DNA of 54,616 nucleotides. Origin: an uncultured Erysipelotrichaceae bacterium (lineage in GTDB: Bacteria > Bacillota_I > Bacilli_A > RF39 > UBA660). Positions 1 through 54,616 of this stretch are shown one piece after another (position 1 is the first letter of the stretch; every line of letters begins with the position of its first letter). A program made the translations under genes and the position numbers. The notes beneath the pieces were generated by a model that did no database searches, was not told where the DNA came from, and saw only the letters and a program-made list of their open reading frames with translations. Where the stretch lies: contig CACYWH010000003.1 of NCBI GenBank assembly GCA_902778125.1, positions 1 through 54,616 of the forward strand, written 5' to 3'.

Positions 1-60
1 AAAACTTTATTGGTTAATTAAGGTTTTTTTATCTCGCAAATTAATTATATAACATTTTTT

Positions 61-97
61 TATAAAAGAAAAGAGTATTGAACTTTGTCAACACTCT
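61..97 (-). terminator. terminator of mgtE
   Basis: Read on the minus strand, a 9-bp stem (72-80 with 89-97, one G-T wobble) is followed by a T-rich stretch. It lies about 25 bases past the mgtE stop. Confidence 0.65.
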
Positions 98-98
98 G

Positions 99-120
99 AC
101 ACATCATATGATGTGTTTTT
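99..120. terminator. 18-base perfect palindrome with T-run
   Basis: Positions 99-116 form a perfect palindrome with no loop, followed by Ts on the plus strand and preceded by As. It could end a plus-strand transcript from outside the window or act with the neighbouring mgtE hairpin. Nothing else is recognisable in bases 1-121. Confidence 0.4.
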
Positions 121-121
121 G

Positions 122-1456
122 TTATATATTTAAAATATTTGATGCTATTTGAAAATAAACAAATAATGATATAGCATCTACAATAGTTGTAATGAATGGG
201 CTTGCCATTACTGCAGGGTCGAAGCCTAATCTCTTAGCAAGTATGGGAAGCGTACATCCAATAATTTTAGCAATAATTATTACGATTATTAATGTTGAAC
301 ATACAACTAATGCAATATTTATTGCAACTCTATCTATCAATAATAATTTAATAAAGTTTGCTATTGCAAGTGTTATACCTATTAAAATTGATGCTCTAAA
401 CTCTTTCCATATTACTTTAAGTGTATCACTAAATTCAATATCATTTAATGAAAGGCCACGGATAACAGTAACAGATGCTTGACCACCAGCATTTCCACCT
501 GAATCCATAAGCATAGGTATAAATGAAGTTAATATTACACATGCAGCTAAAGAAGCCTCATAATGTTGAATTATTTTTCCAGTAAAAGTGGCTGAAATCA
601 TCAATAGTAATAACCAAGGTATTCTACTTTTCCAAATATCAAATACTGATAATTTTAAATATTCTTTTTCTGTAGGCGTGATAGCTGCCATTTTTTCAAT
701 ATCTTCAGTAGCTTCTTCTTCGATAATATCTACAACATCATCGATAGTTATGATTCCAACTAGCTTATTTTCTGAATCAACAACAGGAACTGCTGTAATA
801 TCATAGTCTTGTATAATTTTAGCAACTTCTTCTTGGTCCATTAAAGTATTAACAGATTGGATATCATCATCCATTATATCTTTAATAAGTTTTTCTTCAT
901 TATTAACAACTAAATCTTTTAATGCAACTTTTCCAATTAATTTTCTCTTATTATCAATAACATAACATATATTGATTGTTTCTTTATCATCATATTCTTG
1001 TCTTATTTTTTTAATTGCATCTTTAATAGTTAAATCTTCTTTAAAATCTAGAAATTCTACTGTCATTATACTACCAGCAGAATTATCAGGATATTTAAGT
1101 AATTGGTTAATATCACGTCTAGTTTCTGGATCAACTTTTTTAAGTAATCTATGAACAACGTTAGCTGGTATTTCATCTATTAAATCAGTAGCATCATCTG
1201 CTGCCATATCATTAATAATATCAACTGCCTCTTTTTCAGTTAAAGAAGATATTATCATAGCTTCTTTATCGGTATCCATATAAGAAAATACATCAGCAGC
1301 AATATCTTTATTTAATAATCTAAATATTTTAACAAGTTCTTTCTGGGGAAGTTCTTCTAATATTTCAGAAATATCATATTCATTCATATCATTAAGAATT
1401 TTTTTGATTTCTGTGTATTTTTTTTCTTCAATTAATTTTTCAATATCATTTATCAT
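122..1456 (-). CDS. mgtE: magnesium transporter MgtE
   Basis: This 444-residue protein is a Mg2+ channel/transporter of the plasma membrane. The order is typical: an acidic helical MgtE_N domain (about 1-125), two CBS domains (about 130-255) that sense Mg2+ in the family, then about five membrane helices (280-444) with the conserved segment PMLMDSGGNAGGQAS that lines the pore. Length is normal for MgtE. The start is set by a strong GGAGG seven bases before the ATG. It is transcribed alone, divergently from uppS. Function is assigned from family knowledge and is secure. Confidence 0.96.
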   Translation of the reverse strand: MINDIEKLIEEKKYTEIKKILNDMNEYDISEILEELPQKELVKIFRLLNKDIAADVFSYMDTDKEAMIISSLTEKEAVDIINDMAADDATDLIDEIPANVVHRLLKKVDPETRRDINQLLKYPDNSAGSIMTVEFLDFKEDLTIKDAIKKIRQEYDDKETINICYVIDNKRKLIGKVALKDLVVNNEEKLIKDIMDDDIQSVNTLMDQEEVAKIIQDYDITAVPVVDSENKLVGIITIDDVVDIIEEEATEDIEKMAAITPTEKEYLKLSVFDIWKSRIPWLLLLMISATFTGKIIQHYEASLAACVILTSFIPMLMDSGGNAGGQASVTVIRGLSLNDIEFSDTLKVIWKEFRASILIGITLAIANFIKLLLIDRVAINIALVVCSTLIIVIIIAKIIGCTLPILAKRLGFDPAVMASPFITTIVDAISLFVYFQIASNILNI

Positions 1457-1531
1457 AAAATACCTCCGCTTCTTTTTTCCCCATCATTATACTATAAAAA
1501 CTTAAAAAAGTGTAAAAAAAGTGAAAATTAA

Positions 1532-1559
1532 TTTAAAAATATACAAAATCTAGTATAAT
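1532..1559 (+). promoter_or_regulatory. probable uppS promoter
   Basis: TTTAAA (1532-1537), a 16-base gap and TATAAT (1554-1559) lie just upstream of uppS. The -10 is perfect and the -35 is weak. Confidence 0.5.
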
Positions 1560-1581
1560 AATCTATGAAAGCGGTGAATTT

Positions 1582-2289
1582 ATGAATAATGGTATACCAA
1601 ATCATGTTGCAATAATTATGGATGGCAATGGCAGATGGGCAACTAGACAAGGTAAAAAAAGAACAGAAGGACATTATGCGGGTTATAAAAGATTAAAACA
1701 AACTGCATTATACATATTAGATAAAGGAGTTAAGTATCTAAGCGTTTTTGCTTTTTCAACTGAAAATTTTAAAAGAAGTGAAGAAGAAGTGAATTATTTA
1801 ATGGATTTATTTGTTAGTGCTTTTAAAAGTGATATAAATTTTTTTATTAAAAATAATGTAAAAGTATTGTTTTCTGGTAGAAGTAAACCATTAAGTCAAA
1901 AAGTATTAGACGTTATGGATACTTTAGAAAAGAAAACTAAAGATTGTACTGGAGGAACTTTTAATGTATGTTTAAACTATGGTGGACAAGCTGAAATAGT
2001 TGATGCATGTAAGAAAGTTGCAAAAGAGTATAAAGAGAATAATTTAGATTTAGATAGTATTGATATGAATAATTTTTATAAATATTTATATAATGACTTA
2101 CCTCCAGTAGATCTAATGATCAGAACTAGTGGAGAGCTTAGAATCAGTAATTTTATGTTATATAGTATTGCATATTCAGAATTATATTTTACTGAAACAT
2201 GTTTTCCTGATTTTGATGAGAAAGAGTTTGATAAGGCTTTAGAATCTTATCAAAATAGAAATATAACTAAAGGTGGACTTAAGAAATAA
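1582..2289 (+). CDS. uppS: undecaprenyl diphosphate synthase (isoprenyl transferase)
   Basis: This cis-prenyltransferase condenses IPP onto farnesyl diphosphate to make the undecaprenyl carrier for cell-wall synthesis. The N-terminus has HVAIIMDGNGRWA with catalytic Asp14, and the C-terminal part has IRTSGE followed by SNF and AYSELYFT, all family signatures. The 235 residues are slightly shorter than the usual 245-250. In many Bacilli cdsA and dxr follow; here the gene stands alone and faces the IspH/prenyl synthase fusion, which would make its allylic substrate. RBS GCGGTGA precedes the ATG. Confidence 0.96.
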   Translation: MNNGIPNHVAIIMDGNGRWATRQGKKRTEGHYAGYKRLKQTALYILDKGVKYLSVFAFSTENFKRSEEEVNYLMDLFVSAFKSDINFFIKNNVKVLFSGRSKPLSQKVLDVMDTLEKKTKDCTGGTFNVCLNYGGQAEIVDACKKVAKEYKENNLDLDSIDMNNFYKYLYNDLPPVDLMIRTSGELRISNFMLYSIAYSELYFTETCFPDFDEKEFDKALESYQNRNITKGGLKK

Positions 2290-2303
2290 GCATTATAAAA
2301 AAT

Positions 2304-2335
2304 AAAAATGATTAAGAATCTTTCTTAATCATTTT
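2304..2335. terminator. bidirectional terminator between uppS and ispH fusion
   Basis: A long stem AAAATGATTAAGAA / TTCTTAATCATTTT with a 3-base loop has A and T runs on both sides. It serves both convergent genes and overlaps the stop codon of the minus-strand gene. Confidence 0.85.
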
Positions 2336-4203
2336 TCTCTTATTTCTAAGAATGTAATAAATCCTAAAAGAATATTTTTTATATCTTTTTTAATGTTTAA
2401 ATTATTTATCTGTTCTTTTGCTTTATTAAATAAAGTATTCATTTTTTCATTAGCATATTCTAATGCACCAGATTCAATAAATATTTTTTGAACTTCTTTT
2501 GTTGTATCTTTTTCCCCATAGTATTTTAATAATTCACTTAAATATTCTTTTTTGTTTGTTTTAATATATGAATAGAGTATTGTTTGTTTAAATTCTTCTA
2601 TATCAGAACTAGTTGATTTACCAAGTTTTTTATCACTTCCAAATATTCCTAAAATATCATCTTTTATTTGAAATGCTATGCCTAAATCTATTAAAATATT
2701 TTTAAAAATATTAATAGATTTATTTGTTTGATTAGCAAGTATCATACCTAAAATGAATGGACCAACTATAGTATAGTAAGATGTTTTTAATTTATATATT
2801 TCTAAAATGTCACTTTCTTTTAATGTATGATTTTTATCATTTCTTTCAATAAATGGAAGATACACATCTAATATTTCACCTTTAATTGTTTTCATTACAA
2901 TATCATTATAATAATATAAAAGTTTAGAAATATTTTTATCATTTTTATATGCATTAATGATAATTTGATTTGCATAATACATTCCATAATCTCCTAAACA
3001 TAATGCAAGAGAAGTGTTTGTGGAATCATTAGAAATATTAAAGTTTTTATATTCTTCTTCATATTCTTTATGAATAGTCTTTTTACTTCGTCTAACATCA
3101 GCATTATCAATAATATCATCATGTATTAAAATGGATGTTTCAAAAGTTTCATAAGCAATAGATAAATCTTTTGAATAATTATCGTTTTTATTAAGTTTAT
3201 AGCCTAAATCAATTAGGCATCCTCTTATAAACTTACCATCGTTATTCATTTTAATAAATTTATTTAATGCATTATTTATTATAGTATTATCATCAAATAT
3301 TTTATTATTATAATAGTTTAATCTTCTTTTTAAAATTCTTAATTCATTTTTATAATAGATTATAAATTCTAATAGATTTGCATATTCATATATTTGTTCT
3401 TTTGGGGTAGAGGCTCCTCCTGTAAACGCTATCTTTGTTTTGGTAGTATAATTTTTCTTTTTAATAAAATTATAAAATTCTAATAAATCAGAAAAATAGT
3501 ATGTTTTAACTTGTTTGGAAAGTAAATTAAATAATTCTTTAGTATTAGAACTAGATTTACCACCAATTACAAACATTACATCAATATTTTTAGCTGTTTC
3601 TAGAGAAGATGATTGAATGTTTTTTTGAGCAACACATATAGTATTTACAAAGTCATATTTAATGTTTTGTTTATTTAAATATTTTAGTAAATCATCTACT
3701 AAATTTTTGGATACTGTAGTTTGGCATACAATAAAATATTTAGTTTTTTTATTAATACTTTTATAATCATTTTTATCTTCAACAATTATTGCACTATTAT
3801 TGCACCATCCATTAGTGCCAATTACTTCTGGATGATTTTTCTTACCAACAATTATGATATTTTCATGATTTAAATATTTTTGTTCTACTAATTCATGAAC
3901 TCTTTTTACGTTAATGCATGTAGCGTCAAAATATGTTATATTATGCTTATTTAAATAATCAAATGTACTTTTTGTTTCTCCATGTGCTCTTATTACTAAA
4001 ATGTCATCTTTTGTAACATTGTCTAGTGTGTCTATACAATAAATGTTTTTTTTCTTTAATTCATTAATAATATATGGATTATGAAGTATTTCTTTATAAA
4101 TATATATATTTTTATTATTAAATTTATCTTTTAATTCTAATGCTAATTTTATAGCTTTATTAGCACCAGCACATGTACCAAATATTTTAGGATAATATAT
4201 CAT
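2329..4203 (-). CDS. ispH: IspH - polyprenyl synthase fusion protein
   Basis: One 624-residue protein joins two isoprenoid enzymes. Residues 1 to about 285 are IspH (LytB), which reduces HMBPP to IPP and DMAPP. The three cluster cysteines are visible (C11, C96, C190), as are the substrate histidines in ILHNP, IRAHG and KKNHPE, plus GGKSSSN and GGASTP near the end. Residues from about 295 are a trans-prenyl diphosphate synthase with first Asp motif DDIID (362-366) and second FQIKDDILG (near 515). The reading frame is unbroken through the junction. ATG at 4203 with GGAAGTG eight bases upstream is preferred over an in-frame TTG at 4218. The second domain could make farnesyl/geranylgeranyl or longer diphosphates; the sequence does not settle chain length. 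Confidence 0.9.
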   Translation of the reverse strand: MIYYPKIFGTCAGANKAIKLALELKDKFNNKNIYIYKEILHNPYIINELKKKNIYCIDTLDNVTKDDILVIRAHGETKSTFDYLNKHNITYFDATCINVKRVHELVEQKYLNHENIIIVGKKNHPEVIGTNGWCNNSAIIVEDKNDYKSINKKTKYFIVCQTTVSKNLVDDLLKYLNKQNIKYDFVNTICVAQKNIQSSSLETAKNIDVMFVIGGKSSSNTKELFNLLSKQVKTYYFSDLLEFYNFIKKKNYTTKTKIAFTGGASTPKEQIYEYANLLEFIIYYKNELRILKRRLNYYNNKIFDDNTIINNALNKFIKMNNDGKFIRGCLIDLGYKLNKNDNYSKDLSIAYETFETSILIHDDIIDNADVRRSKKTIHKEYEEEYKNFNISNDSTNTSLALCLGDYGMYYANQIIINAYKNDKNISKLLYYYNDIVMKTIKGEILDVYLPFIERNDKNHTLKESDILEIYKLKTSYYTIVGPFILGMILANQTNKSINIFKNILIDLGIAFQIKDDILGIFGSDKKLGKSTSSDIEEFKQTILYSYIKTNKKEYLSELLKYYGEKDTTKEVQKIFIESGALEYANEKMNTLFNKAKEQINNLNIKKDIKNILLGFITFLEIREK

Positions 4204-4253
4204 ACCAATCACTTCCAATAAGATTATAACATATAAAAATAATATTTTATATG

Positions 4254-4282
4254 TTGTTATATTTATATATTTTTGGTAAAAT
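4254..4282 (+). promoter_or_regulatory. promoter of ireB-ruvX-mltG operon
   Basis: TTGTTA (4254-4259), 17 bases, then TAAAAT (4277-4282) preceded by TGG, an extended -10. It sits 21 bases before ireB. Confidence 0.7.
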
Positions 4283-4302
4283 GTTTATAAGGAAGTGATA
4301 TT

Positions 4303-4551
4303 ATGGTGAGTGATGAAACAACTGTAGTTGATACTGATAGTATTATTAATAAGAATACTAAAAAAACTCTTATTAAAATTTGTGAGGATTTGGAAGAAAG
4401 AGGATATAATCCAACAAAACAAATTGTTGCATATTTAGTAAGTGGGGATCCTGGATACATATCTAGTTATAAGGAATGTAGAAATAGAATACTCGAATTT
4501 AAGAGGGAAGATATACTAGAATTAATGCTAGTTAATTTTATAGAGAAATGA
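4303..4551 (+). CDS. ireB: IreB family regulatory phosphoprotein
   Basis: This 82-residue protein matches the IreB/YrzL (former DUF965) family. In Enterococcus IreB is a substrate of the Ser/Thr kinase IreK and affects cephalosporin resistance. The family core GYNPTKQIVAYLVSGDPGYI is clear. The Thr-rich N-terminus (DETTVVDT) is where phosphorylation occurs in the family. It is the first gene of the operon and overlaps ruvX by four bases (ATGA), suggesting translational coupling. The kinase is not in this window. Confidence 0.92.
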   Translation: MVSDETTVVDTDSIINKNTKKTLIKICEDLEERGYNPTKQIVAYLVSGDPGYISSYKECRNRILEFKREDILELMLVNFIEK

Positions 4552-4967
4552 TTTATTTAGGACTTGATTTAGGAAGCAAAACTTTAGGACTTAGTATAAG
4601 TGATAGGACTGCAACTATCGCTTCTTCTTTAGATGTCTTAAGATATAACACAGAAGATGAATTAATTAGTAAGTTAAAAGAAGTAGTAGATAAATACAAA
4701 GTAGATGCATTTGTACTTGGTAATCCTAAAAATTTAAATGGCACATTATCAGATAGAAGTAAAATTACTTTAGAGTTTAAAGAAAAATTAGAAAATTCTT
4801 TTAATATAGAAGTTATTATGCAGGATGAAAGATTATCTACTGTAGAAGCAGAACGTATGCTTATAACAAATAATACAAGACGTAAAAATCGTAAAAAGGT
4901 AATAGATAAGATTGCTGCGACTATAATACTACAGACATATTTAGACAGGAGGAAAAATGAAAGATAA
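4548..4967 (+). CDS. ruvX: YqgF/RuvX family nuclease-like protein
   Basis: This 139-residue RNase H-fold protein belongs to the YqgF family, a pre-16S rRNA processing or Holliday-junction resolvase-like nuclease. The N-terminal GLDLGSKTLGLSISD strand-turn carries the first catalytic Asp. The second motif is QDERLSTVEAE, and an Asp follows in KVIDKIAATIIL. Length is normal. It overlaps ireB by 4 bases and the next gene by 11. Confidence 0.94.
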   Translation: MIYLGLDLGSKTLGLSISDRTATIASSLDVLRYNTEDELISKLKEVVDKYKVDAFVLGNPKNLNGTLSDRSKITLEFKEKLENSFNIEVIMQDERLSTVEAERMLITNNTRRKNRKKVIDKIAATIILQTYLDRRKNER

Positions 4968-5220
4968 TTATATTACATTAAAAGATTCTTCTGGAAAAAA
5001 GCATGATTATAGAATATTACTTGATATAGAAGATACTAATTCAAAAGTTAATTATATGATTTATACAGATGAAAATAAGGATAAGAATGGTGATTTAATT
5101 TGTTATGCTTCAACATATGTTTTAAGCGATAAAGGAAATGTAACAAAATTAAAACCTGTATGTACTGAGGAAGAGTATGATTTTATTGGAAGAATACTCG
5201 GATCATTAGAAAGTGAGTAG
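4957..5220 (+). CDS. DUF1292 family protein (YrzB-like)
   Basis: This 87-residue acidic protein matches the YrzB/DUF1292 family of unknown biochemical role, which sits between ruvX and mltG in Bacilli. The middle segment NYMIYTDENKDKNGDLICYA and C-terminal EEYDFIGRIL are family-like. No membrane segment is seen. Position in the operon supports the call. Confidence 0.85.
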   Translation: MKDNYITLKDSSGKKHDYRILLDIEDTNSKVNYMIYTDENKDKNGDLICYASTYVLSDKGNVTKLKPVCTEEEYDFIGRILGSLESE

Positions 5221-5222
5221 TT

Positions 5223-6290
5223 ATGAAGAAGTTAATTAAATTTATTTTTTTATTTTGCCTAATTGTTGTTCTTACATTGGTAGGACTATATTTTTATTTT
5301 ATAAAATATCATGGCAAAAATGAGAGAGTCGTTATTAATATAGGTGAAGGTGAAACATATAGTACTATTGGAAATAAACTTAAATCTAATGGACTTATTA
5401 AATCAGAAATAGCTTATAAAATATATATAAAATTAAATAAACCTAGTTCATTAGAGCATGGTGATTATGTTTTAAATAAATCCTTTGATATTAAAGAATT
5501 AATTGAAACAATGGAAAAAGGTAGTGTTAATTTAGAAGAAACTAAAATGGTAACATTTGTTGAAGGTAAAAACATGAGATATGTTATCAATAAAATAACT
5601 AGTAATTTTAAAATTACTGAAGAAGAAATATTAAATAAACTAAAAGATGAAACATATTTAGATTCATTAATTTCAAAATATTGGTTTATAACTGATGAAA
5701 TTAAGAACAAACAAATATATTATTCATTAGAGGGATATTTATACCCAGACACATATGAATTTTATGCATCTAGTTCTCTTGAAGATATATTTAAGAAAAT
5801 GTTAGATAATATGGAAAATAAATTAGAACCTTATAAGGAAGAAGTTAAAAATAGTAAATATACTATTCATCAAATGTTAACCTTGGCATCTATAATTGAA
5901 CTGGAGGCCTCTTCTGCATCAGATAGAAAAGGTGTTGCTGGTGTTTTCTATAATAGACTTAGTAATGGCTGGAGTTTAGGTAGCGATGTTACTACATACT
6001 ATGCAGAAAAGATTGATAATTGGTCAAGAGATTTAAGAGTAAGTGAATTAAACAAATGTAATCAATATAACACTAGAAGTTCATGTATGAGTGGGAAACT
6101 TCCTGTAGGCCCTATATGTAATTCTGGAATTAAATCTATAGAAGCCACTATAGAGCCAAGTAATCATAATTACTTCTACTTTGTAGCAGATAAAAATGGA
6201 AAAACATATTTTAGTAAAACAGATAGTGAACACAATAATACAGTAAGAAAATTAAAGAGTGATGGTTTATGGATCAATTACGAGAGCTAA
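5223..6290 (+). CDS. mltG: endolytic murein transglycosylase MltG
   Basis: MltG (YceG-like) cleaves nascent glycan strands at the outer face of the membrane. The 355-residue protein has one N-terminal membrane helix (about 4-27), a LysM-like part, then the catalytic domain with Glu226 in LASIIELEAS. Conserved SLGSDVT, NTR, LPVGPICNSG and the ending HNYFYFVADKNG...FSKT are all present. Length is normal. It starts two bases after the preceding stop and its 3' end overlaps trmR by 22 bases. Confidence 0.95.
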   Translation: MKKLIKFIFLFCLIVVLTLVGLYFYFIKYHGKNERVVINIGEGETYSTIGNKLKSNGLIKSEIAYKIYIKLNKPSSLEHGDYVLNKSFDIKELIETMEKGSVNLEETKMVTFVEGKNMRYVINKITSNFKITEEEILNKLKDETYLDSLISKYWFITDEIKNKQIYYSLEGYLYPDTYEFYASSSLEDIFKKMLDNMENKLEPYKEEVKNSKYTIHQMLTLASIIELEASSASDRKGVAGVFYNRLSNGWSLGSDVTTYYAEKIDNWSRDLRVSELNKCNQYNTRSSCMSGKLPVGPICNSGIKSIEATIEPSNHNYFYFVADKNGKTYFSKTDSEHNNTVRKLKSDGLWINYES

Positions 6291-6862
6291 TTAAAACTAT
6301 TTATAATTATGGTGTTTTAAATAAAGTACCAATAATGAGTGAAGATACTATTGAAACAATAAATAATATTATAAATGAAAAAAATATTCATAGTATTTTA
6401 GAAATTGGGACTGCTATCGCATATTCAACTATTTGTTTTGCAAGTAATAAAAATATTGATAGGATAGTTAGTATAGAAAGAGACGATAATAGATATGAAA
6501 AAGCACTTCAAAATGTAAAAGAAAGTTGCTTAAATAATATTACTTTAATTCATGATAATGCTTTTAATGTTAATATTAATGATAAATTTGATTTAATTAT
6601 AATAGATGCTGCTAAAAGTCAAAATATGAAATTTCTAGATAAATTTAAACTAAATTTAAGTAGTGATGGAATTATTATTATAGATAATTTAGATTTTCAT
6701 GGATATGTTGGTAAAAGTAGTGAAATCAAAAGTAGAAATTTAAGACAGATGGTTAGAAAAATTGAAAAGTTTATAGATTATCTTGATAATAATGAAGAAT
6801 TTGATGTAGAATACGTAAAAGTGGGTGATACAATCGGAATATGCAAAAGAAAAAATTTATAA
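6269..6862 (+). CDS. trmR: tRNA 5-hydroxyuridine methyltransferase TrmR (O-methyltransferase)
   Basis: This 197-residue SAM-dependent O-methyltransferase has the SAM-binding motif ILEIGTAIAYST, the acidic strand end in IVSIERDD, and LIIIDAAKSQ with the metal/substrate Asp. In B. subtilis the gene at this place (yrrM, trmR) methylates 5-hydroxyuridine at the tRNA wobble position to 5-methoxyuridine. The next two genes are the U32-type proteins that make the hydroxyuridine. Gene order rather than sequence alone gives the specific name. Confidence 0.88.
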   Translation: MDQLRELIKTIYNYGVLNKVPIMSEDTIETINNIINEKNIHSILEIGTAIAYSTICFASNKNIDRIVSIERDDNRYEKALQNVKESCLNNITLIHDNAFNVNINDKFDLIIIDAAKSQNMKFLDKFKLNLSSDGIIIIDNLDFHGYVGKSSEIKSRNLRQMVRKIEKFIDYLDNNEEFDVEYVKVGDTIGICKRKNL

Positions 6863-7647
6863 TTATACCTAAACATAAAGAATTGGAATTATATGAAAAA
6901 TATAATTTCAATACTTTTATATTGCCTTTAAAAGATTATTCTATTGGATTTGATTCTTATTTTGATATTGATGAAATAAATGATTATTCTAATAAATATA
7001 CAATTTATGTAATTATGAATAAATTTTTACATAATAATATTTATTCATTTAAGGATATATATAACAAATTTAATAAAAATATTAAGTTTATTGTAGAAGA
7101 TATTGGTCTTACTGAAATAATTGATAAAGAAAGAATCGTACTTTATGAAAATCATATATTATCAAACTATAGTGCCATTAATTATTTAAATAGCATTGGC
7201 TATAATAATGTTGTTATTAATAATGATTTAACAATCAATGAAATAAAAGAAATAATTAATAAAACAAAATCTAATATATATTATTTTTATGTAGCTAAAA
7301 ATAATTTAATGTATTCAAGAAGAAATTTAGTTACAAATTATAATAAGAACTATAATTTAAAAGAGACAAATAGTTATAATTTAATAGAAGAAGTATCTCG
7401 TAAAGTACTTAATATATATGAGGAAAAAGATGGTTCTATAGTTACATTTGATAAAATATTTTGTGCATCTAAATATTTAAATGAATTTAAAAATATTAAT
7501 TTAATAATTAATTTAAGTAAGATAGATGATGTAAATGAAAAAATGATACTTGAAAATTATAGTAGTGAATCTTTATGTAATTTAATTGATAGTGATTATT
7601 ATTTCTTAGAAAATGAAATTAAATATAAGGTAGGTGATCTTAAATGA
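6841..7647 (+). CDS. trhP1: small U32-family protein, TrhP1-like
   Basis: This 268-residue protein overlaps trmR by 22 bases and the next gene by 4. Its sequence is diverged, but length, position and the segment IYYFYVAKNNLMYSRRNLVTNY resemble YrrN/TrhP1, the smaller U32 partner in tRNA U34 hydroxylation. It has no Cys cluster. Low-complexity Asn/Ile/Tyr content reflects the A+T-rich genome. The family call rests partly on context. Confidence 0.75.
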   Translation: MQKKKFIIIPKHKELELYEKYNFNTFILPLKDYSIGFDSYFDIDEINDYSNKYTIYVIMNKFLHNNIYSFKDIYNKFNKNIKFIVEDIGLTEIIDKERIVLYENHILSNYSAINYLNSIGYNNVVINNDLTINEIKEIINKTKSNIYYFYVAKNNLMYSRRNLVTNYNKNYNLKETNSYNLIEEVSRKVLNIYEEKDGSIVTFDKIFCASKYLNEFKNINLIINLSKIDDVNEKMILENYSSESLCNLIDSDYYFLENEIKYKVGDLK

Positions 7648-8819
7648 AATATGAATTATTATTACCTGCTGGAGATTTAGATAGATTAAAGTTTGCATGT
7701 CTTTATGGTGCTGATGCTGTTTATATTGGTGGTTACAATTATAGTTTAAGAGCAAATGCTAACAATTTTTCATTAGATGAAATAGATGAGGCTGTTAAAT
7801 TTGCACACGAAAGAGGTAAAAAAGTATATGTAACAGTCAATATGATATTTCATAATGAAGATTTAAAAGATTTAGATGAGTATTTAATAGCTCTTGATAA
7901 AATCGGCATTGATTCTTATATAGTTAGTGATTTCGCTGTTATAGAAGCAATTAAAAGATTGAATATTAAAACTAAGTTTTTCATATCTACTCAAAAATCT
8001 ATTACAAATTTAGAAGCTGTCAAATTCTATAAAAATTTGGGTGCATATAGAGTAGTGCTTGCTAGAGAATGTAATAGAGATGATATTAAAAACATTAAAG
8101 ATAATATAGATACAGAAGTCGAAGTATTTATTCATGGCGCAATGTGTACTAGTTATAGTGGAAGATGCGTAATGTCAAATTACGTTACAAAAAGAGATTC
8201 AAATAGAGGTGGATGTTCACAAGTTTGTAGATTTATGTTTGAGAATGATACTGATTATGAATATGCATTTTCATCTAAAGATTTGAATATGATAGATTAT
8301 TTAAGTGATATGATGGATTTAAATATTGAATCATATAAAATTGAAGGTAGAATGAAAAGTTTATATTATATTGCAACTGTTGCTAATGCATATAGAACTA
8401 TCATGGATCATAAAATAAATGGTACTCTAAATGAAGATATAATAAAATATTATAAAAAAGTATTAAATAGAGTATCTAATCGTGAAAACACACCACAGTT
8501 TTATGATAAAGTTCCTGGTGTAGAAGGACAATACTATAGTGGTAGACAAGAAATCAGTAATAAAGATTTCTTAGGATTAATATTATCTTATGATAAGGAA
8601 AAACAAGAAGCAACAATTGAGCAAAGAAATAAATTTAGTGTAAATGATATAGTTGAAGTATTTGGGCCTAATACAAGTGTTCAACAATTTAAAATTGAAT
8701 ATATTAAAAATGAAGATAATGAGTATGTAGATAGTGCTTCACATGCACAAGAAATAGTTAAAATTAAGGTTCCTTTTGATGTTTGTGAAAATGACATAAT
8801 GAGGGTTCAAATATCTTGA
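7644..8819 (+). CDS. trhP2: U32 family protein TrhP2 (tRNA hydroxylation)
   Basis: This 391-residue peptidase-U32 family protein is the larger partner of prephenate-dependent tRNA wobble-uridine hydroxylation (YrrO/TrhP2 in B. subtilis). The N-terminus LLLPAGDLDRLKFACLYGAD and the segment FIHGAMCTSYSGRCVMSNY followed by RGGCSQVCRF carry the four conserved cysteines. KIEGRMKSLYYIA is the U32 signature. Called a protease by old homology, it is not expected to be one. The stop codon overlaps the greA -35 box. Confidence 0.92.
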   Translation: MKYELLLPAGDLDRLKFACLYGADAVYIGGYNYSLRANANNFSLDEIDEAVKFAHERGKKVYVTVNMIFHNEDLKDLDEYLIALDKIGIDSYIVSDFAVIEAIKRLNIKTKFFISTQKSITNLEAVKFYKNLGAYRVVLARECNRDDIKNIKDNIDTEVEVFIHGAMCTSYSGRCVMSNYVTKRDSNRGGCSQVCRFMFENDTDYEYAFSSKDLNMIDYLSDMMDLNIESYKIEGRMKSLYYIATVANAYRTIMDHKINGTLNEDIIKYYKKVLNRVSNRENTPQFYDKVPGVEGQYYSGRQEISNKDFLGLILSYDKEKQEATIEQRNKFSVNDIVEVFGPNTSVQQFKIEYIKNEDNEYVDSASHAQEIVKIKVPFDVCENDIMRVQIS

Positions 8820-8844
8820 CAAAAAATGCATTTTATAGTATCAT
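8816..8844 (+). promoter_or_regulatory. greA promoter
   Basis: Consensus TTGACA (8816-8821), a 17-base spacer and TATCAT (8839-8844). The -35 box contains the trhP2 stop codon. Confidence 0.85.
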
Positions 8845-8874
8845 TTGTTGGTAACGAGAAAGAGGTGGCTTACA

Positions 8875-9345
8875 TTGAAAAAGAAAGAAATTTTTTTAAC
8901 AGGTGAAGGTTATTTAGAATTAGAACAAGAGTTACATTATTTAAAAACTGAAAAAAGAAAAGAGATAACACAAGTTTTAAAAGAAGCTAGAGCTTTAGGT
9001 GACTTATCAGAAAATTCTGAATATGATCAAGCTAGAGAAGATCAAGCAAATTTAGAACAGAGAATAGTTGAAATAGAGTATGCTCTAGAGCATGCTGTAG
9101 TAATAGATAAAGCTGAAAGTGATGGTAAAGTTAGTATTGGTTCTGAAGTAGAACTTAAGTATGAAGATGATGATGATACTGAAAGTTATAAAATCGTAGG
9201 TAGCCAAGAAGCTGATCCATTTAACAATAAAATTTCAAATGAAAGTCCGATAGCAGCAGCCATTTTAGGGCATAAAGTGGGAGATGTTGTTGAAGTATCA
9301 TCACCAGATGGATTTTATAGTGTTAAAATTGTAGCAATAGGATAG
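8875..9345 (+). CDS. greA: transcription elongation factor GreA
   Basis: GreA rescues backtracked RNA polymerase by stimulating transcript cleavage. From the TTG at 8875 the protein has 156 residues, the usual GreA size. The RBS AGAGGTGG sits six bases before that TTG, and an upstream TTG at 8845 would begin at the predicted transcription start. The N-terminal coiled coil includes the tip acidic residues in LGDLSENSEYDQARE, and the C-terminal FKBP-like domain ends with SVKIVAIG. Its own promoter separates it from the upstream operon. Confidence 0.95.
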   Translation: MKKKEIFLTGEGYLELEQELHYLKTEKRKEITQVLKEARALGDLSENSEYDQAREDQANLEQRIVEIEYALEHAVVIDKAESDGKVSIGSEVELKYEDDDDTESYKIVGSQEADPFNNKISNESPIAAAILGHKVGDVVEVSSPDGFYSVKIVAIG

Positions 9346-9359
9346 AAATATCCTTTTTT
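9339..9359 (+). terminator. greA terminator
   Basis: Stem AGGATA / TATCCT with a GAAA tetraloop, then Ts. The greA stop codon lies inside the hairpin. Confidence 0.75.
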
Positions 9360-9382
9360 GTGTTTATATAAAGGGAGGAAAT

Positions 9383-10627
9383 ATGAAAAAAAGTTACACA
9401 TTAAAATTAGAGGGAAAAGAATGGAAAGATTGTTTAAAAGAAGCATTCAATAAAAAGAAAAAAGATATTAATATGGATGGATTTAGAAAAGGTCAAGTTC
9501 CATATGATGTATATGTTAAAAAAGTTGGAATTGAGACATTATATATGGATGCAGTTGATATGGCTGTAGACACTTTATATGCTAAACTATTAAGTGATAA
9601 AGAAACAATTACTCCAGCAGCAACTCCATCAATTGATTTAAAAGCTGTTACTGATGAATATGTTGAAATAGAATTCACTTTAGTATCTAGTCCAGAAGTA
9701 AAACTTGGTAAATATAAAAAATTAGGTGTTAAAAAAGAAAAAGTAGAAGTTACAGAAGAAGAAATTGAACATGAACTAGGACACTTAAAAGAACAATTTG
9801 TAGAAGTAAAATCAAAAGACAATGATGAAGCAATTAAAGAAGGCGATGTTGCTGTTATCGATTTCGAAGGTTTCTTAAATGGTGTTGCTTTTAAGGGTGG
9901 AAAAGGTGAGAATTATTCATTAACTATTGGTTCTCATACATTTATTCCTGGATTTGAAGAAGCATTAGTTGGTCTTAAAAAAGGTGACAAAAAAGATATT
10001 AATGTTACTTTCCCAGAAAACTATAATTCTGAAGAATTAAAAGGAAAACCAGTTGTATTTAAAATTAAAGTTAATGATGTTAAAGAAAGAATTTTTCCAG
10101 AATTTAATAAAGAATTCTTTGAAGATTTAAATGTAGGTGGAGTAAATAGCCTAGATGATTTAAAGAATTATATTAAAGAAAATAAGAAAGCTGAACGTGA
10201 ACATCAATTAGAAGATGATTATTTATTTAAATGTTTAGATAAAGTAGTAGAATCTGCTAAATTCGAAATTCCTGAAGAAATGACTGAAGATGAAGTTAAT
10301 AGATTAGTTCGTGAATTCTCTGAAAAATTACAATATCAAGGATTAAAATTAGAAGATTATTTAAAATTTGCTAATACTAATTTAGAAGAATTTAAAGGTA
10401 CACTAAAAGATGAAGCAAATAAGAGAGTAGGATATAGACTTGTTATGGATGCTATTGTTAGTGCTGAAAAATTAGAAGTTAGTGATGATGAATTAGAAAA
10501 AGGCCTTGATGAAGCAAGTAAACAATATGGAATGAAGAGAGAGGATTTTGAAAAAGAAATCGGATCTAAAGAATTATTCAAATATGATATGTTAATGAAA
10601 AAAGCAATGAAAGTTGTTACAGAATAA
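9383..10627 (+). CDS. tig: trigger factor (ribosome-associated chaperone)
   Basis: Trigger factor binds the ribosome exit tunnel and assists folding of nascent chains. In this 414-residue protein the N-terminal ribosome-binding domain has the signature GFRKGQVP. The central FKBP-type prolyl isomerase domain (about 150-235) has FEGFLNGVAFKGGKGENYSL and IPGFEEALVGLKKG. The remainder is the helical C-terminal chaperone domain. Length is slightly below the usual 425-430. A strong AAGGGAGG RBS is present. Confidence 0.96.
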   Translation: MKKSYTLKLEGKEWKDCLKEAFNKKKKDINMDGFRKGQVPYDVYVKKVGIETLYMDAVDMAVDTLYAKLLSDKETITPAATPSIDLKAVTDEYVEIEFTLVSSPEVKLGKYKKLGVKKEKVEVTEEEIEHELGHLKEQFVEVKSKDNDEAIKEGDVAVIDFEGFLNGVAFKGGKGENYSLTIGSHTFIPGFEEALVGLKKGDKKDINVTFPENYNSEELKGKPVVFKIKVNDVKERIFPEFNKEFFEDLNVGGVNSLDDLKNYIKENKKAEREHQLEDDYLFKCLDKVVESAKFEIPEEMTEDEVNRLVREFSEKLQYQGLKLEDYLKFANTNLEEFKGTLKDEANKRVGYRLVMDAIVSAEKLEVSDDELEKGLDEASKQYGMKREDFEKEIGSKELFKYDMLMKKAMKVVTE

Positions 10628-10632
10628 TTAAT

Positions 10633-10658
10633 AAACTAGTATTTAAATACTAGTTTTT
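10633..10658 (+). terminator. tig terminator, 24-base perfect palindrome
   Basis: AAACTAGTATTT directly abuts AAATACTAGTTT, followed by Ts. The same stem core recurs at 11836-11871. Confidence 0.75.
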
Positions 10659-10705
10659 ATATTAAAAATAATATATAATTGAAATTGAAAATAGAAGGAG
10701 GAAAA

Positions 10706-11836
10706 ATGAAAAAAATAGGACAATCTTTTGGAGGAATTGTTGGGGGATTAATTTTTATAGTTATTGCAGTAATTCTATTATGGTGGAATGAAGGAAACAA
10801 TGTAAGAAATCTGAAGACAACATCTGAAATGTCAAAAACATACATTGATATAAGCAGTGATTCTATCAATCCAAATAATGAAGGTAAATTAGTTGCTACT
10901 TATGGCAAATTACTAAATGAGGAAGAATTATTTGATACTGTATTTGACGTAAAAGTTGTAACCCCATTATTAAAAAGAATTGTAGAAGTTTATCAATGGA
11001 AAGAAGAAAGCGAAACGGATGAAGATGGTGAAACATACAATTACACGAAAGTTTGGAGTTCAGAATTGATTGATTCAGGTTCTTTCCATGAATCAAATCA
11101 TATTAATCCTACTACTAAACCTTATCAAGATGAAGAATTTACCTCTACTAATGTGAAAGTTGGAGCATTTAATTTAAGTGTAGATCAAATAAAATCACTT
11201 AGTACTAAAGGCACTGTTTCAGAATTTAATCAAGAAAAAATTTCAGAATTGGACTATACAATATATGGTAGTTATTTAACAAATTCTGCTAATCTAAATA
11301 GTCCACAAATTGGTGATGTGAGAATTTCATTTGAATATAATAATTCAACAGATGTTAGTATTCTTGCCGTTCAAACTGGTAATACTTTTACTGACTTTGT
11401 ATCTTCAAGTGAAAAAAGAATTAATAGAGTAATGGACGGAGTTCATTCTGGTGCTGAAATGATTGATGTAATTAAAACTGAAAACAGGATGTTAAAGTGG
11501 ATGCTTAGAATAGTTGGTATTATATTATGTATTGGAGGCTTTTCTGTAATATTAAAACCAATTAGCACAATTACAGGATTTATACCAATTGTTGGCAATG
11601 CAGTTGGAGCAGTAGTGTTCGTGGTGTCTCTTTTATGTGGACTAGCGCTTTCACTTATTGTTATAGCCATTGCATGGATAAGATTTAGACCATTACTTGG
11701 AATTGGATTGTTGGTGGTAGCCTTAATACTTGTATTCTTATTAGTAACAAAATTAAAGAAAAAGAACCAATCAGCTATGATAAATAATGAATCTATATCA
11801 CAAAATGATAATATAAATAGTAATCAAAATATGTAA
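10706..11836 (+). CDS. TMEM43 family membrane protein
   Basis: This 376-residue membrane protein has an N-terminal helix (about 9-26) ending in LLWWNEGNNVR, a long extracytoplasmic-type region (30-255), and three closely spaced C-terminal helices (about 265-360) containing GFIPIVGNAVG and IAWIRFRPLLGIGLL. This is the layout of TMEM43/LUMA (DUF1625) proteins, whose bacterial role is unknown. ATG at 10706 follows GAAGGAGG. It lies alone between two matching palindromic terminators, and codon use resembles the neighbours. Confidence 0.8.
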   Translation: MKKIGQSFGGIVGGLIFIVIAVILLWWNEGNNVRNLKTTSEMSKTYIDISSDSINPNNEGKLVATYGKLLNEEELFDTVFDVKVVTPLLKRIVEVYQWKEESETDEDGETYNYTKVWSSELIDSGSFHESNHINPTTKPYQDEEFTSTNVKVGAFNLSVDQIKSLSTKGTVSEFNQEKISELDYTIYGSYLTNSANLNSPQIGDVRISFEYNNSTDVSILAVQTGNTFTDFVSSSEKRINRVMDGVHSGAEMIDVIKTENRMLKWMLRIVGIILCIGGFSVILKPISTITGFIPIVGNAVGAVVFVVSLLCGLALSLIVIAIAWIRFRPLLGIGLLVVALILVFLLVTKLKKKNQSAMINNESISQNDNINSNQNM

Positions 11837-11871
11837 AAAAGACTAGTATTTAATTAAATACTAGTCTTTTT
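11836..11871. terminator. bidirectional terminator, 36-base perfect palindrome
   Basis: AAAAAGACTAGTATTTAA is followed directly by its exact reverse complement. It separates the convergent TMEM43-like gene and tex. Confidence 0.85.
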
Positions 11872-11876
11872 AATAA

Positions 11877-14021
11877 TTAATTATTTGGATTCATAAGAGA
11901 AAGTGAAACTTTTTCTTTTTCCTTATTTATATCTATTACATAACATTTAACTATATCTCCAACACTTAATACTTCACTTGGATGTTTAATATATTTATTA
12001 GTTATTTTAGAAATATGTACTAAAGCATCATTATGAAGTCCAATGTCTATAAATGCACCAAAATCCACAACATTACGAACTGTTCCTTCAAGTTCCATTC
12101 CTAATTTTAAATTATCAATAGTTAATATATCGCTTTTTAAAAGAGGCATTTCATAATTATCTCTGTAATCTCTATTAGGCGCTTTTAAGGATTCAATGAT
12201 ATCAGTTAGAGTATACATATCAATATCTAATTCATGAGAAATAGAAGGTATATCTATTTCATTAAGTTTGCTTATTAGTTCCTTTGAACCCAAATCTTTA
12301 GTTGAAAATCCTAAATGATCAAGTAGTTTTAATGTTTTATCATAGCTTTCAGTATGAATGTTAGTCACATCTAATGGATTAGTACCATCAATTACACGCA
12401 TAAATCCAATTGCCTGTTCATAAACCTTATCATTTAATAATTTCTTCTTTTTTATTTCTTCTCTTGATTTGATTTTTCCATTTTCCTCTCTATATTTAAT
12501 AATCTTATCTATTGCACTTTTAGTAAGACCAGAAATATATTTTAAAATAGAAGGGGAAGCAGTATTTATATTAACACCGACATTATTTACACATTTAGTA
12601 ACTGTAAAATCTAAACTTTCAGATAACTTTTTCTGAGAAACATCATGCTGATATTGACCAACACCAATAGATTTAGGATCAATTTTAACAAGCTCATTTA
12701 AAGGATCTTGTAAACGTCTTGCTATTGAAATGGCACTTCTTTTTTCTACAGTTAAATCTGGGAATTCACTAATTGCAAGCGGACTTGCTGAATATACAGA
12801 TGCTCCAGCTTCAGATACTATTGCATATTTACATGTTTTAATATCTTGTAATGTTTCGCTTACTAATTTTTCACTTTCACGAGAAGCTGTTCCATTTCCA
12901 ATAGAAATTAATTCTATATTATATTTGCTAATTAAATCCTTTAACACTTTTTTAGATTGCTCCCATTCATTTTTAGGTTCATGTGGGTATATTACTGAAA
13001 TATTTAATACTTTTGATGTAGGATCTATTACCGCAAGTTTACAACCAGTTCTAAAAGCAGGGTCAAATCCTAAAACAGTTTTATCTTTCATAGGTGGTAT
13101 CAATAAAAGGTTTTCTAAATTTTCTTTAAATACTTCTATAGACTCATCTTCGCTCTTTAAAGTAAGTTCACTTCTTATTTCACGTTCCATAGAAGGACCA
13201 ATTAATCTTTTATAACTATCACTTATAGCATCTATAATATATTCATTACATGGACTTTCTTTTTTAATAAGTTTACTTTTTAAATAATTTTCAATATCTA
13301 AAGTATTTACATCAATAGATACATTTAATACTTTTTCATTTTCACCTCTATTAATAGCTAATACTCTATGAGGTTTAATATATTTTACACTTTCATTAAA
13401 ATCATAATACATTTCATATGTTTTATTTTCATCATTAGCATTTTTCTTTAATTTAGAAGTTATTATTCCATTTTTATAAAAATAACTTCTAATCCATTTT
13501 CTAAAGTACGCATTATCACTTATCCATTCAGCAATAATGTACTTAGCACCAGTAATAGCATCTTCACGAGTTTTTACATTATCATTTAAAAACTTATCAA
13601 TAGCTTCATTACTTAAATTAGTAGGTTCACTCATTATTATTTTAGCAAGCCCTTCAAGTCCATTCTTAATAGCTTCAGTTGCTTTTGTTTTCTTTTTTTC
13701 TTTAAATGGAGCATAAATATCTTCAACTTCAACTAATTTTTGAGCGTTCATTACGTTTGATTTTATTTCATCAGTAAGAAGTCCTTTTTCATCAATTAAT
13801 CTTATTACATCTTCTTTTCTTTTGAGAAGATTAACTTGATATTCATATACCTCATTAATTTTTCTAATCTGTTCTTCATCAAGAGCGCCAGTTGCTTCTT
13901 TTCTATATCTTGCTATGAAAGGAATTGTGTTTCCATCTTCAAGAAGCTTTAGAACAGTCTTTGCTTGTTCACTCTTAATGTTTAATTCTTCACTTATTTC
14001 GTTAATTATATTTTCATTCAT
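11877..14021 (-). CDS. tex: Tex family S1 RNA-binding protein
   Basis: This 714-residue Tex/YhgF protein is a nucleic acid-binding factor linked to transcription and RNA turnover. Domains in order are a helical Tex_N region beginning with the helix-turn-helix NIKSEQAKTVLKLLEDGNT and IPFIARYRKEATGALDE, a YqgF-like RNase H fold (about 320-450, VLGFDPAFRTGCKLAV), helix-hairpin-helix repeats (ISIARRLQDPLNELVKIDPK onward), and an S1 domain at the end (LELEGTVRNVVDFGAF-type). Length is normal. It is transcribed alone from upstream of 14021. Confidence 0.95.
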   Translation of the reverse strand: MNENIINEISEELNIKSEQAKTVLKLLEDGNTIPFIARYRKEATGALDEEQIRKINEVYEYQVNLLKRKEDVIRLIDEKGLLTDEIKSNVMNAQKLVEVEDIYAPFKEKKKTKATEAIKNGLEGLAKIIMSEPTNLSNEAIDKFLNDNVKTREDAITGAKYIIAEWISDNAYFRKWIRSYFYKNGIITSKLKKNANDENKTYEMYYDFNESVKYIKPHRVLAINRGENEKVLNVSIDVNTLDIENYLKSKLIKKESPCNEYIIDAISDSYKRLIGPSMEREIRSELTLKSEDESIEVFKENLENLLLIPPMKDKTVLGFDPAFRTGCKLAVIDPTSKVLNISVIYPHEPKNEWEQSKKVLKDLISKYNIELISIGNGTASRESEKLVSETLQDIKTCKYAIVSEAGASVYSASPLAISEFPDLTVEKRSAISIARRLQDPLNELVKIDPKSIGVGQYQHDVSQKKLSESLDFTVTKCVNNVGVNINTASPSILKYISGLTKSAIDKIIKYREENGKIKSREEIKKKKLLNDKVYEQAIGFMRVIDGTNPLDVTNIHTESYDKTLKLLDHLGFSTKDLGSKELISKLNEIDIPSISHELDIDMYTLTDIIESLKAPNRDYRDNYEMPLLKSDILTIDNLKLGMELEGTVRNVVDFGAFIDIGLHNDALVHISKITNKYIKHPSEVLSVGDIVKCYVIDINKEKEKVSLSLMNPNN

Positions 14022-14102
14022 TTTTAAACTCCTAACATTAATATTCTATCAAATTTTCATATTTCAACCAATAGTTAGGCACTTTATTTTACATGATTTT
14101 TC

Positions 14103-14131
14103 TTGACTTATTATCAATAATAGAGTATTAT
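14103..14131 (+). promoter_or_regulatory. tRNA-Ser promoter
   Basis: TTGACT (14103-14108), 17 bases, TATTAT (14126-14131), 13 bases before the mature tRNA 5' end. Confidence 0.8.
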
Positions 14132-14144
14132 TTATATATGCCGT

Positions 14145-14235
14145 GGAGACATACTCAAGAGGCTGAAGAGGCGCCCCTGCTAAGGGTGTAGGTCGGGAAA
14201 CTGGCGCGAGAGTTCAAATCTCTCTGTCTCCGCCA
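14145..14235 (+). tRNA. tRNA-Ser (anticodon GCT)
   Basis: A 91-base class II tRNA with acceptor GGAGACA pairing TGTCTCC, anticodon stem CGCCC/GGGTG with loop CTGCTAA (anticodon GCT), a long variable arm, T loop TTCAAAT and encoded CCA. It reads AGC/AGU serine codons. Confidence 0.95.
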
Positions 14236-14245
14236 TTAAGTAAAT

Positions 14246-14269
14246 AACTCAAGATTTCTTGAGTTTTTT
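14246..14269 (+). terminator. tRNA-Ser terminator
   Basis: Stem AACTCAAGA / TCTTGAGTT with a TT loop, then Ts. Confidence 0.85.
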
Positions 14270-14289
14270 ATTGTTTTATACTAAAAAAC

Positions 14290-14318
14290 TTGCATTATTT
14301 GTCGAATTTTGTTATTCT
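14290..14318 (+). promoter_or_regulatory. promoter of the 79-residue membrane protein gene
   Basis: TTGCAT (14290-14295), 17 bases, TATTCT (14313-14318). Confidence 0.6.
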
Positions 14319-14353
14319 TATGTTAAGAAGATAGATGTGAGGATGTGTAATAT

Positions 14354-14593
14354 ATGAATGAAAATACATTTATGGAAACTACAGCTATAATAGATTTAGA
14401 TGAGCAATTAAAAAAAGAACAAGAATTATTAAATACAATTAGAATGGAACCAATTATTGAAAAAACAGTTATGGAAGAAGAACCTATGGTTACTAAGAAG
14501 AAGAAAATGATTAGATTTGCTGATTATGTACTTATGACATTAATTGTTCTATTGAGTGTTGCATTTGTAATGGTAGTTTTAAAAGTAAAATAA
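14354..14593 (+). CDS. small single-pass membrane protein, unknown function
   Basis: This 79-residue protein has an acidic, Glu-rich N-terminus (1-45), a basic patch TKKKKMIRFADY (48-59) and one hydrophobic helix at the end (about 60-77). The charge pattern suggests a tail-anchored topology with the N-terminus in the cytoplasm. No family is recognised. It is a single-gene unit with its own promoter and terminator. The GATGTG before the ATG is only a weak RBS. Confidence 0.7.
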   Translation: MNENTFMETTAIIDLDEQLKKEQELLNTIRMEPIIEKTVMEEEPMVTKKKKMIRFADYVLMTLIVLLSVAFVMVVLKVK

Positions 14594-14615
14594 ACAAGAC
14601 TTAATGTCTTGTTTT
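14592..14615 (+). terminator. terminator
   Basis: Stem AAACAAGAC / GTCTTGTTT with loop TTAAT, ending the small membrane protein gene. Confidence 0.8.
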
Positions 14616-14660
14616 CATTTATAAAATATTATATAATCTTAAACGTGAAAGAGGTGTATT

Positions 14661-16301
14661 ATGACTAATAAAGATTTAGCAGAATTAATATTTCCAAATA
14701 TAGATAAAACAGTAGAAGATTATGAAAAAATGTATCCAGAAAGAGGAAATGTAGTAGTAACTAGAATAGCGCCATCTCCAACCGGATATATGCATATAGG
14801 TGGTATTTATCAATCAATAGTTGATTACATTATTGCTAAAAGAAATAATGGTGTATTCATGTTAAGAATTGAAGATACCGATCAAAAAAGAGAAGTAAAA
14901 GAAGCTGTTGAATTAATTCATGATGCATTAAACACTTATGGATTAATACCCGATGAGTATGAGGAAGATGGTAAAGTAGTTGGTAATTATGGACCATATG
15001 TTCAAAGTGAAAGAAAAGAAATATATCAAGCATTTATTAAACATTTAATTGAGATAGGAAGAGCATATCCATGTTTCTGTACTAAAGAGGATTTAGATGA
15101 ATTAAGAGTGATGCAAGATCATAAAAAACAAAGAACTGGATATTATGGTAAATATGCCAAATGTAGAAATTTAACTGTTGATGAGATGATAAATAATATT
15201 AAAGAAGGTAAACCTTATGTTATCAGATTTAAATCTATGGGAGATTTTGAACATAAATTTAAATTCCATGATGAAGTTAAAGGAGATTTAGAACTTTCTG
15301 AAAATGATGAAGACTTTGTTATTATGAAAAGTGATAATGGTCTTCCAACATATCATTTTGCTCATTTAGTTGATGATCATTTAATGAGAACAACTTATGT
15401 TGTTCGTGGTGAAGAATGGTTAAGTAGTGCGCCTAAACATGTAGAATTGTTTCAAGCATTTAATTTTGAATTACCTAAATATGTACATACACCTTTAATC
15501 ATCAAAAAGGAAGGAAATAGCATTAGAAAAATTAGTAAGAGAAAAGATCCTGAAGCAACTATGAGTTATTATAGTGAACATGGATATCCAAAAGAAGCAG
15601 TTATTGAATCTTTAATGACTATAATAAATTCAAACTATGAAGAATGGCATACAGAAAATCCAGATAAGACTTTCCTAGATTTTGATTATAATCCTACTAA
15701 AATGTCAGCTGGTGGAGCATATTATGATTTAGAAAAATTAAATAGTCTATCTAAAGATATTATTTCTAAGAAAAAAGCACATGATGTATATTTAGAATCA
15801 TACGAATGGGCTAAAAAATATAATCTTAAATTAGCTGAATTAATAGATAATAATCCAAGTTACTATGAAAGCATACTAAATATTGAAAGGGAACAAGAAA
15901 AGCCTCGTAAAGATATAGCATATTATGCTATGATTGAAGATTTAATTTGGTATATGTTTAATAGTGAATTTGATAATAGAGAAAAAACATATGAATGGAA
16001 AAATGTAACTGATATAGGTGAAATTAAAAATATTTTGCATACTTATATAGAAAAATATTATGATGCAAATGATGATAAAGATACTTGGTTTAATAAGGTA
16101 AAAGAGTTGTGTGACGAATTAGGTTATGCATCTAATATTAAAGAATACAAACAAAATCCTGATAAATATAAAGGAAATGTAGCTGATATTAGTACTGTTA
16201 TAAGAGTCGCTGTTACAACAAAATCTAACACGCCTGATTTATATGAAATACTAAAATTACTTGGAAAAGATGAAATATTAAGAAGAATTGAAATATTATA
16301 A
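14661..16301 (+). CDS. gltX: glutamate--tRNA ligase
   Basis: This class I synthetase charges tRNA-Glu, and possibly tRNA-Gln if GatCAB is present. The 546-residue protein has the nucleotide motif APSPTGYMHIGG (HIGH-type, about 45-48), RIEDTDQKR in the tRNA acceptor-binding fold, VVRGEEW near 248-253, and KISKR (290-294) as the KMSKS loop. Family members are usually 480-510 residues; the extra length lies in the C-terminal anticodon-binding region. RBS AGAGGTG precedes the ATG. Whether it is discriminating cannot be decided here. Confidence 0.93.
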   Translation: MTNKDLAELIFPNIDKTVEDYEKMYPERGNVVVTRIAPSPTGYMHIGGIYQSIVDYIIAKRNNGVFMLRIEDTDQKREVKEAVELIHDALNTYGLIPDEYEEDGKVVGNYGPYVQSERKEIYQAFIKHLIEIGRAYPCFCTKEDLDELRVMQDHKKQRTGYYGKYAKCRNLTVDEMINNIKEGKPYVIRFKSMGDFEHKFKFHDEVKGDLELSENDEDFVIMKSDNGLPTYHFAHLVDDHLMRTTYVVRGEEWLSSAPKHVELFQAFNFELPKYVHTPLIIKKEGNSIRKISKRKDPEATMSYYSEHGYPKEAVIESLMTIINSNYEEWHTENPDKTFLDFDYNPTKMSAGGAYYDLEKLNSLSKDIISKKKAHDVYLESYEWAKKYNLKLAELIDNNPSYYESILNIEREQEKPRKDIAYYAMIEDLIWYMFNSEFDNREKTYEWKNVTDIGEIKNILHTYIEKYYDANDDKDTWFNKVKELCDELGYASNIKEYKQNPDKYKGNVADISTVIRVAVTTKSNTPDLYEILKLLGKDEILRRIEIL

Positions 16302-16330
16302 AAGTGTTTGTTTTAAATAAACACTTTTTT
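16301..16330 (+). terminator. gltX terminator
   Basis: Stem AAAGTGTTT / AAACACTTT, then Ts. Confidence 0.85.
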
Positions 16331-16364
16331 TAAATTAAGTATTGAGTCATAAAATCAATGTTTA

Positions 16365-16393
16365 TTGACAAAATTACGATAATGTATTATATT
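16365..16393 (+). promoter_or_regulatory. tRNA-Trp promoter
   Basis: TTGACA (16365-16370), 17 bases, TATATT (16388-16393). Confidence 0.8.
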
Positions 16394-16404
16394 ATTTATG
16401 GCAT

Positions 16405-16479
16405 AGGGGTATGGTGTCAATGGTAGCATGCCGGTCTCCAAAACCGTTTGTGTGGGTTCGAATCCTACTACCCCTGCCA
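16405..16479 (+). tRNA. tRNA-Trp (anticodon CCA)
   Basis: A 75-base tRNA with acceptor AGGGGTA pairing TACCCCT, anticodon loop CTCCAAA (anticodon CCA), T loop TTCGAAT and encoded CCA. The accessory region begins just downstream. Confidence 0.96.
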
Positions 16480-16526
16480 ATATGATAGGAAGCTCGAACT
16501 TTTTTGTTTCGAGAGTAATAAATTGC

Positions 16527-16551
16527 TAACTAGAAATAGTTAGTTTTTTTG
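16527..16551 (+). terminator. tRNA-Trp terminator
   Basis: CTAACTA / TAGTTAG with a GAAA tetraloop, then seven Ts. A second weaker hairpin CTCGAA / TTCGAG lies just upstream near 16494. Confidence 0.8.
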
Positions 16552-16580
16552 TACTTTTGAAGAAAGTGAGGGTGATTATT

Positions 16581-16865
16581 ATGTATGAAAATATAACTAA
16601 AACTTTACAAATAAGTAAAGAATTAAATAATAAGATTGGTTTTATATGCCGGTTTGCTTGTGTTAAGTATGAATTAATACCAGGTAATATTATATCGGTT
16701 AATAATACTAATATTTGCTATGTAAGACCGCATATATTAAAAGTTAAAGGAAATGATTATCTTATATTTGAAAACTCTGATATAGTCTTTAAAAATGGTT
16801 ATAAAGAGAAAATAAGACTAATAGACCTAGAAACTGAACTAAAAAGCATTGACAACTCAAAATAA
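16581..16865 (+). CDS. hypothetical protein, accessory
   Basis: This 94-residue protein has no recognised family. It starts at ATG 16581 after GAGGGTGA; an in-frame TTG at 16557 lacks a site. It has two cysteines near IGFICRFACVKY and a strand-rich second half ending in an acidic helix, with no membrane segment. It is the first gene after tRNA-Trp and precedes the recombinase leader, so it is probably part of the mobile element. Confidence 0.6.
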   Translation: MYENITKTLQISKELNNKIGFICRFACVKYELIPGNIISVNNTNICYVRPHILKVKGNDYLIFENSDIVFKNGYKEKIRLIDLETELKSIDNSK

Positions 16866-16922
16866 ATGTTTATAATAAAGAATCAATAAAAGAAGAAGTA
16901 TCTTCGGAATTGGAGGTACATC

Positions 16923-17000
16923 ATGATTAAGCTGAAGAATCAGTTATTTAAAAATATTTATATAAGCGTTTTAAGAGGAGTTAATGCCCTATGTCAGTAG
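16923..17000 (+). CDS. 25-residue leader peptide before the recombinase
   Basis: A short ORF, beginning MIKLKNQLFKN and ending GVNALCQ, has a good GGAGGT RBS seven bases before its ATG. Its last codons enter the 5' arm and loop of the hairpin at 16973-17019, the layout of a translational attenuator. It may instead be an unexpressed chance ORF. Confidence 0.5.
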   Translation: MIKLKNQLFKNIYISVLRGVNALCQ

Positions 17001-17019
17001 GATGTTGACCCCTCTTTTT
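16973..17019 (+). terminator. attenuator-like terminator before the recombinase
   Basis: AAGAGGAGTTAA (16973-16984) pairs with TTGACCCCTCTT (17005-17016), with one mismatch and one wobble. An inner CCTA/TAGG stem closes the loop, and Ts follow. It sits between the leader peptide and the recombinase RBS AAAGGAGAGG. Confidence 0.65.
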
Positions 17020-17021
17020 AA

Positions 17022-18920
<1,899 letters not shown>

Positions 18921-18927
18921 TCGAAGG

Positions 18928-18996
18928 CTCTAAGAAATTAGCCCACGGACTAATTGTATGCTCTGCGTACAATTATCCTAGGGGGTTAGAGTTTTT
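18928..18996 (+). other. structured intergenic element, candidate oriT and terminator
   Basis: An outer stem CTCTAA (18928-18933) / TTAGAG (18986-18991) with trailing Ts encloses two alternative hairpins: ATTAG/CTAAT around 18937-18954 and a 10-bp stem AATTGTATGC/GCGTACAATT (18952-18974). A CCTAGG palindrome follows. MobV relaxases commonly act on an inverted repeat just upstream of their own gene, so this may be the transfer origin, combined with a terminator for the recombinase. The nick site is not identified. Confidence 0.5.
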
Positions 18997-19036
18997 GACA
19001 ATAATAAATTATTCAAAAAAAGAGAGGGGATTTTAT

Positions 19037-20425
19037 ATGAGTGATTTATCTTATTCTTTACATTTAGGAAGTGATAAGAATAGAAAAAATATTTCTAGAT
19101 CAAATAATAATTTAAGTAATACTACATCATTATCAAATAATGCTATTCAAAATAAAAGACAACTATCAAAAGTGGATAATCATAATGCAAGAAAGTATGA
19201 TAATGATACAGATAAAATATCTATTTTAAAAGGAACTGATTCAGTATATAATGATGTTGAAAAATTATATAAAGATATATTTGATAAATCTAGAATAGAA
19301 TATAATAAAAAACAAACAAGACCAAGTAGAATGATAGATAATTATTTTGATAAGATATCTAATGATGAAAAAAGAGACCTTGCTTGTGAAATAATAATTG
19401 AACTTGGAGATAAAGATTTTTGGGAAGATAAAGATATTTTTTATAAAGCAAAAATGGAAGAAGTATTTAAAAAGCAAATATCTGATTTAGAAAATTTAGT
19501 TCCTAATTTTAAAATAGCAAATGCAATAGTTCATTATGATGAGACTAGTCCACATTTACATATAGTTGGAGTTCCAATTAAAGAAGGAAATAAAAATGGT
19601 ATGTCACTTCAAGTTGGTAAATCTGATGTATTTACAAAAGAGTCATTAGCTGATATTCAATTGAATATGAGAGACTTGTGTATCCAAAAATTTAATGAAG
19701 TGTATCAAACTAATTATGAGTTAAAAGAAAAAGTATTAGGAAGAAATAAAGATATACATGTTATGGATATGGAAGACTATAAAGAAACTATGAAAGAAAT
19801 AGAAACAAATAGAAATAGTATTAAAAAGACAACTGATTCCATAAATGAAATTAAAGAAAAATCAAAAGAAATAAAAAACATATTAGAAAGTTTAGATTCT
19901 AATTTATTAAATTATAAACTATCTAAAAGAGATAAATATAAAATAGAAAAGTATGTCAATGAAATGAATAAGTTAAATGAACAATATGAAGAATTATTTA
20001 AAATATCTTCATCTATTCAAGCAATTAAAAGTAATAATGAAGAATTAAAGTCTAGTTATAAGCATGAAAAGTCTCAAAGAACAGTTTTAACAAGTCAATT
20101 AATGAGTTTGCATGATAGAGTTAGTAATGAAAATAATAAAAATGCAATATTAGAATATAAACTTGAAGAAGCAAAAGATAATAAATTGTTATTTCTTAAA
20201 TCTTTAAGCGAAGCAATACACAATAATCCAAAAGATAGGTTTCCTAAAGAATTTGCTAAAAAATTATATGAGAAAAGAGTATTAAACAGATCAGAATATA
20301 GATGTGTTATTGATACTAACTTATCATTTTTCAATCCCAGTGAAGTAGAAGCAGTATTACATAAATTAAATCAAGAAGCAGAACAAGCATCAGAAGATTT
20401 TTATAATATGCATAGTGATTTTTAA
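19037..20425 (+). CDS. MobV family relaxase (Pre/Mob)
   Basis: This 462-residue plasmid recombination/mobilization enzyme would nick the transfer origin and lead the strand into a recipient. ATG 19037 is chosen for the AGAGAGGGGA site before it. The N-terminal part has KVDNHNARKYDN, matching the MobV first motif, and residues 166-175 are HYDETSPHLH, the metal-binding HxDxxxPHxH-type signature. The C-terminal half (about 260-400) is a long coiled coil. It follows the serine recombinase, as tnpZ follows tnpX in Tn4451. Confidence 0.92.
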   Translation: MSDLSYSLHLGSDKNRKNISRSNNNLSNTTSLSNNAIQNKRQLSKVDNHNARKYDNDTDKISILKGTDSVYNDVEKLYKDIFDKSRIEYNKKQTRPSRMIDNYFDKISNDEKRDLACEIIIELGDKDFWEDKDIFYKAKMEEVFKKQISDLENLVPNFKIANAIVHYDETSPHLHIVGVPIKEGNKNGMSLQVGKSDVFTKESLADIQLNMRDLCIQKFNEVYQTNYELKEKVLGRNKDIHVMDMEDYKETMKEIETNRNSIKKTTDSINEIKEKSKEIKNILESLDSNLLNYKLSKRDKYKIEKYVNEMNKLNEQYEELFKISSSIQAIKSNNEELKSSYKHEKSQRTVLTSQLMSLHDRVSNENNKNAILEYKLEEAKDNKLLFLKSLSEAIHNNPKDRFPKEFAKKLYEKRVLNRSEYRCVIDTNLSFFNPSEVEAVLHKLNQEAEQASEDFYNMHSDF

Positions 20426-20443
20426 AAGAAAAATTCAAATAGC

Positions 20444-20472
20444 TTGCAAATAACAAATTATTAATATATAAT
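20444..20472 (+). promoter_or_regulatory. shared-type promoter of the 20497 gene
   Basis: TTGCAA (20444-20449), 17 bases, TATAAT (20467-20472), followed by ATTAGGACATAAGGGAGG. The -10 plus leader closely matches that of the minus-strand genes starting at 24395, 25725 and 26268, and less closely the one at 27075. Confidence 0.8.
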
Positions 20473-20496
20473 ATTAGGACATAAGGGAGGCTATTT

Positions 20497-21135
20497 ATGA
20501 GTGAAATGTATTCAAAGGCAGAAGACTGCAGTTTATTAGCAGCTAAATTAAAGGATAAAATAGGATATAAAATAGTTTTTTATGGTTATACCAATACACC
20601 ACTACCAAGTGGTAAGTATTTATCATCATATAGGATTAATAATGGGGAACAAATGTTTAATGGACAATGCTTACCATTCTATTTTAAGTATTCTAAAAAT
20701 GAGTTTTTAAGAATTAGTGTTGGTTGTAATCATTTTGGAAGTTCTCTTGGGGAAAAATTAGCTGCTTTAAGCGACTTCTATGAAATATTGAGTGAGGAGT
20801 ACGGAGAACCCGATGTATTCTATACTACTAAAGAAGATGATGAAGGATTGCTAACATTACAATGGTCTTTTATAAATAAAGAGGAAGAAATAGAAAAATT
20901 TAAAAGTGGAAAATATTTTGATGATGCTGAAGTAAATAAATTAATAATATTTGGCGAAAAGAGAAACGGTGAAGAAAATAACTTGAGTGATAAAACAAAA
21001 AGAATTATTTCTAAAAGAATGGGATTACCATTTGAATTAATATATTTAGTAGATGAAAATTTCATTAAACATAAGAGTGGAGAAGATTTGCACTTAGCAT
21101 TTGATAATCCAAAAACTTTAAAACTTAATAATTAA
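20497..21135 (+). CDS. hypothetical orphan protein 1 (accessory)
   Basis: This 212-residue soluble protein has no recognised family. It has a strand-rich central part (about 30-125) with a run FLRISVGCNHFGSSLGEK, and a helical, charged C-terminus. No signal peptide or membrane helix is seen. It follows mobV by 71 bases with its own promoter and GGGAGG site. Its promoter and 5' leader are shared with four minus-strand orphan genes, suggesting common regulation or common descent of the flanks. Confidence 0.7.
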   Translation: MSEMYSKAEDCSLLAAKLKDKIGYKIVFYGYTNTPLPSGKYLSSYRINNGEQMFNGQCLPFYFKYSKNEFLRISVGCNHFGSSLGEKLAALSDFYEILSEEYGEPDVFYTTKEDDEGLLTLQWSFINKEEEIEKFKSGKYFDDAEVNKLIIFGEKRNGEENNLSDKTKRIISKRMGLPFELIYLVDENFIKHKSGEDLHLAFDNPKTLKLNN

Positions 21136-21148
21136 TTGGCATACATAA

Positions 21149-21211
21149 ACTATGGCTTTTTAAATGGTTACTATGACTTTTTAAATGGTTACTATGACTT
21201 TTTAAATGGGG
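21149..21211 (+). repeat. three tandem 21-bp direct repeats
   Basis: ACTATGGCTTTTTAAATGGTT at 21149 is followed by two further copies at 21170 and 21191, differing at one internal base and at the final two. The 21-bp period equals two helical turns. The array ends eight bases before the -35 box of the next gene. Its core also matches 3' arms of terminators at 22930 (plus) and 25057 (minus). Confidence 0.9.
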
Positions 21212-21218
21212 TTAGTGA

Positions 21219-21247
21219 TTGACATAGTGTATCAATTGTGATACAAT
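21219..21247 (+). promoter_or_regulatory. strong promoter with overlapping operator-like palindrome
   Basis: TTGACA (21219-21224), 17 bases, TACAAT (21242-21247). A perfect inverted repeat TGTATCA-ATTG-TGATACA (21228-21245) fills the spacer and overlaps the -10, as expected for a repressor site. Confidence 0.8.
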
Positions 21248-21283
21248 ATGGTTGCATTTTAAAAAGAAGGGGGAATATTTAAA

Positions 21284-21925
21284 ATGGAAAATAAAGATTA
21301 TGAAATTTTAGAAATTGATAAGGGAGAAAGAATATTTAAAGCATTAAGAAGAGCTGCTATTGTTTGTAATAGTGTTTCATTGGCTTTAGGATTAGCAATT
21401 TGTGGGGCCAAGACTCTTCAAAAAAAGAATAATTCTAAAACTATTGAAAATGGTTATTTTAAGAATTATTATTTTAATGGTGGATATGTTATGGAAGGCA
21501 ATAAATATTATGTAAAGTCAACTATCTACACAGAACCTATTGCAATAACACAAGATGGTGAAACTAGACATTGTGCACCGGAAGGATTTGTTTTAGGTAA
21601 AGATGGACGTTGTTATAAAATTGAATATATTTCATATGCAGTTGCTCCGGATGGATACGTTTTGGATGAAGAAACTGGAAAATGTTGGAGTCTTGAAAAA
21701 TTAAATTTAGTTGAATCTACATATACACCAGAAGAAGGATATCATTTAGAACAATATGAAGAAGATGAAAATTATTCTTATGTGGTTCAAGATGGTTATC
21801 ATTTAGAATTATGTGAAGATGAGGGACCTGGTTTAAAACGAAATTATTTAATAAAAGATGGTTATCATTTAGAACATGGTGGTAAAATTGTAAAAGATGA
21901 GCTTCCAAAAGTTCTTAAAAAATAG
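21284..21925 (+). CDS. hypothetical repeat-containing membrane-anchored protein
   Basis: This 213-residue protein has a basic, amphipathic N-terminus and one hydrophobic segment (about 26-44, AAIVCNSVSLALGLAICGAK) that could anchor it. The rest contains short repeats: APEGFVLGKDGRCYK and APDGYVLDEETGKCW, then three GYHLE units (about 147, 167 and 189). The repeats suggest tandem beta hairpins. No family is recognised. Expression should be strong and regulated, given the consensus promoter, the overlapping palindrome and GAAGGGGG RBS. Confidence 0.65.
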   Translation: MENKDYEILEIDKGERIFKALRRAAIVCNSVSLALGLAICGAKTLQKKNNSKTIENGYFKNYYFNGGYVMEGNKYYVKSTIYTEPIAITQDGETRHCAPEGFVLGKDGRCYKIEYISYAVAPDGYVLDEETGKCWSLEKLNLVESTYTPEEGYHLEQYEEDENYSYVVQDGYHLELCEDEGPGLKRNYLIKDGYHLEHGGKIVKDELPKVLKK

Positions 21926-21948
21926 CAAATAAGAAGGGAAAAATTAAA

Positions 21949-22203
21949 ATAAAATTTACAAATGAACAAATAATAGATATTCAAAATACATGCAAAGAAG
22001 TATGCAAAGGAAATTTATCAGTAGAAGAAGGAAACACATATTTAAAAAAATATGGCTTAGAAAATTCTGCATACTCTAAAGATGGAAAACCAATATTAAA
22101 GTTCTCGAATGGTGAAAATTTAAGATTTGGTGAATTATTATGTTCTCAATGCTATATCGAATATATTAAAGAAGATGACACTAGAAATAAGTGGAGAAGA
22201 TAA
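21949..22203 (+). pseudogene. 84-codon ORF lacking a start codon
   Basis: A coding-looking frame runs from ATA (21949) to TAA (22203) and contains no in-frame ATG, GTG or TTG. AAGAAGGG lies ten bases before the ATA, where a start would be expected, so the ATA may be a mutated ATG; an in-frame ATT at 21943 is only four bases from it. The product would begin IKFTNEQIIDIQNTC, with a C-x3-C pair near the start and LLCSQC near residue 66. No family is recognised. Confidence 0.5.
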
Positions 22204-22335
22204 TTAAAATTATATTGCAAAATAAAAGCTATAGATTAAAACAAACTTATGACTTTAAATGTTAAAACACTATATAAATGGTGACTTTTTATAACAATAT
22301 AATGAAATATATATTTAATTAGGAGGTGTATTTGT

Positions 22336-22899
22336 ATGTATGTATATCTTATATATGAACAAATATTTTGGGAAATGAAAGATGTTGTAGAAAGATATCG
22401 AAAAGGAGAAAATCTTGATTTTTCTGAAATGAATAGTGTCATGGAACGTTTGATACATGGAGCAGAATCTCATAAGGAAATGATTACTGATAAAAGAAAA
22501 ATCGGAGATAAAGAATTTTATGATATGCTAAGAGAATTTGCATATATAACATGGTCTGAAATTGATAGTTTGAGAGTTTTAGAAACTGTTCCAATCAAGG
22601 TGGAAAAAAATCGTGATTTAATATGTAATGAACATAACTTTGTTGACGAAAGTGGAAAATATTTTAAATATGCACTTAAATACATTAAAAAATTTGTTGT
22701 CTCAAACGGCATACTTGAGGATCTTTTTGACGATAATTTAGATAATATTAATATACAAGTAGAGAACGCCACTGTTCCAGGATATGAAGGAAGTAAGAAC
22801 GAATGGGATCTTGTTTCTCAAGAATATGCAAAAGAGTTTGAAGAACGTGGATTTGCAAGAAGATTAAAGCAGTTAAATGATACTAAATTTGGAAAATAA
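22336..22899 (+). CDS. hypothetical orphan protein 2 (accessory)
   Basis: This 187-residue, mostly helical, charged soluble protein has no recognised family. ATG 22336 follows TTAGGAGGTG at ideal spacing. A TATAAT lies near 22300 with no clear -35. There is no signal peptide. It ends at its own terminator (22906-22941), so it is a single-gene unit. Confidence 0.65.
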   Translation: MYVYLIYEQIFWEMKDVVERYRKGENLDFSEMNSVMERLIHGAESHKEMITDKRKIGDKEFYDMLREFAYITWSEIDSLRVLETVPIKVEKNRDLICNEHNFVDESGKYFKYALKYIKKFVVSNGILEDLFDDNLDNINIQVENATVPGYEGSKNEWDLVSQEYAKEFEERGFARRLKQLNDTKFGK

Positions 22900-22905
22900 A
22901 TAATT

Positions 22906-22941
22906 AGTCATAGCTTAAATGAAATGAAACTATGGCTTTTT
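22906..22941 (+). terminator. terminator of the 22336 gene
   Basis: AGTCATAG (22906-22913) pairs with CTATGGCT (22930-22937) with one wobble, then Ts. The 3' arm AAACTATGGCTTTTTAAAT also occurs at 21148 and, inverted, near 25057. Confidence 0.75.
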
Positions 22942-22962
22942 AAATAATTTAAAAATTTGATT

Positions 22963-22991
22963 TTGCAAAGTCAAAAAAAATATGGTAATAT
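22963..22991 (+). promoter_or_regulatory. promoter of the putative ncRNA at 22998
   Basis: TTGCAA (22963-22968), 17 bases, TAATAT (22986-22991) with TGG before it. Confidence 0.55.
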
Positions 22992-22997
22992 TAATTT

Positions 22998-23102
22998 AGT
23001 TAGTAATATATTACTACTATTTTAAAGCATTATCTTGTTGCTCTACACAATTAAGATACGTGCCAGTAGAATATTTACTCTAACTTTTTAGTTAGAGTTT
23101 TT
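22998..23102 (+). ncRNA. putative small RNA, copy 1 of a two-member family
   Basis: A unit of about 105 nt with its own promoter and a clear terminator ACTCTAAC/GTTAGAGT (23077-23098) plus Ts. The preceding gene already has a terminator. It shares blocks with the unit at 27204-27310: TTGCTC, then 15-16 bases, CGTGCC, then GAATATT and ACTC at the hairpin base. No coding potential or known RNA family is recognised. It directly precedes the HAD gene. Confidence 0.5.
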
Positions 23103-23108
23103 ATATTG

Positions 23109-23117
23109 TGCTATAAT
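23109..23117 (+). promoter_or_regulatory. extended -10 promoter of the HAD gene
   Basis: TGCTATAAT (23109-23117) lies 28 bases before the ATG with no good -35. Confidence 0.6.
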
Positions 23118-23145
23118 TGATGTGTAAGATTAGGTTGTGGTTATA

Positions 23146-23676
23146 ATGAATGTGATTTTTTTAGATATTGATGGTGTTTTACAACCTTTTAATTCTAAAA
23201 ATAGATTTTTGCATAGAGATAGAGATTTAATTAAGATTTTATCAAATGCTTATAATGTAGATTATTCTATTTATGATTATTATGATGTTGCTGCAGTATA
23301 TTACGATTGGGATGAACAAGCAGTTTATAGATTAAAATATATACTAAATGAAACTAATTCAAAAATAATAGTATCTTGTAATTGGAGAAGCAATAAGTTT
23401 CCAAATAAGATGAAAGATTTATTAACAATTCAGGGGCTAGATAATTATTGGTTTACTGATAATGTCATATTACATAGACAACAATTGTACGATACTCTAC
23501 AAATAATAAGATTTAGAGAAATATGTGATTCATTAAATAAATATGACATTGATAACTTTGTGGTATTAGATGACTGGAAGGAAATGGTAGAATTCTTCCC
23601 TAATCATTCAGTTATTACTCATAATGTTATAAGTGATGATAATATGACTAAATGTATTAGAATTTTAAAAAGATAA
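23146..23676 (+). CDS. HAD superfamily protein (RNA-repair-associated HAD type)
   Basis: This 176-residue hydrolase-fold protein begins NVIFLDIDGVL with nucleophile Asp7 and general acid Asp9. Motif II is IIVSCNWRS and the acidic motif IV is FVVLDDWKE. It resembles the short HAD domains found as parts or partners of Swiss-army-knife RNA repair proteins, which act as phosphatases. An in-frame GTG at 23137 is possible, but ATG 23146 is better placed after AGGT. It stands alone behind the ncRNA unit. Confidence 0.75.
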   Translation: MNVIFLDIDGVLQPFNSKNRFLHRDRDLIKILSNAYNVDYSIYDYYDVAAVYYDWDEQAVYRLKYILNETNSKIIVSCNWRSNKFPNKMKDLLTIQGLDNYWFTDNVILHRQQLYDTLQIIRFREICDSLNKYDIDNFVVLDDWKEMVEFFPNHSVITHNVISDDNMTKCIRILKR

Positions 23677-23694
23677 ATATTGAAATAATTTAAT

Positions 23695-23727
23695 AAAAGA
23701 TATTGGTTTGTGAATCAATATCTTTTA
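23695..23727. terminator. bidirectional terminator
   Basis: AAAAGATATTG / CAATATCTTTT between the convergent HAD gene and the minus-strand orphan gene. Confidence 0.75.
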
Positions 23728-23759
23728 ATTGTTTTTATTTTTAAACTATGGTTAATAAA

Positions 23760-24395
23760 TTATTTTTTTAAAGATAAAACATTCACTGACTTTGGCTCTT
23801 TTAAATATTCTTTAACAGCGACTAAATTGAATTTAAAACATCCTAGTGTTTCTTTATATAATTCTTTTAATCCTTCATAATCATATTCTTTTCCTTCATT
23901 AATTGAATCATGTTTTCTTAATTCAGGTGAATCTGCATAGCTTAATAATCCATTCAATACTAATTGATCAGACTTACTATAATTATAAATAGCATTATCA
24001 CGTTCAAGTCCAACAGATTCTGAATTTTTTCTGAATGTTGGATAATCATTATTTAAGATTGTTTCTATGTATGAATATAAATCGGGAAGTTTAGTATATG
24101 AATAATTATATGTAACATAATCACAACCATTTTCAGTATGATGTACTATAGTTTCTGGATATAGTGTTGCATTTTCATATCTAAAACTTATGACTTTATA
24201 AAAGAAAGAAGCAACTCTTTTTTTAATAATTTTTTCTGTAGCAGGCCAATTAGTTATATCTCCCGCTATTTGAGCCTGACTAATTTTAACATATTCATAT
24301 TTTTTTAATTTTTTTAGTATTTCCTTTAACATTTCTCTGTCATAATCAACGGAATAAAATTCTTCGCCGTTTTCATTTTTTTGAATAAAATTCAT
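23760..24395 (-). CDS. hypothetical orphan protein 3 (accessory)
   Basis: This 211-residue soluble protein of unknown family has a helical, Lys/Glu-rich N-terminus (ILKKLKKYEYVKISQAQIAG), an aromatic middle and a C-terminal tail AVKEYLKEPKSVNVLSLKK. The DNA for that tail plus its 3' flank is duplicated downstream of the next-but-one gene at 25104-25146. GGAGGG precedes the ATG. Promoter and leader match those of four other genes here. Confidence 0.7.
   Translation of the reverse strand: MNFIQKNENGEEFYSVDYDREMLKEILKKLKKYEYVKISQAQIAGDITNWPATEKIIKKRVASFFYKVISFRYENATLYPETIVHHTENGCDYVTYNYSYTKLPDLYSYIETILNNDYPTFRKNSESVGLERDNAIYNYSKSDQLVLNGLLSYADSPELRKHDSINEGKEYDYEGLKELYKETLGCFKFNLVAVKEYLKEPKSVNVLSLKK
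23773..23815. repeat. duplicated 3' tail, copy A
   Basis: 43 bases inside the 3' end of the 23760-24395 gene match 25104-25146 at 40 positions by eye, in the same orientation. Weaker similarity extends leftward past both stops. Confidence 0.85.
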
Positions 24396-24417
24396 AAACC
24401 CTCCATTATGTCTTAAT

Positions 24418-24446
24418 ATTATACATACTAATTATTTCCATTTCAA
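24418..24446 (-). promoter_or_regulatory. shared-type promoter of the 24395 gene
   Basis: On the minus strand TTGAAA, 17 bases, TATAAT, then ATTAAGACATAATGGAGG. GAAATATAAC precedes the -35, as it does at 27129. Confidence 0.8.
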
Positions 24447-24500
24447 GTTATATTTCAAAAGAAGATATTGGTTTTTATAGCTAATATCCTTTGTTAATTA

Positions 24501-24989
24501 TTAAAATCTCTTAACTTTTATTTTCCTAGATGAATTATTACATAGATTTATTTTTTCAAGAGTTGTTGATGGAATTCTTCCACAACTATTAATATGACTA
24601 ATTACTTGTCTCACTTGCCTTAAAGCTTTTTTATTTTTTAAATCTGAAAGGTATACGGACATATCTTTTATAATTGGAATCCAAAGAGTTTTACATTGAA
24701 CTTTTACATATTCATAAGCCGTTAAATATACTATTGCATAACTATAATTTTTTAAACTAATATTCTGAGTTTTTATAGTATCAATATAATAATCATATTT
24801 TTTTCCATTAATATGATAGTTTTCTATAGATTCTTCCTTTTGTTCTCCATCTACTCCCACTAAGCCATCAGTAATCATTTTTGTTTCAATTAGGGGAATT
24901 TCTATAGTTTCTCCATCAGGTGTATTAACATGCTTTGAAACTTTAATAATTTCAATATTCCCGTTATTGTTTAATACTTTAATTTTCAT
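24501..24989 (-). CDS. hypothetical orphan protein 4 (accessory)
   Basis: This 162-residue protein has no recognised family. The N-terminal third is strand-rich with acidic turns (NTPDGETIEIPLIETK). The middle is hydrophobic-aromatic (SYAIVYLTAYEYVKV), and the C-terminus is basic (RKIKVKRF). GAGGAGC precedes the ATG. Unlike its neighbours it has a different, stronger promoter, so it may have a separate origin. Confidence 0.65.
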   Translation of the reverse strand: MKIKVLNNNGNIEIIKVSKHVNTPDGETIEIPLIETKMITDGLVGVDGEQKEESIENYHINGKKYDYYIDTIKTQNISLKNYSYAIVYLTAYEYVKVQCKTLWIPIIKDMSVYLSDLKNKKALRQVRQVISHINSCGRIPSTTLEKINLCNNSSRKIKVKRF

Positions 24990-25018
24990 AATTGCTCCTC
25001 ATAAATAAATTGTTCTTT

Positions 25019-25047
25019 ATTGTATAATAATCATTAATAAAAGTCAA
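25019..25047 (-). promoter_or_regulatory. promoter of the 24989 gene
   Basis: On the minus strand TTGACT (25047-25042), 17 bases, TACAAT (25024-25019). Confidence 0.75.
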
Positions 25048-25050
25048 TTT

Positions 25051-25082
25051 AAAAAAGCCATAGTTTTATTTTAAACTATAGC
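25051..25082 (-). terminator. terminator downstream of the 25725 gene
   Basis: On the minus strand GCTATAGTTT / AAACTATGGC, then six Ts. The 3' arm belongs to the repeated family also seen at 21148 and 22928. Confidence 0.75.
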
Positions 25083-25103
25083 CCAAATAATTTATTTTTT
25101 TAT

Positions 25104-25146
25104 GATAAAACAATCACTAACTCTGGCTCTTTTAAATATTCTTTAA
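25104..25146. repeat. duplicated 3' tail, copy B
   Basis: Matches 23773-23815 at 40 of 43 positions by eye. Here the tail is mostly beyond the stop of the resident gene and in another frame, where it would read TIKEYLKEPELVIVLS. Confidence 0.85.
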
Positions 25147-25725
25147 TGGTTGTTTTATTAGTTTTTTTTGATATGGTTTATCTCGCCACATTTCTTCTGG
25201 CATATATTTAATACTTGAAGGTCTAGCAAACTTTATTTCAATCATATTCCCTAGCATAACATAATTATGTGAAAGTACATATCCCAATCCTGTTTTTTTT
25301 AAACTATAATCTACCTCTTTACAACTTCTTTCGGGATATTGCCCAATGCAAATAGAGCCTAAAGTTCTTTTCTTATTTTTTTCTAAATTTATAATATCAT
25401 TAGAATTATTAGGACTTAGAGTTATTGAAAAAATTACTCTGTCAACCCCATTAGTAGTTTGCATCTTAAAAATGTATAAATCTCTACACATTATATAAAA
25501 CTTATAATAAATTGTTGGATTGACTTCACTCTGTATATTATAAAAAGGATCTTGCTTATCATCTAAACCCCAATTATTATTAGTTCCTTTAATATAAGTG
25601 GTTTGAATATTATTTAATAATTCCTCAGGCAACTCTTTTATAAAATTAATAGTTTTTCCCAAATATAGATTCTTAACTTTTAACATATACCACAGTGATA
25701 AATCATATTCTTTTCCGAATATCAT
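25132..25725 (-). CDS. hypothetical orphan protein 5, 3' end probably frameshifted
   Basis: This 197-residue protein of unknown family starts MIFGKEYDLSLWYML after GAGAGGGG. It is rich in aromatic residues, with several strand-like stretches and no membrane helix. Its last codons lie in copy B of the duplicated tail but in a different frame. A one- or two-base shift near 25150-25165 would extend it with KEYLKEPELVIVLS, like the C-terminus of the 23760-24395 protein. It may therefore be a frameshifted relative or a recombinant. Confidence 0.65.
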   Translation of the reverse strand: MIFGKEYDLSLWYMLKVKNLYLGKTINFIKELPEELLNNIQTTYIKGTNNNWGLDDKQDPFYNIQSEVNPTIYYKFYIMCRDLYIFKMQTTNGVDRVIFSITLSPNNSNDIINLEKNKKRTLGSICIGQYPERSCKEVDYSLKKTGLGYVLSHNYVMLGNMIEIKFARPSSIKYMPEEMWRDKPYQKKLIKQPLKNI

Positions 25726-25749
25726 ACAAGCCCCTCTCTATGCTCTAAT

Positions 25750-25778
25750 ATTATAATCAATTATTATTCTATTTTCTA
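25750..25778 (-). promoter_or_regulatory. shared-type promoter of the 25725 gene
   Basis: On the minus strand TAGAAA, 17 bases, TATAAT, then ATTAGAGCATAGAGAGGGG. The spacer is nearly the same as that of the 27075 promoter. Confidence 0.75.
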
Positions 25779-25818
25779 GTTATATCACAAAAGGAAAAAA
25801 TATAGCTTTTAATATTAT

Positions 25819-26268
25819 CTATCTTTTTCTAATTCTTTTTAAATGTTCACTAACTTTTCTTTCTTCTTTAATATCCATTATCTTAGTTTTTTTATTAAGA
25901 TAAACATCTAGCATTAATTCTTGATTTGGCATTTCTCTTTTTGCTTGAAATCTGCTGTTATCTCCAGCCAAAGTTAAAATTATATCACCCTGGGTAATAA
26001 CTATTACAGAATTTTTCATTTTTGCCCATTCGGAACAAACATATACTGCATTCCAATGCTTGAAATCACGTTCATAATAAATTTGGCAATTTTGAGTTTT
26101 AATATTTCCAACAAAAGTTTCATCATTAAGATGTTTTTGTTCAATATCTTTATTAATTAATTCAACTATCATTTGAATATCTAATCCTTCAAAAAATTGT
26201 AATAGTCTATTTTGTACACTGCTACTAGTGATGATGGACTGATTAAAATATTCACTATTATTTAACAT
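25819..26268 (-). CDS. hypothetical orphan protein 6 (accessory)
   Basis: This 149-residue soluble protein has no recognised family. A helical N-terminus (RLLQFFEGLDIQMIVELINK) is followed by a strand-rich part containing HWNAVYVCSEWAKMKNSVIV and DIILTLAGDNSRF. The C-terminus is highly basic (EHLKRIRKR). GGAGAGG precedes the ATG. It is a single-gene unit in the minus-strand series. Confidence 0.65.
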   Translation of the reverse strand: MLNNSEYFNQSIITSSSVQNRLLQFFEGLDIQMIVELINKDIEQKHLNDETFVGNIKTQNCQIYYERDFKHWNAVYVCSEWAKMKNSVIVITQGDIILTLAGDNSRFQAKREMPNQELMLDVYLNKKTKIMDIKEERKVSEHLKRIRKR

Positions 26269-26291
26269 ATATTTCCTCTCCGTGTATTAAT

Positions 26292-26320
26292 ATTATACAT
26301 TAACTATTTATTCATTTCTA
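26292..26320 (-). promoter_or_regulatory. shared-type promoter of the 26268 gene
   Basis: On the minus strand TAGAAA, 17 bases, TATAAT followed by ATTA and a GGAGAGG leader. Confidence 0.65.
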
Positions 26321-26355
26321 TAATTATCTTTTTTAATTCATATATTAGTTCATTA

Positions 26356-27075
26356 TTATTTCTTATATATTTTTTGATATACATTCCAAGTATGCTCTGG
26401 CGTCATATATTTCACATCATGTTCTTTTTGATAATAAGCCAAGCTGTAGATTAATTCTTTAATATATTCTTTGCTGTTAGGATAACTAAAAACTACTCCA
26501 TCATTATAAATTAAATATGCATAATCTGTAAGTTTTTCACTTCCAATGCCTTTTTTCCAAGTAACTGGAATATTTGTAGGACACCCACGTAAAATCATAG
26601 AATCACTATACTCGATGATGATTTTGTTATCACCTTTTGCTTTATATGGATTGTTCACTTCATTTCCTTGAGCAATTACAAGAACAGGTTTTTCAATATG
26701 TTGAGGACAAATATATGTGTCACTAGGATCAGTATACTCTTGAACTCCTCTTTTAGATGCAAAATCTTCATTGTCATATTTTTTTATTAAATCGCAGATT
26801 ATTTTCCCAACCATATCAACATTTAAACATGAATAACCAAATAAAATATGTTTATTTCTCTTCTCAGGATTAGGTGGAATATTTGTTAATAATGCAAATT
26901 CTTCTCTTTTAGTAGAAAAATATTCTTTATAAAGTTTTAACTTTAATATCTCCAATTGCCTATTTTTCTCACCTGCTTGTATCTTTTTTTTCTTAATTTC
27001 TTCACTTATTTCTTTTATATCTTTTTCCAAAAGTAAAATTCTACTTCTTTTATCATTTAAAGAATCTTCAGTCAT
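26356..27075 (-). CDS. hypothetical orphan protein 7 with N-terminal coiled coil
   Basis: In this 239-residue protein, residues 8-52 are a heptad-like, Lys/Glu-rich coiled coil (RSRILLLEKDIKEISEEIKK). The remainder is a mixed domain with CPQHIEKPVLVIAQGNEVN and SDSMILRGCPTNIPVTW. No catalytic motif is recognised. It starts after AAAGGAGAG. It is the first of the minus-strand series, divergent from the two RNA units. Confidence 0.65.
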   Translation of the reverse strand: MTEDSLNDKRSRILLLEKDIKEISEEIKKKKIQAGEKNRQLEILKLKLYKEYFSTKREEFALLTNIPPNPEKRNKHILFGYSCLNVDMVGKIICDLIKKYDNEDFASKRGVQEYTDPSDTYICPQHIEKPVLVIAQGNEVNNPYKAKGDNKIIIEYSDSMILRGCPTNIPVTWKKGIGSEKLTDYAYLIYNDGVVFSYPNSKEYIKELIYSLAYYQKEHDVKYMTPEHTWNVYQKIYKK

Positions 27076-27100
27076 TATAACTCTCCTTTCATGACTTTAT

Positions 27101-27129
27101 ATTATAATTAATTATTATTTTATTTTCAA
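27101..27129 (-). promoter_or_regulatory. shared-type promoter of the 27075 gene
   Basis: On the minus strand TTGAAA, 17 bases, TATAAT, preceded by GAAATATAAC. Confidence 0.8.
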
Positions 27130-27169
27130 GTTATATTTCATAATTTGAATGATTGCTTTATAAATGATT

Positions 27170-27197
27170 TTGACTTTTTAAACTTTTGTGTTATACT
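27170..27197 (+). promoter_or_regulatory. promoter of the putative ncRNA at 27204
   Basis: TTGACT (27170-27175), 16 bases, TATACT (27192-27197) with TGT before it (extended -10). Confidence 0.7.
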
Positions 27198-27203
27198 CAA
27201 TAT

Positions 27204-27310
27204 GTAACTTAGCTTTATCTCAGTTCTCATTTACATAAGTTTTTGCTCATACGAGTAGTAAACGCGTGCCATAATGAATATTACTCGAACTATTATAGTT
27301 TGAGTTTTTT
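27204..27310 (+). ncRNA. putative small RNA, copy 2 of a two-member family
   Basis: A unit of about 107 nt in a divergent gap, so its terminator serves no upstream gene. The promoter is good, and the terminator is ACTCGAACTA/TAGTTTGAGT (27283-27305) plus Ts. It shares TTGCTC, CGTGCC, GAATATT and the hairpin base with 22998-23102. CGAGTA (27252-27257) can pair with TACTCG (27282-27287), which would compete with the terminator. No known family is recognised. Confidence 0.6.
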
Positions 27311-27320
27311 ATTTAAATGC

Positions 27321-27349
27321 TTTACAAACATATTTTTGTGTTATATAAT
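27321..27349 (+). promoter_or_regulatory. promoter of the putative ncRNA at 27356
   Basis: TTTACA (27321-27326), 17 bases, TATAAT (27344-27349). Confidence 0.75.
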
Positions 27350-27355
27350 TAATTT

Positions 27356-27476
27356 GTAATAATTACTTGCCAAGTGTTATTATGACAATTTGTTCGACTA
27401 GGGTTTTCTATTTAAGGCAAGATAAATAGATTGCATGCATGCGGAGATATACTTTTTTAAGTATGTCTCCTTTTTT
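27356..27476 (+). ncRNA. putative structured small RNA or leader before the Fic gene
   Basis: A unit of about 121 nt with a consensus promoter. A closing stem CTTGCC (27366-27371) / GGCAAG (27416-27421) is followed by a 12-bp terminator GGAGATATACTT/AAGTATGTCTCC (27443-27470) plus six Ts. The Fic gene starts 45 bases later. It could be an independent RNA or an attenuating leader. Confidence 0.6.
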
Positions 27477-27520
27477 GTTACAGGTAATTATTAAAGGATA
27501 ACAATAAAAGGAGTTATGTT

Positions 27521-28462
27521 ATTAAAAATGAAATTGTTATTTTTGAAAATCAAAATGTTAGATTGAAGGTGAATTTAAAGGATGAGACAGTATGGTTATC
27601 TTTAGATCAAATGTCTGAATTATTTGGTAGAGATAAATCAGTTATTTCAAGACATATTAAAAATGCTTTATCTGAAGAAGTTGATAATTCAACTGTTGCA
27701 TTTTTTGCAACAGTTCAAAAAGAAGGTCAAAGACAAATAAAACGTAATATTGAATATTATAATTTAGATATGATTATTTCAGTTGGATATCGAGTTAAAT
27801 CTAAAAATGGTATTATTTTTAGAAAATGGGCAAGTAGTATATTAAAAGATTATATGTTAAAAGGTGTAGCTATTAATAATAAAAGGTTAGAGTTTTTAGA
27901 AAAGAGTGTAAAACTAATTGAAATAGCTAATCGTGGAACTAATAGAATAAGTGACTCTGAGGCAAAAGACATATTAAATATAATAGGAGAATATACTAAA
28001 TCTTTAGATTTACTTGATGATTATGATCATAGAACTTTAGCTAAAGTTAAAGGTAATAAAGATAGTAGAATTATTACATATAATGAATGTTTAAAGTTGA
28101 TTTCTAAACTAAAATTTAATAATGATAGCAATATATTTGGAGTAGAAAGAAATCATGGATTAGAATCTATTATAAATGATATATATTTAACATTTGATGG
28201 TAAAGATGTATACGATAGTATAGAGTTAAAAGCTTGTAATTTCTTATATACTTTAATTAAAAATCATCCATTTGTTGATGGTAATAAAAGAATAGCTGCA
28301 ACACTATTTATATATTTTTTGAATTTTTATGGATTATTATACAAAAATGAAAAGCAAATAATTGATAATAATACACTTACTGCTATGACTCTTTTAATAG
28401 CAGAATCTAATCCAAAAGAAAAAGAAATAATTGTAGATTTAGTTATGAACTTTTTAAATTAA
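27521..28462 (+). CDS. RhuM - Fic domain protein
   Basis: The N-terminal half is a RhuM (virulence protein/phage antirepressor-like) domain with VWLSLDQMSELFGRDKSVIS and DMIISVGYRVKSKNGIIFRKW. The C-terminal half is a Fic/Doc fold with active-site loop HPFVDGNKR, predicted to transfer AMP or another phosphate group to a target. The homologous frame continues upstream of TTG 27563 (IKNEIVIFENQNVR) to ATT 27521, which has AAAGGAG seven bases before it. There is no ATG in frame, so ATT initiation, weak TTG initiation or inactivation are all possible. Full-length relatives usually start with this strand. Confidence 0.82.
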   Translation: MKNEIVIFENQNVRLKVNLKDETVWLSLDQMSELFGRDKSVISRHIKNALSEEVDNSTVAFFATVQKEGQRQIKRNIEYYNLDMIISVGYRVKSKNGIIFRKWASSILKDYMLKGVAINNKRLEFLEKSVKLIEIANRGTNRISDSEAKDILNIIGEYTKSLDLLDDYDHRTLAKVKGNKDSRIITYNECLKLISKLKFNNDSNIFGVERNHGLESIINDIYLTFDGKDVYDSIELKACNFLYTLIKNHPFVDGNKRIAATLFIYFLNFYGLLYKNEKQIIDNNTLTAMTLLIAESNPKEKEIIVDLVMNFLN

Positions 28463-28481
28463 TATTTTTAAATTTTATTAA

Positions 28482-28559
28482 AGTGTGTTATATTAAGTTT
28501 GGAATCCGACTTTTTGAGTTAATAATGAAAATGCTTGGTTTTATAATCAAGTATTTTTT
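28482..28559 (+). terminator. terminator-bearing intergenic unit after the Fic gene
   Basis: Stem ATGCTTG (28531-28537) / CAAGTAT (28548-28554) plus Ts. TGTGTTATATT at 28484-28494 could be an extended -10 giving a short RNA of about 65 nt; otherwise this is simply the fic terminator. AATAATGAA before the stem resembles the putative RNAs above. Confidence 0.55.
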
Positions 28560-28754
28560 GTTTATAAATATAAAATAGTAATATTGCGATGTAATTTAAT
28601 TATAAAAAATGTGTTATAATTATCTTGTTTATAATACTCGCGTAAAAAACATTCTGTATTATGAGAGGAGATTAAAATGGAAAAAAACTAAATAATTAAA
28701 CAAGAAAAAAATGAAGTAACAATTCAAGGCAATAAAGAAATTGTATCTGATATT

Positions 28755-29726
28755 ATGTTAGAAGAAATAATTTGTAAAGCTATTCAAATACCAGGTGTTA
28801 AAGTTGATAGAAATAAATTTTTAACAGAAGATTTTTCTTCAAGAGTTGATTTGCTTGAGAATATACTTAATAACGGCCCAGTAGAAGCTGGAATAACAAG
28901 AGAAGAAATAAATAATATAGCTAATAAATTGATTATGAAGAGGACAAGTCAATCTTCTATAGCTTCTTTTGCAGCAGGTATTCCTGGAGGATTAGCAATG
29001 GCAGCAACGATTCCAGCAGATATATTGCAATTTTTTGGAATGTCATTAAGACTTGCTCAAGAACTATCATATTTATATGGAGCTGATGATTTATGGCAAA
29101 ATGGACAAGTTGACGATGAAAAAGTTAAAAATCAATTAATATTATATTGTGGTGTTATGTTTGGAGTTTCTGGAGCTGTTTCTGGTGTAAGGGTATTATC
29201 AACACAAGTTGCTAAAACTGCACTTAAGAAGATTCCACAAAAAGCCTTAACAAAAACATTTTGGTATCCAATGATTAAGAAAATATGTTCATTTGTTGGT
29301 TATACACTCACAAAGAAAACATTAGCTTCCGGAGTATCTAAGGCTATTCCTGTTATTGGTGGAGTAATATCTGGAACAATTAATTTTGCTTCAATGATGC
29401 CTATGGCACGGAAATTAAACGATACATTAGATAAAGCCACATTTGATTATTCTGAAGAAGAATTTAATGAGGATATTGAAGCACTAAGTAAAGAAACAGG
29501 AGAAGTTTCAGAAGAGGAGAAACAAAGTTTTAAAGAAAAATTTACAGAAGGATTTAATAAAACCAAAGATGGAGTATCAAAATTATTTTCTAAATTTGGA
29601 AAAAGCAAAGAAGAGTCAAAAAAAGATCCTATAGAAGAAATAAAAAAGTATAAAGAATTATTAGACTCTGGAATAATAAATCAAGAGGAATTTGATAAAA
29701 AGAAAAAGGAACTTTTAAATCTATAA
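28755..29726 (+). CDS. EcsC-like membrane protein with SHOCT tail, 5' end interrupted
   Basis: From ATG 28755 this is 323 residues. The core FAAGIPGGLAMAATIPADIL, SYLYGADD and a glycine-rich hydrophobic segment near IPVIGGVISGTINF match EcsC-like proteins. The end, EIKKYKELLDSGIINQEEF, is a SHOCT-type short C-terminal domain. Frame and a strong GAGAGGAG site point to an original start at ATG 28677, but codon 5 there is TAA; the 26 codons between look coding. The internal ATG has no RBS, so expression may need reinitiation or the gene may be dead. Confidence 0.7.
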   Translation: MLEEIICKAIQIPGVKVDRNKFLTEDFSSRVDLLENILNNGPVEAGITREEINNIANKLIMKRTSQSSIASFAAGIPGGLAMAATIPADILQFFGMSLRLAQELSYLYGADDLWQNGQVDDEKVKNQLILYCGVMFGVSGAVSGVRVLSTQVAKTALKKIPQKALTKTFWYPMIKKICSFVGYTLTKKTLASGVSKAIPVIGGVISGTINFASMMPMARKLNDTLDKATFDYSEEEFNEDIEALSKETGEVSEEEKQSFKEKFTEGFNKTKDGVSKLFSKFGKSKEESKKDPIEEIKKYKELLDSGIINQEEFDKKKKELLNL

Positions 29727-29839
29727 TTAATTATATTAAATAGCTATGAATATTAAGATATTGTGATGCTTAAAATATATTAAAAAGATATAAAAACAAA
29801 AGTTGTAAAATTCCTATAAAATCCTGCTATTAAAAAATT

Positions 29840-29863
29840 AACACTATTAATTAGTGTTTTTTT
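29840..29863 (+). terminator. terminator of the EcsC-like gene
   Basis: AACACTA / TAGTGTT with loop TTAAT, then Ts. Confidence 0.75.
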
Positions 29864-29933
29864 ATTTTGATAGAAATCGAATTATAGTAATATTGTAAAG
29901 TAAATAAAAATTGAAAATATATAGAGGTAAATC

Positions 29934-30044
29934 ATGGAATTAAATAGTGAAAGTAAAACTCTGTTTATTCCTTTATTAGGAAAGGCAATAATGATAATTA
30001 CTCGAGCAGAATGTCCGAGTTTTTTGCATTATATAATTCTATAA
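29934..30044 (+). pseudogene. 36-codon ORF, possible methyltransferase N-terminal fragment
   Basis: ATG 29934 follows AGAGGT and encodes MELNSESKTLFIPLLGKA, which resembles the start of class I SAM-dependent methyltransferases of the leucine carboxyl methyltransferase type. The frame then runs into a terminator hairpin ACTCG/CGAGT (30000-30020) with six Ts and stops. It looks like a gene remnant joined to an RNA/terminator tail. Family resemblance is from a very short stretch. Confidence 0.4.
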
Positions 30045-30113
30045 TTAAAAAAACAAATCTAGGTGAGTAAGATGCTAAATTATATGTTAAAATATTTTTA
30101 AGGAGAAGTAACT

Positions 30114-31598
30114 ATGTCAAAATATAATCAATTAGTATTCGATAATAATTTTACCATAAGTAATGATATGGTCGTAAACTTTTGTAAAAAGTTTGAGGAG
30201 TTAAACGAAGAATATAAAGATTATATAAATAGTATTTTAAACAGTAATTTTGCGTTAAAAGATTCTGTTACAAATGAGTTATTATGTCCAAAATGTCTTG
30301 GAAAGCTTAAAAAGAATTATTGTACTAAATGTAAAAAGTATTTTGATACAAAAGACACTTTGAACTATTTAAAAAAAATATCCAAGAATAATTTTTTAAT
30401 ATTTGATATAAATGCTGATGATATTATTGCATATATAATTGAAACTAATTATAGTTATTCTTACAAATTACAACCATATATGTATTATTCTTATGATATA
30501 AAATATGCACTATATTTAAAAAAAGATGGTTTATTAGATCTAAATGATAATTATTTTTATTCGTTTAGCGAGTATGAAAAAATAATGACACATGATAATG
30601 TACTAGAAGATGAAAAAAGTTATGAAATATATTTAAAATTAATAGAATTGTTTGCAATTCAAATTGATTTTGTTTACTTAGGTAATTTTGATGAAATTAA
30701 ACAGAATAAACTATTTAAATATTGTTATTTAGATCTTTTTTTTGAAAAACCATATGGTATTGATAAAATGTTATTTTTTACTATATTTTGTAAACAAAGT
30801 GAATATTTATATAAAATGGGATTACACAAGTTAGCATTAGAGGCTCCTTATGCTATTAAAGATGGAAAAACTTTTCGTGAAGCTTTTGGTGTTCCTAAAA
30901 AGTATTATAAATTCATGAAAGAAAACAATATTGATTATATGACTCTTTTAGCGATGCAGATATATAATACAGAAGACATAAAAATATTAAATTTTATGAA
31001 GGATTTTATTACGATTTTTGGATATAACTATTTTAAAGAATTAGTATCAAAATATATAGATGTTGAGAAATTATATAATTATTGGAATAAAAATAATTTT
31101 GATAGAAATATGATATTTGAATACTTAGATTATATTAGATGTGTATTAAAACTAGAAATAAATTTAGAAGATAAAAAATATTTATATCCTGATAATTTAG
31201 TTGAAAAACATAATGAATTATATAAACAGATGGTAATGTTTGAAAATAGTGAACTTAATGATGCTATTAAAGGTGTTTCAAATATTATGGATATGAATGT
31301 ATATGAAGATGAAAAATATATTATTTTTCCTGCAAAAGATATTGATAGTCTAATAGATGAAAGTACACAAATGTCAAATTGTGTTAGAATATATTGTGAA
31401 AGTATTGCAAACTATGATTGTCAAATATACTTTATGAGATACAAGAAAACACCATATAAATCTCTTGTGACAATAGAAGTTAGAAATAACAAAGTGATTC
31501 AAGCAAAGACAAAGTTTAATAAAGAAATAAATAGTGAACAAAAAGAAGTAATAAAAAGATTTGAAAGAAAATTGCTTAATCTAAAAGTAATTAAATAA
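30114..31598 (+). CDS. PcfJ-like protein
   Basis: This 494-residue protein has a zinc ribbon near residues 60-80 (CPKCLGKLKKNYCTKCKKYF), a long helical middle, and a C-terminal segment (about 400-490) with QMSNCVRIYCESIANYDCQIY and YKSLVTIEVRNNKVIQAKTK. That segment matches the PcfJ family, first named from the pCF10 conjugation region and common on mobile elements. The biochemical role is unknown. AAGGAG precedes the ATG. The next gene follows by 17 bases and is probably cotranscribed. Confidence 0.7.
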   Translation: MSKYNQLVFDNNFTISNDMVVNFCKKFEELNEEYKDYINSILNSNFALKDSVTNELLCPKCLGKLKKNYCTKCKKYFDTKDTLNYLKKISKNNFLIFDINADDIIAYIIETNYSYSYKLQPYMYYSYDIKYALYLKKDGLLDLNDNYFYSFSEYEKIMTHDNVLEDEKSYEIYLKLIELFAIQIDFVYLGNFDEIKQNKLFKYCYLDLFFEKPYGIDKMLFFTIFCKQSEYLYKMGLHKLALEAPYAIKDGKTFREAFGVPKKYYKFMKENNIDYMTLLAMQIYNTEDIKILNFMKDFITIFGYNYFKELVSKYIDVEKLYNYWNKNNFDRNMIFEYLDYIRCVLKLEINLEDKKYLYPDNLVEKHNELYKQMVMFENSELNDAIKGVSNIMDMNVYEDEKYIIFPAKDIDSLIDESTQMSNCVRIYCESIANYDCQIYFMRYKKTPYKSLVTIEVRNNKVIQAKTKFNKEINSEQKEVIKRFERKLLNLKVIK

Positions 31599-31615
31599 TT
31601 AATGGAGATGATAAA

Positions 31616-32092
31616 ATGAATAATATAAATGCTATTAATAATATCATTAAAGAACATGGTTGGGAATATTTAACAGACGAGCAGAAAATAATAAAAGCTA
31701 AAGATATTTGGTATAGAAAAATTAGAAAAGTATCTGATGATTTTGAAAATGATAGAGATGGTTTTGTAGAATGGTATCTTTCTCATAAAAAAAGAGTGTG
31801 TCATTGTTGTGGTGTTTCAGAGGATGATGTTAGAAGATATTTTTATAATAATAAAGATAATAAAAAAATCACAAGAAATGGTAAAAGAGGATATATGTTA
31901 GAAATTGATAAAGAAAACAACTTTATTTCTGAAAAGCCATATAATAAAGGTAATATGTTTTTATTATGCTACGTATGCAATAATGCTAAAAGTAATTTTA
32001 TAAATAATTATGATGATTTTAAACCAATAAGTGATGGTATAAAAGTTTTTTGGGATAAGGAATTAAAAAAACAAAATACCTATGGGAGATAA
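31616..32092 (+). CDS. HNH-like zinc protein
   Basis: This 158-residue protein has two CxxC-type pairs, CHCCGVS (about 61-64) and CYVCNNAKSN (about 119-122), framing LEIDKENNFISEKPYNKGN. This is the HNH/treble-clef layout (LEVDHI...N..LxCxxCNxxK), but the catalytic His after the Asp is Lys here, so nuclease activity is doubtful. It follows the PcfJ-like gene closely with RBS GGAGATG. Confidence 0.65.
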   Translation: MNNINAINNIIKEHGWEYLTDEQKIIKAKDIWYRKIRKVSDDFENDRDGFVEWYLSHKKRVCHCCGVSEDDVRRYFYNNKDNKKITRNGKRGYMLEIDKENNFISEKPYNKGNMFLLCYVCNNAKSNFINNYDDFKPISDGIKVFWDKELKKQNTYGR

Positions 32093-32125
32093 ATGGGGGA
32101 CCTCTAAATATTTAGATAACTCTAG

Positions 32126-32443
32126 AGCGGGAAAACTTTTAATATAATAGAAGAGCCAAATTGGGAACGAAGAAAAGAATATAGAGAAAACCCACAATTA
32201 ATAAATGAAGTACTAACTCCTGGTGATTTTGCGCTATTATATTCTGGAATTAGAAGAGACAAAAATGGTAAAAAAATATATAATCATATTGTAATGTATA
32301 TTGGTGCCGATGAAAATGGAAATCCTAAAATGATAGATTGTGCTTCAAAAACTCCAGCTATAGAAGTTAGAGATTTCGATCCATCTAGGTATGAAATATT
32401 TATAAAATACACTGCCTATGGAGAGGAAATAATCGATAAATAA
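32126..32443 (+). pseudogene. NlpC/P60 hydrolase, C-terminal fragment
   Basis: An open frame without a start codon encodes LTPGDFALLYSG, NHIVMYIGADENGNP and IDCAS, the C-terminal half of an NlpC/P60 peptidoglycan hydrolase including the catalytic His. The N-terminal half with the catalytic Cys is missing. The break lies just after the HNH-like gene, suggesting an insertion or deletion endpoint. Confidence 0.7.
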
Positions 32444-32452
32444 GATATTATC

Positions 32453-32481
32453 TTGATTTTAAATGATATTTGTGTTAATAT
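32453..32481 (+). promoter_or_regulatory. promoter of the thrS leader
   Basis: TTGATT (32453-32458), 17 bases, TAATAT (32476-32481) preceded by TGT. The leader would be about 215 nt. Confidence 0.6.
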
Positions 32482-32529
32482 TTTATTCGTAAATGTTTTG
32501 ATTGAGACATGATTATTATTGATTCTTAT

Positions 32530-32686
32530 TAAGAGAGATTACATTTGGTGAAAGTAATTTAAGATTAATAATAATTACTACTCATGAACAGGACTCGAAA
32601 GAGATTCCCGGTAATACCGTTATTATAATTAAGTTAAATGTAGGATGGAACCGTGCATATGCACTCCTTTTGTTCCATCCTTTTTA
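32530..32686 (+). promoter_or_regulatory. T-box riboswitch (Thr) upstream of thrS
   Basis: AGGATGGAACCGTG is the T-box sequence that pairs uncharged tRNA ends. The terminator AGGATGGAAC (32642-32651) / GTTCCATCCT (32672-32681) plus Ts competes with it. Stem I is short: AGAGAG at about 32531, a GGTGA loop, and a probable specifier ACT (32577-32579, Thr) followed by A and CTC. Uncharged tRNA-Thr should allow readthrough into thrS. Confidence 0.88.
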
Positions 32687-32703
32687 TTTTTTAAGGAGGA
32701 AAT

Positions 32704-34467
32704 ATGATTAATATTAAAGAAGATGAAAGATTACATGTATTGAATCACTCATGTGCACACTTACTTGCTCATGCAGTAAAGCATTTATATCCTGATGCTA
32801 AATTTTGGGTTGGACCAGTTATTGACGATGGATTTTATTATGATATTGATTTAGGAGATGTATCATTAACAGAAGAAGATTTACCTAAAATTGAAAAAGA
32901 AATGAAAAAAATTTCTAAAGATAATAAACTAATTAAAAGAATTGAATTATCAAAACAAGAAGCATTAGATATGTTTAAAGATGATCCATATAAAGTAGAT
33001 TTAATTAGTAGAATGGATGAAAATGATACTATTATATCTGCTTATAGACAAGAAGATTTTATAGATTTATGTAGAGGACCTCATGTTAATTCAACTAAAG
33101 AAATGAAATACTTTAAATTGTTAAAAGTTAGTGGAGCTTATTGGAAGGGTGACTCACATAATAAAATGCTTCAAAGAGTTTATGGTGTATGTTTTGAAAA
33201 TGAAGAAGACCTAAATAATTATGTAACTGAACTTGAAGAAGCTAAATTAAGAGATCATAGAAAAATTGGAAAAGATTTAGAAATATTTATGTCTGATGAT
33301 TTAGTTGGACGTGGACTTCCAATGTTTTTACCAAATGGATATATAATATGGGAAGAACTTGAAAATTATATAAAAGCAAAAGAAAAGAAACTTGGATATA
33401 TGCATGTTCTTACTCCTTGTGTTGGTACTGTAAATTTATATAAAACAAGTGGACACTGGGATCATTATAAAGATAATATGTTTCCTGCAATGGAACTTGA
33501 AGGAGAAAGCTTTGTATTAAGACCAATGAACTGTCCTCACCATATGATGATTTATTCAAATACATTACATTCATATAAAGATTTACCAATTAGAATAGGT
33601 GAAATAGCCCATGATTTTAGATTTGAAGCATCAGGAGCAGTTAAGGGTATAGAAAGAGGAAGACATTTCTGTCAAAATGATGCTCATATATTTGTGACTC
33701 CTGAACAAATTAAATCTGAATTTAAGTCTGTAGTTGATTTAATATTTGATGTATATAAAGATTTTAATATTACAAACTATAGATGTGTTTTATCTTTAAG
33801 AGATCCTGAAGATAAAGAAAAATATCATCCAGATGATGAAATGTGGAATAAAGCTGAAAATGAACTTAGAGAAGTTCTTAACGAATTAGGAATTGATTAT
33901 ACTGAAGAAATAGGTGAAGCTGCTTTCTATGGGCCAAAACTAGATGTAAATGTTAAACCTGCAGTTGGTAATGAATATACTTTATCAACTTGTCAGTTGG
34001 ATTTCTGTTTACCTGCAAAATTTGATTTAAAATATATTGATTCAAATGGAGAAAAGAAAACACCAGTTGTTCTTCATAGAGCAATACTAGGTTCACTTGA
34101 TAGATTCATGGCATATATTTTAGAAGAAACTAAAGGAGCACTACCTTTATGGTTAAGCCCTGTTCAATTAAATATAATTCCAGTAAACAATGAATATCAT
34201 TTAGAATATTGTAAAGAATTACAAGAGAAATTTGATAGTATGAATTTTAGAGCTAAATTAGATGATAGAGATGAAAAATTATCTTATAAGATGAGAGAAA
34301 GTCAAACTAAGAAAATACCATTAACTTTAATTATTGGAGATAAAGAAAAAGATGGAAATCTTGTAAGTTATAGGAAATTTGGTAGTACTGAAACATTTAC
34401 TATGAATATAGATGAATTTGTATCTACGGTAAAAGATACTATTAATAATAAAAAGTATAATTTATAA
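32704..34467 (+). CDS. thrS: threonine--tRNA ligase, lacking the TGS domain
   Basis: This 587-residue class II synthetase charges tRNA-Thr. It starts directly with the editing domain (HSCAH at 15-19, DLCRGPH) instead of the usual N-terminal TGS domain; typical ThrRS has about 640 residues. The catalytic core has LRPMNCPHHM, FRFEASGAVKGIERGRHF and STCQLDFCLP. The C-terminal anticodon-binding domain has KKIPLTLIIGDKE. AAGGAGG precedes the ATG, and expression is under the T-box. Confidence 0.95.
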   Translation: MINIKEDERLHVLNHSCAHLLAHAVKHLYPDAKFWVGPVIDDGFYYDIDLGDVSLTEEDLPKIEKEMKKISKDNKLIKRIELSKQEALDMFKDDPYKVDLISRMDENDTIISAYRQEDFIDLCRGPHVNSTKEMKYFKLLKVSGAYWKGDSHNKMLQRVYGVCFENEEDLNNYVTELEEAKLRDHRKIGKDLEIFMSDDLVGRGLPMFLPNGYIIWEELENYIKAKEKKLGYMHVLTPCVGTVNLYKTSGHWDHYKDNMFPAMELEGESFVLRPMNCPHHMMIYSNTLHSYKDLPIRIGEIAHDFRFEASGAVKGIERGRHFCQNDAHIFVTPEQIKSEFKSVVDLIFDVYKDFNITNYRCVLSLRDPEDKEKYHPDDEMWNKAENELREVLNELGIDYTEEIGEAAFYGPKLDVNVKPAVGNEYTLSTCQLDFCLPAKFDLKYIDSNGEKKTPVVLHRAILGSLDRFMAYILEETKGALPLWLSPVQLNIIPVNNEYHLEYCKELQEKFDSMNFRAKLDDRDEKLSYKMRESQTKKIPLTLIIGDKEKDGNLVSYRKFGSTETFTMNIDEFVSTVKDTINNKKYNL

Positions 34468-34480
34468 ACTATTTAAATTG

Positions 34481-34509
34481 TTGACTTTATAAAAAAATAG
34501 TGGTAAATT
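34481..34509 (+). promoter_or_regulatory. promoter between thrS and rel
   Basis: TTGACT (34481-34486), 17 bases, TAAATT (34504-34509) with TGG before it. Confidence 0.65.
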
Positions 34510-34540
34510 GGCTTTATTATTTTAATAGTGAGGTAGTCAA

Positions 34541-34627
34541 ATGGGAAGATTATATTATGAAATCAATAGTAATATAATTAATTGCATAATTAATTGCAAA
34601 GGTTTTGACTGCAAAAATAATAAATAA
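34541..34627 (+). CDS. 28-residue Cys-containing small ORF or leader peptide
   Basis: ATG 34541 has GAGGT at good spacing. The product MGRLYYEINSNIINC... ends INCKGFDCKNNK, with three cysteines in ten residues. It has its own promoter, and its stop lies at the foot of a terminator, just before the rel RBS. It may be an independent small protein, or a leader peptide whose translation influences transcription into rel. Confidence 0.5.
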   Translation: MGRLYYEINSNIINCIINCKGFDCKNNK

Positions 34628-34661
34628 AAGTGGAATACGGCATCAGCCTGTTTCGCTTTTT
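34626..34661 (+). terminator. terminator or attenuator before rel
   Basis: AAAAGTGGAA (34626-34635) pairs with TTTCGCTTTT (34651-34660) using two G-T wobbles, with an inner GGC/GCC. The rel ATG is 21 bases further. Confidence 0.6.
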
Positions 34662-34681
34662 AATTTAGGGAGGTGTGTTAT

Positions 34682-36118
34682 ATGAATAAATTGACTCTTG
34701 ATGATTTATTAAATCTAATTAGGTCTTATAATCCTTTAGAAGTAGATAAAATAAGAAAAGCATATGATTATGCTGATAGTTTACATAAAGGACAATATAG
34801 AGAAAGTGGAGAAGAATATATAACACATCCATTAAATGTAGCATACATTTTAGCACAAATGCATGCTGATTCTGACACAGTATGTGCTGGACTTTTACAT
34901 GATACACTTGAAGATACAAACGCAACTAAAGAAGATATAGCTCATTATTTTAATACTGATATAGCTAATTTAGTAGATGGAGTTACAAAAATATCAAAAT
35001 TAAACTATTCAAGTAAACAAGATTTAAATAATGCTAATACAAGAAAAATAATTACAAGCATAACAGATGATGTAAGAATTATTATAATTAAACTTGCAGA
35101 TAGATTACATAATATGAGAACTATGGAATTCAAAAAAGAGTTTAAACAAAAAGAAAACTCACTAGAAACAATGGAAATATTTGTTCCCTTAGCATATTAT
35201 ATTGGTGCTTATAGAATAAAAAATGAACTAGCAGATATATCATTTAAATATTTAATGCCAAATAAATATGATGAAATATCTAAAAAAAGGAAAATAATAG
35301 AAAAAGATTATGAAGATATATTAAGTGAAATGTTATTCAAAATAAAAAGAATACTTGAAGATAATAATATTCCAAATGAAATAAAAATAAGGACCAAAAA
35401 TATTTATAGCATTTATAAAAAAATGAATGATGGATATAGAATGTCGGATATACATGATTTATTTTCTTTAAAAGTAATGGTAGATGAGATAGATAATTGC
35501 TACATAGCACTTAGATATATACATAGCTTATACCATCCCTTAAATGAAAAATTTAAAGATTATATATGTAATCCAAAAACAAATATGTATAAATCTCTTC
35601 ATACTACAGTTTTTGGCCCACAAAATAAACTTGTACAAGCCCAAATAAGAACTTTTGATATGGATAAAGTAGCATTATATGGATTAACTACATATTGGGA
35701 TATAGAAAAAGGTAAAGCAAGAAATGTAATGCAAAAAGACTTAAAAAATAAATATCAATTCTTTAGATCATTATTAGAAATAAATAAAGTATTTTCAGAT
35801 AATCAAGAATTTGTAAAACAAATTAAATCAGAATTATTTAGTGATAAAATATACGTTTATACTATGAAGGGAGATGTAATTGAACTTCCTAAAGATTCAA
35901 CTATTATAGACTTTGCATACAGTTTATCAAAAGATATTGGAAATACTTTAGTAGGCGCAATAGTAAATGGAGAATATGTTAATGTAGATACAGTATTGCA
36001 TAATAAAGATAGAGTAAAAGTAATAACAGATAATTTATCATATGGGCCAAAAGAAGAATGGCTTGATATTGCTCAAACAACACTCGCTAGAAGAAAAATA
36101 ATGGAATTTAAAAAATAA
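34682..36118 (+). CDS. rel: RelA/SpoT family (p)ppGpp enzyme, short form
   Basis: This 478-residue alarmone synthetase/hydrolase has an HD hydrolase domain with H49, H73-D74 and E77-D78 (LLHDTLEDT). The synthetase domain has DLFSLKVMVD and NMYKSLHTTVFGP. A TGS domain follows (about 385-450, DKIYVYTMKGDVIELP). The helical, zinc-finger and ACT regions of long Rel proteins (about 730 residues) are absent. ATG 34682 is preferred over GTG 34673 because GGGAGGTG fits it. Both activities look possible. Confidence 0.92.
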   Translation: MNKLTLDDLLNLIRSYNPLEVDKIRKAYDYADSLHKGQYRESGEEYITHPLNVAYILAQMHADSDTVCAGLLHDTLEDTNATKEDIAHYFNTDIANLVDGVTKISKLNYSSKQDLNNANTRKIITSITDDVRIIIIKLADRLHNMRTMEFKKEFKQKENSLETMEIFVPLAYYIGAYRIKNELADISFKYLMPNKYDEISKKRKIIEKDYEDILSEMLFKIKRILEDNNIPNEIKIRTKNIYSIYKKMNDGYRMSDIHDLFSLKVMVDEIDNCYIALRYIHSLYHPLNEKFKDYICNPKTNMYKSLHTTVFGPQNKLVQAQIRTFDMDKVALYGLTTYWDIEKGKARNVMQKDLKNKYQFFRSLLEINKVFSDNQEFVKQIKSELFSDKIYVYTMKGDVIELPKDSTIIDFAYSLSKDIGNTLVGAIVNGEYVNVDTVLHNKDRVKVITDNLSYGPKEEWLDIAQTTLARRKIMEFKK

Positions 36119-36139
36119 AGATGCATTTAAGCATCTTTA
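36116..36139. terminator. bidirectional terminator
   Basis: AAAGATGC / GCATCTTT with flanking A and T runs, between the convergent rel and XRE genes. Confidence 0.8.
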
Positions 36140-36402
36140 TTTTTATCCTTTATCTTTTCGATTTTAATTGTATAACCAATAGGTCCTAATATTTCAAGTA
36201 AATTTTTAATAGTAGTAGAATGCATACCACTTTCTATTCTAGCTATTTTAACCCTGTTTACATTAGAATAAATGGATAATAACTCTTGAGTTAAATTATT
36301 TTCCTTTCTAAATCTAACAAACTCACGAATAAATTCTTGCTCAAGTTCTTCAGGAGTTTTGTTAACCTCAATATAATTTACATAATCACACATCTTTTTC
36401 AT
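36127..36402 (-). CDS. XRE-family helix-turn-helix regulator
   Basis: From ATG 36402 this is 91 residues. The HTH spans FVRFRKENNLTQELLSIYSN with recognition helix NVNRVKIARIESGMHS, and the end has the NLLEILGPIGYTIKIEK pattern common in antitoxin-like XRE proteins. In-frame GTG and ATG codons upstream overlap the promoter -10, so the mRNA is probably leaderless. No toxin gene is adjacent. It is divergent from the acyl-CoA ligase-like gene and may regulate it. Confidence 0.85.
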   Translation of the reverse strand: MKKMCDYVNYIEVNKTPEELEQEFIREFVRFRKENNLTQELLSIYSNVNRVKIARIESGMHSTTIKNLLEILGPIGYTIKIEKIKDKNKDA

Positions 36403-36410
36403 ATGCACAT

Positions 36411-36439
36411 ATTGTAGCACATTTGATACATTTGGTCAA
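36411..36439 (-). promoter_or_regulatory. promoter of the XRE regulator
   Basis: On the minus strand TTGACC (36439-36434), 17 bases, TACAAT (36416-36411) with TGC before it. The start site would fall two or three bases before ATG 36402. Confidence 0.75.
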
Positions 36440-36500
36440 CTGAAATGTTTAATATTTTTTTAGTATGTGCTAAAATTGATACTAGAAAGAGGGAGAGAGA

Positions 36501-38282
36501 ATGGAAAATACTAATAAATATTATAGAAATAAACCAATAAGGGAATTTGATTTAAATAAAACAATGTATGAAACTATTAATATGTATAATTCTGATAATT
36601 TAAATAGCACTGCAGTTAGTTTTTTGGGCTATAACATGAAATATGGTCAGTTGATGGATAATGTTAATAAACTAGCTGATGCCTATGTAAAAAGTGGCGT
36701 TAAGTGTGGTGATACAGTTGCAATTTGCACAATAAATATGCCTCTTGTTCAAGAAAATCTTTTAGCACTAAGTAAGATAGGCGTAACATCAAAATGGATA
36801 GATTTGAGATGTAAACCAAAAGAGTTAATCAAAAATATTAATGAAAGTAACTGCAATATTATTGTTGCTTTTGAAGATATTGTTCCTGTAATAGCGGATA
36901 TCATTAGTGAGACCAATCTAAAAAAAGTTATAGTTGCTTCTCCAAAAAGTTATTTGAATCCACTTATTAGGGTTCTTGCTGATTTGAGGGATAAACATAA
37001 TGGAAAAATATTAAATATTCCTGCTGGTGATAAATTTATTGATTATAAATCTTTTTTGAATTCTGGAAAAATTAATAATAATATAAAAGCTGTTAGTTTT
37101 GAAAAAGATAGACCTTCTTTAATTATTCAATCAAGCGGTAGTACAGGTGTTCCTAAATCAATTATACATACTGAATATAATTTTAATTCTGAAATGCAAA
37201 AAGAAGCTTATTCTGATCTTCCATTTGAAAAAGGAAAAACAATGCATATTGCAATACCGCCATTTATAATTTATGGCTTATGTAATTCAGTTTACGCCGC
37301 GATGGCTTTTAGCATGAAGGCAGAAATGACACCATTTATATCCGAAACAACTGTTTATGATGACTTGGGAAAATTTGATTATTCTTGTGCGGCTCCATTG
37401 CATTATAGATACATATATAATAAGATACTTGAATTGGAAGAAAGAATAAAATATCTTTCATCAATGAATGATAAAAAATCAAAAATAGATTTACATAAAT
37501 CATTAGTTGAACTATCTAGTATTTTTAAAAAAATTAATAGGGTCAAAGTCTTCGTATCAGGTGGAGATAAGATGTCTAGTACAGAATTGTTGCAAATGGA
37601 ACATACGTTGGGAAAAACAATTGTAAATGGTTATGGTAATAACGAAGTTAGTGGTGCGGCAATTATTTCACCTGTTTATGCGTGTAAGCCTGATTCAATA
37701 GGTATACCATTAAAAGGAGTTGAAGTAGCATGTTTTGATCCTGAAACTGGAGATAGAAAAAATGTTAATGAAATAGGAGAAATATGTATACAAACTGATA
37801 GTGCATTTGTTGGATATTTAGGTAATCCAAGTGAAACGGAAAAAGTCAAGAGAAAACACGAAGATGGAAAAAGTTGGATTCATACTGGTGATTTAGGATA
37901 TGTTGATGAAGATGGATTTGTATATATAGAGGGTAGAAGTAAGCGATTAATAAAAAGGAATTCATTTAAAATTTCTCCTAATACTATTGAAAATGTGATT
38001 ATGAAAATTGATGATGTCAATGATTGCGTTGTGGTTGGTGTTCCGGATGAAAAAGAGCAATCTGTTCCTATGGCATACATTGAAATAAAACCAGATTGTA
38101 AATTAAATATTCAGGATGTCATTGCTAAAATAAATAAAATTTGCAAGGATGAATTACCTGATTATGAAATACCTAAATATGTAGAGATAATAGAAAAAAT
38201 CCCTTATAATAATCAGAAAAAAGCATTTAAAGAATTGGAAAATGCAGGAGCTGAATTTGTTCTTAAGAAAAAATTGAGTTAA
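36501..38282 (+). CDS. AMP-dependent synthetase/ligase
   Basis: This 593-residue adenylate-forming enzyme has the P-loop QSSGSTGVPKSI, the YGNNEVSG adenine motif, HTGDLGYVDEDG, GRSKRLIKRN with the hinge, and a C-terminal domain near NNQKKAFKEL with the lysine region. This is the acyl-CoA synthetase/DltA class, activating a carboxylate as acyl-AMP. The substrate (fatty acid, amino acid or other) cannot be read from sequence, and no carrier protein gene is adjacent. RBS GAGGGAGAGAG precedes the ATG. Confidence 0.88.
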   Translation: MENTNKYYRNKPIREFDLNKTMYETINMYNSDNLNSTAVSFLGYNMKYGQLMDNVNKLADAYVKSGVKCGDTVAICTINMPLVQENLLALSKIGVTSKWIDLRCKPKELIKNINESNCNIIVAFEDIVPVIADIISETNLKKVIVASPKSYLNPLIRVLADLRDKHNGKILNIPAGDKFIDYKSFLNSGKINNNIKAVSFEKDRPSLIIQSSGSTGVPKSIIHTEYNFNSEMQKEAYSDLPFEKGKTMHIAIPPFIIYGLCNSVYAAMAFSMKAEMTPFISETTVYDDLGKFDYSCAAPLHYRYIYNKILELEERIKYLSSMNDKKSKIDLHKSLVELSSIFKKINRVKVFVSGGDKMSSTELLQMEHTLGKTIVNGYGNNEVSGAAIISPVYACKPDSIGIPLKGVEVACFDPETGDRKNVNEIGEICIQTDSAFVGYLGNPSETEKVKRKHEDGKSWIHTGDLGYVDEDGFVYIEGRSKRLIKRNSFKISPNTIENVIMKIDDVNDCVVVGVPDEKEQSVPMAYIEIKPDCKLNIQDVIAKINKICKDELPDYEIPKYVEIIEKIPYNNQKKAFKELENAGAEFVLKKKLS

Positions 38283-38316
38283 ATGTACTAAATTATATTT
38301 GTTTGGTGTAAAAATG

Positions 38317-38325
38317 TGTTATAAT
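38317..38325 (+). promoter_or_regulatory. extended -10 promoter of the hybrid kinase gene
   Basis: TGTTATAAT at 38317-38325, 25 bases before the ATG. Confidence 0.6.
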
Positions 38326-38349
38326 ACTATTTAGAATAGGAGTGTAGAA

Positions 38350-40173
38350 ATGACTATATTTTTATCTATAGCGGGTTTGGTATATATTATAGCCTTATCG
38401 ATTTTCTTTTTTACTAAAAAGAAAATTTCATCTAAAGAATTATCCATTTTCAAGTGTCTTATTATTACTACAATTATATCACTTGTTTCTGAATTGCTTA
38501 TAGTATTGTTTAGAACAAACAAATATTTTTTAATTTCTGATGTTTGTATGAAAATATATTTGATTTGTATTTTGATATGGACTATGATATTTACTATTTA
38601 TGTATTTTCAATTTCAGATATCAAAAGATTTAAATTTTTTTCTTACAAGTTTATTAAGCCAGTATATTATATTTTAAATTTGTTTTTTGCTGTGGCCATC
38701 GCTTTGTTACCTATAAGCTTTTACCAAAATGGGAATATTGGATACTCTTACGGTCCATGTATAGACTTTTTATATTCGGTTAGTTTTGGATATACTATGG
38801 TCATTATATTGATGCTATTGCTTAATGTTAAAAATATCAAGAACAAAAAATATATTCCTGTATTTTTCTTGGTTATTCTGTTGATTATATCATCAAACAT
38901 TCAAAAAATGCATCCTGAAATATTGCTAATAAATTTTATTTATTCTTTTGTTGTATTTCTAATGTACTTTACAATCGAGAATCCAGATTTACAAATGATA
39001 GAATTGTTAAATCAAGCTAAAGATCAAGCTGAAAAGGCTAATAATGCTAAGAGTGATTTTTTAAGTAGTATGTCACATGAGATTAGAACACCACTTAATG
39101 CTATTGTTGGATTTAGTAATGGGCTTATTGATAATGATAAGTTGGATCCAGAAGCTAAAGAGGATGTTAAAAATATAATTATGGCTAGTGATTCTTTACT
39201 TGAATTAGTTAATGGTATTCTTGATATTTCTAAAATTGAAGCTGGTAAACTTGAGATAATAGATACTAACTATAGTTTTAATAAAATATTTGAGGAACTT
39301 GTTTTGCTTACTAAGGCTAGACTTGGCGAAAAGCCTCTTGAATTTAAATATTCTTATGATGAATCTATTCCAGAATATTTATATGGTGATGGTGCTAGAA
39401 TAAAACAAGTTATATTAAATTTACTTACTAATGCTGTTAAATATACTAAGGATGGATATATTGATTTTAGAGTTAGAAGTGTTATTAAAGATGATGTTAT
39501 TAGATTAATAGTTTCTGTTGAGGACTCTGGAATTGGTATTAAGAAAGAAAGTATAGATAAATTATTTAGTAAATTTGAAAGACTTGGAGTTGAAAAGGAT
39601 ACTACTGTTGAAGGTACTGGATTAGGTCTTGCAATTACTAAAAGGTTAGTTGAAATGATGGGTGGAAATATTGCTGTACAAAGTATATATGGAAGAGGTA
39701 GCATTTTTACAGTATCAATTGATCAAAAAATAGTTAAGGGTGCTGAACTTGAAAAAGTTAAAGCGCAAGAAAATGTTGTAAAAGAAGAATCATCTACTAT
39801 AGATGCAAGTAATAAGAATGTACTTGTAGTTGATGATAATAATTTAAATATTAAAGTTGCTACTAGATTATTAACTCCATATAAATGTAATGTTACTGGT
39901 TTATCTTCTGGACAAGAGTGTATTGATAAATTTGTAAGTGGGGAAAAATTCGATTTAATATTATTAGATGATATGATGCCTAAAATGAGTGGTAGTGAAA
40001 CATTGGTTAAATTAAAAGAGATGCCTTCATTTAATACACCGGTTGTAGTTTTAACAGCAAATGCTATTAGCGGAATGAAGGAAGAGTATTTAAAGAAGGG
40101 CTTTGATGATTATTTAAGTAAACCAATAGAAAAAGCAGAACTTAATAGGGTTATAAAGAAGTATTTAGGTTAA
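38350..40173 (+). CDS. hybrid sensor histidine kinase (7 TM, HK, receiver)
   Basis: This 607-residue membrane kinase has about seven hydrophobic helices (2-22, 38-54, 66-87, 104-125, 146-160, 169-184, 193-209) as input and a short coiled coil. The dimerization domain has phospho-acceptor His243 in [12 protein letters not shown]. The ATPase has [17 protein letters not shown] and GTGLGLAI. The C-terminal receiver has acceptor Asp540 in [13 protein letters not shown] and the Lys in YLSKPIE. It is followed by an Hpt-receiver gene, so phosphate could pass His-Asp-His-Asp. The signal is unknown. Confidence 0.93.
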
Positions 40174-40183
40174 TACTTCTTTT
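40157..40183 (+). terminator. terminator of the hybrid kinase gene
   Basis: AGAAGTATT / AATACTTCT, then TTTG. It overlaps the stop codon. Confidence 0.7.
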
Positions 40184-40228
40184 GTTTAATATTTGATACA
40201 AAAATAACTTTTATATAAATAATAATTA

Positions 40229-40237
40229 TGTTATAAT
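40229..40237 (+). promoter_or_regulatory. extended -10 promoter of the Hpt-receiver gene
   Basis: TGTTATAAT at 40229-40237, 21 bases before the ATG. Confidence 0.55.
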
Positions 40238-40258
40238 GTATCTAGAGTAGGTGATAAT

Positions 40259-41038
40259 ATGAAAGATGTAACTATTTTAACTAGTAATGGAGTTAATGTT
40301 GAAAAAAGTTTAGAACTTTTTGGGGACATGGAAATGTATGATGCTACATTAAATGATTTTTTAGAAGATGTAGACAAAAAAATTGAGGCTTTAAAGAAAT
40401 ATAGAGAATCAGGTGATATGCCTAATTATGCTATTGAAGTTCATGCATTAAAGAGTGATGCTAGATATTTAGGATTTGTGACTTTAGCAGATCTTGCTTA
40501 TGACTTAGAACTTAAGAGTAAGGCTAATGATATTATGTATGTTTATGAACATCATGATGGATTATTAGTTGAAGCACAAAGATGTATTAATTTAGCACGT
40601 AAATATTTAGGAAAAGAAGTTAAAGAAGATTTAATTAGTGCTATGACAAATGGTGGAATGAAAGAAGAAGCTATATTAGTTGTAGATGATTCTAATTTGG
40701 TAGCAAACTTTATTAAAAAAATATTTGATGATAAATATGAAGTTTATATTGCTAATGATGGAGCACGTGCAATTGAACTTGTAAGTGGGCCAAATGCTGA
40801 TAAAATTAAGTGTATGTTACTTGACTTAAATATGCCAAATGTAAATGGTTTTGCTGTTTTAGAATATTTTAAAAATAATAATTTATTTGTTAAAATTCCT
40901 GTATCTATTATTACTGGTAATGATACACGTGATCAAGTAGAGGAAGCATTTAATTATCCAATAATTGATTTATTATCAAAACCATTTAATGAAAGAGATA
41001 TTAAAAGAATTATTGAAAAAACAGTTTCTAAATACTAA
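40259..41038 (+). CDS. Hpt - receiver phosphotransfer protein
   Basis: In this 259-residue protein, residues 20-118 form an Hpt four-helix bundle with acceptor His62 in VHALKSDARYLG. Residues 137-257 are a receiver with Asp189 in LLDLNMPNVNG, the acidic pair VVDDSN, and Lys in LSKPFNERD. There is no DNA-binding or enzymatic output domain, so it is a relay intermediate, probably taking phosphate from the upstream hybrid kinase. The final target is not in the window. Confidence 0.9.
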   Translation: MKDVTILTSNGVNVEKSLELFGDMEMYDATLNDFLEDVDKKIEALKKYRESGDMPNYAIEVHALKSDARYLGFVTLADLAYDLELKSKANDIMYVYEHHDGLLVEAQRCINLARKYLGKEVKEDLISAMTNGGMKEEAILVVDDSNLVANFIKKIFDDKYEVYIANDGARAIELVSGPNADKIKCMLLDLNMPNVNGFAVLEYFKNNNLFVKIPVSIITGNDTRDQVEEAFNYPIIDLLSKPFNERDIKRIIEKTVSKY

Positions 41039-41057
41039 GTGTTTACTTAGTATTTTT
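41031..41057 (+). terminator. terminator of the Hpt-receiver gene
   Basis: AATACTAAG / CTTAGTATT followed by seven Ts. Confidence 0.85.
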
Positions 41058-41107
41058 TTATGAATAATTATATTTTCATATTAATATAATGTTGTAGAGG
41101 TGAAGAT

Positions 41108-41599
41108 ATGATTAATAGACAAAATCTTTGGTTTTTAACGTTATTTTCTTTAATACTTATTTTAGGTGTATATTATATTACACTACCAAGTGAAATATTT
41201 AGTAAAAAGGGAATAGAGAGTGTAAGTAAAAATGTAGATGTAGTAGTTAGTGAAAATGATAAATTAGTGGCACTTAGGGTAGAGAGAAATGAAAAAATAG
41301 CATCAGTTATGGGTGAACTTCAAGAAAAGATAACTTCTCCTTCTTCAACAACTGAAGATAAAAATGCAGCATTTGAAGAACTACAAATATTAAATTTAGC
41401 AAAAGGTAAAGAAACATTTCTTGAAAATAAAATCTTTGATAAATATAAAATAAAATCGTTTGTTGAAATAGATAATGATGATATTAAAGTAACTATCACG
41501 TCAAATGAGCATAATAGTAAAATAGCAAATGATATTATGAAATGTGTTCAAGAAGAATTTAATGATAAAAAGAATATAGTAATTAGATTTGAATCATAA
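41108..41599 (+). CDS. spoIIIAH: SpoIIIAH-like protein
   Basis: This 163-residue protein has a short cytoplasmic start (INRQNLWFL) and one helix (about 8-25). Its soluble ring-building domain has the Glu/Lys-rich helix, EELQILNLAKGKETFLEN, and the ending KIANDIMKCVQEEF...IVIRF typical of SpoIIIAH. In Bacillus it forms the mother-cell/forespore channel with SpoIIQ. It stands apart from any other spoIIIA gene in this window. It is slightly shorter than the Bacillus protein. Confidence 0.82.
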   Translation: MINRQNLWFLTLFSLILILGVYYITLPSEIFSKKGIESVSKNVDVVVSENDKLVALRVERNEKIASVMGELQEKITSPSSTTEDKNAAFEELQILNLAKGKETFLENKIFDKYKIKSFVEIDNDDIKVTITSNEHNSKIANDIMKCVQEEFNDKKNIVIRFES

Positions 41600-41671
41600 T
41601 ATTTTTTCACATAATATAATTATTGTCATAAATTATCTTAGGGAAAGCATTATTATGCGAAAGAGGTGTTT

Positions 41672-41878
41672 ATGACAGGAACAATATTAACTAAAAGAGA
41701 AAAAGATGTATTTGAATTACTTGTTCTTAATAAAAGTACTAAGGATATTGCAGAAGAATTAAATATTAGTGAAAAGACTGTAAGGAATCATGTCTCAAAT
41801 GCAATGCAAAAACTTGGATGTAAATCAAGAGCAGGAGCAGTAATAGAACTCTTAAAGTTAGGAGAAATTGAAATATAA
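41672..41878 (+). CDS. gerE: GerE-like LuxR-type regulator
   Basis: This 68-residue protein consists only of a LuxR/GerE helix-turn-helix: LTKREKDVFELLVLNKSTKD followed by ISEKTVRNHVSNAMQKLG. Stand-alone proteins of this size are the GerE type, the late mother-cell sporulation regulator. ATG 41672 follows GAAAGAGGTG; GTG 41666 lies inside that site. Its place between spoIIIAH and gerM supports the name. Confidence 0.82.
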   Translation: MTGTILTKREKDVFELLVLNKSTKDIAEELNISEKTVRNHVSNAMQKLGCKSRAGAVIELLKLGEIEI

Positions 41879-41880
41879 AA

Positions 41881-41902
41881 ATGGCTATATATAGTCATTT
41901 TT
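41881..41902 (+). terminator. gerE terminator
   Basis: ATGGCTA / TAGTCAT with one wobble and loop TATA, then Ts. Confidence 0.65.
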
Positions 41903-41927
41903 ATATTATTTAAAGCATATTATTAGT

Positions 41928-42866
41928 ATGGAAAAAATTAAAAAATATTTTGTTAATAAGATAGTTGTTTGGACAATTATATTTGTATTATTAATGCTCT
42001 TTTATTTGGTACCTTCAAATAATAGTAAATTTAATTATGAAGTAACTAACGATGAAATAGAATATGAATCTAATGTGGTTTATTTAATGGATGATGATAA
42101 TTATGTATCTAAAGTAATATCATATTTTAATAGTGAAACTATAGTGGATGATATTAAATCTAAAATAAATATTTTAATAAATGGTGATTCTTCTTTAAAA
42201 TCATTTTATTCATTAATACCTAAAGGAACTATATTAAAAAGTGTTAAAGTTGAAAAAGACAATGTATATCTTGATTTTAATAAGGAAATACTAAATGTGA
42301 ATGAATACATAGAAGAATCAATGATTGAGTCTATAATTTGGACTGTTACTGAAACTAATGGGTTAAATAATGTTTATATTTCTGTAGATGGAGAATTATT
42401 AAAAGAACTGCCTAATTCTAAAAAAGAATTAAGTATGCCATTAACTCGTGAATATGGTATTAATAAAAAATATGACATTAGTAGTTTAAATGACATAGAT
42501 AAAACAATTATATATTTTTCTAAGAGTGATGGAGAAAATACTTATTATGTACCTGTTACTAAAATAACTAATATGGCAACTGATAAGATAGATATAATAA
42601 TTGAAGAATTAAAAAGTTCAATAAATGCACAAGATAATTTAAATGGGCTTATACCTGATAATTTAAAATTAGTAAGTAGTAATATAGATGATAATAAAAT
42701 GAATTTAGTATTTAATAATTATATATTTAATGATTCATCTAAAAAAGTCATACTAGAAGAAGTTAAATATATTTTATCAGAGTCTGTATTTGCTAATTAT
42801 GATATAGATGAAATAATATTTAATACTGAAAATGATAAAAATATTGATAGAGTGGTAAAAAAATAA
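41928..42866 (+). CDS. gerM: GerM domain protein (sporulation/germination)
   Basis: In this 312-residue protein one helix near the start (about 11-27) anchors the rest outside or in the intermembrane space. Two GerM domains follow (about 45-155 and 165-305), each with the pattern of a strand, a helix with IDIIIEELKSS-like sequence, LIPKGT or LIPDNL, and VYLDFNKEI or MNLVFNNYI. GerM is needed for sporulation in Bacillus. There is no clear RBS before ATG 41928. Confidence 0.82.
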   Translation: MEKIKKYFVNKIVVWTIIFVLLMLFYLVPSNNSKFNYEVTNDEIEYESNVVYLMDDDNYVSKVISYFNSETIVDDIKSKINILINGDSSLKSFYSLIPKGTILKSVKVEKDNVYLDFNKEILNVNEYIEESMIESIIWTVTETNGLNNVYISVDGELLKELPNSKKELSMPLTREYGINKKYDISSLNDIDKTIIYFSKSDGENTYYVPVTKITNMATDKIDIIIEELKSSINAQDNLNGLIPDNLKLVSSNIDDNKMNLVFNNYIFNDSSKKVILEEVKYILSESVFANYDIDEIIFNTENDKNIDRVVKK

Positions 42867-42874
42867 AAAAGTGC

Positions 42875-42903
42875 TTGAAAAATTACTAATATTGTTGTAT
42901 ACT
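42875..42903 (+). promoter_or_regulatory. tRNA-Arg promoter
   Basis: TTGAAA (42875-42880), 17 bases, TATACT (42898-42903). Confidence 0.8.
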
Positions 42904-42922
42904 TTACTAGTAAATTCAAGTT

Positions 42923-42999
<77 letters not shown>

Positions 43000-43012
43000 T
43001 ATTGTAATAGAG

Positions 43013-43032
43013 ATGCCCTTATGGGCATTTTT
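43013..43032 (+). terminator. tRNA-Arg terminator
   Basis: ATGCCC / GGGCAT with loop TTAT, then Ts. Confidence 0.85.
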
Positions 43033-43069
43033 ATATTGTATAATATGATATAATTAAGATGAGGTAAGT

Positions 43070-43942
43070 ATGGCTGAGATAACAACACATATATTTTTTA
43101 GTATAGATATACAAAATAAAATTAAATCTAGTTCTTTAATAAAACTTTTTTCTTTGGGACCTGATGTGTTTTATTTTAGTAAAAAAACATATTCTATAGC
43201 ATATAAAATGCATAGAAAGAACACATTATTGTTTTTCAAAAACTATATTAAATATATAAAAGATAATAAACTTGAAAATAATGATTATGTAGTTGGAAGT
43301 TTATATGGCTTTCTTACTCATTATGTTTTAGATTATATGGTTCATCCTTATATATTTTATAAAGGTGGATTAAATAATGGTATGCATAGAGTATATGAAA
43401 TGAGTCTTACAAAATATGTATTAAATGAACATGGTATTAATCCTGTTAAATATAAAATATCTGAATATATAAATACTAATGAAAATGAAGATGTAATAAA
43501 ACTTTTAGATTATGTTTTATATAAAACATATGGTGTTTCTTCTGGAGGGAAACTATATTATAAATGTGTTAAAAGAGTTAAAAGAACTTACATGTTGTTT
43601 AGATATGATAGATTTGGGATTAAGAAATTCTTTTATAAAATTATAGATTTATTTTATAAAAAGAAATTATCTAGTGCATCTTATTATAACATTGAAGATG
43701 TTTCATTTAATTTAGAACATAATACTTGGTATCATCCATGTAGTTATAAAAAATCTAATAAATCATTATTAGATTTATATAGTGAAAGTTATAAAATAAT
43801 ATATAAAGTAATTAAAAATGTAAATCTTGTTTTAAATAATAAAAAAGATATTGATGAACTTGATAATATTATTGAAAATAGATCACTTATTAATGGACTT
43901 GATTCTAATGAAAGACATGTTATGAAATATTTTGAAAAATAG
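43070..43942 (+). CDS. zinc-dependent phospholipase C-like protein
   Basis: This 290-residue protein has His-rich helices of the zinc-dependent PLC/S1-P1 fold: ITTHIFF at the start, LGPDVFYF, KMHRKNT, and GFLTHYVLDYMVHPYIFY with two metal-type histidines and an Asp, then HNTWYHP. It lacks a signal peptide, so it is probably intracellular, as for many proteins annotated this way. The substrate is unknown. RBS GAGGTAA precedes the ATG. Confidence 0.78.
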   Translation: MAEITTHIFFSIDIQNKIKSSSLIKLFSLGPDVFYFSKKTYSIAYKMHRKNTLLFFKNYIKYIKDNKLENNDYVVGSLYGFLTHYVLDYMVHPYIFYKGGLNNGMHRVYEMSLTKYVLNEHGINPVKYKISEYINTNENEDVIKLLDYVLYKTYGVSSGGKLYYKCVKRVKRTYMLFRYDRFGIKKFFYKIIDLFYKKKLSSASYYNIEDVSFNLEHNTWYHPCSYKKSNKSLLDLYSESYKIIYKVIKNVNLVLNNKKDIDELDNIIENRSLINGLDSNERHVMKYFEK

Positions 43943-43970
43943 ATAATTTATTCATTAAAACGTCTTAATA

Positions 43971-43999
43971 TTGACTTATTGTATCAAATATGATATAAT
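43971..43999 (+). promoter_or_regulatory. promoter of the 44031 gene
   Basis: TTGACT (43971-43976), 17 bases, TATAAT (43994-43999). Confidence 0.8.
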
Positions 44000-44030
44000 G
44001 TATACGGTTTTAAGAATGGGGGTAAAAATT

Positions 44031-44675
44031 ATGGTATATTTTGTGTTATGGTTAGAAGGAGTATTGTTAAGTTCTATAAATGTTATTAAATCATCTAGAG
44101 CTCGTAAATATTTAGAAAAAACTGATAAATCATTCTGTGAATATATGGAAAATAAAACTGATGAAGAGAAAGCATTGTTAAATGCTAAAGCAATTATTAA
44201 AATGCTTATTCCAGTTTATAATATTATTCATCCAGTTAAATTATTATTTAAAAGAAGTTATGAACTTGCTAATATATGGAAACTTGATATTTTAAAAAAG
44301 GATGAAAAGAAAAAAGCAAGACTTAAATTACAAGAAAAAAATACTGAAGAAGTAAAAAAAGAAGAAAAAGTAGAAAAGCCTCAAGTTAAGAAAGAAACAG
44401 TTACTAAAGAAACTACTAAAAATACAACAAAAGATAAATATCAAATGTTAAGTGAATATTATGATAGTTTAAATAATTCAAATATTGACTATAATGATGT
44501 TATGAAATGTTATATAGTTGCATATAAAAATGCCAAACTTAATTATTTAGAAGCTAAAAAGAAAAATGATAAAAAAACTATGTTAGATTGTTATAAAATG
44601 ATGAAACTTGCATCTGATAAATCAATAGAGCTTAAGGATAAAAGGACTAAAGGGGTTAGTCGTATATTAAAATAG
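44031..44675 (+). CDS. hypothetical protein with Lys/Glu-rich linker
   Basis: This 214-residue protein begins with a hydrophobic stretch VYFVLWLEGVLLSSINVI and continues with a helical part. A highly charged linker follows (about 95-135, Lys/Glu/Thr-rich), then a C-terminal helical domain. ATG 44031 follows GGGGGT and lies 32 bases after the -10, which excludes longer in-frame starts near 43971. No family is recognised. It is a single-gene unit. Confidence 0.65.
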   Translation: MVYFVLWLEGVLLSSINVIKSSRARKYLEKTDKSFCEYMENKTDEEKALLNAKAIIKMLIPVYNIIHPVKLLFKRSYELANIWKLDILKKDEKKKARLKLQEKNTEEVKKEEKVEKPQVKKETVTKETTKNTTKDKYQMLSEYYDSLNNSNIDYNDVMKCYIVAYKNAKLNYLEAKKKNDKKTMLDCYKMMKLASDKSIELKDKRTKGVSRILK

Positions 44676-44696
44676 TTCATTAATTTGAACTATTTT
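44669..44696 (+). terminator. terminator
   Basis: AAAATAGTTCA / TGAACTATTTT overlapping the preceding stop codon. Confidence 0.75.
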
Positions 44697-44718
44697 AATT
44701 TGAAAGATTAAATTGTTA

Positions 44719-44727
44719 TGCTATAAT
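44719..44727 (+). promoter_or_regulatory. extended -10 promoter of hemW
   Basis: TGCTATAAT, 17 bases before the hemW ATG. Confidence 0.55.
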
Positions 44728-44744
44728 ATTATAGAGGTAATGAT

Positions 44745-45827
44745 ATGAGAAGTGTTTATGTACATATTCCATTTTGTAAAAGTATTTGTTCTTATTGTGA
44801 CTTTTGTAAATTTTTATACAAAGATACTTGGGCAAGTGCATATTTAGACTATTTAGATAAAGAAATAGATGAGTATTATGAAAATGACATTGTTAAATCT
44901 ATTTATATTGGAGGAGGAACGCCTTCTTCTTTAAGTCTTGAAAATATTTCTAAATTATTTAAAATACTTCTTAAAATTAAAAGAACTACTGGTGCAGAAA
45001 TAACTTTTGAGTGTAATATCAATGACATAAATAAAGAATTATTAACCATTTTAAAAGAAAACGGAGTAAATAGACTTAGTATTGGTGTTGAAAGTTTTAA
45101 TAAGAAAAATCTTGAATTTATGAATAGAAAGCATAATAAAAAAGATATATTTAATAAAATTAAATTATGTAGAACACATGGATTTAAAAATATTAATGTT
45201 GATTTGATATATGCTCTTCCTACAGAAAATATTTTAGTATTAATGAATGATGTTCGTAATATACTAAAATTAGGTATAGAACATATATCAACATATTCAT
45301 TAATAATAGAAGATCATACTATGCTTTATTACAATAAGGTAAAGCCTATAAATGAAGAATTAGATTATAAGATGTATAAATATATTTGTAGGAAACTAAG
45401 AAAAAAGGGATATAATCACTATGAAGTATCGAATTTTGCTAAAAAAGGATTTCAAAGTATACATAATTTAACTTATTGGAATAATTTAGAATACTATGGT
45501 TTTGGACTTGGTAGTCATGGATATATTAATGACATGAGATATGAAAATACTAGAAATTTTAATAAGTATCTTAAAGGTGAGTTTAGATTTAATGAACTTT
45601 TAGTATCAAATCAAGAAGAAATGGAAAATGAATTAATATTAGGGCTTAGAAAATTAGAAGGAATTAATATTCATGAGTTTAATAATAAATTTGGTAAAGA
45701 TATTTTTCATGCTTTTAAAATAGATGAAGCATTAAAAAAAGGATACTTAAAGTTAGAAAATAATATGTTGTTTATTCCTGAAAATAAAATATATGTTATG
45801 AATGAAATAATAAATATGATAATGTGA
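44745..45827 (+). CDS. hemW: radical SAM protein HemW
   Basis: This 360-residue protein of the HemN/HemW family has its radical SAM cluster cysteines in CKSICSYCDFC (C11, C15, C18, plus C21). It has the GGGTPSSL SAM motif, GVESFN, and DLIYALP. HemW is a heme chaperone rather than a coproporphyrinogen oxidase; the short form without the N-terminal extension and the CxxxCxxCxC pattern fit it. It is followed by the ABC transporter pair after ten bases. Confidence 0.92.
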   Translation: MRSVYVHIPFCKSICSYCDFCKFLYKDTWASAYLDYLDKEIDEYYENDIVKSIYIGGGTPSSLSLENISKLFKILLKIKRTTGAEITFECNINDINKELLTILKENGVNRLSIGVESFNKKNLEFMNRKHNKKDIFNKIKLCRTHGFKNINVDLIYALPTENILVLMNDVRNILKLGIEHISTYSLIIEDHTMLYYNKVKPINEELDYKMYKYICRKLRKKGYNHYEVSNFAKKGFQSIHNLTYWNNLEYYGFGLGSHGYINDMRYENTRNFNKYLKGEFRFNELLVSNQEEMENELILGLRKLEGINIHEFNNKFGKDIFHAFKIDEALKKGYLKLENNMLFIPENKIYVMNEIINMIM

Positions 45828-45837
45828 GGTTGGTTAG

Positions 45838-47547
45838 ATGAAAATTATTAAATTGATGAAAGGGCTTACTAGATATATAGTAATAATGTTATTATTTTCT
45901 GTTGTTCAAGTTTTCTGTGAATTATATTTACCTGATATTATGAGTGATATAGTTGATGTGGGAATTAGAAATGGAGATAATTTATATATTATATATAGAG
46001 CCATATTAATGCTTGGAGTAACATTAGTATGTTTAGGCAGTAATATATTAGTTGTATTTTCTACTGCAAAGTTTTCAAATACTTATGGATATAAATTAAG
46101 ACATGCTTTATATAGTAAAATAAATACATTTAGTAAAAGAGAAATAGATGAATTTGGTGCATCTACATTAATCACAAGAAGTACAAATAATGTTAGTAAT
46201 ATAACTTCAACATTTTCGTTTGGATTAAGACTTATTATCTTTGCGCCAATTATGGGAATAGGTGCTGCGATAATGGGATATAAAGCTGCTCCTAATCTTG
46301 CCCATATTGTTGTAATTGCAGTAGCAGTATTAATGGTTTTCTTAATTGCAATTTTTGCGCTTGTTTTTCCTAAATTTGAACTTATTCAAAAATTACTTGA
46401 TAAATTAAATGCAAGTACTCGTGAAATATTATCTGGGCTTAGAGTAATTAAAGCATTTAACAAACAAGATTATTTTAAGAAAAGATTTGCTAAAGTAAAT
46501 AAAGATAATATGGATTTAAATATTTTCTTAAATAAAATACTTTATTTAATACAACCAATGATGATTCTTATTATTAATATTGCGACAATTGTTATTGTTT
46601 GGGTATCATCTAAGTATTTAGAAACATATACTTTAGAAATTGGTTCAATGATGGCATTTATTCAATATATGTCTACAGTTCTTATGAGCTTTTTAATGTT
46701 ACTTGTAATCATATTAAATATACCTAGAGTACTAGTATCATTTAGAAGAATAAATGAGGTTTTAGATGCTAAAGTTTCTATAGAAAATGATGGCTCAATT
46801 AAGCTTACTAAACTTGAAAGTATTGAATTTAGACACGTTTACTTTAAATATGCTGGTGCTGAAGATTATATGCTTAAAGATATTAATTTTAGAATAGAAA
46901 AAGGTCAAAATGTAGGAATAATTGGATCAAGTGGAAGCGGTAAAACAACTATTATTAATTTGCTACTTCGTCACTTAGATGTTACTAAAGGAGAAATACT
47001 TATAAATGGTATAAATATACAGGAATATGATTTACCATCTCTTAGAAATATATTTGCTTATACTCCTCAAAAAACATTATTATTTAAAGGATCAGTATTA
47101 GAAAATTTAGTGTTTGATACTAAAGTACCAGATAATGTTATTGATAAAGTATTAAAAGAAGCTGATGTAAAAGAGTTTATCGATAAAAATAAAGAAGGAT
47201 ATGAATATAAAGTCGAACAAGCAGCAGCTAATTTAAGTGGTGGACAAAAACAAAGAATATCTATTGCTAGAGCATTACTTTCAGGTGGAGAATGTTTGCT
47301 ATTTGATGATTCTTTTTCAGCAGTAGACTATATTACTGATAAAAAAATTAGAGAATATTTAAAGAAAGATTATAATGACAAAATGGTTTTATTAGTAACA
47401 CAAAGAGTAGGAACCATTAAGGAATCAGATAATATCATAGTACTTGAAGAAGGACGAGTTGAATCAATTGGCAATTATGAATACTTAGAAAAGAATAGTA
47501 AAGTATTTAAAGAATTTATAGAGTCACAACAAAGGGAGGTGTTATAA
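45838..47547 (+). CDS. ABC exporter half-transporter, degenerate-site subunit
   Basis: In this 569-residue protein the N-terminal six-helix exporter domain (about 1-310) is followed by a nucleotide-binding domain with Walker A GSSGSGKTT, signature NLSGGQKQR and Walker B CLLFDDSFSAVD. The residue after the Walker B Asp is Asp, not the catalytic Glu, as in the inactive site of heterodimeric exporters of the BmrC/D or LmrC/D kind. Its stop overlaps the start of the partner gene. The exported substrate is unknown. Confidence 0.92.
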   Translation: MKIIKLMKGLTRYIVIMLLFSVVQVFCELYLPDIMSDIVDVGIRNGDNLYIIYRAILMLGVTLVCLGSNILVVFSTAKFSNTYGYKLRHALYSKINTFSKREIDEFGASTLITRSTNNVSNITSTFSFGLRLIIFAPIMGIGAAIMGYKAAPNLAHIVVIAVAVLMVFLIAIFALVFPKFELIQKLLDKLNASTREILSGLRVIKAFNKQDYFKKRFAKVNKDNMDLNIFLNKILYLIQPMMILIINIATIVIVWVSSKYLETYTLEIGSMMAFIQYMSTVLMSFLMLLVIILNIPRVLVSFRRINEVLDAKVSIENDGSIKLTKLESIEFRHVYFKYAGAEDYMLKDINFRIEKGQNVGIIGSSGSGKTTIINLLLRHLDVTKGEILINGINIQEYDLPSLRNIFAYTPQKTLLFKGSVLENLVFDTKVPDNVIDKVLKEADVKEFIDKNKEGYEYKVEQAAANLSGGQKQRISIARALLSGGECLLFDDSFSAVDYITDKKIREYLKKDYNDKMVLLVTQRVGTIKESDNIIVLEEGRVESIGNYEYLEKNSKVFKEFIESQQREVL

Positions 47548-49307
47548 TGAAAGATAAAAAAATGCCTTCTTTTAAAGAAATTATTACTAAAACATTTAAA
47601 ATCATAGGTGGTCATAAAAGAGCGTATGCATTAATAATTATATTTTGCTTACTTGCTGCTTTATTTAATTCAATTGCGCCTTATTTTCTAGGATTTGCAA
47701 CAGATAGTCTATATAATTCAGTTACTAATAATACTGGTATTGATTATTCATATTTAACAAAGATTCTTTTAATAGTACTTACATGTTATGTATTTAATGC
47801 GATATGTACATACTTTAAAAGTTATCTATCATCTAAACTAGGTCAAGAAATTGGTTTTTCATTAAGAAAACAATTAATTGATAAAATAAATGTAATTAAA
47901 CTAAAACATTTAGATAAAATGAAAAAAGGAGATATTATTTCTAAAATAACTAATGATGTAGAAAGACTAACTGATAATTTAACTGAAATAATTCCTGAAC
48001 TTATATATAATTCTGTTTTATTAATAAGTGTTATTGTAATGATGTTTATTTTAGATGTTAAACTTGCATTACTTACTATAACAGTAATACCTCTTACATA
48101 TGTATTGTTATCAGTAATTGTTAAGAAAACTCAAAAATATTTTGAATTAAATCAAAAAGCCATTGGAAATGTTAACTCATTTGTTGAAGAAAGTGTTACA
48201 AATAATGATGTAGTAAAGTCATTTAATAAAGAAAAATATTTTAATAATAAATTTGATAGAATAAGTAAAGAATTGTGTGATTATGGCTTTAAAAGTAGTT
48301 TCTATAGTTCACTTGCTGTACCATTTAATAGGGCAATTGGTAATATCAATTATATAATTATTGTATGTGTAGGTAGTATATCAGTTATTAAAGGCAGAAT
48401 GAGACTTGGAGCTATTCAATCATTTATTCAATACATGAAAGACTTTAATAGGCCAATGAATGTAATAGCTCAAGTAGTTTCAAATTTACAAATGGCCATG
48501 GCTTCTGTAGATAGAGTTTATGAAATACTTGATATGGAAGAAGAAGATAATGGTAAAATTAAAAAAGTTACATTTAATGAATGTATTGAATTTAAGAATG
48601 TAACTTTTGGATATAATGAAGATAAAAAAGTACTTAAGAATTTCAATTTAAAAATTAACAAAGGTGAAAGAATTGCTTTAGTTGGTAAAACAGGAGCAGG
48701 TAAAACGACTATTGTTAATTTATTAATGAATTTCCATAGTCATTACGATGGACAAATATTAATAGATGGGTTTGATATAAGGGATATTGATAAAAAAGAG
48801 TATCGTCGACTTATTAGTATGGTTTTACAAGATACATGGTTATTTGAGGGGACCATTCGTGAAAATATATTATTTGATAAAAAAATGAGTGATACTGAAC
48901 TTAAAAAGATACTAAATAAAGCAAAGATACTTCATATGATAGAAGGACTTCCTGGGGGTCTTAATTATGTTATTAATGAAGAAACAAATAATATGTCTGC
49001 TGGCGAAAAACAACTTATGACTATTGCAAGAGCTTTAATTGCAGATCCTCATATTTTAATATTAGATGAAGCTACAAGTAATGTTGATACAAGACTAGAG
49101 TATTTAATAAATCAATCTATGAATAATCTTATGAAGAATAGAACAGCTATAGTTATAGCACATAGATTATCTACAATAGTTGAAAGCGATAAGATAATAG
49201 TTATTAAAAATGGTCAAATTATAGAAGCTGGTACCCATAAAGAATTACTTAAAAATAAAGGATATTATTATGAACTTTATAGTAGCCAATTTGATATTAA
49301 TGAATAA
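47547..49307 (+). CDS. ABC exporter half-transporter, canonical-site subunit
   Basis: This 586-residue protein has a six-helix membrane domain (about 20-330) and a nucleotide-binding domain with GKTGAGKTT, NNMSAGEKQ and ILILDEATSNVD carrying the catalytic Glu, then the switch His in IAHRLSTI. The signature is MSAGE rather than LSGGQ, again typical of asymmetric pairs. It overlaps its partner by one base (TAATG), suggesting coupled translation and a 1:1 heterodimer. Confidence 0.93.
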   Translation: MKDKKMPSFKEIITKTFKIIGGHKRAYALIIIFCLLAALFNSIAPYFLGFATDSLYNSVTNNTGIDYSYLTKILLIVLTCYVFNAICTYFKSYLSSKLGQEIGFSLRKQLIDKINVIKLKHLDKMKKGDIISKITNDVERLTDNLTEIIPELIYNSVLLISVIVMMFILDVKLALLTITVIPLTYVLLSVIVKKTQKYFELNQKAIGNVNSFVEESVTNNDVVKSFNKEKYFNNKFDRISKELCDYGFKSSFYSSLAVPFNRAIGNINYIIIVCVGSISVIKGRMRLGAIQSFIQYMKDFNRPMNVIAQVVSNLQMAMASVDRVYEILDMEEEDNGKIKKVTFNECIEFKNVTFGYNEDKKVLKNFNLKINKGERIALVGKTGAGKTTIVNLLMNFHSHYDGQILIDGFDIRDIDKKEYRRLISMVLQDTWLFEGTIRENILFDKKMSDTELKKILNKAKILHMIEGLPGGLNYVINEETNNMSAGEKQLMTIARALIADPHILILDEATSNVDTRLEYLINQSMNNLMKNRTAIVIAHRLSTIVESDKIIVIKNGQIIEAGTHKELLKNKGYYYELYSSQFDINE

Positions 49308-49330
49308 AAGAGATTAAGTTCTCTTTTTTT
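49306..49330 (+). terminator. terminator of the ABC exporter operon
   Basis: AAAAGAGA / TCTCTTTT, then Ts. Confidence 0.8.
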
Positions 49331-49340
49331 GTTTGACAAA

Positions 49341-49367
49341 AAATTGACAATATTTGTCAATTTTTTT
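49341..49367 (+). terminator. second hairpin upstream of mraZ
   Basis: AAATTGACA (49341-49349) / TGTCAATTT (49355-49363) with loop ATATT, then Ts. TTGACA is inside it, so it may also be regulatory. Confidence 0.6.
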
Positions 49368-49378
49368 ATTAAAAAATC

Positions 49379-49407
49379 TTTACAAATTTATATAAAAATA
49401 GTAATAT
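49379..49407 (+). promoter_or_regulatory. mraZ operon promoter
   Basis: TTTACA (49379-49384), 17 bases, TAATAT (49402-49407). Confidence 0.75.
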
Positions 49408-49445
49408 AGTGGTAGGAAGTGAAACAAAGTGGTAGAAAGTGGGGT
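49406..49445 (+). promoter_or_regulatory. four 10-bp MraZ boxes
   Basis: ATAGTGGTAG, GAAGTGAAAC, AAAGTGGTAG and AAAGTGGGGT follow one another at exact 10-bp spacing, overlapping the -10 and the mraZ RBS. MraZ binds such AAAGTG-type tandem boxes at its own promoter in other bacteria, so autoregulation is expected. Confidence 0.85.
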
Positions 49446-49454
49446 GATTACCAA

Positions 49455-49895
49455 ATGTTAATGGGTGAATTTCATCATAATATAGATGAAAAAAGTCGAT
49501 TAATAATTCCTTCTAAATTTAGAAATGAATTAGGAGATAGAGTAGTAATCACTAAGGGCTTAGATAAATGCTTATTTGTTTATTCAGAACATGAATGGAA
49601 CAAAATAATGCAAAAAGTCAGCAATTTACAATTCACTAAAAAGAATGTAAGAGCCTTTGAAAGAACTTTCATTGGTGGAGCTTCTTTAATAGAATTCGAT
49701 AAACAAGGTCGAATTAATATTACCTCACCGTTAGTTCATTACGCCGATATTAATAAAGAATGCGTTATTATCGGCGTAAATGAACGATTAGAAATCTGGA
49801 GTAAAGAAGATTTTGAAAATTATATGAATGTTAATGAAGACACTTTAGAAGAAATAACAGAAAATATATTTGATAGTGGTGTATATGAAGCATAA
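49455..49895 (+). CDS. mraZ: transcriptional regulator MraZ
   Basis: This 146-residue protein has two SpoVT/AbrB-like MraZ domains, MLMGEFHHNIDEKSRLIIPS and GASLIEFDKQGRINIT. It is a DNA-binding ring-forming regulator of the division and cell-wall cluster. ATG 49455 gives the canonical MLMGE start after GGGGTGA; a longer reading from 49419 would begin inside the boxes. It overlaps rsmH by 11 bases. Confidence 0.95.
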   Translation: MLMGEFHHNIDEKSRLIIPSKFRNELGDRVVITKGLDKCLFVYSEHEWNKIMQKVSNLQFTKKNVRAFERTFIGGASLIEFDKQGRINITSPLVHYADINKECVIIGVNERLEIWSKEDFENYMNVNEDTLEEITENIFDSGVYEA

Positions 49896-50787
49896 AAGTG
49901 TTTTATTAAATGAGGTAATAGATTACTTAAACGTGTCAGAGGGTGGAATTTATATAGATGCTACTGTAGGATATGCAGGGCATAGTGGCGAAGTACTTAG
50001 GAAATTAAATAAAAAGGGGTTCCTTTTCGCCTTTGATCAAGATGATGATGCTATTAAATATTCAAATGAAGCATTATCAAAAATAGGATCAAACTTTAAA
50101 ATTATTAAGAGTAATTTTAAAGATATGAAAAACTATATTGATGAAAAAGTTGATGGAATAATGTTTGATCTTGGAGTTTCAAGTCCTCAACTAGATGAAG
50201 CAGATAGAGGATTTAGTTTCCATAAAGATGCTGAATTAGATATGAGAATGGATAAATCAAATCCATTAACTGCTAAAAAAGTTGTAAATGAATATAGTTA
50301 TGAAAAATTAGTAGATATCTTTTATAGATATGGAGAAGAAAAATATTCAAAAAGCATAGCTTCAGCAATAATTAAAAATAGGCCAATAAATACTACATTA
50401 GAATTAGCAGAACTAATAAAAAATAATGTTCCTATAAGCTATAGAAATAAATCTCATCCAGCTAGAAAAGTATTTCAAGCAATTAGAATTGAAGTTAATC
50501 ATGAACTTGATATACTTGAAGGATCTTTAAGAGATGCATTTGAATTATTAAAAGTAGGTGGAAGACTTTCTGTAATATCATTTCACTCACTTGAAGACAA
50601 AATTGTTGCTAAAGTATTTAAAGAATTATGTAGTGATGATGAAAATGCTAGAAAGTTACCTATAGTACCAGACGAATTAAGAGCAAGAGCTAAAAAAATA
50701 GTAAAAATAACACCAAGTTCAGATGAACTTGATGATAATAATAGAAGTAGAAGTTCAAAATTAAGAGTTATAGAAAGGATAAGATAA
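49885..50787 (+). CDS. rsmH: 16S rRNA (cytosine1402-N4)-methyltransferase RsmH
   Basis: This 300-residue SAM-dependent methyltransferase starts MKHKSVLLNEVIDYL, the family N-terminus. The SAM motif is IYIDATVGYAGHSGEVL. MFDLGVSSPQLDEADRGFSF, FQAIRIEVNHEL and VISFHSLEDKIVA are all strongly conserved. Upstream in-frame TTG 49870 is rejected. It is the second gene of the dcw-type cluster. Confidence 0.97.
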   Translation: MKHKSVLLNEVIDYLNVSEGGIYIDATVGYAGHSGEVLRKLNKKGFLFAFDQDDDAIKYSNEALSKIGSNFKIIKSNFKDMKNYIDEKVDGIMFDLGVSSPQLDEADRGFSFHKDAELDMRMDKSNPLTAKKVVNEYSYEKLVDIFYRYGEEKYSKSIASAIIKNRPINTTLELAELIKNNVPISYRNKSHPARKVFQAIRIEVNHELDILEGSLRDAFELLKVGGRLSVISFHSLEDKIVAKVFKELCSDDENARKLPIVPDELRARAKKIVKITPSSDELDDNNRSRSSKLRVIERIR

Positions 50788-50789
50788 AA

Positions 50790-51074
50790 ATGAAAAGAAG
50801 ATATGTAAGAATAAAAGGTGAAGGATATTTAAAATTTGGAATTTTAGTATTTCTAGGTTTATTTTTACTATGTAACTTCGTTTTAAATGCTAAAATCCAA
50901 TCAAGTAATTCTGAACTTCAAAGATTAAAAAGTAAAATTGATACACAAGAAAAAATGAATTTAAGTATGCAAATGAAAATTAATGAACTTGCATCTTTAG
51001 ATAATGCCTTAGAGGTTGCAGATACCTTCGGTTTAGAGTATAATAATAGTAATATTAGAATAATTTCTAAATAA
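50790..51074 (+). CDS. ftsL: FtsL-like cell-division protein
   Basis: This 94-residue bitopic protein has a basic cytoplasmic start (KRRYVRIKGEG), one helix (about 14-33) and a periplasmic-side coiled coil (about 34-72). FtsL sequences are poorly conserved; size, topology and position between rsmH and the division PBP support the call. It begins two bases after rsmH. Confidence 0.82.
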   Translation: MKRRYVRIKGEGYLKFGILVFLGLFLLCNFVLNAKIQSSNSELQRLKSKIDTQEKMNLSMQMKINELASLDNALEVADTFGLEYNNSNIRIISK

Positions 51075-51091
51075 GATAGGTGTGGTTTAAT

Positions 51092-53245
51092 ATGAAAAAA
51101 ACAAGAGTAATTAAGATTAGTCCAATATTCATAATTATTGTTGTTTTTATTTTTGTTTGTATTATTTTTAAACTATCTTGGATTGGACTTGGAAATGTAA
51201 AAGTTCACGAACAATCTTTAAGTACATTTGCAAAATCAAGAGATACAAGAAAAAGAACTATTACTGCTAAAAGAGGTACTATTTATTCTAAAAGTGGCGA
51301 AGTACTTGCAAAAGATGTAAATAGTTATACAGTTATTGCATATTTAGAACCATCTAGAACAAAAGACCCAAATAAACCATACCATGTAGTAGACAAAGAA
51401 AGAACTGCAGAATTATTAAGCCCTATTATAAATATGACTAAAGAAAGAATATTATCGCTTTTAAATACTAAAATAGAAACTTGTAATAGTGATAAAACTA
51501 CATGTACAACAACAACACCATATCAAGTTGAATTAGGACCTGGTGGAAGAGGGATAACTGAACTAGTTAAAGATCAAATTGAGGAATTAGATTTACCTGG
51601 TATTGACTTTATAGCAAGTACAAAAAGATATTATCCAAATGGAGATTTTTTGTCATATACTTTGGGATATGCAAAAAAGAAAGATGATAATTTTGTTGGT
51701 GAAATGGGAATAGAACTGTATTATAATGAAGAGTTAACTGGAGAAAATGGATATATAGAATATCAATCTGACCCATATGGTTATCAAATAACTAGTACTC
51801 CTAGTGCTGAAAAAAAGAGTGTATCAGGAAATGATGTCTATTTAACAATAGATGATAATATTCAAATGTTTACAGAACAAGCAATGAATATTTTAGATGA
51901 AGGTGATCCTGAATGGGCAATACTTGTTGCTGCTAATGCTAAAACAGGAGAAATACTTGGAGTATCAGCAAGCCCTAGTTTTAATAATAATGAGCTTAAT
52001 ATTAAGTCATACTACGACCCATTTATATCATATGCATATGAACCTGGATCAACGTTAAAAATATTTAGTTTCATGGCATCTATGGATAATGGAATGTATG
52101 ATGGAAAATCAACTTATAAAAGTGGAACTATTCAAGTAGATGACGCTAAAATCAAAGATTGGAATAATGTAGGATGGGGAACTATAACTTACGATGAAGG
52201 ATTTATGGGTTCTTCTAATGTAGCAGCTACTACACTTGCATTAAAACTTGGAAGAGCTAAATTAATGGATTATTATAATGCACTTGGATTTGGCACAAAG
52301 ACAGGAATATCTCTTCCAAATGAAACTGCTGGAGTAGTAAATTTTAGATATGATACTGAAATTGCTAGTGCTTCATTCGGACAAGGTATGACAATAAGTG
52401 GAATACAAATGGTACAAGCATTAACAACACTTGCCAATAAAGGAGTTATGTTAAAACCATATATTGTTTCTAAAGTAGTTAATAGTGAAACAGGAGAAGT
52501 TTTAGTAGAAAATCAAAGAACTGAACTTAGAAAAGTAAGTAGTGAAGCAACCGTAAATAAAATGCTAGAATTAATGAAAGGTGTAGTAGAAGGCGGAGCT
52601 AAAATGGCAACAGGTACTGGATATTATGTTGATGGATTTGAATTGGCTGGTAAAACTGGTACTGCACAAATTGCTTCTTCAAGTGGTGGATATTTAAAAG
52701 GTTCTAGAAACTACGTTCGTAGTTTTGCAGGAGTATTTCCAGCAAAAGATCCTGCAATAATTGTATATGCAGCAGCATCAAAAATATCTAATGGTAATTT
52801 GATAAAAAATGCAATTAAAAGTTTAGTAAAAGACGTTGGTACTTATTTAAATATAAATAATGAAGTTACTTCAAAAGATTTAGCAACTTATACAACAGAA
52901 AGTTATATAAATAAAGATACAAAAACAATAACAGAAAAACTTAATAAATCAGGTATGAAAACTATTGTTATTGGTGAAGGAAACAAAATAATAAAGCAGT
53001 ATCCAAATGAAAATGTTGAATTAAATTTAGGAAATAAAGTTTTCCTACTTACAAATGATTCAAAATATAAAATGTTAGATATAACTGGATGGTCTAGAGG
53101 AGATACTCAAACATATGCTAAGTTATTAAACATTGATGTGAATTTTACTGGATATGGTTACGTGAAAACTTATACAATAAAAAAAGGTACTGAGATAGAA
53201 CCTAATATGTCATTAGAAGTAGAATTAGAACCTAAATTTAATTAA
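51092..53245 (+). CDS. ftsI: class B penicillin-binding protein with PASTA domains (FtsI/PBP2B type)
   Basis: This 717-residue septal transpeptidase has a membrane helix (about 8-31) and a dimerization domain starting near RKRTITAKRGTIYS. The transpeptidase has catalytic Ser320 in GSTLK, SSN (374-376) and KTGT (521-524). Two PASTA-like domains occupy the C-terminus (about 590-715). This fits PBP2B/PBP2x; SpoVD is a close relative and not excluded. ATG 51092 after AGGTGTGG is preferred to GTG 51080. Confidence 0.93.
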   Translation: MKKTRVIKISPIFIIIVVFIFVCIIFKLSWIGLGNVKVHEQSLSTFAKSRDTRKRTITAKRGTIYSKSGEVLAKDVNSYTVIAYLEPSRTKDPNKPYHVVDKERTAELLSPIINMTKERILSLLNTKIETCNSDKTTCTTTTPYQVELGPGGRGITELVKDQIEELDLPGIDFIASTKRYYPNGDFLSYTLGYAKKKDDNFVGEMGIELYYNEELTGENGYIEYQSDPYGYQITSTPSAEKKSVSGNDVYLTIDDNIQMFTEQAMNILDEGDPEWAILVAANAKTGEILGVSASPSFNNNELNIKSYYDPFISYAYEPGSTLKIFSFMASMDNGMYDGKSTYKSGTIQVDDAKIKDWNNVGWGTITYDEGFMGSSNVAATTLALKLGRAKLMDYYNALGFGTKTGISLPNETAGVVNFRYDTEIASASFGQGMTISGIQMVQALTTLANKGVMLKPYIVSKVVNSETGEVLVENQRTELRKVSSEATVNKMLELMKGVVEGGAKMATGTGYYVDGFELAGKTGTAQIASSSGGYLKGSRNYVRSFAGVFPAKDPAIIVYAAASKISNGNLIKNAIKSLVKDVGTYLNINNEVTSKDLATYTTESYINKDTKTITEKLNKSGMKTIVIGEGNKIIKQYPNENVELNLGNKVFLLTNDSKYKMLDITGWSRGDTQTYAKLLNIDVNFTGYGYVKTYTIKKGTEIEPNMSLEVELEPKFN

Positions 53246-53296
53246 TTCGACAAATATTTTAAATATGTAATTGTAAAATGTTCTTGAGGTGAATCC

Positions 53297-53731
53297 ATGA
53301 GAACATTTTATTTGTTTGAAATAAAACAAAATATATTAAAGAACTACAAATATCACTATGGAGAATTATATTCAATATTAGAAAGCATTTATAATAGATC
53401 TAATGAAGATATAGTATTATGCTATGATGTATTTAATGCAATAGTAAACCCTATAAATAAAAATGAAATAAATAATTATATTAAAAAAAAGAATTTAGGG
53501 GAACAAAACTATATATGTTATAATTACACTCACTCAATAAATGACTATTATTTAGATGAATATACAAAAATGTATATAAATAATTCTCATATTAAAATAG
53601 ATACTAATAAGAATGCTCCATCTTTTTTTAGTGATATTAGAAAAATAAAAAATATATTTGTTTGTGATTTTGATAATCATGATTATTTTCTATTAGAAAA
53701 AGCATTATATAAATCTTGCATTAATATTTAA
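53297..53731 (+). CDS. hypothetical protein, possibly SirA-like
   Basis: This 144-residue cytosolic protein starts MRTFYLFEIKQNILKNYKYH. The start pattern (aromatic-rich strand, then IK and a helix) and the length resemble SirA, the sporulation inhibitor of replication that binds DnaA, but similarity is weak and low-complexity Asn/Ile content blurs it. RBS GAGGTG is good. Given the other sporulation genes, SirA is a reasonable guess, not an identification. Confidence 0.45.
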   Translation: MRTFYLFEIKQNILKNYKYHYGELYSILESIYNRSNEDIVLCYDVFNAIVNPINKNEINNYIKKKNLGEQNYICYNYTHSINDYYLDEYTKMYINNSHIKIDTNKNAPSFFSDIRKIKNIFVCDFDNHDYFLLEKALYKSCINI

Positions 53732-53766
53732 TAGTATGCTAAAATTAATTATAGGAGATGAAGATT

Positions 53767-54018
53767 ATGTTAATTTTAGAAGCTGCAGCTGAATGTGCTG
53801 GCAACAATATATGGGTAGATATATTATATTTAGTAATTGGTTTAGTTGTTGGAGTAGTAGCTGGATTATTAATTTCAAGAAAACTAGTAAAAAAGCAATT
53901 AAAAGAAAACCCACCAATTAATGAAGAAATGATTAAAACATTAATGAGAGGAATGGGAAGAAATCCTAGTCAAAAACAAGTTAATCAAATGATGAAACAA
54001 ATGCAAAGATTTCAATAA
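53767..54018 (+). CDS. yneF: YneF family (UPF0154) membrane protein
   Basis: This 83-residue protein has one helix (about 18-41, [21 protein letters not shown]). The UPF0154 signature follows: [20 protein letters not shown] and [14 protein letters not shown]. The function is unknown. ATG 53767 is nine bases after AGGAG; ATG 53758 overlaps that site. It has a slightly longer N-terminus than the Bacillus protein. Confidence 0.9.
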
Positions 54019-54039
54019 ACTTGAGCAATCAAGTTTTTT
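54018..54039 (+). terminator. yneF terminator
   Basis: AACTTGA / TCAAGTT with a GCAA loop, then Ts. Confidence 0.85.
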
Positions 54040-54111
54040 GTTTGTCATAAAATAAACATTACCTTGATAATTAAAAAAGAAACTATTATAATTAATAATA
54101 GGTGATAATAG

Positions 54112-54616
54112 ATGAAAAATAAAAAAGGATTTACATTAGTAGAATTACTAGCAGTAATAGCAATATTAGCAATACTAGTAATAATGGCATTACCTGCAGT
54201 TTTAAGGATGTTTAATCAAGCAAGAATTGATACATTTAGTAATGAAGTAAATACAATAATTAGAACAACAAGACAACAATATTTGTTAGATGGAGGAATA
54301 CCCCAATCATTTAATAGTAATTCAAATAAATTACCACTTACAGGAAATTCAAGCTTAGAGTATTGTGTAAGTATAGATGGAAATGGAAAGATAACAGAAT
54401 TAAAAGCAACAAATGGAAATTATAAATATGAAAGTAGTGGAATAGTAGAAGAAGTACATAGTACAGAAGTTTCAACAGCCGAAAGTAATTATGAACTTAG
54501 TTGTGCAGGAGGAAATAGTAGTTCATCAATAACATATGTAAATAGACAAAATGAAGGAAGTATAACAGTAGGAGATGAAGTAGCAATAGATACAGAACAC
54601 TTCTATGTAATAAGTA
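54112..54616 (+). CDS. type IV pilin/pseudopilin-like protein, cut by the window end
   Basis: ATG 54112 follows AGGTGATAAT. The product starts MKNKKGFTLVELLAVIAILA, with the prepilin peptidase site G/F and Glu5 and the hydrophobic N-terminal helix of type IV pilins and competence pseudopilins. After the helix a region with two cysteines (LEYCVS, ELSCAGG) is seen. The frame is open for 168 codons to the end of the window, so the C-terminus is missing. Confidence 0.9.
   Translation, partial: MKNKKGFTLVELLAVIAILAILVIMALPAVLRMFNQARIDTFSNEVNTIIRTTRQQYLLDGGIPQSFNSNSNKLPLTGNSSLEYCVSIDGNGKITELKATNGNYKYESSGIVEEVHSTEVSTAESNYELSCAGGNSSSSITYVNRQNEGSITVGDEVAIDTEHFYVIS

What the first reader, a model, noticed from the sequence alone, without database searches (positions are those of the whole stretch)
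20444..27129. Five unrelated orphan genes share one promoter-plus-leader cassette
The genes beginning at 20497 (+), 24395, 25725, 26268 and 27075 (all -) each have a -35 of TTGAAA, TTGCAA or TAGAAA, exactly 17 bases, TATAATAT(T/A)A, and a GGAG-type site close behind. GACATAA or a near variant occurs in the leader of most. GAAATATAAC precedes two of the -35 boxes. Their proteins show no obvious mutual similarity. Conserved flanks around variable coding sequence suggest cassette exchange or co-regulated orphan immunity/defence-type genes (inference).
Basis: partly seen in the sequence, partly recalled or inferred. Interest (0 to 1): 0.72.

Follow-up and report, generated by a model that had tools for sequence, protein, structure and literature searches.

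The report
Reusable promoter unit with swappable genes
A roughly 70-base switch-on signal (promoter plus ribosome-binding leader) is repeated in front of many unrelated small genes on accessory DNA islands of a few gut-type bacteria, and comparison of related islands shows genes being swapped in and out behind it like cassettes in a player.

Summary
All five genes carry a sigma-A-type promoter (17-base spacer) and leader of shared sequence. The combined motif is absent from the rest of this genome and from nearly all relatives searched, but recurs in three other MAGs from two other genera: about 25 clear sites in four genomes, before some 19 unrelated small-gene families. Similarity across 22 units is confined to about -20 to +55 around the -35 box and drops to shuffled background on both sides. 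Two intrinsic-terminator sequences recur at the boundaries. Closely related contigs show coding sequences exchanged between conserved flanks. One window unit (g27075 with its promoter) is 98.9% identical in another genus, in a different context, although thrS there is only about 79% identical. In the window, g25725 sits between such a unit and the leftover 3' end of a g24395-like gene. Best reading: islands of self-contained expression units whose repeated boundaries give both expression and short homology for gene replacement. Nothing supports immunity or defence function. Closest analogues are mycobacteriophage SAS/ESAS elements, Bacteroidales rAID arrays and phage morons: a new variant of a known kind. 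The recombination mechanism is inferred, not shown.

The parts
20424..20496 (+). repeated unit 1: promoter (-35 at 20444) and leader/RBS
   Evidence: 85% over 67 nt to the unit at L022:9458
20497..21135 (+). orphan CDS g20497 (212 aa)
   Evidence: no family match
24396..24466 (-). repeated unit 2: promoter (-35 at 24446) and leader/RBS
23760..24395 (-). orphan CDS g24395 (211 aa); relatives at L020:11116-11733 and L021:15686-16324, both behind such a unit
24462..24491 (-). class A terminator-like hairpin upstream of unit 2 (degraded stem)
23696..23727 (.). class A bidirectional terminator-like hairpin between g23137 and g24395
   Evidence: z-score -6.9; same stem recurs in L021, L068, L070, L071
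25726..25798 (-). repeated unit 3: promoter (-35 at 25778) and leader/RBS
25132..25725 (-). orphan CDS g25725 (197 aa); its last codons are read out of frame from the leftover tail below
25064..25146 (-). leftover 3' end plus 3' UTR of a second g24395-like gene, behind g25725
   Evidence: 86% to 23733-23815; also similar to L020 11665-11876
25057..25084 (-). class B terminator-like hairpin
   Evidence: z-score -5.1; same stem recurs in L020, L068, L070, L072
26269..26334 (-). repeated unit 4: promoter (-35 at 26320) and leader/RBS, the weakest copy
25819..26268 (-). orphan CDS g26268 (149 aa)
   Evidence: no family match above cut-off
27076..27143 (-). repeated unit 5: promoter (-35 at 27129) and leader/RBS
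26356..27075 (-). orphan CDS g27075 (239 aa); with its unit 98.9% identical to G728 contig C47 (L069:1-753)
24501..24989 (-). orphan CDS g24989 in the same block, without the unit
17040..18920 (+). large serine recombinase (context: integrated element)
   Evidence: Pfam Resolvase and Recombinase
18995..20425 (+). Mob_Pre relaxase-like gene (context: mobilizable element)
   Evidence: Pfam Mob_Pre E 2.5e-11

Best explanation
The region belongs to an accessory island that carries unrelated small genes, many of them as self-contained expression units: a sigma-A-type promoter (TTGAAA-17-TATAATATTA), a very short conserved leader with ribosome-binding site (AAGACATAAGGGAGG), one coding sequence, and often one of two recurring intrinsic terminators. 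The repeated boundary does two jobs. It makes whatever coding sequence follows it expressed, probably constitutively (inferred from sequence). And, because it is repeated at many gene boundaries, it offers short homology at which coding sequences, or promoter plus coding sequence, are replaced by homologous or homology-assisted recombination (inferred from comparisons). Shown: the shared unit, its sharp limits, its patchy distribution, exchanged coding sequences between conserved flanks, and recent spread of one unit between genera. Not shown: promoter activity, the recombination pathway, any benefit of the genes.
For: Identity across 22 units is 0.65-0.71 from the -35 box through the leader and at shuffled background (0.30-0.35) outside about -20 to +60. 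23 strong-site genes fall into 19 families. G144: a DUF3658 gene plus promoter-leader are 85% identical in two copies up to the start codon, the next genes are unrelated, and similarity resumes at the following gene. G728 vs G729: 97-99% identical flanks enclose different genes; identity stops in the leader after GACATA and resumes at the class B terminator. g27075 with its unit: 98.9% over 753 nt between this window and G728 with different upstream DNA, while thrS is about 79% identical in nt. In the window, g25725 lies between a unit and the leftover tail of a g24395-like gene. Breakpoints fall at several places of the unit (terminator, just before the promoter, leader), as expected of homology rather than one fixed site. 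Unit absent from the rest of G000 and from congeners.
Against: Few informative near-identical pairs; all genomes are MAGs and contigs break or can be misbinned at repeats (L069 ends inside g27075). No recombination genes of a suitable kind were identified in the islands beyond the serine recombinases. The leader is conserved more than a plain promoter needs, which could mean selection for regulation. Some array genes lack the unit (g24989, L071:9924, L072:7873).
Confidence: 0.65

Rival explanations
1. Regulon: the conserved stretch contains a binding site for one regulator (or an RNA or translation factor), and selection keeps unrelated genes under common control; gene swaps are incidental.
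For: The spacer and the leader between -10 and the RBS are conserved beyond what a sigma-A promoter needs. Mycobacteriophage SAS/ESAS elements, similar in layout, are read as regulatory.
Against: The same gene families occur with and without the unit (families 4, 25, 29). Recurrence of the same terminator stems, which need no particular sequence, points to shared DNA rather than to an operator. No regulator gene was identified.
Confidence: 0.3
2. Site-specific cassette system: an undescribed recombinase recognises the leader or the terminator hairpin, like an integron integrase at attC.
For: Hairpins sit at gene ends and units are repeated at boundaries; serine recombinases lie on three of the islands.
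Against: Breakpoints are not at one base. The serine recombinase is missing between ligA and the array in G729. No attC-like core or integron integrase was recognised.
Confidence: 0.12
3. Plain tandem duplication followed by divergence of the coding sequences beyond recognition.
For: Units within one genome are alike (win-24446 and win-27129, 80%), and the leftover tail shows a former duplicate of g24395.
Against: Flanks of 97-99% identity enclose unrelated genes in G728 and G729, too recent for divergence; a 98.9% identical unit sits in a different context in another genus.
Confidence: 0.08
4. The genes form an array of orphan immunity or anti-phage defence genes, like rAID.
For: Short orphan genes with conserved intergenic motifs, as in rAID; a RhuM-Fic gene with candidate-defence PADLOC hits lies next door.
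Against: No immunity or defence family hit for any of the five proteins; array genes elsewhere include HD and DUF3658 proteins; no tyrosine recombinase recognised.
Confidence: 0.15

Closest known systems
[quoted passage not shown]
   Same: A repeated SigA-like promoter with 17-18 base spacer and a conserved leader/RBS just before the start codons of many different gene families.
   Different: Those lie in phage genomes, have a 17-base inverted repeat around the promoter, and stay with the same gene family across genomes; here the units lie in bacterial islands, no such inverted repeat was noted, and gene families are found with different units or none.
rAID systems of Bacteroidales (PMC12247911)
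   Same: Arrays of short (about 100-300 codon) orphan genes with conserved intergenic motifs on mobile DNA.
   Different: rAID is defined by a tyrosine recombinase, co-oriented genes and immunity proteins; here serine recombinases are on some islands only, orientation is mixed, and no immunity relation was found.
Phage morons (from general knowledge)
   Same: Autonomous extra genes with their own promoter and terminator.
   Different: Here one promoter-leader sequence is shared by many units, in arrays, with no phage genes seen in the sequences read.
Integron gene-cassette arrays (from general knowledge)
   Same: Arrays of varied accessory genes exchanged as units, with a hairpin at the gene end.
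   Different: Units here carry their own promoter; no integron integrase or attC core was recognised; breakpoints vary.

Membership tests
SAS/ESAS elements | conserved leader including the RBS within a few bases of the start codon, before different gene families | tested here: met
   same leader before 19 families
SAS/ESAS elements | SAS consensus GGGATAGGAGCCC and 17-base imperfect inverted repeat | tested here: not met
   the consensus here is AAGACATAAGGGAGG, a different sequence; no 17-base inverted repeat was seen around the promoter in the aligned units
SAS/ESAS elements | stable association of a gene family with its element | tested here: not met
   families 4, 25 and 29 occur with and without the unit
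rAID | conserved intergenic motifs between short orphan genes | tested here: met
rAID | tyrosine recombinase heading the array | tested here: inconclusive
   the recombinase found is a serine recombinase (Pfam, by similarity in L020 and L068); not every array neighbour was scanned against Pfam
rAID | genes encode T6SS immunity proteins | tested here: inconclusive
   no immunity family match, but remote relatives could be missed
integron cassette array | integron integrase and attC sites | tested here: inconclusive
   none recognised by Pfam in the window genes scanned; no dedicated attC search was run
integrative mobilizable element | integrase plus relaxase on one element | tested here: met
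   serine recombinase 17040 and Mob_Pre 18995
integrative mobilizable element | defined ends with att repeats and an empty site in relatives | tested here: inconclusive
   thrS of three of the four congeners compared has different upstream DNA; ends not determined

The most novel reading that the evidence does not exclude
The terminator-promoter-leader repeat is a general exchange boundary: a promoter-bearing gene-cassette system of low-GC gut bacteria that shuffles arbitrary genes, and perhaps noncoding RNA units, through repeated expression boundaries without an integron-type recombinase.
Probability: 0.35. Interest if true: 0.8.

Novelty: new variant of a known kind. Interest (0 to 1): 0.6.

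Why it matters
If true, it shows a simple way for a bacterium to make acquired genes both expressed at once and easily replaceable: the gene boundary is itself the promoter and the recombination homology. It would make the old linker idea of modular exchange testable on near-identical natural contigs, and gives one profile with which to find fast-moving orphan genes in uncultured gut bacteria, where such genes have no other annotation.

Tried and rejected
Phage or plasmid origin: no match of the promoter patterns, or of g24395 and g27075, in viral contigs; no phage match for g24395; no plasmid match for the 20497 unit. Widespread motif: 386 family and 395 class genomes scanned, only G000 and G144 with several strong copies; the 15 other genomes of the G728/G729 genus negative. 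L049 (RUG12933) matched the pattern but scores weakly and was set aside as probable chance. Structure: g24395 model of moderate quality (pTM 0.62), no PDB match with E <= 0.001; g20497 model unusable. RNA families in 20380-27600: none at E <= 5. Empty site of the window island not obtained; the region next to ligA, where the G728/G729 array sits, is variable in relatives. Weak hits (MC4, AAC(6'), p6, Cas6) lie far below cut-offs and were set aside. g25725 as a frameshifted copy of g24395: rejected, the proteins are unrelated apart from the leftover tail.

Full report
WHAT WAS CHECKED. The window is contig C3 of a 1.27 Mb assembly; the window is 25% GC. A sequence-only model of 12 units (R1) finds exactly five sites at E <= 0.1 in this genome, all here. 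A profile built without window sites recovers four of the five at E 5e-10 to 1.5e-5, and the fifth, before g26268, only marginally at 0.086. The promoter part alone is unremarkable genome-wide (2 exact hits against 1 for the reversed control); with the leader it is specific.

WHERE ELSE IT OCCURS. A pattern scan of one genome for each of 84,980 species and model scans place several copies of the unit in three other MAGs: G144 (CAMVPB01; 10 sites at E <= 1e-3), G728 (RGIG2715, goat omasum; 4 sites) and G729 (CAMUZE01; 6 sites). G000 and G144 are in different genera of one family; G728 and G729 share another genus. Scans of 386 family genomes and 395 class genomes gave no other genome with several strong copies, only single weaker matches (E about 6e-7 to 1e-4), and the 15 other genomes of the G728/G729 genus are negative. 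This patchy distribution fits accessory DNA. No exact match came from viral contigs, and one unit searched in plasmids found nothing.

ANATOMY. Across 22 units mean pairwise identity is at shuffled background up to about -20, is 0.65-0.71 from the -35 box through the leader, and is back at background by +60, just after the start codon. Consensus from the -35 box: TTGAAAatAAaAaAanaaTTatnTATAATATTAAGACATAagGGaGG. Many copies are preceded, or the genes followed, by one of two recurring intrinsic-terminator sequences: class A (AAGATATTG...CAATATCTTTTTCTTTT) and class B (CATAGTTT...AAACTATGGCTTTTTAAATG). The 23 strong-site genes fall into 19 protein families.

EVIDENCE OF EXCHANGE. In G144, two copies of a DUF3658 gene plus promoter-leader are 85% identical until the start codon; the next genes are unrelated; similarity resumes at the following gene. 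In G728 versus G729, flanks of 97-99% identity enclose different genes: identity runs through the promoter to GACATA in the leader, stops, and resumes at the class B terminator before the next unit. The unit of g27075 with its coding sequence is 98.9% identical over 753 bases between this window and G728, and the DNA upstream differs; thrS between G000 and these genomes is about 79% identical in nucleotides. In the window itself g25725 is preceded by a unit and followed by 83 bases that are 86% identical to the end of g24395; the last codons of g25725 are read from that leftover in another frame. The gene family of L022:9063 is followed by three different unit-driven genes in three contigs, and the g24395 family sits behind two promoter subtypes. 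Breakpoints lie in the terminator, just upstream of the promoter, or in the leader, which argues for homology rather than one fixed recombinase site.

INTERPRETATION. The most economical reading is that the repeated boundary both drives expression and supplies homology for gene replacement. Shown: the unit, its limits, its distribution and the exchanges. Inferred: promoter activity, the recombination pathway and any benefit. A regulon remains possible and would not exclude exchange. The immunity/defence idea has no positive evidence.

KNOWN SYSTEMS. SAS/ESAS elements of cluster K mycobacteriophages are the nearest structural analogue: a SigA-like promoter plus conserved leader before different gene families (PMC3203893; PMC11373665). 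They differ in sequence, carry an inverted repeat, and stay with their gene families. rAID arrays of Bacteroidales share short orphan genes and conserved intergenic motifs but are defined by a tyrosine recombinase (PMC12247911), not recognised here. Morons and integron cassettes are looser analogues, cited from general knowledge. I file it as a new variant of a known kind, not as a member of any of these.

LIMITS. All genomes are MAGs; assemblies may break or misplace repeated units (the L069 contig ends inside g27075). The informative pairs are few. There are no expression data. A shared C-terminal tendency of array proteins was noticed after the fact and needs an independent test.

Noticed in passing
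window 22948-23110 (+); L020:8917-9030; L021:5988-5830: Probable small-RNA gene with its own promoter, core ATCTTGTTGCTCTACACAATTAAGATACGTGC and a terminator in the window copy; 93% identical over 116 nt to G144. It lies between two genes that adjoin directly in G728 (L068:11600/11653), so it may move as a noncoding unit. No Rfam match.
   Followed up: partly
window 27180-27320 (+) and 27340-27480 (+); L070:12192-12357: Two further intergenic stretches with promoter-like and terminator-like ends between g27075 and the RhuM gene; the first is about 75% identical to a stretch at one end of the G729 array.
   Followed up: partly
array proteins in window 20497-27075, L020, L021, L068-L072: Unrelated array proteins share a weak C-terminal tendency such as ...KTLSLKPNN...RKLVPNKK...LVKRK: 132 similar tail pairs against 79 +- 10 in shuffles, none in excess in controls (pattern chosen after the fact). 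Either a shared 3' DNA flank or a C-terminal signal.
   Followed up: partly
window 27563-28462 (+): RhuM-Fic fusion-like protein with strong hits to PADLOC candidate families PDC-S23 and PDC-S05.
   Followed up: no
window 23137-23676 (+): HAD_SAK_2 family protein (RNA-repair-associated HAD domain), next to g22336 both here and in G728.
   Followed up: no
window 21147-21215 (+): Three tandem 21-base repeats (ACTATGACTTTTTAAATGGTT), decayed copies of the class B terminator's 3' arm.
   Followed up: no
L070:12320-14507 and L020:4631-6810: A LysR-like plus radical-SAM-like gene block is 97% identical between G729 and G144 beside the arrays, although thrS is only about 75% identical in nt: another recent transfer, or misbinning.
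   Followed up: no
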